NCBI GenBank assembly: GCA_919902495.1
Contig: CAKKRC010000006.1
Span: 1 to 32,513, forward strand
DNA length: 32,513 nucleotides
Direction: 5' to 3'
Source: Nitrospiria bacterium
Lineage (GTDB): Bacteria > Nitrospirota > UBA9217
Shown here piece by piece: positions 1-32,513 of this stretch. The notes beneath the pieces are model-generated. The model was not told the DNA's origin. It ran no database searches and was given only the letters and a program-made list of their open reading frames with translations. The position numbers and the translations under genes are program-made. Position 1 is the first letter of the stretch. Each line of letters starts with the position of its first letter.

Positions 1-1
1 G

Positions 2-766
2 GCCGAGGAAGCCTCGGCCTCCATCGAGGAGATGAACGCCACGATCAAGCAGAACGCGGACAACGCCTCACAGACCGAGAAGATGGCATTGAAGTCTGCG
101 GCTGACGCCCAGGAGAGCGGAAAGGCGGTGACCGAGGCTGTGGCCGCCATGAAGGACATCGCGGCAAAGATCTCGGTCATCGGCGAGATCGCCCGGCAGA
201 CGAACCTGCTCGCGCTGAACGCCGCCATCGAGGCGGCCCGGGCGGGTGAGCACGGCAAGGGATTCGCCGTGGTGGCTTCCGAGGTCCGGAAGCTCGCGGA
301 GCGCAGCCAGGCGGCCGCCGGCGAGATCAGCCAGCTCTCCACGTCCAGCGTGGAGGTGGCCGAGCGTGCTGGCCAGCTGCTCTCAAAGCTCGTGCCGGAC
401 ATCCAGAAGACCGCTGAGCTGGTGCAGGAGATCAGCGCCGCGAGCAAGGAGCAGACCTCCGGGGCCGACCAGATAAACGCTTCCATACAGCAGCTCAATC
501 GCGTGATCCAGCAGAACGCGGGAGCCGCCGAGGAGATGTCGTCCACCGCCGAGGAACTGGCTTCGCAGGCCGGGCAGCTTCAGAGCGCGGTGGCATTCTT
601 CAAGGTAAGCAACGGGGGTGCTCAGGTTTCGCATAAAATACCTGTCGCCCATCTCGCCAAACCGATGATTACCGCGCCGGTTAAGCGTTCGGGTGCGGCC
701 ATCAATATGGGGCATGAAGTCAAAGGCAGGGCTGATGTCCGCGATCTCGAGTTTGAGAAATATTAG
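2..766 (+). CDS. Methyl-accepting chemotaxis protein, C-terminal part (5' end outside window)
   Basis: This is the cytoplasmic signalling half of a chemoreceptor. It should form the long antiparallel coiled-coil hairpin that binds CheW and CheA at its tip. The reading frame is open from base 2, so the sensor and membrane part lies upstream of the window. The highly conserved hairpin tip is visible ([18 protein letters not shown], then [18 protein letters not shown]), flanked by Ala/Glu/Gln-rich heptads of the methylation helices. The protein ends about 55 residues after the coiled coil with a variable tail and no obvious CheR-binding pentapeptide. The internal ATG at 32 is not a real start because the homology runs through it. 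The ligand cannot be inferred without the N-terminus. No other chemotaxis gene is visible nearby. The family call is very secure. Confidence 0.95.
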
Positions 767-900
767 AGACCGAGGACAGACAACAGCCCGCTGTCAGCTG
801 CTGTATTTGCATAAACACTCTAAGGTGGGGGGGGTGATGAGCACAGCGCCGATTTATAGTTATTCAAACATGTACTAAAATTAAAGTAATGGGAGGTTTC

Positions 901-1467
901 ATGAAGAAGACTTTACTGATCGTTTCTGCAGTTATCGCTGCTGGACTTTGTTCCTTTTCACCGGCACAGGCTACTGATCGGACCAGCGTAGTGGATTCGC
1001 TTGCACTGGATAGTTACGAGCAGCGCAAGCCGACCCTGGATATGGCAAATAAGGCGGCCTATAAAAAGGGCTTGACCCTGGAAGCCCTGGGTAAGACCTG
1101 CAAGCTCCTGCCTGTCCGGGTCGGAGCGATCCTCACCGGCCAGGCTCCTTTAGAGAAAGCTGCACAGGATTGCCTGGAAAAAGAGCTTGACCTGAAAGCC
1201 GGCTCGTTGGCCCCCTTGGCGCCTCCTCCGGTACGCTGGCAAAGCGGCGCTATTTATCGCATGCACGAGGCGATAGAGGTGTATGGGCCGGCAATGCAGC
1301 GCTGGATGAATGAACGGTTCGGCGATATGATCATGTCGGCCATCGACTTCAACATAACCGTCGAGGAGACCAAGGGCTCCCATGGTGAGCGCCGCATGCG
1401 CATCATTTTCGATGGTAAGGCGCTGCCCTACTCGAAAGACGAGGGATGGAAGCCGGCAGCCCCGTGA
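901..1467 (+). CDS. cynS: Cyanase (cyanate hydratase) with N-terminal signal peptide
   Basis: Cyanase converts cyanate and bicarbonate to ammonia and CO2 and normally works as a cytosolic decamer. Here the 188-residue product begins with a Lys-Lys pair, a hydrophobic stretch and a likely signal-peptidase site (AQA|TD after residue 24). After that it follows the cyanase fold: an N-terminal helical domain, then the catalytic domain with IYRMHEAIEVYGP and FGDMIMSAIDF. Catalytic Arg120, Glu123 and Ser146 correspond to E. coli Arg96, Glu99 and Ser122 at a constant offset of 24, so the leader looks like an addition to an otherwise full-length enzyme. The start at 901 is preceded by GGGAGG at about 891-896; an in-frame ATG at 889 overlaps that site and is less likely. 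No cyanate transporter or carbonic anhydrase gene is adjacent. The enzyme family is secure from motifs; export is inferred from the leader. Confidence 0.88.
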   Translation: MKKTLLIVSAVIAAGLCSFSPAQATDRTSVVDSLALDSYEQRKPTLDMANKAAYKKGLTLEALGKTCKLLPVRVGAILTGQAPLEKAAQDCLEKELDLKAGSLAPLAPPPVRWQSGAIYRMHEAIEVYGPAMQRWMNERFGDMIMSAIDFNITVEETKGSHGERRMRIIFDGKALPYSKDEGWKPAAP

Positions 1468-1560
1468 TTATTGCGGCCGGCCGTCAGTTCCTACCATGTC
1501 CACTCAGTTGCGACAGAGTGGTAGACGCCCTTGCAGGACGTTAGCCAGGCATAAAAAATA

Positions 1561-1595
1561 CGGCAGGAGGACCTTCCCTCCTGCCGAAATATTTT
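1561..1595 (+). terminator. Rho-independent terminator after cynS
   Basis: A perfect 10-bp stem (CGGCAGGAGG / CCTCCTGCCG, 1561-1570 and 1577-1586) with a 6-nt loop is followed by AAATATTTT. An A-rich stretch lies just before it, so it could also act on the other strand. It lies about 95 bp after the cyanase stop. Confidence 0.75.
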
Positions 1596-1675
1596 GGCGG
1601 TTGAAATCTTCTCGAGTTTCCTCCACCCTCAAGAGTATTCATTTTTCATAGCTCCCTTCTCGCGAGACTGTCCAG

Positions 1676-1720
1676 CTACCCGTACAGGTAGTTACATAGA
1701 TCGGAGAAAATCAGTATATT
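1676..1720 (+). promoter_or_regulatory. Dyad operator (7-2-7) plus -10 box upstream of the receiver gene
   Basis: The imperfect dyad CTACCCG-TA-CAGGTAG (1676-1691) lies exactly 23 bp upstream of a -10-like TATATT (1715-1720). The -35 region has no good match to TTGACA. The predicted start would be near 1727, which puts the dyad centre near -43, a class II activator position. The same arrangement occurs at 2364-2408. The 1468-1799 gap otherwise holds only the terminator at 1561. Confidence 0.5.
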
Positions 1721-1799
1721 GAAATTGCCCTCAAGGCAGCATGCCGGCTGATCCACTGCAATCGGCGCGAAATGGGCTTGCTCACGGATCCTATTGAGA

Positions 1800-2180
1800 A
1801 TGAAACAGCAACAGGAACGATCTATCCTCGTGATCGACGATAACGCTCCGCTGCGAACAGAGCTCGGCACGCTGCTGGAGAACGGTGGTTGGTGTGTAAC
1901 GCTCTGCGAGGACGGCTCTACGGCCATCCGGAGCGTGACTGCCAGGTCGTATGACGCCGTCCTTATCGATTTCAGCCTGCCCGACATCCGGGGGCACGTG
2001 GTCACGGAGATGCTCCGCATGATCATTCCCCGGGCGTGCATCATCGGTATCAGCTTCCGGGACCGGAAGGAGGAATTCCTGGCCGCCGGCGCCGATGCCT
2101 TTCTCCTGAAGCCCTTTGATATCGACGAGGTGAACAGGATCGCGGGAATGAGCGGGTCAGAGACGAGGGGCATGGCCTGA
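1800..2180 (+). CDS. Single-domain response regulator (receiver only)
   Basis: This CheY-like receiver of about 126 residues has no output domain. It carries the acidic pocket (VIDDN), the phospho-acceptor Asp57 in VLIDFSLPD, the switch Ser85 and the conserved Lys104 in LLKPF. It would receive phosphate from a histidine kinase and act through protein contacts or as a phosphate sink. The ATG at 1800 is chosen; a TTG at 1794 would add two residues, and neither has a strong Shine-Dalgarno sequence. No kinase gene is adjacent, so it may be an orphan. It shares an operator/promoter layout with the promoter at 2364-2408, so it may belong to one regulon with the response regulator starting at 2789. 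Confidence 0.85.
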   Translation: MKQQQERSILVIDDNAPLRTELGTLLENGGWCVTLCEDGSTAIRSVTARSYDAVLIDFSLPDIRGHVVTEMLRMIIPRACIIGISFRDRKEEFLAAGADAFLLKPFDIDEVNRIAGMSGSETRGMA

Positions 2181-2197
2181 TCAAGGGAATTGAAGCT

Positions 2198-2213
2198 CTG
2201 CAGCTAGCTGCAG
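2198..2213. other. 16-bp perfect palindrome
   Basis: CTGCAGCTAGCTGCAG is a perfect palindrome 18 bp after the receiver gene. It has no T-tract after it, so it is a poor terminator; it may be a protein-binding site. It opens the 608-bp gap at 2181-2788. The rest of that gap holds the dyad promoter at 2364-2408, a possible hairpin at 2429-2475 and the promoter at 2603-2631. Confidence 0.35.
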
Positions 2214-2363
2214 GGAATCTTAATCCTATATGCTAGGCGCTCGCTAACCTCCCAAGCTACGGAGAATGAGCTCGCTCCTGGATCTAAGGACGGCATGTGC
2301 AATAACAAGGACGGGGTCGTATGCCCTGCCCTTTTATTTTGTCATCAGCGCAAAAAAATATAC

Positions 2364-2408
2364 CTACCCGAACGGGTAGTATCCATTCCGATATAAACTT
2401 CGTATAAT
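2364..2408 (+). promoter_or_regulatory. Dyad operator (7-2-7) plus -10 box TATAAT
   Basis: CTACCCG-AA-CGGGTAG (2364-2379) has perfect 7-bp arms around a 2-bp spacer and lies 23 bp before a consensus TATAAT (2403-2408). The -35 position (about 2380-2385) is poor, as expected for an activator-dependent promoter. NarL-family regulators are known to bind inverted heptamers with 2-bp spacing. A start near 2415 would give a leader of about 375 nt before the gene at 2789, or a separate small RNA. Confidence 0.55.
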
Positions 2409-2428
2409 TACATTGTGCCTGAAACTCT

Positions 2429-2475
2429 GATGTGCTTATGAATGATAGTGTACATCATAATCGTCAGCACACATC
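2429..2475 (+). other. Possible structured leader hairpin
   Basis: Directly after the predicted start, GATGTGC (2429-2435) can pair with GCACACATC (2467-2475, two bulged bases), and inside it ATGAT (2442-2446) pairs with ATCAT (2454-2458). No coding sequence with a good ribosome binding site follows before 2789. This is a weak structural suggestion only. Confidence 0.25.
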
Positions 2476-2602
2476 CCGCGGAAATGGCTTTTATGACAGT
2501 TGCATCCTGTCCTTTAGCACAAACTTCCGATCAGCACGCATGCCTCCTGAAAGGAACTTTACGTCCAGCCGGAGCAGGCATTGTTAACCAGGAATTAATT
2601 TC

Positions 2603-2631
2603 TTGACAATAAAATACCGTACTCATATACT
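2603..2631 (+). promoter_or_regulatory. Sigma-70-type promoter of the tandem-HTH response regulator
   Basis: The -35 hexamer TTGACA (2603-2608), a spacer of exactly 17 bp and the -10 hexamer TATACT (2626-2631) are near consensus. A start near 2638 gives a leader of about 150 nt before the ATG at 2789. With the activator-type promoter at 2364-2408, the gene may have one constitutive and one regulated promoter. Confidence 0.65.
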
Positions 2632-2788
2632 TTCATACTTCATTCACTTTCAATCGACCTCTCGTGACCTTATGAAAAATTGCGCGTAAAACAGGTGACC
2701 ATGATGACTTCACGCTTTTCACATCATCTCCGTATCGCTATGACAGGCGCATCGTCTTTGGCCCCAGTTTGATCGAAAGGGGAGCCGC

Positions 2789-3622
2789 ATGAGCATACGG
2801 ATACTTCTTGTGGACGATCACCAGATGTTGCGCGAAGGCTTTCGATCGCTGATTTCCGAACAATCGAACTTGACGGTAATCGCGGAGGCCGAGGACGGCA
2901 GGTCGGCGGTTCAACTGGCGGCCAAGCTGTCGCCGGATGTCGTGGTCATGGACATTTCGATGCCCGGGATGAACGGTATTGAGGCCGCGCGGCAGATCCT
3001 GATCGCCAACCCCGTCGTGAAGATCTTGGCCCTGTCAATGCATCTGGACCGGCGCATGGTGCTGGAAATGTTCAAAGCAGGCGCTTCCGGCTATCTTCAC
3101 AAGGAATGCGCCTTTGACGAGGTCGTCCGGGCCGTGCAGGTCGTTGCGTCGAACGTCGTCTATCTCAGTCCGAAGATCGCAGACATTCTTTTCAAGGATT
3201 ATGGCCACCGCGTCCAGAAGGGAGAACTATCACCGGTATCCGGGATGCCAGAGCGTGAACGGGCGGTCCTTCAACTTATGGAGGAAGGCAAAGATATGAG
3301 AGAGATCGCGTCCCTTCTTCATACCAGCATCAAGAATGCCGAGTCCTGCCGCGTGCAGATGATCCTCGATCATATCCTTCCGCATCTTCTCAGTGCACAG
3401 AACGACACGGTGGCGGGCTTGGACGTTTCTCTGACGCCGCGGGAATGTGAGATCATGATCTGGGTCAAGGACGGCAAGAGCACCAGTGAGATCGCATCCA
3501 TTCTCAATATCAGCCAGGACACCGTGAAATTTCATATGAAAAATGTATTTCAGAAACTCGGTGCGACCAGCCGGTCGCAGGCAATCGCCATTGCGATCGA
3601 GAACAAGCTCGTTGAATCCTGA
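2789..3622 (+). CDS. NarL/FixJ-type response regulator with two LuxR-type HTH modules
   Basis: The 277-residue product is longer than the roughly 210 residues usual for this family. Residues 1-120 form a receiver with Asp9/Asp10, phospho-acceptor Asp55 (VVVMDISMPGMNG), Ser83 and Lys105. Residues about 147-195 resemble a LuxR HTH (MPERERAVLQLMEEGKDMREI) with a degenerate recognition helix (IKNAESCRVQ). Residues 214-270 are a second, better conserved HTH (LTPRECEI, GKSTSEIASILNISQDTVKF). The start has a strong AAGGGGAG site. The protein is presumably a DNA-binding transcription factor controlled by phosphorylation; its kinase is not in the window. The two 7-2-7 dyads upstream are plausible targets. 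The receiver and second HTH are certain; reading the middle segment as a decayed HTH is my interpretation. Confidence 0.9.
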   Translation: MSIRILLVDDHQMLREGFRSLISEQSNLTVIAEAEDGRSAVQLAAKLSPDVVVMDISMPGMNGIEAARQILIANPVVKILALSMHLDRRMVLEMFKAGASGYLHKECAFDEVVRAVQVVASNVVYLSPKIADILFKDYGHRVQKGELSPVSGMPERERAVLQLMEEGKDMREIASLLHTSIKNAESCRVQMILDHILPHLLSAQNDTVAGLDVSLTPRECEIMIWVKDGKSTSEIASILNISQDTVKFHMKNVFQKLGATSRSQAIAIAIENKLVES

Positions 3623-3825
3623 TCATGCCGGATCGGGCCCCTCCCACGGCAGCCGCTCTCTCGTCCCCTGGAAAGATTTAGTTGAGAATGGGCACGGCCG
3701 GGATCGCCGCGAAACTAGAGCACGGGTCATCATGGCTCGGCTTTTCGACCGACCTTCCACAACCTTTCTAGCAGGACACCCTCTATCTAATACATAAACA
3801 AAATATACAACGACAAAGAGTCTAC

Positions 3826-3854
3826 TTGCTATCTGCTAGAAAATAATGTATAGT
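3826..3854 (+). promoter_or_regulatory. Promoter of a short transcript upstream of rhlE
   Basis: TTGCTA (3826-3831), a 17-bp spacer and TATAGT (3849-3854) form a reasonable sigma-70 promoter. Transcription starting near 3861 would meet a strong terminator about 115 nt later, before the helicase gene. Most of the rest of the 3623-4054 gap shows no recognisable feature. Confidence 0.45.
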
Positions 3855-3860
3855 GTCCTT

Positions 3861-3978
3861 GCTCAGCTCACGTGATATTGTATTTGAAGCGGCTTATAAC
3901 AACGAAGGATGTCGGCTCAAATCCGGACCCCGCTACTAACCGATCCAAAGGCTCAGGGCATCTTCCCTGGGCCTTTTT
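3861..3978 (+). ncRNA. Putative short RNA or attenuated leader with tRNA-like 3' half
   Basis: Between a promoter and a terminator lies about 115 nt without a credible ORF. Bases 3911-3936 look like the T-arm and 3' acceptor half of a tRNA: GTCGG, a CTCAAAT loop, CCGGA, then CCCCGCTA. The upstream part does not fold into a convincing D-arm, anticodon arm or acceptor 5' strand (only about four of seven acceptor pairs can form), so it is not an intact tRNA. It could be a tRNA relic, a small regulatory RNA, or the 5' leader of rhlE with an attenuator. Confidence 0.35.
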
Positions 3979-3980
3979 CT
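3947..3980 (+). terminator. Strong intrinsic terminator upstream of rhlE
   Basis: AAGGCTCAGGG pairs with CCCTGGGCCTT over 11 bp (one G-T pair, 6-nt loop), followed by a T-rich tail (TTTCTTT). It ends about 75 bp before the helicase start, so it either closes the short RNA unit or acts as an attenuator. Confidence 0.75.
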
Positions 3981-4054
3981 TTGATCCGTGCGGCCGTTCC
4001 CCCGCGACCGGGAACGTACCGTAAATAAACAAGTCGCGAAGAAAGAAGGAAGCA

Positions 4055-5476
4055 ATGAATTTCAGTTCGTTCAAGCTCCACCCCCAGATCATGGCCGGCG
4101 TCGAAGCAGCCGGCTACAAGACGCCGACGCCCATCCAGAAACAGGCGATCCCGCCGGTCATGGAAGGCCAGGACGTCATGGGCCTGGCCCAGACCGGGAC
4201 CGGCAAGACAGCGGCCTTCGTACTGCCGATCCTGGAACGCCTGCTGACCGGGCCGCGAAGCAAGGTCCGCGCACTGATCATCGCCCCGACGAGGGAACTG
4301 GCCGAGCAGATCAACGATTCGATCGTTGACCTCGGCCGCCAGACGAAGCTGCGCAGCATGACCGTGTACGGCGGCGTCGGCATCAATCCCCAGATCCAGA
4401 AGCTGCGCACCGGCGTCGAGATCATCGTGGCCTGTCCCGGCCGCCTGCTCGACCACCTCAAACAGCGCACGGCGGACCTCGCCCATCTCGAAGTGCTCGT
4501 GCTGGATGAGGCGGACCGCATGTTCGACATGGGGTTCCTGCCCGATATCCGGCGGATCCTGAAATATGTGCCGGTGAAGCGCCAGACACTGCTGTTCTCG
4601 GCCACCATGCCCGATGATATCCGCCACCTGGCCCATGAGATCCTGCACAAGCCGGTCACCGTGCAGGTGGGGATGACCGCCCCGGTGAACACGGTGTCCC
4701 ACGCGCTCTACCCCGTCGAACAGCATCTCAAGACAGGGCTCCTGATGGAACTGCTGCGCCATACCAATACGGAGTCCGTTCTTATCTTCACGCGGACGAA
4801 GCACCGCGCCAAGCGCATCGGGCAGCAGTTGGAGAAGGCGGGCTACAAGGCCGCGTCGCTGCAGGGGAACCTGTCGCAGAACAGGCGTCAGGAGGCCCTC
4901 GACGGGTTCCGGGACGGTTCGTACCAGATCCTCGTGGCCACGGACATCGCGGCCCGCGGCATCGACGTCTCGAGCATCTCCCATGTCATCAACTACGATA
5001 TTCCCGATACGGTCGACGCCTACACGCACCGCATCGGCCGCACCGGACGCGCCGCGAAGACCGGCGACGCATTCACCTTCGTGACCCATGAGGACGAGCC
5101 GCTGGTCAGGAGCATCGAACGGGTGCTGGGTGACAAGATCGAACGGCGCACGCTCAAGGACTTCGATTACAAGAAAGCGGCGCCCGCCCGCGACGCGGAG
5201 TTCGCACGCCCGCCGCGCGAGCCCCAGCGCCGCCGCGTCCCGGCACGTCCCGAGCAGGGAAGGGGGCATGCTACGACTCCTGCACGGCCGAAGAGCCATC
5301 ACGCCGGACCGGCAAAGACCGGGGAGCGCGGCGCCACCGCGTCGTCTCACCGGGCGCATCCGTCCTCGCCGGCAAAGGCCGGCGCTTCACGCGGAACATC
5401 CACCCATCAGACATATGGATCACGCGTTCACAAGGACAGCGCATCCAGGCCCGGCTCCGGCAGCCGCAGGCCGTAA
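4055..5476 (+). CDS. rhlE: DEAD-box ATP-dependent RNA helicase, RhlE type
   Basis: The protein unwinds RNA duplexes with ATP, typically in ribosome assembly, mRNA decay and cold adaptation. Motifs appear in order: Q motif near [10 protein letters not shown] (24-33), motif I AQTGTGKT (45-52), Ia PTREL (78-82), Ib CPGR (127-130), motif II DEAD (151-154), motif III SAT (182-184), and later [10 protein letters not shown] and HRIGRTGR of the second RecA domain. The tail beyond about residue 380 is Arg/Pro/Ala/Ser-rich and low-complexity, as in RhlE proteins. The start at 4055 has a purine-rich GGAAG site. A terminator just upstream suggests the gene may be controlled by attenuation, and a terminator downstream (5658) closes the unit. 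Family is certain; RhlE rather than another subgroup is likely. Confidence 0.92.
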
Positions 5477-5520
5477 GGAGCATAAGGTTCGAACCACCTC
5501 CCCAACCCCTATCATAATTC

Positions 5521-5557
5521 CCCTCACCCCTGCCCCTCTCCCTCGGAGGGGAGAGGG
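5521..5557. repeat. Palindromic dispersed repeat (R1)
   Basis: A C-rich tag (CCCTCACCCCTG) leads into a hairpin with 9-bp arms CCCTCTCCC and GGGAGAGGG. It has the same tag-then-hairpin layout as the repeats at 16577 and 17048 and forms an inverted pair with the unit at 5602. Confidence 0.65.
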
Positions 5558-5601
5558 AAAAAGGGAGAGGGTGCTTCATGATCGAGGGGCAATAAAGAGT
5601 T

Positions 5602-5635
5602 CCTCCCCTTGCTAAGGGGAGGTCAGGTGGGGTGA
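5602..5635. repeat. Palindromic dispersed repeat (R2)
   Basis: Hairpin arms CCTCCCCTT and AAGGGGAGG are followed by the tag GTCAGGTGGGGT. It differs from the unit at 16647-16679 by a single base in the shared part. R1 and R2 face each other like a two-unit mosaic element. The 5477-5763 gap holds these repeats and the terminator. Confidence 0.75.
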
Positions 5636-5657
5636 CATCAGCTGCATTAACCATCAC

Positions 5658-5688
5658 AGGCCCGGGGAAATCTCCCCGGGCCTTCTTT
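5658..5688 (+). terminator. Intrinsic terminator between rhlE and the ABC exporter
   Basis: AGGCCCGGGGA and TCCCCGGGCCT form a perfect 11-bp stem with an AATC loop (5658-5683), followed by a T-rich TCTTT. Confidence 0.75.
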
Positions 5689-5763
5689 GTAGAATATTGC
5701 TGACGAATTAGCCTCTCCATGGTATATTTTTAGCTGCATAAGCCGGGACCATCGGACACCTCT

Positions 5764-6495
5764 ATGGACATCGTATCTGCACAAAAATTATCGAAGGAAT
5801 ACGGCATCGTCAAGGCCGTGGACGGCATCGACTTCGCGATCGCGCCGGGGGAATGCTTCGGCTTCCTGGGACCCAATGGAGCGGGTAAGACCACGGTGAT
5901 GCGCATCATCTCGTGCTTTCTCCCGCCCACATCGGGCACGGTCACGGTCTTCGGGACGGACGTGACCCGCGAACCGTCTGCCATCAAGGCGCGTCTGGGC
6001 GTCATGCCCCAGGAAGACAATCTGGACCCGGACCTCTCGTTGTTCGAAAACCTCATCGTCTATGCCCGGTACTTCGACATACCGAAAAAGAAATCAGTCC
6101 CGATCGCCGATGAACTGCTGACGTTCGTGGAACTTCAGGACCGGGGCCGCATGAACATCAAGGAACTTTCAGGCGGGATGAAGCGCAGGCTTCTGCTCGC
6201 GCGGTCCCTGGTGAACAGCCCGGAGATCCTTATCCTCGACGAACCAACGACCGGACTGGACCCCCACAGCAGGCGGGCGGTCTGGGAAAAATTGAACAAG
6301 CTCAAGTTCAACAACACCACGCTGCTGCTCACGACCCATTACATGGAGGAGGCGGAGAGGCTCTGCGACCGTGTCGCCATCATGGACTCGGGGCGTATCA
6401 TAACGATCGATACGCCGCAGAACCTGATGCTGCTGCACGGCGGCAACCTCGAGGACGTGTACCTGAAGCTCACCGGGAGGAACCTTGCAGATTAA
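5764..6495 (+). CDS. ABC-2 type exporter ATP-binding subunit, NodI/DrrA-like
   Basis: This is the nucleotide-binding subunit of an ABC-2 exporter, expected on the cytoplasmic face of the inner membrane. Walker A GPNGAGKT is at 36-43, the signature LSGGM at 135-139, Walker B ILILDEPT at 155-162, and the switch His192 in LTTHYMEEAE. At 243 residues it is a single ATPase domain without the long C-terminal extension of some DrrA proteins. The permease gene follows with an 11-bp overlap, so the two are translationally coupled. The sequence resembles NodI and other small-molecule or polysaccharide exporters, but no biosynthetic gene nearby points to a substrate. Confidence 0.93.
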   Translation: MDIVSAQKLSKEYGIVKAVDGIDFAIAPGECFGFLGPNGAGKTTVMRIISCFLPPTSGTVTVFGTDVTREPSAIKARLGVMPQEDNLDPDLSLFENLIVYARYFDIPKKKSVPIADELLTFVELQDRGRMNIKELSGGMKRRLLLARSLVNSPEILILDEPTTGLDPHSRRAVWEKLNKLKFNNTTLLLTTHYMEEAERLCDRVAIMDSGRIITIDTPQNLMLLHGGNLEDVYLKLTGRNLAD

Positions 6496-7240
6496 GCGCG
6501 CCTGGAGGGTCCTGCAGCGGCACTGGACCGTGTACACCAAGCTCTACAAGTCGAGCTTCGCCCTGAACTTCATCGAGCCGGTCCTGTATCTCGTGGCAAT
6601 GGGGATGGGGCTTGGCGTGTTCGTGCAGGACATCAACGGCCAGCCCTACATAAAGTTCATCGGGCCGGGCATCATCGCATCATCGTCCATGTTCGCCGCG
6701 GTCTATGAGTGCACCTACGGCACCTATATCCGGATGACCTTTCAGAGGACCTTCGACGCCATCCTGGCAACGCCCGTGAACCTCGACGACCTGATCGCCG
6801 CGGAACTCGCCTGGGCCGCGGTCAAGAGCGTCATCTATGGCCTCACCATCATGCTCGTGGTTGCCCTCTTCGGCCTGGTGGATTCTCCGCTCCTGCTGCT
6901 CGCGGTCCCGGTCATCTTCCTGTGCGGCCTGATCTTCGCCGAGGTCTCGATGATCACTACGGCGCTGGTCCCGGGCATCGACTCCTTCAGCTATTTCTAC
7001 ACGCTCTTCATGACCCCGCTCTTTCTCTTCTCCGGCGTCTTCTTTCCCGTGGAAACGCTGCCCAGCGCCGTCGCCGGCATAGCCTGGTTCACTCCGCTCT
7101 ATCACCTGGTGAACATCTGCCGGGCCTTCGCTGCGGGACACGTTGACCATGTGTTCGGGAGCATCGTCTGGATCGTGGTCGTCGCTGCGGCCCTTGCTCC
7201 GGTGCCGTTCAGGCTGATGAGACGGAGGGTAATACAGTAA
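6485..7240 (+). CDS. ABC-2 type exporter permease, NodJ-like
   Basis: This is the membrane subunit partnering the upstream ATPase. The 251-residue protein has about six hydrophobic segments (for example around LNFIEPVLYLVAMGMGLGVF, VIYGLTIMLVVALFG and LLLAVPVIFLCGLIF) and the NodJ-like stretch TPLFLFSGVFFPVETLP. Translation probably starts at the TTG at 6485, inside the end of the ATPase gene; the overlap supports this rare start. The gene ends 10 bp before a short tandem repeat. Substrate unknown. Confidence 0.9.
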   Translation: MQIKRAWRVLQRHWTVYTKLYKSSFALNFIEPVLYLVAMGMGLGVFVQDINGQPYIKFIGPGIIASSSMFAAVYECTYGTYIRMTFQRTFDAILATPVNLDDLIAAELAWAAVKSVIYGLTIMLVVALFGLVDSPLLLLAVPVIFLCGLIFAEVSMITTALVPGIDSFSYFYTLFMTPLFLFSGVFFPVETLPSAVAGIAWFTPLYHLVNICRAFAAGHVDHVFGSIVWIVVVAAALAPVPFRLMRRRVIQ

Positions 7241-7250
7241 GGCGGACAAA

Positions 7251-7280
7251 TTGCGGATTTCGGATTGCGGATTGCGGATT
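7251..7280. repeat. Short tandem repeat of GCGGATT-like units
   Basis: Four units of the pattern TTGCGGAT/TTCGGAT stand in tandem just after the ABC permease stop. It is one of several intergenic repeats in this window that begin right behind a stop codon. Confidence 0.6.
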
Positions 7281-7330
7281 GAACGTCAAAGTCTATGACC
7301 CTTGACCCTGTCTTACCTAAAGGAGGGGAC

Positions 7331-7834
7331 ATGGAACTTCTGGAAGGATTACAGACCCGCAGGAGTATTCGCACCTACACCGATCAGCCGGTCACCCGGG
7401 AACAGCTCCATGAGATCATCCGGCTCGGGACCTTGGCGCCGTCAGGCTTGAACAACCAGCCCTGGCGCTTCGTCACCATCCAAAATAAAGAAACCCTCCA
7501 GAAACTCGCGCAACTCACCAAGTACAGCCATATCATAGAAAATGCAGCAGCATGCATTGTTGTCTTTATCGATAAGACCGCCATGTACCATGAAGTGAAG
7601 GACCATCAGTCCATGGGCGCATGCATCCAGAACCTGCTGCTCGCCAGCCACGGCATGGGCCTCGGCGCGGTCTGGCTCGGCGAGATACTAAAGAGCGCGA
7701 ATGAAGTGCGAGAACTGTGCGGTCTTTCGAGTGATATGGAATTGATGGCTGTTGTCAGCCTCGGTCACCCGGCGGGAAAGGGCGGAAGGGCGGACCGGAG
7801 ACCGGTGGAGGAAGTGCTGTTGAAGGAACTGTAG
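7331..7834 (+). CDS. Nitroreductase family FMN-dependent oxidoreductase
   Basis: The 167-residue protein belongs to the small nitroreductases, FMN enzymes that reduce nitro groups, quinones or related substrates with NAD(P)H. The FMN-binding RRSIRTYTDQPV at the N-terminus, LAPSGLNNQPWRFV in the middle and the C-terminal GLGAVWLGEI and VSLGHPAGKG are typical. The ATG at 7331 is chosen because an ideal AAAGGAGG lies seven bases before it; an ATG at 7295 has none and would add 12 unrelated residues. It is probably its own transcription unit. Natural substrate cannot be inferred. Confidence 0.9.
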   Translation: MELLEGLQTRRSIRTYTDQPVTREQLHEIIRLGTLAPSGLNNQPWRFVTIQNKETLQKLAQLTKYSHIIENAAACIVVFIDKTAMYHEVKDHQSMGACIQNLLLASHGMGLGAVWLGEILKSANEVRELCGLSSDMELMAVVSLGHPAGKGGRADRRPVEEVLLKEL

Positions 7835-7884
7835 GGTGAAGGAACAAAAGAATGCAACTGGCCTGGTCTCCTCAAAAAAACCAC

Positions 7885-7933
7885 TTGACCTTCAGCTGTG
7901 ACGATGCAATAATGACTCATAGTGAGTCATTAT
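7885..7933 (+). promoter_or_regulatory. Promoter and autoregulatory operator of the first vapBC pair
   Basis: TTGACC (7885-7890), 17 bp, AATAAT (7908-7913). An inverted repeat with 11-bp arms (ATAATGACTCA / TGAGTCATTAT, 3-bp centre, 7909-7933) overlaps the -10 box. Such a site is expected for repression by the antitoxin or the toxin-antitoxin complex. Confidence 0.65.
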
Positions 7934-7954
7934 AGAATCACAGGAGCGTGAGCA

Positions 7955-8227
7955 ATGAAGCAAATAACGATCAGGGGTATTCCCGCCGATGTGCAGAAAG
8001 CAGTGAAAAAAGAAGCTGCGCGCAGGAAGACCAGCTTGAACAAGGCGCTGGTGTCGCTGCTCGAACGTGGGACGGGGACAGCCGCGACGGAAAGGCGGAC
8101 GCCGGTCCTGTATCACGACCTTGACCACCTTGCCGGACTTTGGGCGAAGGAAGACGCAGCAGAGTTCGACAGATCGCTGGATGCGCAGCGGAAGATCGAC
8201 GAGGGGCTATGGAAAAAAATAAAGTAG
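7955..8227 (+). CDS. vapB: Type II antitoxin, FitA/VapB-like (ribbon-helix-helix)
   Basis: This 90-residue protein starts with a ribbon-helix-helix segment (QITIRGIPADVQKAVKKEAA, then SLNKALVSLLER). Its C-terminal part (HDLDHLAGLWAKEDAAEFD) resembles the toxin-binding tail of FitA-like antitoxins. It should neutralise the PIN toxin encoded next and repress its own promoter through the palindrome at 7909-7933. AGGAG precedes the start. It overlaps the toxin gene by 19 bp. Assignment rests on sequence pattern plus context. Confidence 0.82.
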   Translation: MKQITIRGIPADVQKAVKKEAARRKTSLNKALVSLLERGTGTAATERRTPVLYHDLDHLAGLWAKEDAAEFDRSLDAQRKIDEGLWKKIK

Positions 8228-8613
8228 CTCTTGATACGTCGGCATTCTCCGTGTTCCTGCGCGGTAACGAGGAAGTAGTACGGGCCCTCCAGGGGGCTGA
8301 TGAGATCACGCTCAACCCGGTTGTGCTCGGGGAACTGCGCGCGGGATTCCTTATGGGAAAGCACAGGGCGCGGAACGAATCGGTGCTCAGGGAATTCCTG
8401 AGTTCGTCGCGGGTGAGGGTGCGCGATATTGACGAGGAGACCTCTGAGCGCTACGCAGTGATATTCGCCTACCTGCGCGAACAGGGATCACCGATACCCA
8501 CCAATGACATCTGGATCGCCGCTTCGGCGATGCAGCATGGCCTGAAGCTTATCACGACCGACAAGCACTACCTCAAGTTGCCACAGATCATTGTGGAATG
8601 CTGCGCAATATAG
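8209..8613 (+). CDS. vapC: PIN-domain ribonuclease toxin, VapC/FitB family
   Basis: VapC toxins are Mg-dependent RNases that cleave tRNA or rRNA. The 134-residue protein carries the four acidic PIN residues: Asp9 (ALDTSAF), Glu42 (LGELRAG), Asp100 (TNDIWIAA) and Asp118 (TTDKHY). The ATG at 8209 lies within the end of the antitoxin gene with GAGGGG before it, so toxin synthesis is coupled to antitoxin translation. All catalytic residues are intact, so the toxin is probably active. Target RNA unknown. Confidence 0.9.
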   Translation: MEKNKVALDTSAFSVFLRGNEEVVRALQGADEITLNPVVLGELRAGFLMGKHRARNESVLREFLSSSRVRVRDIDEETSERYAVIFAYLREQGSPIPTNDIWIAASAMQHGLKLITTDKHYLKLPQIIVECCAI

Positions 8614-8619
8614 AACGAC

Positions 8620-8724
8620 ATGCAGGCGGAGGAAGAGCTGCTGAATGTGGCGGTGGTGGATCAGAAGGAGTTGGAGGAAGAGATGAAATGCGATATCGAG
8701 GCGGCGGGAAAACCTTGCAAATAA
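8620..8724 (+). CDS. Possible 34-residue ORF after vapC (doubtful)
   Basis: A short acidic ORF (MQAEEELLNVAVVDQKELEE at its start, ending GKPCK) begins six bases after the toxin stop, without a clear ribosome binding site. I recognise no family. It may be a real small protein, a decayed remnant, or chance. Confidence 0.2.
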   Translation: MQAEEELLNVAVVDQKELEEEMKCDIEAAGKPCK

Positions 8725-8805
8725 ATGCCGTCCTCATGTTGATACTTGATTCTTGATTAATGCATATGATAGTATGCCTTAGTTTGATGCATTCAGGAGG
8801 AGTAT

Positions 8806-9021
8806 ATGAGAACCACGCTGGTAATTAATGAACATCTGCTTGAAGAGGTAAGGACCTTGTCAGGGGCGAGGACCAAGAAAGAGGCCGTTGAAAAGGCGAT
8901 GAAAGAATTCATCAGGAGGAGAAAATCGAAAAAGCTCCTGGACCTTGAAGGGAAAGTGGAGCTTGCCTGTTCAGTAGCAGAGCTGATAAGCAGAAGGAGA
9001 AAAGATGTACCTCATCGATAG
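8806..9021 (+). CDS. vapB: Type II antitoxin, VapB family (second pair)
   Basis: This 71-residue antitoxin begins with MRTTLVINEHLLEEVRTLSG and continues with TKKEAVEKAMKEFIRRRK, the pattern of short VapB antitoxins (DUF2191 type). It is unrelated in detail to the antitoxin at 7955. A strong AGGAGGAG lies directly upstream, and a small dyad (GCATA...TATGC) in the promoter region may be its operator. It overlaps its toxin gene by 17 bp. Confidence 0.85.
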   Translation: MRTTLVINEHLLEEVRTLSGARTKKEAVEKAMKEFIRRRKSKKLLDLEGKVELACSVAELISRRRKDVPHR

Positions 9022-9394
9022 CTCCGTATGGATCGAATATCTTCGTCCGCATGGGTCCAAAAAGGTCAAAGACCGTGTCAGGGAAATATTGCAGCGGGAG
9101 GAAGCGTATTGCTGCGGCATCGTGGTTGTTGAAGTGCTCAGAGGAGCGAAGACTGAAAAAGACTGGAATGCGCTGTGGGAAGCGCTTTCGTCGCTGCCGC
9201 AACTGCCTCTCGATGACACCGTGATCGAACTCGCCTCAAAATGGGGATTTCTGCTTGATAGAAAGGGCAAGACCGCCTCTACGACCGACCTGCTGATCGC
9301 ATCCGCCGCGCATAAAAAGGCAAAGCTCATCCACCTTGACAAGGATTTTACCCTGATCGCCGCGACAACCGGACTGGAAGAGGAGTTGTTGTAG
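9005..9394 (+). CDS. vapC: PIN-domain ribonuclease toxin, VapC family (second pair)
   Basis: The 129-residue PIN protein has Asp5 (LIDSSVWIEYL), Glu43 (VVVEVLRG), Asp95 (STTDLLIASAA) and Asp112 (HLDKDF), the complete acidic set for a metal-dependent RNase. It pairs with the overlapping vapB. It differs clearly from the toxin at 8209, so the two modules are likely independent acquisitions rather than a duplication. The 240 bp after it hold no gene I can support. Confidence 0.92.
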   Translation: MYLIDSSVWIEYLRPHGSKKVKDRVREILQREEAYCCGIVVVEVLRGAKTEKDWNALWEALSSLPQLPLDDTVIELASKWGFLLDRKGKTASTTDLLIASAAHKKAKLIHLDKDFTLIAATTGLEEELL

Positions 9395-9634
9395 TCTTAT
9401 GGTGAAGATGATAAGAAGAAGCGAGAATGGAAATCTTCGAGTAGGACACCAAAGACTCCCCGCGATTAATCAAGAGTAATGACACTCGGGACACAACGTC
9501 CCAGAAATTCTCCCGGCTAAAGCAGCGCTCAACGTATTGCAAAGGGCATTCAAAAACATGTAATAGACGGGCCAAAGACTCGTTAGGTATCAACGTAAGA
9601 CGTCTCCAGCCTTGGAAGAAAGGAAAGGAAAAAT

Positions 9635-9988
9635 ATGAAATTGAATTATATTGAACTCTTACTTATCATAATAATAACCTTGATTCTCTCAGGCTGCCAA
9701 AGCACCGGAGTCATTCCCATGGATCAAGATTCATACTACATTGGGAAAAAGGATGGTTCGCCTGGGCTTGGTGTATCGCTCAGCAATAAGGCGGCAGTTT
9801 ATAAAGAAGCGAACGCCTACTGTCGTGATAAAGGGCTTGAAGTCAAAACGATACGAGAAACAATTACGCCATCGAGGCCAGGACAACTTGGCTCAATGGA
9901 GTTGCAATTCAGGTGTGTATCGCCAGGTGGTTCTGCTCAACCGCTTGTTAAGGATGCGGACACGGTCATCGAGATTAAAAATCATTAA
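9635..9988 (+). CDS. Small lipoprotein of unknown function
   Basis: The 117-residue product has a lipoprotein signal: a long Ile/Leu-rich hydrophobic stretch ending in the lipobox LSGC with Cys21 as the lipid anchor. Gln at +2 suggests outer-membrane sorting. The mature part includes YYIGKKDG and YKEANAYCRDKGLEVK, a pattern I have seen in small proteobacterial lipoproteins without known role. AGGAAA precedes the start. Its base composition is more AT-rich than the flanking genes, which fits the acquired look of 9.4-11.7 kb. Confidence 0.8.
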   Translation: MKLNYIELLLIIIITLILSGCQSTGVIPMDQDSYYIGKKDGSPGLGVSLSNKAAVYKEANAYCRDKGLEVKTIRETITPSRPGQLGSMELQFRCVSPGGSAQPLVKDADTVIEIKNH

Positions 9989-10066
9989 AGCGGTTAAATA
10001 TGCACCTAATTAGATAAGGAGCCAATAGAGGAGCCAATAGGGTCAAGGAGCCGAAGATTTTCTGGT

Positions 10067-10233
10067 CCCCGCTCTGCGGGGAAAGTGCCACTCATAGCGA
10101 CATCAGCGAGGCCTTAATCCAGATGGGTGACTGGTGTAGTGAGGAGCTGACACCGAAACTGAATGAAACTGCTGCAATGGTAAAGAAATCGATGACTGCA
10201 TAAACATCGGCGAGATAATTTCATTATCTCGCC
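10067..10233 (+). other. Intergenic structures before the membrane protein gene
   Basis: The 9989-10311 gap contains a CCCCGC-TCT-GCGGGG hairpin (10067-10081) and a perfect 11-bp hairpin GGCGAGATAAT / ATTATCTCGCC with a TTC loop (10209-10233), followed by GGGCTTTTTG, perhaps a terminator. A frame from about 10018 to the TAA near 10205 is open but has an ATG only near its end, so it could be a gene remnant; I cannot identify it. Confidence 0.35.
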
Positions 10234-10311
10234 ATAGGGTGGGCTTTTTGCTTGACGGGGAGCCTTCAAATGGGTGACCCTGATTTCCACTCAACAGCCA
10301 AGGAGAAATGT

Positions 10312-10752
10312 ATGGATTGGTTGACTTTCTTCTGCGGTTCCGTTCTTGGTGGTGTCGTTGTCTACCTTGCTCGCACCCTGTTTGAGCATCGACTTGCTAA
10401 AGATCTTTCCGCTTCCGACCGTAAAGCTGTCGCCGCCAGAGAGTTCAGAGCCAAAGTCAACGAGGCTTTGGCCCTTTTCCAAAAACCAGAAGAAAAATGG
10501 GGTGCTAATAACCGTACCGCTCGCGCTATGAGTAATTTTGTTGGCGTTATTGATCTTGCAGCAAAAGATTTTGCTGAGTTCTTGACCGGGGGCAGCAAAA
10601 CTCGATTCGTAAATAAATGGCAAGAAACAAAAAACTATTGCAGTACAACACTTCCGCAAGCCATTACTAGAGGCGATTCCGTTGCTGCCAATGAAGCCAA
10701 GATCATTTTTCTTAATCATGTAGAAGACCTTTTGGCTCATGCTAAAACTTAA
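10312..10752 (+). CDS. Hypothetical protein with one N-terminal membrane segment
   Basis: A 146-residue protein of no recognised family. Residues 2-21 (DWLTFFCGSVLGGVVVYLAR) form a single membrane anchor; the rest is a soluble, helix-prone domain rich in Ala, Lys and Asn. The ATG at 10312 is chosen because AAGGAG precedes it; an upstream start at 10252 would put unrelated residues before the membrane segment. It is followed 43 bp later by an attC-like sequence, so it could be an integron gene cassette. Such cassette proteins are often unassigned. Confidence 0.65.
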   Translation: MDWLTFFCGSVLGGVVVYLARTLFEHRLAKDLSASDRKAVAAREFRAKVNEALALFQKPEEKWGANNRTARAMSNFVGVIDLAAKDFAEFLTGGSKTRFVNKWQETKNYCSTTLPQAITRGDSVAANEAKIIFLNHVEDLLAHAKT

Positions 10753-10795
10753 AATTGATGGAACTATCCCCACGCTTTCTTTACGTGCTCTATAA

Positions 10796-10854
10796 TACTA
10801 ACCAGGACGCTCGACACCACCGGGCTACGCCCGTGGGTTAGCGCCGTGTTATGT
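10796..10854. other. attC-like integron recombination site
   Basis: Outer boxes TAAC (10799-10802) and GTTA (10848-10851), inner boxes GGaCGCT (10805-10811) and AGCGCC (10840-10845) with one unpaired A, and a central imperfect hairpin CCACCGGGC-TAC-GCCCGTGG form a 59-bp imperfect palindrome of attC design. The R' box (GTTATGT) matches GTTRRRY at six of seven positions; the R'' box is weaker. No integrase gene is in the window. Confidence 0.55.
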
Positions 10855-11655
10855 AACGGTCTTGTCGTAAACACTTTTAACCGAAACGAGAGGTGCCCCA
10901 TTTTATTCCGCGTAAAAGGTACTGATTCCTTTATGGCTGCTTCCATGCATGCATTGCCGGAAAACAATTCACAGTTGCCAAATATTCTTAGGCGTGTTCA
11001 TAGTGCCGTGAAGCAAGTTGTCTTTGAAGGTGATCTTGACCATAATCAAGAACCTACGTTCTCACGCCTCACTAAATCGGAAGAACTTAACCGTCTTGTT
11101 TCGCCCGAACTTTTTTCCGCTGCTTCATCATTATGGCGTTCCTTTTGTAGAACGGACTCTATCAACACCGCAAAGCCGTGGTTTGCAGGGTTAGTTATAG
11201 CCATGCATCTTACTCTTCGTTCTGGATTCAACTTTTCCGTTGGTGTTGATCGCCAATTATGGCAATGTACGCCGCCCAATGCCCGTCTTACTCTTGAAGG
11301 TCCTGAAGCACTCTTGGCTTTTGATAAAGCCCCATTGTGTGAACAAATAGAATATTTATCGTCCATCGCGCTCAGTCCTGACAGCGTTGAACATGGCCTC
11401 CGAAGGCTCCACGGGGCATGGATCGCAGGGGATTCCAGCACTTTCGCAAAAGAGCTTGTGGCGCGCCGCAATCAATTCCCAGTAGTGTTTGGTTTGCTCA
11501 TTGATGATAGGAACAGACAATGGTTATCGCAGCTTCTTCACATACTCCGATCCGGCATCTCTACACTATTCGTCATGGGTGCGCTGCATTTCGAGGGCGA
11601 ATCCAGTATTCATAAACTCATGAGACAGCATGGTCATGATCTCCTACATCAATAA
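10846..11655 (+). CDS. TraB/GumN-family protein, probably lacking its normal N-terminus
   Basis: The sequence matches the TraB/GumN (ChaN-like, putative metallopeptidase) pattern. PILFRVKGTDSFMAASMHALP (about 18-38) holds the conserved His in SMH. VVFEGDLD follows with Glu61, and the C-terminal FVMGALHFEG is near 242-250. Family members usually have a signal peptide; here the only credible start is a GTG at 10846, which lies inside the attC-like site and leaves no signal sequence. The gene may be 5'-truncated by cassette recombination, or translated from an unusual start. It is more AT-rich than the flanking housekeeping genes. Activity of the family is poorly defined. Confidence 0.7.
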   Translation: MLCNGLVVNTFNRNERCPILFRVKGTDSFMAASMHALPENNSQLPNILRRVHSAVKQVVFEGDLDHNQEPTFSRLTKSEELNRLVSPELFSAASSLWRSFCRTDSINTAKPWFAGLVIAMHLTLRSGFNFSVGVDRQLWQCTPPNARLTLEGPEALLAFDKAPLCEQIEYLSSIALSPDSVEHGLRRLHGAWIAGDSSTFAKELVARRNQFPVVFGLLIDDRNRQWLSQLLHILRSGISTLFVMGALHFEGESSIHKLMRQHGHDLLHQ

Positions 11656-11666
11656 ATCGGTTACTT

Positions 11667-11694
11667 CTAGCCAGGCGGTTCGACACCGTCTGGG
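11667..11694. other. Truncated attC-like sequence
   Basis: CTAGCCAGGCGGTTCGACACC matches the left half of the attC-like site (CTAACCAGGACGCTCGACACC) at 17 of 21 bases, but the right half is missing. It lies just after the TraB/GumN stop, where a cassette's attC would be expected. Confidence 0.4.
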
Positions 11695-11773
11695 CAAAGA
11701 ACGCGCGGGGGGCAGCAGCGTGATGCATCTTCTTAGAAAAGGCTTTTGTGAAACATAGGAAAAGGGAGATAGA

Positions 11774-14700
11774 ATGGGAAGACTAATGATCGCATTGTTA
11801 CTGCTTCTACTTGCATTCGGCACGGGCGTGCCAGCCTATGCACAAGGGACCGAATGGGATATGCTTAACGCCGAGGTCATGTCACTCTACAAGCAGGGTC
11901 ACTATGACCGTGCCATCGTTGTGGCGAAGAAAGCGCTCCAAGTCGCCGAGCAAGCAGTGAGTCCCAATCATGCCGATGTGGCCACGAGCCTGAACAACCT
12001 TGCGTTATTGTACAACACCCAAGGTCAGTACGCGCAGGCCGAGCCGCTCTATAAGCGCTCGCTCGCGATCGACGAGAAAGCCTACGGGCCATACCACCCC
12101 GCCGTCGCAATAGACCTGAACAACCTCGCGTTACTGTACAGCAACCAAGGACAGTACGCGCAGGCCGAGCCGCTCTATAAGCGCTCGCTGGCGATCTGTG
12201 AGAAGGCCCTCGGACCGGATCATCCCAATGTGGCCACGAGTTTGAACAACCTCGCGGAACTTTACAACATCCAAGGCCAGTACGCGCAGGCTGAGCCACT
12301 CTATAAGCGCTCGCTCGCGATCTTTGAGAAGGCCCTCGGACCGTATCATCCTAATGTGGCCGCGAGCCTGAACAACCTCGCGGGGCTGTACAAAACCCAG
12401 GGTCAATACGCGCAGGCCGAGCCGCTCTATAAGCGTTCGCTGGCCATCAGGGAGACGGCCCTCGGACCGGATCATCCCGATGTGGCCACCAGCCTGAATG
12501 ATCTCGCGGAACTATACCGCACTCAAGCCCAGTACGCGCAGGCCGAGCCACTCTACATGCGCTCGCTGGAGATCATTGAGAAGGCCCTCGGCCCTAATCA
12601 TCCCGATGTGGCCTTGAGTCTGAACAACCTTGCGTTTCTGTACGTGTCCCAAGGCCAGTATGCGCAGGCCGAGCGGCTATTAAAGCGCGCGCTGGCGATA
12701 AGAGAGAAGGCCCTTGGTCCCAATCATCCCGATGTGGCCGCGAGCCTGAGCAACCTTGCGTTTCTGTATGATTCCCAAGGTCAGTATGCGCAGGCCGAGC
12801 CGCTCTTAAAGCGCTCGCTCGCGATCTTCGAGAAGGCTCTCGGCCTGGATCATCCCGATGTGGCCACGAGCCTGAACAACCTCGCGGCTCTATACAAAAC
12901 CCAGGGTCAATACGTGCAGGCCGAGCCGCTCTACAAGCGCTCGCTGGCCATCAGGGAGAAGTCCCTCGGCCCGGATCATCCCGATGTGGCCGGGAGCTTG
13001 AACAACCTCGCGGCGCTGTACGACACCCAAGGCCAGTACGCGCAGGCCGAGCCGCTCTACAAACGTTCGCTGACCATCAGGGAGAGGGCCCTCGGACCGG
13101 ATCATCCCGATGTGGCCCAGAGTCTGAACAATCTCGCGTTGCTATACAACACACAAGGCCAGTACGCGCAGGCCGAGCCGTTCTACAAACGTTCGCTGGC
13201 CATCAGGGAGAAGGCCCTCGGACCGTATCATCCAGATGTGGCCGTGAGCCTGAACAACCTTGCGTTTCTGTACGATTCCCAAGGCCAGTATGCGCAGGCA
13301 GAGCCGCTCTACAAGCACTCGCTGGCTATCATGGAGAAGGCCCTCGGCCCGGAACATCCCGAAGTGGCCACGAGTCTGAACAACCTCGCGGAGCTGTACA
13401 AAAACCAAGGCCAATATGCGCAGGCACTCTCAATGGTGCGCAGAGCCAGTGCCATCTTTAGGCAACGGATCGTCGCCGGAGGAACAGGGGATGCGGCCGT
13501 TCGTGAAGCATCTAAAAATCGCTCTGGTTTCCTGACCCACCTCTCACTTCTTTCCCGTAATCCTGACAAGGAAGTTGCCGAAAAAATTACCGATGAAGCC
13601 TTTCAGATAGTGCAACTCGAACAAGCGTCCGGTACCGCTTCCGCCATCGCCAAAATGGCCTCCCGCTTCGCCAGCGGTGACGATGCTTTGGCTGGCCTGG
13701 TCAAGCGCAAGCAGGATGCAACTGATCGCCATGCAAGGGATGAGACAAAACTGGTCAGTGCTGCCAGCAAGCCGCCGCAGGAGCGCAATTCCGCCGATGA
13801 GCAAAGGCTGCGCGACGAGATCGCCCGCGTGACGCAGGATATGGCGATGATCGATGCGGAACTGACCCGCCGCTTTCCCGAGTATCAGGAACTTACCCGT
13901 CCCGAGCCGGCTTCCGTCAGCCAGATCCAAGCCTTGTTGAAACCAGGCGAGGCGATGCTGGTCTATGAGCTCGGTAGCTCCAGTTTTCTTTGGGTGGTTA
14001 GACGGAACGGCGCAGATTTTCAGTCTCTCAAAATGGATGCGAAGGATATCTCCAAGAAAGTGGCAACGGTCCGCTCCGAGATGGAATTCGACAATACCGG
14101 AAACGCCCGGCGCGTCAGCGTCGGCGTCCTGTCCGAGCTTTATAATAGTCTCTTCGCCCCGGCCTTGCCGTACCTGACCGGGATCAAACATGTGATGGTG
14201 GTGCCTGCAGGCCCCTTGGTGAGCCTGCCGTTCAGCGTACTGATTGCTTCGCCCCCGCCGGAGATCAAGAGCGATGCCGACTACCGTAAGGTGGACTGGC
14301 TGACCAGGCATTACGCGTTGTCGGTGCTGCCGTCGGTAAGTTCGATCCAGGCCTTTCGCCAGTTCGCCAAGGCAGGCAAAGCACAGGAACCCTTTGCCGG
14401 GTTCGGCGATCCTCTGATCGGCGGAACCGGCGACACAACCGGCACAACGCGCGGCAAGCGCGCCAGTATGGATGTCGCCACGGTATTCCGCGGTGTGGTG
14501 GTGAAATCCAAAGCCTCGACGACCGCACAAGTCGTCGAAATTGCCGACGTCGAGGCGATCCGCAAAGCACCGCGCCTGCCGGAGACCGCCAACGAACTGC
14601 GAGCTATGGCCAAAGCGCTCAAGTCCGACTCAAAGTCGCTCTGGTTGCAGGAGAACGCGACCGAGACCAAGATCAAAAGGCTGGATTTATCGAAGTACCG

Positions 14701-15202
14701 CACGCTGGCATTCGCTACCCATGGTTTGATGGCCGGCGAGATCAAAGGTATCGGTGAGCCCGGTCTGATCCTGACGCCGCCGCAACAAGGATCGCTGGAG
14801 GACGATGGTTATCTTTCCGGTGGCGAGATCGCCAAGCTGAAGCTCAACGCGGATTGGGTTGTCTTGTCGGCCTGCAATACGGCGTCAGCCGATGGCACAC
14901 CGGGCGCAGAGGGCTTGTCGGGCCTGGCCAAAGCCTTCTTCTATGCGGGAGCCCGCTCCCTGCTGGTGTCCCACTGGCCGGTCGCTTCGGAGGCTACCGT
15001 ACCGCTCACCACCGGCATGTTGAAAGAATACGAAGCCAATCCCGGCCAGGGCAAGGCGGAAGCGCATCGCAAGGCGATGCTCTCGCTGATTGACACGCCG
15101 AACCATCCGGAATATGCCAACCCGCTATTCTGGGCGCCGTTCGTGGTGGTTGGCGAAGGCGGTGCGGGAAGCAAGACCAAGGCGGGCAGCGCCAGTCGAT
15201 GA
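11774..15202 (+). CDS. Exported TPR-repeat CHAT-domain (caspase-like) protein
   Basis: The 1142-residue product begins with a signal peptide (to about AYA|Q at 23-24). From about residue 36 it has one partial and then 12 full 42-residue TPR units of the kinesin-light-chain type (65-569; pattern HPDVATSLNNLA, QGQYAQAEPLYKRSLAI). A helical Lys/Arg/Glu-rich linker (about 570-710) leads to a CHAT peptidase domain (about 715-1130). The dyad is visible: His983 in FATHG and Cys1034 in LSACNTA, followed by GLSGLAKAFFYAGARSLLVSHWPV. CHAT proteins are caspase-relatives that cleave target proteins; TPRs usually bind the partner. With a signal peptide, this one should act in the periplasm or outside. AGGGAG precedes the start. 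No obvious substrate gene is adjacent. Confidence 0.93.
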   Translation: MGRLMIALLLLLLAFGTGVPAYAQGTEWDMLNAEVMSLYKQGHYDRAIVVAKKALQVAEQAVSPNHADVATSLNNLALLYNTQGQYAQAEPLYKRSLAIDEKAYGPYHPAVAIDLNNLALLYSNQGQYAQAEPLYKRSLAICEKALGPDHPNVATSLNNLAELYNIQGQYAQAEPLYKRSLAIFEKALGPYHPNVAASLNNLAGLYKTQGQYAQAEPLYKRSLAIRETALGPDHPDVATSLNDLAELYRTQAQYAQAEPLYMRSLEIIEKALGPNHPDVALSLNNLAFLYVSQGQYAQAERLLKRALAIREKALGPNHPDVAASLSNLAFLYDSQGQYAQAEPLLKRSLAIFEKALGLDHPDVATSLNNLAALYKTQGQYVQAEPLYKRSLAIREKSLGPDHPDVAGSLNNLAALYDTQGQYAQAEPLYKRSLTIRERALGPDHPDVAQSLNNLALLYNTQGQYAQAEPFYKRSLAIREKALGPYHPDVAVSLNNLAFLYDSQGQYAQAEPLYKHSLAIMEKALGPEHPEVATSLNNLAELYKNQGQYAQALSMVRRASAIFRQRIVAGGTGDAAVREASKNRSGFLTHLSLLSRNPDKEVAEKITDEAFQIVQLEQASGTASAIAKMASRFASGDDALAGLVKRKQDATDRHARDETKLVSAASKPPQERNSADEQRLRDEIARVTQDMAMIDAELTRRFPEYQELTRPEPASVSQIQALLKPGEAMLVYELGSSSFLWVVRRNGADFQSLKMDAKDISKKVATVRSEMEFDNTGNARRVSVGVLSELYNSLFAPALPYLTGIKHVMVVPAGPLVSLPFSVLIASPPPEIKSDADYRKVDWLTRHYALSVLPSVSSIQAFRQFAKAGKAQEPFAGFGDPLIGGTGDTTGTTRGKRASMDVATVFRGVVVKSKASTTAQVVEIADVEAIRKAPRLPETANELRAMAKALKSDSKSLWLQENATETKIKRLDLSKYRTLAFATHGLMAGEIKGIGEPGLILTPPQQGSLEDDGYLSGGEIAKLKLNADWVVLSACNTASADGTPGAEGLSGLAKAFFYAGARSLLVSHWPVASEATVPLTTGMLKEYEANPGQGKAEAHRKAMLSLIDTPNHPEYANPLFWAPFVVVGEGGAGSKTKAGSASR
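11966..13477 (+). repeat. 126-bp tandem repeat inside the TPR-CHAT gene
   Basis: Twelve 126-bp units encode the 42-residue TPRs. Many stretches are identical between units at DNA level, suggesting recent expansion or homogenisation and possible unit-number variation between strains. It is coding sequence, not a CRISPR array. Confidence 0.85.
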
Positions 15203-15253
15203 TTAATCTCTCCGTATCTCCGTGATCAACGTCTGAAGTTATCGAGGTGAATA

Positions 15254-16555
15254 ATGTTGGATTCTTACTTCCGCCTTAAAGAGCTTGGCACCACAGTCCG
15301 GCAGGAGGCCATCGCGGGCGCGACGACCTTTGTCACGATGGCCTACATCATCATCGTGAACCCGAAGATCCTCGAATCTGCGGGGATGCCTTTCGGGGCC
15401 TCCATGGTCGCGACCATCCTGACGGCCTTTCTGGGCACGCTGCTCATGGGGGTCTACGCGAAGCGTCCCTTTGCCATCGCGCCCTACATGGGCGAGAATG
15501 CCTTCGTGGCATTCACGGTCGTGAAAGTGATGGGATTCTCGTGGCAGCAGGCGCTCGGCGCCATCTTTATCTCCGGGGCCATATTTGCGGTACTGACGCT
15601 CCTGAACATCCGCACCTGGCTCGTGAACTCGATCCCCGAGAAGCTCAAGATCGGGTTCAGCGTGGGCATCGGCCTGTTCCTCACCTTCATCGGCCTGAAC
15701 GAGACCGGCATCGTGCGGATCGGCGTACCCGGAGCACCGGTGCATGTGGGGAATATCACCGAGCCGACCGTTCTGCTGGCCATCTTTGGTTTCATTGTGA
15801 CCGGCCTGCTCATGATCAGGCGGGTGAATGCCGCGCTCTTCCTTGGGATAGCGTCAGTCACGGTGCTCGGCATGGTCCTCGGTCACGTTAAACTTCCGGA
15901 CAGCATAATCAGCAGCCCACCGTCGATCATGCCGCTCCTGGGCAAACTCGAGTTCTCGGGACTGCTCACGGTCAAGGCGTTCCCGGTCATCCTCACCATG
16001 TTCGTCATGATCTTCGTGGACACCATGGGGACGCTCATCGGGCTATCCATGAAGGCGGGGTTGCTGGACGGAAAGGGGAACCTTCCTGAGATCGAGAAAC
16101 CGATGTTATGCGATTCCCTCTCGACCATGGCAGGGGCAGTATTCGGGACTACGACGTCAGGAGCCTACATCGAGTCAGCAGCGGGCATCGAGGCGGGAGG
16201 CAGGACCGGGCTCGCGTCCGTCGTCACGGCGCTCTTGTTCCTGTCGGCACTTTTCTTCGCGCCGCTCTTCGCCGTGGTGCCGCCCTATGCGTATGGCCCG
16301 GCGCTCATCATCGTGGGCATGCTGATGCTGTCGCCGATGCGACACCTTGAATACCATGATCTCACAGACGTGATGCCGGTCTTCACGATCATTGTGCTGA
16401 TGAGCTTTACCTATAACATCGGTATCGGCATGACGGCGGGGTTCGTTGTGTATCCATTGATCAAGACGCTCTCGGGAAGGGTGCGCGAGGTGCCGGCGGG
16501 GTTGTGGGTGCTGGGCGCGCTGTCGCTGCTGTTTTTCGTGTTCTATCCGTATTAA
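15254..16555 (+). CDS. NCS2-type purine permease (AzgA/PbuG/GhxP group)
   Basis: This inner-membrane proton symporter is expected to import hypoxanthine, guanine or adenine. The 433-residue protein has the hallmark N-terminus (FRLKELGTTVRQEAIAGATT, then VTMAYIIIVNP), the conserved GENAFVAF, and the region FGTTTSGAYIESAAGIEAGG characteristic of the AzgA-like branch. About 12-14 hydrophobic segments are visible. The start has GAGGTG upstream. I see no purine riboswitch in the 50 bp before it. A purine salvage enzyme, hpt, lies in the minus-strand cluster near 30 kb, a plausible metabolic partner. Confidence 0.92.
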   Translation: MLDSYFRLKELGTTVRQEAIAGATTFVTMAYIIIVNPKILESAGMPFGASMVATILTAFLGTLLMGVYAKRPFAIAPYMGENAFVAFTVVKVMGFSWQQALGAIFISGAIFAVLTLLNIRTWLVNSIPEKLKIGFSVGIGLFLTFIGLNETGIVRIGVPGAPVHVGNITEPTVLLAIFGFIVTGLLMIRRVNAALFLGIASVTVLGMVLGHVKLPDSIISSPPSIMPLLGKLEFSGLLTVKAFPVILTMFVMIFVDTMGTLIGLSMKAGLLDGKGNLPEIEKPMLCDSLSTMAGAVFGTTTSGAYIESAAGIEAGGRTGLASVVTALLFLSALFFAPLFAVVPPYAYGPALIIVGMLMLSPMRHLEYHDLTDVMPVFTIIVLMSFTYNIGIGMTAGFVVYPLIKTLSGRVREVPAGLWVLGALSLLFFVFYPY

Positions 16556-16576
16556 GTGAGGATGCCAGCAACAGCA

Positions 16577-16610
16577 GACCTCCCCTGACCCCTCCTTGCC
16601 AAGGAGGGGG
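16577..16610. repeat. Palindromic dispersed repeat (R3)
   Basis: Tag GACCTCCCCTGA followed by hairpin arms CCCCTCCTT and AAGGAGGGG. It differs from the unit at 17048-17081 at one base of 34. Confidence 0.85.
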
Positions 16611-16646
16611 ATATTGAAGTGCAACAGGGACGTGTCAATATTATTT

Positions 16647-16679
16647 CCTCCCCTTGGTAAGGGGAGGTCAGGTGGGGTC
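16647..16679. repeat. Palindromic dispersed repeat (R4), inverted relative to R3
   Basis: Arms CCTCCCCTT and AAGGGGAGG, then tag GTCAGGTGGGGTC. R3 and R4 face each other across 36 bp that contain a further inverted repeat (ATATTGA / TCAATAT), so 16577-16679 forms one large imperfect palindrome. The tag ends nine bases before the DUF559 start. Confidence 0.85.
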
Positions 16680-16687
16680 GAAGGTTC

Positions 16688-17059
16688 ATGACGCAGCTCT
16701 TTAACAAAACAGAAATTAAAGATAAACGCCGAACGCTGAGAAAGAATATGCCGCAGGCTGAAGTCATGTTGTGGTCGAAACTGCGGGGTAAGAATGTGAA
16801 AGGATACAAGTTCAGACGGCAATACAGCGTCGGATCGTTCATCGTCGACTTTTACTGCGCTGAGCTGAAACTGGCTATCGAGATCGATGGAGAGTCACAC
16901 TTCATCGAAGGATCGGAAGACCGTGACCGAAAGAGGCAGGAGTTCATAGAATCGGCGGGTATTCGTTTTATTCGATTTACGAACACGGATGTATACGAGC
17001 GGCTGGATGGCGTGCTTGAGGCGATCATGGCTCGGTTGCCTAAGAACGACCTCCCCTGA
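16688..17059 (+). CDS. DUF559 endonuclease-like protein (Vsr/restriction fold)
   Basis: The 123-residue protein has the DUF559 pattern: LRKNMPQAEVMLWSKLRGKN, then FRRQYSVGSFIVDFYC, LAIEIDGESHF and IRFIRFTNTDV. Asp54, Glu65 and Asp67 fit the D...E-x-D metal site of the PD-(D/E)XK/Vsr fold. DNA cleavage is inferred; members of this family are little studied. Its borders are striking: a repeat ends just before the start and another begins inside the 3' end, so the last residues (DLP) and the TGA stop are encoded by the repeat. The start has GAAGG nearby. See findings for the possible nuclease-repeat module. Confidence 0.88.
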   Translation: MTQLFNKTEIKDKRRTLRKNMPQAEVMLWSKLRGKNVKGYKFRRQYSVGSFIVDFYCAELKLAIEIDGESHFIEGSEDRDRKRQEFIESAGIRFIRFTNTDVYERLDGVLEAIMARLPKNDLP

Positions 17060-17081
17060 CCCCTCCTTGGCAAGGAGGGGG
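17048..17081. repeat. Palindromic dispersed repeat (R5) overlapping the DUF559 stop
   Basis: Same orientation as R3 and 33 of 34 bases identical to it. The TGA stop at 17057-17059 is the TGA of the tag. Its hairpin may also terminate transcription. Confidence 0.85.
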
Positions 17082-17135
17082 ATAAGGAAAGACCATTGCG
17101 TCATGAATTGATCTCAGGTTTCCTCCGCGGCGTCA

Positions 17136-17573
17136 CTAATTGCCTTTGGCCTTCCTCACCCTGCACATGAATCCGTTTCCCGAAAATGCCGCTCCCTGCT
17201 CAGTAAAATGCCAGGACCACTCATCCTTATTATCCTTGTTCCCGATATCAGCCCCTTTCGGATCGCCCCGCAAGAGGTATTTCCGTGACCCTATGGAACG
17301 GGGAGCTTTGATCAAGCTGATCGTCATATTCTTATAATCTACAGACCACCAGCGGTAGGGAGGGCGCGCCCGGGGGAGATACAGGAAATAGAGCGTTTCG
17401 TTCCGGACCTTCTGATAGACTGCGGCATCCGCATAAAAATCCTCATGCTCACCGTAGATGACGGACAGCGCGCTGGTCACTTTGAGCGGCTGAGCTCCGA
17501 GGGCGAGGAATGCCCCCCACAGGAGGAGGAAAAAGATCGCCGCGGCAGTGAGTATTTTAGCGCCAAGCGTCAT
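17136..17573 (-). CDS. Hypothetical membrane-anchored protein
   Basis: A protein of about 145 residues with one N-terminal membrane segment or signal anchor (KILTAAAIFFLLLWGAFLAL) and a soluble domain with several aromatic residues (LYFLYLPRARPPYRWWSVDY). I do not recognise the family. The ATG at 17573 is preferred because it places the hydrophobic segment at the N-terminus; an in-frame ATG at 17654 would add 27 unlike residues, and neither has a clear Shine-Dalgarno sequence. The domain probably faces the periplasm. Confidence 0.6.
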   Translation of the reverse strand: MTLGAKILTAAAIFFLLLWGAFLALGAQPLKVTSALSVIYGEHEDFYADAAVYQKVRNETLYFLYLPRARPPYRWWSVDYKNMTISLIKAPRSIGSRKYLLRGDPKGADIGNKDNKDEWSWHFTEQGAAFSGNGFMCRVRKAKGN

Positions 17574-17689
17574 GGGTGAGGGGAGTGTACCAGAAAAATT
17601 CCGATGTGTAAACCGGATCACCTGCGGTGGGAAGCGAGCGGCGGGTCCGTTCATGCGGCCCGCCGTCTGCGATGCCTGGGGTGGCCCCG

Positions 17690-17974
17690 CTATTTGATCT
17701 TTTTGATGAACTCTTCAACCGGAATGGCCGGGAGGGTCGTCATGGTGACGGAACCCCGGGAGCCGAGCTCGACTGACATCTTCATGACCGTCTCATTGTC
17801 CGGCGCTTCAACAATATTGACGAAATCATACATCCCCAGCAGGGCATACTGTTTATGTACCTTGACGCCCATCGCCTCGATCTCTTTGTTCACTTCGACG
17901 ATCCGCTCCGGTTTCTGCTTGATGGTCCTGCGTCCCTCGTCCGTCAGATTGCTCAGAATGATAAAATACGGCAT
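17690..17974 (-). CDS. GYD-domain protein
   Basis: The 94-residue protein fits the GYD family (PF08734), small dimeric alpha-beta barrel-like proteins of unknown function. Visible features are an N-terminal MPYFIILSNLTDEGRRTIKQ, the central LGMYDFVNIVEAPDNETV in place of the usual G-x-Y-D, and the C-terminal TLPAIPVEEF. A textbook AAGGAGGA precedes the start. It is transcribed away from the DUF3187 gene. Function unknown. Confidence 0.88.
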   Translation of the reverse strand: MPYFIILSNLTDEGRRTIKQKPERIVEVNKEIEAMGVKVHKQYALLGMYDFVNIVEAPDNETVMKMSVELGSRGSVTMTTLPAIPVEEFIKKIK

Positions 17975-18134
17975 GGCAGTTCCTCCTTTTCCCTAGTGAT
18001 GATCAATGTATCTGTCAAGCAACGATAAAAGTATAGCATAAGAGACGCACCTTCGCATCCACTAATAAACGGCTCACAAGGCAGAATCGCGAAGTGGCAT
18101 GTCGAGGTTGCTTTTTCTCTCGCTCGTGATACAA

Positions 18135-18163
18135 TTGCGCCTGTGACTATCCATTATTATATA
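18135..18163 (+). promoter_or_regulatory. Possible promoter of the DUF3187 gene
   Basis: TTGCGC (18135-18140), 17 bp, TATATA (18158-18163). The predicted transcript would have a leader of only about 14 nt before the ATG at 18184. Confidence 0.4.
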
Positions 18164-18183
18164 TTCTTGAGCGCGTCTGGATC

Positions 18184-19149
18184 ATGAAACGGATCCTTTT
18201 TGCAATCCTCTTCAGCGGAACCTGTCTCCTGTTGCCCGGCACGGGGTTTTCCTTTGACGGACCCCTGCAGGCGCGGAACCAGTTCCCCTTGTTCCTTCCG
18301 CTGGCCCTTCCCTTTCTGGAAAGCGCCGCGGCCCGGGATTCAGCGTCGGTCAGCGTAAACCATTCCAGCGTGTATGTCACGGAGTATTCACCTAACTGGA
18401 CGGTCAATATGGACCTCGAGCTGACGGAGCTGGCGGTGAGGCTCAAGAAGAGGATCGGCGATCGTACCGAGATCGGGCTCGATGTCCCGTTCCTTCGTTT
18501 CACCGAGGGATTTCTTGACCGGCCCCTGGAAGGCTATCACGATGTCCTGCGGGCGAAGGATTACGGGAGGCATGAACGACCCCATAATGAGTTCCTATAT
18601 GAGCTTACGCGTAACGGCCTGCCGATCATCAAGGCGGAGAGCGATACAAGCGGTATCGGGGACACGCGGCTGACGCTCAAGCGGGAGGTGACAAGGGGAT
18701 TTCCCCTGGTCAGTGTCATGGGTTCGCTCGAGTTTCCCACGGGTGACGCCAAAGCGGGATATGGAAATGGCAGTTATGACGGTTCCCTCGCGGTGCTGGT
18801 TGACATCGACTTCGGGAAGACGTATCGTGGATATGGCAATGCCGGCGCGGTGTTCCCCGGGGCGCTCAAGGGATACCAGACCGTTCCGATGCGCACCTAT
18901 TATTATGGCGGGTTCGGGATCGAGGCGGCGTGGTGGGACCATTTCAGCATCATCGTTCAGACCCTGGTGGCGTCATCGCCGTATCCGAATACCGGGATCC
19001 GCCAGGTTGATTGGCCGGGAATGCTCTTAACCTTCGGGGGCCGGTATTCCTGTGGCCCCGGCAGTTTTGAGTTCTCGTTGAGCGAGGATCCGGACACGGC
19101 GGGAGCGCCTGATTTCATTTTGAACGTAACGGGAAAGATCAATTTTTGA
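18184..19149 (+). CDS. DUF3187-family outer-membrane protein
   Basis: The 321-residue product has a signal peptide (MKRILFAILFSGTCLLLPGT, cleavage near FSF) followed by the DUF3187 signature GPLQARNQFPLFLPL. The rest alternates hydrophobic and polar residues with many aromatic and Gly positions and ends in Phe (NVTGKINF), as in outer-membrane beta-barrels. The family is predicted to be outer-membrane, role unknown. The ribosome binding site is weak. Its presence supports a two-membrane organism. Confidence 0.8.
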   Translation: MKRILFAILFSGTCLLLPGTGFSFDGPLQARNQFPLFLPLALPFLESAAARDSASVSVNHSSVYVTEYSPNWTVNMDLELTELAVRLKKRIGDRTEIGLDVPFLRFTEGFLDRPLEGYHDVLRAKDYGRHERPHNEFLYELTRNGLPIIKAESDTSGIGDTRLTLKREVTRGFPLVSVMGSLEFPTGDAKAGYGNGSYDGSLAVLVDIDFGKTYRGYGNAGAVFPGALKGYQTVPMRTYYYGGFGIEAAWWDHFSIIVQTLVASSPYPNTGIRQVDWPGMLLTFGGRYSCGPGSFEFSLSEDPDTAGAPDFILNVTGKINF

Positions 19150-19185
19150 ACAGCATGAAAGCCTTAACCCGGAAAGCCGGAACTT

Positions 19186-19355
19186 GCCACTAAGACGCTA
19201 CCAAAAGTAGGCGCTTCTAAGCGAGACCACGAAGAAAAGACAAGGTGCGGTAATATTTTGGCAGCCTTTTCTCATTGTTACGCCTATCTTTGTGTCTTGC
19301 CCGCCCCGGTTCCAAATCCGACATGACGCGGGCCGGGGGTGCCTTTGTGGCGAAA
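19186..19355. repeat. Degenerate intergenic repeat
   Basis: GCCACTAAGAC at the left and TTTGTGGCG at the right, with TTTGTGTCTTG between, resemble the common two-ended CACTAAGACAC/TTTGTGGC type of intergenic repeat. No gene is evident in 19150-19394. Confidence 0.35.
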
Positions 19356-19394
19356 AGATTCTTACATTCTTAACTGAGGTTCAAGGAGACGTCC

Positions 19395-19583
19395 ATGTGC
19401 GATCTTAAGGCCTATGTGCTGAAGAACAATAAAGAGGAACTTCTCCTGGAGTCGGTGAACAATGTCCGATCCGAGGGTGGGGAGGTCGTCCTCCGGAACC
19501 TCTTTGGTGAGGAAAAACGCGTCCAGGGAGAGGTCCGCGAGGTGTCCCTCGTGAAGAACCGGGTCCTTGTCGTGCCAAGATAG
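19395..19583 (+). CDS. CooT-family small nickel-binding protein
   Basis: The 62-residue protein has the CooT pattern: MCDLKAYVLKNNKEELLLES, a central LRNLFGEEKRV and a C-terminal VSLVKNRVLV. In CooT the Cys at position 2 is a nickel ligand at the dimer interface, and it is kept here. CooT helps nickel insertion into CO dehydrogenase in Rhodospirillum rubrum, but no CO dehydrogenase gene is in the window, so the partner enzyme is unknown. AAGGAGA precedes the start. Family call is good; function is by analogy. Confidence 0.82.
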   Translation: MCDLKAYVLKNNKEELLLESVNNVRSEGGEVVLRNLFGEEKRVQGEVREVSLVKNRVLVVPR

Positions 19584-19704
19584 GGCAGGCGTCATTTCCC
19601 GGGAAATTCCAATTTTCGGTGATGATCGCACAAGAAATCCACCGGAAGTTCCATGGTAGCGCTTATCGTTGGACGGAAATTCCCTTGTTCAGGCCTCAAA
19701 CCGC

Positions 19705-19733
19705 TTGACAAATATAACCACTTGATTTATAAG
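19705..19733 (+). promoter_or_regulatory. Promoter of the LysR-type regulator gene
   Basis: TTGACA (19705-19710), 17-bp spacer, TATAAG (19728-19733): near-consensus sigma-70 promoter about 50 bp before the ATG. Confidence 0.65.
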
Positions 19734-19787
19734 TACTCATCACCATGGATGCACCCGCTGGACGTTCCTGTACCCTCCTAAACATAT

Positions 19788-20696
19788 ATGGAAGATCACA
19801 AACTTAGAGTCTTCTGTGCTGTTGCAGAGACGAAGAGCTTCTCGAAGGCATCGGAGCTCATCCATCTGACCCAGCCCGCAGTGAGCCTGCAGATCCAGGC
19901 CATGGAGGAGCTGTACGAGACGCGTCTGTTCGACCGGTCCGGCAATTCCATCAACCTCACGCCGGCAGGCGAGATCCTGTACAAGCGCGCCAAGGAGATC
20001 CTGGCGCTCTACGCCGAGGCGCAGCATAACATCAGCGAGATAACCGGCGCCATCAAGGGCTCTCTTTCCATCGGCGCCAGCTCCACGATCGGCAATTACC
20101 TTCTCCCGCACATCATTGCCGCCTTCAAGAAGAAGGTCCCCCAGGTGAACATCTCCCTCGTCGTGAACAATACCAAGGTCATCACCGAACGGCTGAACGC
20201 GGGAGAGATCGACATCGCTCTGGTGGAAGGGGACGTGAGCAAACAGCGGTTCTCCGTGGAAACGCTCATTTCCGACGAACTGGTGGTGATCATGTCGCCT
20301 GCCCATCCCTGGGCGGAGCGCAGGAGCCTGTCGGCGATCGAACTGACCAAGGAGCCGCTGATCCTGCGCGAGGAGGGTTCCGGCACCCGCCAGATCATCC
20401 TGAAGCACCTCGAAGAGCACGGCATCAAGCTCGACCAGCTCAAGATCGCCCTGGTCATGGGCAGCACCGAGGCCATCAAGGGAGCGGTGGAGGAAGGGCT
20501 GGGCGTCTCGATCATGTCTGGCTGGGCCGTACGCAAATGGCTCAAGCAGGGGCTTCTCAAGGCCACGACCTTCAAGGACCTCAAGTTTCACCGCAACTTC
20601 ACCATCATCTCGCCCAAGCGAAATTACAGCACCCACACGGCCAAGGAATTTTTGAACTTCCTGAAGGTCTATCCGATCAAATCCCCGCTGTCCTGA
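19788..20696 (+). CDS. LysR-family transcriptional regulator
   Basis: The 302-residue protein has the N-terminal winged HTH (VFCAVAETKSFSKASELIHL, then TQPAVSLQIQAMEE) and a LysR effector-binding domain from about residue 90 (GSLSIGASSTIGNYLLPHII). It resembles the CysL/CbbR-like branch, but the effector cannot be read from sequence. LysR regulators often control a divergent neighbour; here the upstream neighbour is a co-directional CooT-like gene and no divergent gene exists. The 3' end overlaps the end of comEC by 20 bp (tail to tail). The ribosome binding site is weak. Confidence 0.93.
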   Translation: MEDHKLRVFCAVAETKSFSKASELIHLTQPAVSLQIQAMEELYETRLFDRSGNSINLTPAGEILYKRAKEILALYAEAQHNISEITGAIKGSLSIGASSTIGNYLLPHIIAAFKKKVPQVNISLVVNNTKVITERLNAGEIDIALVEGDVSKQRFSVETLISDELVVIMSPAHPWAERRSLSAIELTKEPLILREEGSGTRQIILKHLEEHGIKLDQLKIALVMGSTEAIKGAVEEGLGVSIMSGWAVRKWLKQGLLKATTFKDLKFHRNFTIISPKRNYSTHTAKEFLNFLKVYPIKSPLS

Positions 20697-23217
20697 GAGC
20701 CAGCCGTTTCCAGTTCTCCCGTTCGATCGCCCACCAGCCGTTTCGTTCTGAAGGCGCTATCCGCCTGAGCATGAGCTCCGACCAGGTCAGCACTTCCTGT
20801 CCCGATGCCGGGTCCCGTACCATGACCGCCCCCTGCCTGTCCGTCCGAAAGACGCGGCTTCCCGCACTGCGGTATCGTTCGACGACCTCCTCGGAGGGAT
20901 GCCGGTATACATTCCCGTCACCAACGGTGAAGACCGCCAACTTCGGCCGCACCGCTGCGATGAACGCCCTGGTGCTCGAGGTCCTGCTGCCGTGGTGAGG
21001 GACCTTCACCAGATCGCTGGCGAGATCAGACACGTTCCGGAGCAGGATTGTTTCGCCTGAAGCGTGGATGTCGCCGGTGAACAAGGAGGTCCTTCCCGGT
21101 GTGTGCATCCGTATCACCAGGGAACGGTCGTTCTCCGCGGCATACGCCTTCGTTTTCCCGTGATCGAATGCCGGACCCGGATGCAGCACCGCCAGGCGCG
21201 CATCGCCGATCTTCGCCTCATCTCCCGCCGACACGGTCCTGAAGGGAATGCCCCGGTCTTTGATGAGGCGCTGGAATTCCGCATACCCCGGCAGAGAAGC
21301 ATCCAGTCCCGAGCCCCAGACCTCACGCACGCTGAAACCATGCAAGACCGCGAGAAGGCCGTTCATATGGTCGGGATGGGGATGGGAGAGGACCACGAGG
21401 TCGATGGTCCTGATCCCCCGGTTCCACAGGTAAGGCGCCAGAACGGCGCGGCCGATGTCGAACCGGTTGTCCCGGGTCCCGCCGCCGTCGATCAGGATGT
21501 TCCTGCCCGAAGCCGTTTCCACGATGGCACAGTCACCCTGCCCCACGTCGAGGAACGTTATCCTGGTCCCGTGACCATTGAAGAAGAGGAACAGCACGGC
21601 CGCGACGACCACGATGCCTGCTATCGCCATGGCGGTCACTGCCTGCCGGGGCGGCCGCAACGACGCTTCCAGGGGCCGGTATGCCGCGAAGAGGCGGGCG
21701 CGGACCAGCAGGGCCGAAGCCGCAAGCAGTACGAAATATCCCGCTGCGAGCAGGATGCCCGGCGACGGCAGGTGAATGCTGGAGAAGGGGATCCGGGCGA
21801 AGAACGAGACGAGCGAGACGAACATATCGGCGATGAATTGATTGACAGACGCCAGCGGGAGATGGCCTGTCAGGAGCGAAAGGATGCCGCAGAGGAGTCC
21901 CAGGGGAACCACGACAGCACCCGCGAACGGAACGACGACCATGTTCGCGATGACGCCTGCGAACGAGAACCGGTTGAAATAGTGCGCCACGAGCGGACCC
22001 GTTGCGAGCGCAGCGGCGCAGGAAATGACGAACAGCAGCAATGCCCGGTTCCTGATCTTGCCTGCACGGGTGTCTGCGTGAAGTTCGAGGGCGGTCCAGG
22101 TCGATACGACGAACGCAATGGACAGGACGGAGAGGTACGATAGCTGGAATGAGATGTCGAAGAGGGCCTGCGGATCGATCAGCAGCGTGATCAGCGCTGC
22201 GAGGGAAAGCGCAGGCAGCAGGTCACGGTCCCTGTCCAGGACCACGGCGGCCAGAGCGGCAAGGATCATGATGAGCGAGCGGATCGTGGCGATCTGGCCA
22301 CCGGCAAGAAATGCGTAGAACGTGACCGGGACGACGGTCACCAGCGCAGCGACCTTTCGGGGATCGGCGTGGATCGTGATCCAGTGGTAGGAGCGCTCAG
22401 GCAGGAGGAACAGGGCATGTCTCGTGAACCAGAAGCAGAGTACGGCCACCATGCCCAGGTGGGACCCGGATATGGATATGATGTGGGTGACCCCCGCAGC
22501 CATAAAGCGCTCCCGAAGGTCATCGGTGAGGCTGCCCTCTTCGCCAATGGTCATGGCAAGGAGCATCGCTGCTCCTTCACCCTTCATGGAAGCGAGGAAT
22601 GCCTGCCGGATGCGTTCACGCAGGGTCTGGATGGCGCGCCGGATGCCCGTGCCCTGCTCAAGAACGCGGACATCGGATCCGCGCTTGATGCTGAGCACGG
22701 CGTACACGCCCTGCCGTGCGAGGTACGCCGGATAGTCGAATCCGCCCGGGTTCCGGAATCCGCGGGGCGGGTTGAGCCTGCCGGCAAGGGAAACGCGGTC
22801 GTCATAGCCGGCCGTCAAGGAATCGTCCCGTACGGTGACCCTGAGCGTCCCGGACGCGGCACGGCCGTCGATGTGATCGACCGCCAGGGTGAATGCGGTC
22901 CTTCCCGGGTCCCGGTCGAGGGGAGAGGATATCCTTCCGGTAACGGTAGGGAGGTCGCTCTTCCCGGGGGAACGAGTGCTGTAGTGGTCAGGCGGAAGGG
23001 ATGTAGCGGCGGTGACCAGCAGGACCGCCCCGGTCAAGAAGGCGGAGCCCGTCATGAGCAGAGGGTTCACCGTGCGGCGTTGGCGGTATGCGGTGATGCC
23101 GACGGCGACGCCGAGAGCAACGAGCATGATGACCGAGCAGGGGAAATAGAGGAAGACCTGCCCCAGCAGGATGCCGGCGGCAAGTGCAAGGGCAAGGAGG
23201 ATGACCGGTTTGTTCAT
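20677..23217 (-). CDS. comEC: DNA internalisation competence protein ComEC/Rec2
   Basis: ComEC forms the inner-membrane channel for single-stranded DNA uptake during natural transformation. The 846-residue protein has N-terminal membrane segments and a DUF4131/OB-like part (about 1-200). The Competence domain follows (about 210-510, including FMAAGVTHIISISGSHLGMV and LFDISFQLSYLSV). Last comes a metallo-beta-lactamase domain (about 550-780) with DVGQGDC (557-563) and the metal motif HPHPDH (612-617). It is full length with all key residues. It is the last gene of the minus-strand cluster. Other competence genes are not seen. Confidence 0.93.
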   Translation of the reverse strand: MNKPVILLALALAAGILLGQVFLYFPCSVIMLVALGVAVGITAYRQRRTVNPLLMTGSAFLTGAVLLVTAATSLPPDHYSTRSPGKSDLPTVTGRISSPLDRDPGRTAFTLAVDHIDGRAASGTLRVTVRDDSLTAGYDDRVSLAGRLNPPRGFRNPGGFDYPAYLARQGVYAVLSIKRGSDVRVLEQGTGIRRAIQTLRERIRQAFLASMKGEGAAMLLAMTIGEEGSLTDDLRERFMAAGVTHIISISGSHLGMVAVLCFWFTRHALFLLPERSYHWITIHADPRKVAALVTVVPVTFYAFLAGGQIATIRSLIMILAALAAVVLDRDRDLLPALSLAALITLLIDPQALFDISFQLSYLSVLSIAFVVSTWTALELHADTRAGKIRNRALLLFVISCAAALATGPLVAHYFNRFSFAGVIANMVVVPFAGAVVVPLGLLCGILSLLTGHLPLASVNQFIADMFVSLVSFFARIPFSSIHLPSPGILLAAGYFVLLAASALLVRARLFAAYRPLEASLRPPRQAVTAMAIAGIVVVAAVLFLFFNGHGTRITFLDVGQGDCAIVETASGRNILIDGGGTRDNRFDIGRAVLAPYLWNRGIRTIDLVVLSHPHPDHMNGLLAVLHGFSVREVWGSGLDASLPGYAEFQRLIKDRGIPFRTVSAGDEAKIGDARLAVLHPGPAFDHGKTKAYAAENDRSLVIRMHTPGRTSLFTGDIHASGETILLRNVSDLASDLVKVPHHGSRTSSTRAFIAAVRPKLAVFTVGDGNVYRHPSEEVVERYRSAGSRVFRTDRQGAVMVRDPASGQEVLTWSELMLRRIAPSERNGWWAIERENWKRLALRTAGI

Positions 23218-23273
23218 GGGTGATCAGGAATGCCCGGGGGAGGGAGATGTCCGGAGGGTGGGCGCCCCGGCTG

Positions 23274-23705
23274 CTACGAACCGATCATCGCGACGTCCTT
23301 GACCGACGTGGTCACGACCAGGATCTTGGTGTTATTGCTGTCCCCGTCCACCGGAACGATGGTGAACGCCTTTTCCTTCATCGATTCCAGAAAGAATCCT
23401 CTTTCCCAGGGGATCTCGCCTTCCATGTTGCCCATGATGGTTTCGCCGTCCTTGAATTTAACAAAGACCCGCTTTGATCCGGGCCGGGTGCCGGTGAAGG
23501 ATTTCTTTTCCTGATGGCTTCGCTCTCCTTCGAACTTCCTGACAAAGAAGATGGCCTTCAGCTCCTTGAGCCGGACCTTATGCTGGTGGTTCGATTCGTC
23601 CTCGAGATAGAGATACTCCTCTGATATCTTGAGGTCCCTGATGAAGCCTTTCAGCATCTTTCCATCAACAAACCGAAGTATGACCTTCTGGTTCTCTTCC
23701 GGCAT
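23274..23705 (-). CDS. Small two-repeat protein, DUF6982-like
   Basis: The 143-residue protein contains two similar segments, KVILRFVDGKMLKGFIRDL near the start and RVFVKFKDGETIMGNM in the second half, each followed by a LYLED/FFLES-like strand. This looks like a duplicated small beta-barrel; the DUF6982 name is from memory and not checked. A good AAGGAGA precedes the start. It lies between glmM and comEC on the same strand, 76 bp after glmM. Function unknown. Confidence 0.7.
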   Translation of the reverse strand: MPEENQKVILRFVDGKMLKGFIRDLKISEEYLYLEDESNHQHKVRLKELKAIFFVRKFEGERSHQEKKSFTGTRPGSKRVFVKFKDGETIMGNMEGEIPWERGFFLESMKEKAFTIVPVDGDSNNTKILVVTTSVKDVAMIGS

Positions 23706-23781
23706 TATCCTGTCTCCTTGCCATTACTGCGGCTCCGGCCACTGATGTTAGTGTAGCACAGGAAGTGGAAAAATCAACCGT

Positions 23782-25131
23782 TCAGCCGATATATTTTCTG
23801 ACCAGCTCCGCCAGTTCGTCGGCGTACCGCTTGATCTCGGTCACCTCATCGCCCTCGAGCATGATGCGGAGCTTGAGCTCGGTCCCTGAATAGCGGATGA
23901 GCATACGTCCGGTGCCTTCGAGCGTCTTCTCGATCGCGGCTATGCGCTGCGCGAGCTCCGGGATGGACGCAAGATCGCGCTTTTCCTTCACCTTCACGTT
24001 CACGAGGACCTGGGGATAGGTGCGCATGCAGGCGGCAAGCTCCGACAGGGGTTTCCCGTCCTGTTTCATGATGGAGACGATCTGCAGGGCGGTGATGAGC
24101 CCGTCGCCGGTGGTGTTATGGTCCAGGAAGATCAGGTGACCGGATTGCTCGCCTCCCAGGTTATACCCGCCATCGAGCATCTGCTCCATGACGTACCGGT
24201 CTCCCACGGCAGCGCGGACAAGCCTGCCGCCGGCCTCCCGGAGGGCGAGCTCGAGGCCGAGGTTGCTCATGACCGTCGCCACGAGGGTATTGTGCTTGAG
24301 CCGGCCCTGCCGGATCATATGGAGGGCGCAGATGGCCATAACGGCGTCCCCGTCAACGACCTTCCCGTTCTCATCGCACAGGATGACGCGGTCGGCGTCC
24401 CCGTCATAGGCGAGGCCGATGTGCGCCCGGTTGGCGATCACGGCCCGGGAGATCACTTCGGGATGGAGCGAACCGCATCCCTGGTTGATGTTCATGCCGT
24501 TCGGCTGATCATACAGCGAGATGACGTCGGCGCCCAGTTCCAGCAGGATGCGCGGGCCGATCTTGTAGGCGGCGCCGTTCGCCGAGTCCACCACCACCCG
24601 GAGCCCGGTGAGGTCCATGCCGCGGGGGAGGGAGGATTTTACATATTCATTATACCGTCCGATTGCGTCATCGATCCTGACGGCCTTGCCGATCTCGGAG
24701 GCCGTGGGGCGGATGGCGTCGATGGCGCCCGAGAAGATGAGCTCCTCCATCCTGGCCTCCAGCGCGTCGGGAAGCTTGAAGCCGTCACGGCCGAAGAACT
24801 TGATGCCGTTGTCCTCGTAGGGATTGTGGGAGGCGGAGATGACCACGCCCGCGTCAGCCCGCAGACTGCGGGTCAGGAACGCGATGCCCGGCGTGGGGAC
24901 CGGGCCCACGAGCAGTACGTCGATGCCCATGGAGCAGAGCCCGCTGGTGAGGGCGCTTTCGATCATGTAGCCGGAGAGGCGCGTGTCCTTCCCGATCACG
25001 ACGCGGTGGCGCCGCGAGGAATCACGGAAGACATGGGCAGCCGCCCTCCCGATGCGCATCGCCATCTCCGAGGTCATGGGGTCCTGGTTGGCGACCCCCC
25101 GGACACCGTCGGTGCCGAAGAGCTTTCTCAT
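23782..25131 (-). CDS. glmM: Phosphoglucosamine mutase
   Basis: GlmM interconverts glucosamine-6-phosphate and glucosamine-1-phosphate on the route to UDP-GlcNAc for peptidoglycan and LPS. The 449-residue protein is standard length. It has the N-terminal [12 protein letters not shown], catalytic phosphoserine Ser101 in ISASHNP, the metal loop DGDADR and the sugar-binding GGEQSGH. Its ATG overlaps the cdaR stop by 4 bp (ATGA), with AAGGAG inside cdaR, so the two are translationally coupled. In Firmicutes GlmM is known to bind and restrain CdaA, and the gene order here is the same. Confidence 0.97.
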
Positions 25132-25784
25132 GGGCGCTCCTTCTGAATGCCGATATGGATGTGTATGTCCTGCTCGATGATCTTTACCGGTTTTCCGCGG
25201 TAGTCGATCCGTGGATCGACCGTGGCTGGTTCCTTCATCCCGGTAATATCGATGGGCATGGTTTGGAGCGCGGTCAGTGCCCCGAGGGAGCCCAGCGGGC
25301 CCTCGAGGGTGAGCCGGGGCGGAGAAACGGAAACGTTCCCGAGCCGGTACCCCGCTGCCGGCGTCCCGGTGAGGACCGGCTTCAGGCGGATGGTCTTGCG
25401 GACGATCCGGTCAAGCTTCACGGTGATCTCGTAGGGCGAGAGATGGGTCACTATGACCCCGGAGGGCTTCCGGATGTCATCGGGCGAGATACGGATGATG
25501 TTCTCGCCTTCCTTGCCGAGGGAAAGGTCGACAGCACCCACTACTTTTTTTCCGGTGGCGATATCGCGGAGGGCCCGCTCCTGGCCCTGGAAGCGCGCTT
25601 CTACGGTTCCCGGCACGTCTCCCACAACGGCCATTCCCTGGGGTATGTTGCGGAGCTCGAGCGGCACGGTAAGCGACATCTCGGTCTTGCCTTTCGAGGT
25701 GACATAGAACCAGAGGCTCACGGCGAGGAGCAGGGACGCGAGCTTGATGGGCCAGTTCTCGAAGAATATCCTGCGCAGGTCCAT
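25128..25784 (-). CDS. cdaR: YbbR/CdaR-like regulator of the diadenylate cyclase
   Basis: The 218-residue protein has one membrane anchor (about 12-30, [18 protein letters not shown]) and about two YbbR-like beta-domains outside the membrane ([13 protein letters not shown] and later [15 protein letters not shown]). CdaR modulates CdaA in Bacillus and Listeria. Here it starts one base after the cdaA stop, with GGAGG directly before it. It is shorter than the four-domain Firmicute proteins, as is common outside that phylum. Confidence 0.85.
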
Positions 25785-25785
25785 G

Positions 25786-26583
25786 TTATGTCCTCCGCTC
25801 CTGCTTCTGCCGCGCGAAGAGGTCCGAGATCGTTGTCCGGAGCTTCGGGGCGTCCAGGTTGGGCTCGATCACGCCGTTGATGACCACCGAGATCTCGCCG
25901 GTCTCCTCCGATACCACCACGACCACGGCGTCCGTTTCCTCGGTGAGGCCCACGGCCGCGCGGTGCCGGGTCCCGAGGGTCTTGGCGATGTTCGGCGAGA
26001 GCGTCAGCGGCAGGAAGCATCCCGCCGAGGTGATGCGTCCGTTCCGGATGATGGTCGCGCCGTCGTGGATGGGTGAATAGGGGAGGAAGATGCTCGTCAG
26101 GATCTCCTTCGATACCCGGGCGTCCAGGTTCGTTCCCATCTCCACGATGGTCGTCAGGTCCGTTTCCCGTTCGAGCACAAGGAGAGCGCCGATCCGCTTG
26201 TTCGCCATGGATACCGACGCCTTGACGATCTCCTCGATGAATTTCGAGCTTTCCACCGGCGAGAGCGACCTGAAAAAGCGGCGCTCGCCCATCTGGGCAA
26301 GGGCCCGGCGGATCTCGGGCTGGAACAGGATGACCGCGGCGATGACGATCTGCGACCAGAAGCTGTGGATCAGCCAGTCGAGGGTGTAGAACTCCAGGGC
26401 CTGTGACGCGACGAACACGATGACGATGAGCCCGATGCCCAGAAGCATCTGGAACGCGCGGGTCCCCTTGATGATCAGGAGGAGGCGATAGCAGATATAG
26501 TAGACCAGCGCGATATCAACGGTATCCTGGAACCACCGGTAATTCGCCAGAGACTCATGTATTTCGGTGAAGGTGGTGAACAT
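25786..26583 (-). CDS. cdaA: Diadenylate cyclase CdaA (c-di-AMP synthase)
   Basis: CdaA makes cyclic di-AMP from two ATP. The 265-residue protein has three N-terminal membrane helices (about 23-95) and a DAC domain (about 100-260) with both signature motifs: DGA (174-176, in SPIHDGATIIRNGR) and RHR (206-208, in TLGTRHRAAVG). It heads the cdaA-cdaR-glmM block. c-di-AMP controls potassium and osmolyte balance in known hosts. No c-di-AMP phosphodiesterase is in the window. Confidence 0.95.
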   Translation of the reverse strand: MFTTFTEIHESLANYRWFQDTVDIALVYYICYRLLLIIKGTRAFQMLLGIGLIVIVFVASQALEFYTLDWLIHSFWSQIVIAAVILFQPEIRRALAQMGERRFFRSLSPVESSKFIEEIVKASVSMANKRIGALLVLERETDLTTIVEMGTNLDARVSKEILTSIFLPYSPIHDGATIIRNGRITSAGCFLPLTLSPNIAKTLGTRHRAAVGLTEETDAVVVVVSEETGEISVVINGVIEPNLDAPKLRTTISDLFARQKQERRT

Positions 26584-26589
26584 GGTTTC

Positions 26590-26715
26590 TCGGAAATTCC
26601 AATTCTCAAATCACAAATCCCAAATAAGCACCAATGACCAAAATAGGAAACGTATTGTATGTTGGAGTTTGGGATTTATTTGTTAATTGGTGCTTGGAAC
26701 TTGGTGCTTCGCTTT
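26590..26715. repeat. AT-rich mosaic repeat between folP and cdaA
   Basis: AAATCCCAAATAAGCACCAAT on one side and TTTGGGATTT, AATTGGTGCTTGG on the other are the pieces of a common intergenic mosaic repeat in both orientations. It is far more AT-rich than its surroundings and reaches into the 3' end of folP, whose last residues (VPSTN) and stop it encodes. Confidence 0.6.
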
Positions 26716-27849
26716 CACGATCGCATCGGTCATGCGCGCCACCTTCGACATGTGTCCCACGTCATGCACCCGGACGATCCGGGCGCCGCGCTGGATGCCG
26801 AGGGCCACGGTGGCCGCGGTACCTTCGATCCTGCCCTTCGGGTCCGCGATGTCCAGGACCGTCCCGATAAAACGCTTCCGCGACGTCCCGAGGACGATGG
26901 GGAACCCCAGGGCGCGGAACTCGTCCAGTCGCTCCAGGATGGTAAGGTTGTGTTCCAGGGTCTTTCCGAATCCGATCCCGGGGTCGATCATGATCCTGTC
27001 CCGGCCAATGCCCGCCTGCAGGGCGATGGCTGCACTTTCGTCGAGGTATTCCATGATCTCGTCGATGACATCGCCGTAGACGGGGTTCACCTGCATGTCC
27101 CGCGGCGTTCCCTTGATGTGCATGATCACCACTGCTGCCCCGTAAACCGCGATGGTGTGCGCCATGTCGGGCGAAAAGTGGAGGCCGCTTATGTCATTCA
27201 CGATGGACGCGCCCGCTGCAAGGGCCTTTTTTGCCACCGATGACTTATACGTATCGACCGAGATCGGCGCCCTAAGGTCGTTCGAAAGACGTTCGATGAC
27301 CGGGATGATCCGATTCACTTCCTCCTCTTCAGTTAGGGGTTCCGCGCCGGGCCGCGTGGATTCGCCGCCGATGTCAATGATGTCCGCCCCCTGGAAGACC
27401 ATCTCCCGGGCGTGTTCCAGGGCGGCACCCTGTTCAGCGTACTGACCGCCGTCGGAAAAGGAGTCCGGGGTCACGTTCAGGATGCCCATGATGTGCGTGC
27501 GGCCGCCGAGGTCGAGGATCTTCCCCCTGCAGTCAATCTTATAATCCGAGCGCAGATAGTTGTCAAGCAGAGACTCGATCGCCTGCGCGATACTGGCGGG
27601 GATCCGGGGTTCGCGGGCGAGAAGAGGGAAAAGAAGCCTAAGCTGATCGGGGGTGCCGGTCAGTACGAGCTCGCTGACCGGATCAACGGCGCATTCCCGA
27701 CTTGACAAAGAAATAGGAGCAGGGTAATGGCCTGCTCCTATCTGTGGTGATCGGATACACGTTACAAGGGCTGCCGTCTGGTCGGCGGTAAGCCCCTTCA
27801 GGGTTATGGCGAGGGCCCCGTGGCCGGAGATCCGGAGAACAGGCCCCAT
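26683..27849 (-). CDS. folP: Dihydropteroate synthase
   Basis: DHPS joins p-aminobenzoate to the pterin diphosphate in folate synthesis and is the sulfonamide target. The catalytic TIM-barrel spans about residues 115-380 with MGILNVTPDSFSDGG, IDIGGESTRPGA, VNDISG, IDPGIGFGKT and LGTSRKRFIG. At 388 residues it is about 100 longer than E. coli FolP; the extra N-terminal part (1-105) is of unknown role. TAGGAGA precedes the start, nine bases after the ftsH stop. Its C-terminal residues lie in a dispersed repeat. Confidence 0.95.
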   Translation of the reverse strand: MGPVLRISGHGALAITLKGLTADQTAALVTCIRSPQIGAGHYPAPISLSSRECAVDPVSELVLTGTPDQLRLLFPLLAREPRIPASIAQAIESLLDNYLRSDYKIDCRGKILDLGGRTHIMGILNVTPDSFSDGGQYAEQGAALEHAREMVFQGADIIDIGGESTRPGAEPLTEEEEVNRIIPVIERLSNDLRAPISVDTYKSSVAKKALAAGASIVNDISGLHFSPDMAHTIAVYGAAVVIMHIKGTPRDMQVNPVYGDVIDEIMEYLDESAAIALQAGIGRDRIMIDPGIGFGKTLEHNLTILERLDEFRALGFPIVLGTSRKRFIGTVLDIADPKGRIEGTAATVALGIQRGARIVRVHDVGHMSKVARMTDAIVKAKHQVPSTN

Positions 27850-27858
27850 ACTATTCTC

Positions 27859-29655
27859 CTACGCCACCGCAGGCGTGTGGTTTACGATCGCGTCGATTTC
27901 TACGGCGTCGAGGGTCTCTTTTTCCAGCAACGCTGTTGCCAGTCCGTGGAGCGCGTCCGCACGGTCCTGGATCAGTTTCTTGGCCCGGTGGAAGTTGTCC
28001 ATGACGATACGCTTTACTTCCTTGTCGATCTCGACGGCCGTATGTTCGCTGTAGTCGCGGTGCTGGGCGATCTCGCGGCCGAGGAATATCGCCTCTTCCT
28101 TCTTGCCGTAGGAAAGCGGCCCCATGGAGTCGCTCATGCCCCATTCGCAGACCATCTTCCTCGCGAGGGTCGTTGCCCGCTCGAGGTCGTTGCCCGCGCC
28201 GGTGGTCATGTGCTGGAGCGCTATCTCTTCAGCGGCCCGGCCGCCGAGCAGGATCGCGATGTTGTTCAGCAAATGCTCACGGTCGTAGGAATACCGGTCG
28301 GCCGTGGGGAGCTGGAGCGTGACGCCCAGCGCCATGCCGCGCGGGATGATCGACACCTTGTGCACCGGGTCGGTCCCGGGAATAAGCCTCGCGACCAGGG
28401 TATGGCCCGCTTCATGATACGCCGTGTTCTTCTTTTCCTCGTCGCTGATCAGCATGGACTTGCGTTCGAGGCCCATGAGGATCTTGTCCTTGGCCCGGTC
28501 GAAGTCGTCGTTCTCGACCTGCGTTTTGCCCAGCCTGCCGGCAAGAAGCGCCGCTTCGTTCACCAGGTTCGCCAGTTCCGCGCCGGACAGGCCCGGGGTG
28601 CCGCGCGCGATGGATTCGATGTCCACATGCGGGGCGAGCTTGATCTTCTTCGTATGCACCTTCAGCACGCCGATCCTTCCGTTCAGGTCGGGCCTCGGGA
28701 GCACCACCATGCGGTCGAACCTGCCCGGCCGAAGGAGCGCCGGGTCGAGCACGTCGGGACGGTTCGTTGCCGCCACCAGGATGACCCCGTCGTTCGACTC
28801 AAAGCCGTCCATTTCGACGAGGAGCTGGTTCAGGGTCTGTTCACGCTCGTCATGGCCGCCGCCGAGGCCCGCGCCGCGATGCCTGCCCACGGCATCGATC
28901 TCGTCGATGAAGATGATGCAGGGCGCGTTCTTCTTGCCCTGCTCGAAGAGGTCACGGACACGCGAAGCGCCGACGCCGACGAACATCTCCACGAAGTCAG
29001 AGCCGCTGATCGAGAGGAACGGCACGCCTGCTTCTCCCGCGATGGCGCGCGCCAGGAGCGTCTTGCCGGTGCCCGGAGGGCCGACGAGCAGCACGCCCTT
29101 GGGGATCTTGCCGCCGAGCTTCTGGAACTTCTGCGGGTCCTTCAGGATCTCGATGATCTCCTGGACCTCCACTTTTGCCTCATCCATGCCGGCAACTTCG
29201 CTGAAGGTCACCTTCTTGGAGCTCTCGTTCAGGAGCTTGGCCTTGCTCTTGCCGAAGGACATGGCCTTGTTGCCGCCCATCTGCATGTTCCGGACGATGA
29301 ACATGAACCAGAAGACCATGAGGATAAGGGGCGCCCAGACCACCAGAAAATTATACCAGGCGGATTCCTTCATCTGTTCGGCGTTGACCTTGACCCCCCG
29401 TCCCCGGAGCTCCTTGACGAGGTCCGGGTAATCGGGAAGGACCGTCTTGAATGACTTTCCGGTCTTGTAGTTGCCGGCCAGTTCAGGTCCCTTGATGGTG
29501 ACGTCGTTCACCTCGCCCTTCTCCACCTTGTCCATGAACTCGCTGAAGGGGAGCAGCATCACCGTAGGGGCGATGGGGTTGAACAGATTGAAGACCAGCA
29601 CTGAGATCACGACGAACAGCAGGATCAGTGCTATATTCTTATACATTGCGCTCAC
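27859..29655 (-). CDS. ftsH: ATP-dependent zinc metalloprotease FtsH
   Basis: FtsH is an inner-membrane AAA+ protease that degrades misfolded membrane proteins and regulators. The 598-residue protein has two membrane segments (about 6-26 and 103-121), Walker A GPPGTGKT (192-199), Walker [10 protein letters not shown] (about 247-255), the second region of homology ([20 protein letters not shown]) and the zinc site HEAGH (414-418). The GTG at 29655 is chosen because AGGAGG lies nine bases before it; an ATG three codons later would be too far from this site. The C-terminal tail is shorter than in E. coli (644). Confidence 0.97.
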
Positions 29656-29697
29656 TGATTGAAACCTCCTACCTGAATGTAATGCGTTAAGTTTTTC

Positions 29698-29727
29698 ATA
29701 TTAACATATTCCACGGGCGCCTTACAA
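29698..29727 (-). promoter_or_regulatory. Possible promoter upstream of ftsH
   Basis: On the minus strand TTGTAA (29722-29727), an 18-bp spacer and TAATAT (29698-29703) form a moderate promoter in the AT-rich gap between hpt and ftsH. It would let ftsH and downstream genes be expressed independently of tilS-hpt. Confidence 0.35.
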
Positions 29728-29732
29728 CAGCT

Positions 29733-30278
29733 TTATCCCCGGGTCCCGTCACGTTCGTCATGCGGCAGCACGGCGATGTACGGCAGGTTGCGGTACCGGT
29801 CCTGGTAATCAAGGCCGTATCCGACCACATACTTGTTCGGGATGCGGAATCCCGCGTAGTCCGCCTCGATCTGCACCTTCCGGCGGTCCGGCTTGTCCAG
29901 CAGCACGCAGACCTTCAGGGAGGCAGGCCCCCGGTCCAGCAGCATCTTTTTAAGATAGTCGATGGTCACGCCGGAGTCCATGATGTCCTCCACGAGCAGG
30001 ACGTCCTTGCCCCGGATGTCCTCCTTCATGTCCGCGAGCATCGTGACGGGGCTGCTGCCCTTGGACGCGGAACTGGTGCAATGGATGAAGTCCATCCGAA
30101 CCGAGATCCGGAGCGAACGGAGCAGGTCGGACATGAAGAAGAGCGCACCTTTGAGCACGCCGACGACGAGCAGGTCCTTCTCGGCGTATTCCGTCGAGAT
30201 GCGGGACCCAAGCTCCTGGATCTTCCGCTGGATCTCCTCGCGGGTGAAGAGCGGTTTCCCGAAATCTATTCCTACCAT
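29733..30278 (-). CDS. hpt: Hypoxanthine phosphoribosyltransferase
   Basis: Hpt converts hypoxanthine or guanine plus PRPP into IMP or GMP. The 181-residue protein is normal length and has the PRPP-binding motif VLLVEDIMDSGVTIDYL, the flexible-loop region MDFIHCTSSASKGSS and the C-terminal DYAGFRIPNKYVVGYGLDY. GGGAGGAAG precedes the start. It sits between tilS and ftsH, the tilS-hpt-ftsH order found widely in bacteria. It could process purines imported by the permease at 15254. Confidence 0.95.
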   Translation of the reverse strand: MVGIDFGKPLFTREEIQRKIQELGSRISTEYAEKDLLVVGVLKGALFFMSDLLRSLRISVRMDFIHCTSSASKGSSPVTMLADMKEDIRGKDVLLVEDIMDSGVTIDYLKKMLLDRGPASLKVCVLLDKPDRRKVQIEADYAGFRIPNKYVVGYGLDYQDRYRNLPYIAVLPHDERDGTRG

Positions 30279-30360
30279 TACTTCCTCCCTGATGATCTAT
30301 TCGATAGAAAGAATTTGACCGCGGACCCATACGGCTGAATAGGTAAGGGCGGCCGTCCGG

Positions 30361-30390
30361 ATGAGGGCAACCACTCAGGGTTGCCCCTAC
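30361..30390. repeat. GTAGGGGC-type palindromic repeat overlapping the tilS stop
   Basis: GGGCAACC (30365-30372) and GGTTGCCC (30379-30386) form an 8-bp stem; read on the minus strand the unit begins GTAGGGGCAACC. The TAG of this start is the tilS stop codon (30387-30389). Confidence 0.65.
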
Positions 30391-31799
30391 GTTGTATTCC
30401 GCACCGTCACGACCAGCACCTTCTTCGTCCCCGGTCCCGGCAGGAAACGACCATCGGTCCGCATGCCCATGATCCAGACCACGTCCTGATCGGTTGCCAG
30501 CAGGGGAGCGGCGTTCCGTCTCATCTTTGGTACCTTCTCGTCCACAAAGTAGTCCTGGAGCTTCTTGCTCCTGCCGCCCATCCCGGCAGGGCAGAACCGG
30601 TCGCCCGGCCGTCTGTTCCGCAGGTATAAAGGCAGCGACATCTTATCATAATCATATACCGCCTGCCAGAGATAATTTCCCCCGTCTGCGCCGGGATCGG
30701 GAAGGGTATCCAGGATGACGGTCTCTATGACCAGGCTGGCAGCGGGGACAACGGTCTCTCCGGGGACGGACAACAGGACGCAGAAGGCTGTCTCCTGCTC
30801 TCGAACTCGAATGATCAGGTCGTCATATTCCCGCTGCAGGAACAGCCCGCCGGGAACCTCCATGCTCCTGCCGCTCTGTGCCTCCGCCATGAAGCCAAGG
30901 GCCTCTTCCGTCCTTATCCAGGAATGCTCGATGGTGTCATCGCCGGCCGCGAGTTCAATGGCCTTTCTCAGGACCCGTCGTCGGAGCGCGGGCAGGAGAT
31001 CGTTGAACGGTGCACGCCGGATATGGACGGCATCTCCTTCCGCGAAGAGGACCGTTCGCAGGATCCCCGTGAGCGTCGCCTCCATGGCCTCGTTCTCGCC
31101 CCGGAGCAGGTCAGCCTCGGCTGCGAGGGCTTCTACGATGCGGGGGTTGAACCGTTCGAGGACCGGAAGCACTTCATGACGGACGCGGTTCCGGGTGTAT
31201 ACCGGTTCTCGGTTGGACGGATCGGTCCGAAAATCGATCCTTTGACGCTGCAGATATGCCAGGACCTCGTCGCGGGTTGTGCCGATGAGCGGTCTGATGA
31301 TGTTCTCACGCACCGGCGGGATGGCGGAAAGCCCTGACATGCCCGCCCCACGGACAAGCCTCATGAGAAGCGTCTCTGCCTGATCGTTCGCTGTGTGTCC
31401 GAGCGCAATGCGATGGGAACCTGTGGCCTTTGCGCATTCCCGGAGGAACGTGTATCGCACCTCTCGCGCGCCTGCCTGTGCCGACAGGCCACGCTCGGCG
31501 CAGTACGCGGGGACATCGCGGCTGTCGACGGTCGCGGCGATCCCGAGGTCCTTTGCCAGCCCTTCAACGAACAGTGCTTCTTCGGCGGATCCCTGCCCCC
31601 GGAACCGGTGGTCCAGGTGGGCCACGTGAATCGTCAGTTCGAGGTCGTTCGCCAAAGCACTGAGGATGTTCAGGAGGCAGACCGAGTCCGGCCCGCCTGA
31701 GACCGCCACGACAACCTTGTCGCCGGGAGTGAGCATGCGGTACCGTTCGATGGTCTTCCTGATCTTTCCGACGAACTGATCATTCTGCGGCACGGTCAT
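30387..31799 (-). CDS. tilS: tRNA(Ile)-lysidine synthase
   Basis: TilS converts the wobble C of the CAU anticodon of tRNA-Ile2 to lysidine, changing its reading from AUG to AUA. The 470-residue protein has the PP-loop SGGPDS (34-39), LDHRFRGQGSAEEALFVEGL, the LGHTANDQAETLLMRLVRGAG segment and a C-terminal substrate-binding part (RNRRPGDRFCPAGMGGRSKK). It is a full-length three-domain form. The last residue and stop border a dispersed repeat. A tRNA with CAT anticodon lies upstream, but see that entry for its identity. Confidence 0.95.
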   Translation of the reverse strand: MTVPQNDQFVGKIRKTIERYRMLTPGDKVVVAVSGGPDSVCLLNILSALANDLELTIHVAHLDHRFRGQGSAEEALFVEGLAKDLGIAATVDSRDVPAYCAERGLSAQAGAREVRYTFLRECAKATGSHRIALGHTANDQAETLLMRLVRGAGMSGLSAIPPVRENIIRPLIGTTRDEVLAYLQRQRIDFRTDPSNREPVYTRNRVRHEVLPVLERFNPRIVEALAAEADLLRGENEAMEATLTGILRTVLFAEGDAVHIRRAPFNDLLPALRRRVLRKAIELAAGDDTIEHSWIRTEEALGFMAEAQSGRSMEVPGGLFLQREYDDLIIRVREQETAFCVLLSVPGETVVPAASLVIETVILDTLPDPGADGGNYLWQAVYDYDKMSLPLYLRNRRPGDRFCPAGMGGRSKKLQDYFVDEKVPKMRRNAAPLLATDQDVVWIMGMRTDGRFLPGPGTKKVLVVTVRNTT

Positions 31800-31862
31800 C
31801 CTCTGTTCCTTCGCTTGACTGCATCGACCGGTTCGTTGGCCTACCGCGGCTGTTCGCGTCGT

Positions 31863-32405
31863 TCATTGCCGTCTGCTTCCGGTCGGAGAACCGCTCTCCA
31901 TGATCGTCCTGCTCAACCGCTCCCATGATTCGCATCCTTTGCGAAAACCTGTTGGCCGGCCCTGGATGCAGGACTCCCGGTAGTCGGCTGCTGCCGCGTT
32001 AAGGACGCCCAGGCGTTCATAGAGCACACCGCGATTGTACCGCGCGTTCGCATTGTTCGGTTCAATGGTCAGCGCACGGTCGTAATCCTCGGATGCCTTA
32101 CCGGGCCGATGCTGTTCGTCATGGAGGTTTCCCCGGTTCACGAACGCTTCCACCTTTTGCGGATCGAGCTCGATCGCCTTCGAATAATAGTGCAAGGCGG
32201 CATCGAGCTGGAGCTGCTGATGGAAGTACACCCCTGCGTTGTAGAAGACGCGCGCTTTCCCGGGGCTCTGCGCTGTCGCTGCCACCCAGAGGGACGTGCC
32301 GTTCCTCCAGTCGGAGTTCCTGGCCAGGGTGATGCCGGAGCTGATGAGCACGATGGCGAAGATACCGGCACAACCGTATGTCGACATGAGAGATCGAGAA
32401 GGCAT
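31863..32405 (-). CDS. TPR protein, likely C-terminal remnant of a larger membrane protein
   Basis: The 180-residue product has one membrane segment (about 10-28, YGCAGIFAIVLISSGITLAR) followed by NSDWRNGTSLWVAATAQSPGKARVFYNAG-like sequence and three TPR units (VFYNAGVYFHQQLQLDAALH, VEAFVNRGNLHDEQHRPGKA, ANARYNRGVLYERLGVLNAA). The transition from last helix through a WRN..LW segment into TPRs is typical of the C-terminal end of TMTC-like multi-pass membrane proteins of 500-700 residues. Only that end is present. Its start is 33 bp after the tRNA 3' end. It may be a truncated leftover or a true small protein. Confidence 0.7.
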   Translation of the reverse strand: MPSRSLMSTYGCAGIFAIVLISSGITLARNSDWRNGTSLWVAATAQSPGKARVFYNAGVYFHQQLQLDAALHYYSKAIELDPQKVEAFVNRGNLHDEQHRPGKASEDYDRALTIEPNNANARYNRGVLYERLGVLNAAAADYRESCIQGRPTGFRKGCESWERLSRTIMESGSPTGSRRQ

Positions 32406-32437
32406 GCTGTCGTCCTGCGTTGAGGGGAAGGGGAAAA

Positions 32438-32513
32438 TGGTGGCGGTGCAGGGACTCGAACCCCGGACACAGGGATTATGATTCCCCTGCTCTACCAGCT
32501 GAGCTACACCGCC
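32438..32513 (-). tRNA. tRNA-Met (anticodon CAT), CCA encoded
   Basis: The 76-nt gene, read on the minus strand, begins GGCGGTG and ends CACCGCC-A-CCA, with a full 7-bp acceptor stem ending exactly at the window edge. The D-stem is GCTC/GAGC, the anticodon stem GGGGA/TCCCT (one G-T pair) with loop ATCATAA, and the T-loop is TTCGAGT. CAT anticodons also occur in initiator and Ile2 tRNAs. The fully paired first base pair argues against an initiator. The ATCATAA loop and lack of C4-G69/C5-G68 pairs make elongator Met likelier than Ile2. Confidence 0.88.

Follow-up and report, generated by a model that had tools for sequence, protein, structure and literature searches.

A response regulator with a second, LuxR-type DNA-binding domain accompanies lux-box-like promoters in Nitrospirota

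Two promoters in the window (the whole stretch of 32,513 nucleotides analysed here) carry a dyad that resembles a lux box and lie close to the gene of a response regulator with two HTH domains, the second of which is of LuxR type. We lean towards the reading that this response regulator obtained its second DNA-binding domain from a quorum-sensing LuxR and controls a lux-box regulon through phosphorylation, with AHL synthase and AHL receptor gone, and that the stages are still visible in the family as a one-HTH ancestor, a two-HTH regulator with its kinase (G001), the orphan regulator (G004 and G000, the window's own genome) and a LuxR/LuxI pair (G010). It is likely, taken by itself, that the regulator reads the lux-box-like dyads in class II position via its C-terminal HTH2, and it is close to certain that the promoters with a dyad 23 bp from the -10 (dyad-N23 promoters) are a genuine regulatory family. 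The geometry of the sites and their excess over chance, their occurrence in the same genomes as the two-HTH regulator, the origins of its domains and the absence of LuxI and LuxR matches were all computed here.

Geometry and excess of the dyad promoters

The promoter region of the window contains the following features.

1561-1586, no strand assigned: bidirectional terminator-like hairpin upstream of promoter 1, with a 10-11 bp stem and T-rich tails on both strands
1676-1691, plus strand: dyad 1, lux-box-like operator of CT-N12-AG form, CTACCCGTACAGGTAG, read directly from the sequence
1715-1720, plus strand: -10 hexamer TATATT, 23 bp downstream of dyad 1, direct reading
1800-2180, plus strand: single-domain receiver (Spo0F/CheY-like), likely target of promoter 1 (PF00072, E=8e-18)
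2364-2379, plus strand: dyad 2, perfect lux-box-like operator, CTACCCGAACGGGTAG, read directly from the sequence
2403-2408, plus strand: -10 hexamer TATAAT, 23 bp downstream of dyad 2, direct reading
2603-2631, plus strand: consensus sigma-70 promoter TTGACA-N17-TATACT (11/12 matches), between dyad 2 and the regulator gene

The dyads read CTACCCG-TA-CAGGTAG and CTACCCG-AA-CGGGTAG, and their arms pair at 6/7 and 7/7 positions, respectively. The identical 23-bp gap to TATATT and TATAAT, from which the sequence-only reading started, was confirmed by direct reading of the coordinates, and the class II-like placement that it proposed holds as geometry, the 23-bp distance to the -10 placing the dyad centre near -43. 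Its statement that both promoters lack a -35 is correct for site 2, where a good -35 is missing, but site 1 has a weak GTTACA (4/6) which overlaps the last base of dyad 1. A further perfect 16-bp palindrome of CT-N12-AG form, CTGCAGCTAGCTGCAG, is found just past the receiver gene (window 2198-2213), and no -10 was found 23 bp from it.

In the window alone, dyads with at most 3 mismatches are not significantly enriched (3 found vs 1.3 expected). The scan of this genome and its relatives that the sequence-only reading had called for revealed dyad-N23 copies beyond chance in G000, G001 and G004. CTACCCGNNCRGGTAG is present in four exact copies in the window's genome (3.67 Mb, 97% complete). When 396 Nitrospirota genomes were scanned with CTACCC-N5-GGTAG-N{10,40}-TATAWT, leaving the spacer free at 10-40 bp, all 8 matches fell in G000, G001 and G004, and 6 of the 8 had exactly N23. 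When the dyads of these three genomes and G010, collected without requiring a -10, were compared by their distance to a -10-like hexamer, offset 23 accounted for 9 cases and none of the others for more than 2. The 6 TATAWT hexamers at N23 among 23 dyads of G000, G001 and G004 give a binomial p of about 2e-14, or about 1e-12 once corrected for 60 offsets. Ten dyad-N23 promoters could be aligned to the common form ac-CTACCC-N4/5-GGTAG-TT...-TATAnT, and the proposal that both window promoters belong to one regulon is supported.

The constant spacing also bears on the idea that the dyads are RNA hairpins acting as terminators or attenuators, with no protein site, which we judge most unlikely. Some dyads in G001 and G010 do have longer stems followed by T runs, giving them the look of terminator hairpins, and the minus strand of dyad 2 has a weak T-rich tail. 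However, the N23 dyads lie upstream of the start site and hence outside that transcript, the stems in the window are no longer than 7 bp and lack a T run on the plus strand, and a constant 23 bp to a -10 would be meaningless for a terminator. The terminator hairpin was rejected for the N23 sites and may apply to some of the G001 and G010 dyads. In G001 we also observed an upstream repeat in which a dyad, or a long hairpin with a T run, is followed by TTCTTGACT-N17-TATTCT and a common CCATCGGG-like tail (L227 5388-5403, L228 4752-4767, L018 6519 and L020 5082), and this repeat may join terminator and operator. Six loci and the surroundings of the dyads were compared with Rfam for a downstream riboswitch, and no match was obtained.

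As to the nature of the operator, both window sites have the CT-N12-AG inverted-repeat core of a lux box, and their centre at about -43 is near the -42.5 typical of such a site. In the luxI promoter of Aliivibrio fischeri, 23 bp separate this core from the -10, and the same layout is found at a luxI gene within the family, where the lux box of G008 reads CTGTCAATAGTGACAG-N23-TATTGA. Experiments have shown the A. fischeri lux box to be an inverted repeat of 20 bp with its centre at -42.5 (PMC3376562), and its sequence has the CT-N12-AG core (PMC4444344). The usual binder of a lux box is an AHL-responsive LuxR, and since neither PF03472 nor PF00765 has a match in G000, we name the sites lux-box-like and not quorum-sensing sites.

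It appears improbable that the dyads are instead repressor sites blocking the promoter. A dyad over the -35 region can occlude polymerase, and repression by LuxR-type proteins is known from other positions, such as the interval between -35 and -10 (PMC4444344); however, the poor -35 at both sites fits an activator-dependent promoter, and the position coincides with the -42.5 of the lux operon, which is activated (PMC3376562).

Domains and origin of the regulator at 2789

2789-3622, plus strand: two-HTH response regulator with receiver, worn NarL HTH1 and LuxR-type GerE HTH2 (Pfam, family searches, alignment, tree and model)
3236-3364, plus strand: HTH1, native NarL-type, residues about 150-192, degenerate at and after the recognition helix (alignment, tree and model)
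3428-3601, plus strand: HTH2, complete GerE domain, residues about 214-271, the proposed lux-box reader (PF00196, E=1.5e-27)

The 277-aa regulator has a receiver domain (PF00072, E=1.7e-28) in which D10, D55, S83 and K105 are conserved. In the structure model (mean pLDDT 90.6) HTH2 is a complete four-helix unit; in HTH1 the fourth helix is absent and the last helix continues as one 30-residue helix (181-210). HTH1 aligns to the single-HTH NarL regulators of G008, G009 and G012. The best NCBIfam matches of the protein are MctR, GacA/UvrY and NarL, all below cut-off, and its structural matches are LiaR and VraR.

The closest solved relatives of HTH2 by sequence (PDB) are RhlR, CviR and SdiA, and its nearest non-orthologous relative in the 61 genomes is the LuxR adjoining luxI in G010, which is 61% identical and has a recognition helix only one residue apart (TVKFHMKNIF in the G010 LuxR vs TVKFHMKNVF in HTH2). 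Part of the linker helix before HTH2 also matches AHL-type LuxR proteins. In a GerE tree, which was built on about 63 columns and has weak deeper forks, HTH2 falls among the LuxRs, and the neighbours of HTH1 are the one-HTH NarL regulators of G008, G009 and G013. These separate placements ruled out HTH2 as an internal copy of HTH1. The protein thus has the receiver of a NarL/FixJ response regulator but not its single C-terminal GerE output, and the GerE domain of an AHL-type LuxR but not the N-terminal autoinducer-binding domain, PF03472 being absent from the protein in a Pfam search. That the gene encodes a NarL-type regulator, as first read from the sequence, is right for receiver and HTH1, but the protein is not an ordinary member, owing to its second GerE domain of LuxR (AHL) type. 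A literature search for response regulators that have two HTHs and a LuxR domain, or that read a lux box, returned nothing relevant, which is weak as evidence.

These domains also bear on how the dyads should be framed. They had been taken for NarL 7-2-7 heptamers, and this did not hold up. The NarL consensus consists of inverted TACYYMT heptamers with 2 bp between them and a TAC...GTA span of 16 bp, whereas the span in the window dyads is 14 bp; the CT-N12-AG frame fits, and the candidate reader has a LuxR-type GerE domain. The 7-2-7 frame was dropped on this spacing and domain evidence. Ordinary NarL-type regulation, with 7-2-7 inverted heptamers read by a NarL-family domain, is accordingly very unlikely. 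Receiver and HTH1 do belong to the NarL family and NarL regulators are able to act as class II activators, but apart from the span, the single-HTH NarL orthologues (G008, G009, G012, G013) occur without such dyads, and HTH1 is worn, its fourth helix missing from the model.

We favour a mechanism in which the response regulator, once its receiver is phosphorylated, probably binds the dyads as a dimer through the LuxR-type GerE HTH2. The bound regulator would contact RNA polymerase from the dyad centre near -43 and so compensate for the poor -35, which would make it an activator rather than a repressor at these promoters.

Distribution and history of the locus

Full-length orthologues of the regulator are confined, among 61 genomes, to G000, G001 (77%) and G004 (48%), and the other homologues align only up to about residue 200. 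The record of the G004 orthologue is a Nitrospirota MAG (JAOUEV010000031.1), and no other full-length match appeared among the 80 top-ranking loci of a scan across 84,980 species. N23 dyad promoters occur in exactly the genomes that have the two-HTH regulator, and coincidence of both traits in the same 3 of 61 genomes would be expected about once in 36,000 if they were independent. CTACCC-N5-GGTAG dyads number 4, about 11 and 8 in the three genomes and 0-3 in every other. The regulator is close to N23 dyad promoters in all three: in the window, on contig C76 of G001, where regulator and receiver orthologue share one neighbourhood with four dyads, and on C76 of G004, with two dyads, regulator and receiver together. 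The earlier proposal that the regulator at 2789 is the likely reader is supported, protein-DNA contact itself being something we infer.

Searches for PF00765 (LuxI) and PF03472 (AHL-binding LuxR) gave no match in G000, and neither protein was detected in G004. G001 has one AHL-type LuxR, a solo on C35. Convergent, overlapping luxR/luxI pairs are found in G010 (C77, L082 4179-5602) and G008 (C19, L095 4324-5818). The near-consensus dyads of G010 are few; one precedes luxI and also resembles a terminator hairpin. The two-HTH regulator was not detected in this genome.

This inventory is relevant to the possibility that another LuxR/GerE regulator, e.g. an undetected AHL LuxR, reads the dyads and that the two-HTH regulator merely adjoins them. 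There are real LuxR/LuxI pairs in G010 and G008 with lux-box-like sites upstream of luxI, the solo kept by G001 could read the G001 sites, and a LuxR may have been missed in G000 because the genome is 97% complete. However, no AHL-binding LuxR or LuxI was detected in G000 and G004, HTH2 has no closer counterpart elsewhere in G000 than a domain on C109 with 43% identity, and dyad promoters and two-HTH regulator co-occur at one locus in three genomes. We therefore regard another reader as unlikely, though as the most serious alternative, and keep the two-HTH regulator as the candidate.

The gene order around the orthologues suggests where this regulator came from. In G001 (C76, L017 2905-9482), G012 (L079 127-7065), G009 (L078) and G013 (L080) we find an operon of a TonB receptor, a geopeptide radical SAM maturase (TIGR04280; 575-577 bits in G009 and G012, cut-off 400), a binding protein, a NarX/UhpB-like kinase and a NarL-type regulator; a precursor peptide was not identified in any of the four, and the G009 and G013 contigs stop inside the operon. 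The operons of G009, G012 and G013 carry a 215-aa one-HTH regulator, and no matching dyads were found in these genomes. The five-gene operon of G001 has an N23 dyad promoter at its head and the two-HTH regulator at its end, with a 48%-identical kinase among its genes. The window locus is without TonB receptor, maturase and kinase, regulator and receiver remaining; an orthologue of the operon kinase was not found in G000, where the best match is 34% identical over a part.

We propose that the regulator originated in a geopeptide operon as a NarL-type response regulator, to which an AHL LuxR contributed its linker and DNA-binding domain, and that lux-box promoters then came, or remained, under phosphorylation control. 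In G000 an orphan two-HTH regulator apparently governs the regulon, as AHL synthase, AHL receptor and original kinase were not detected. Domain capture followed by loss would be the order of events.

In the promoter alignment dyad 2 resembles the operon promoter of G001, and it may be a remnant of such a promoter because in the window only the regulator is still downstream. Autoregulation through dyad 2, as first proposed, is weakened by its distance of about 375 nt from the gene and by the 11/12 sigma-70 promoter at 2603-2631. That dyad 2 is the sole promoter of the regulator is doubtful in view of this intervening promoter, and autoregulation from dyad 2 is therefore possible but not needed.

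Genes behind the dyads and comparison with known systems

Orthologues of the window receiver are found in G001 (72% identical) and G004 (41%), each near the regulator. The lone receiver at 1800 holds as a likely target because its G001 orthologue on C76 has an orthologous promoter, CTACCCTAACAGGTAG-N23-TATAGT, upstream of it. N23 promoters also precede the geopeptide operon and a predicted hydrolase in G001, and in G004 a MalT/BTAD-type regulator (C115) and small membrane or XRE-like proteins. The genes behind the dyad promoters form no one obvious pathway.

The remaining two exact copies in G000 are each followed, after 42 bp, by a canonical -35/-10 promoter and hence are not class II. These promoters (C18 and C53) drive large secreted RHS/YD-repeat (teneurin-like) and CARDB proteins. 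The dyad is here followed by an element GCAT-N-CCC...AAAATACCCC, with the -35/-10 42-43 bp on (L008 10001-10100 on C18, L009 9522-9620 on C53), and the element recurs in G001 (C95, L099 4411-4520), where the CARDB promoter is conserved. Such a dyad, well ahead of a complete promoter, would be in keeping with class I placement, for which the phase statistics are weak: dyads before canonical promoters have offsets of 42, 22, 31, 33, 31, 63, 17 and 33 (simulated p of about 0.02), and helical phasing is not claimed on such support.

Other genes of the window were noted in passing. A 192-aa protein (window 889-1467) combines a signal-peptide-like start with a C-terminal part matching the cyanate lyase C-terminal domain (PF02560), an odd neighbour for such a start as it is a cytoplasmic enzyme domain. 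A small ORF pair (window 7955-8613), antitoxin-like then PIN-like, has by eye the look of a VapBC-type toxin-antitoxin system, and a 1142-aa protein (window 11774-15202) has many near-identical TPR repeats and a C-terminal CHAT protease-like domain.

The system bears on the open question of how regulators acquire new DNA targets without breaking networks, as donor domain, recipient regulator, operators and pre- and post-fusion genomes can be compared inside one bacterial family. If true, the proposed takeover suggests a natural input swap on a conserved operator, with a cell-density element rewired to another type of signal. It is also a warning against taking a lux box in a genome as proof of quorum sensing.

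Compared with known systems, the G001 two-HTH regulator ends a geopeptide radical SAM operon (TIGR04280), like the one-HTH regulators of G009, G012 and G013, whereas TonB receptor, maturase and kinase are missing from the window locus. With the AHL lux box and luxI promoter (the operators of LuxR, LasR, RhlR and TraR) the window sites share CT-N12-AG, a centre near -42.5 and a poor -35, but no LuxI or AHL-binding LuxR was detected in the window's genome, and the candidate reader is a response regulator. The NarL/FixJ family (GacA/UvrY, NarL, VraR, LiaR) has in common with it the receiver with phosphorylation residues and the NarL-type HTH1; its usual members are about 205-220 aa long with one HTH, and the window regulator adds a second, LuxR-type GerE domain. 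AHL-type LuxR proteins (RhlR, CviR, SdiA and the G010 LuxR) share HTH2 and part of the linker helix, but where their PF03472 domain would stand the window regulator has a phosphorylatable receiver.
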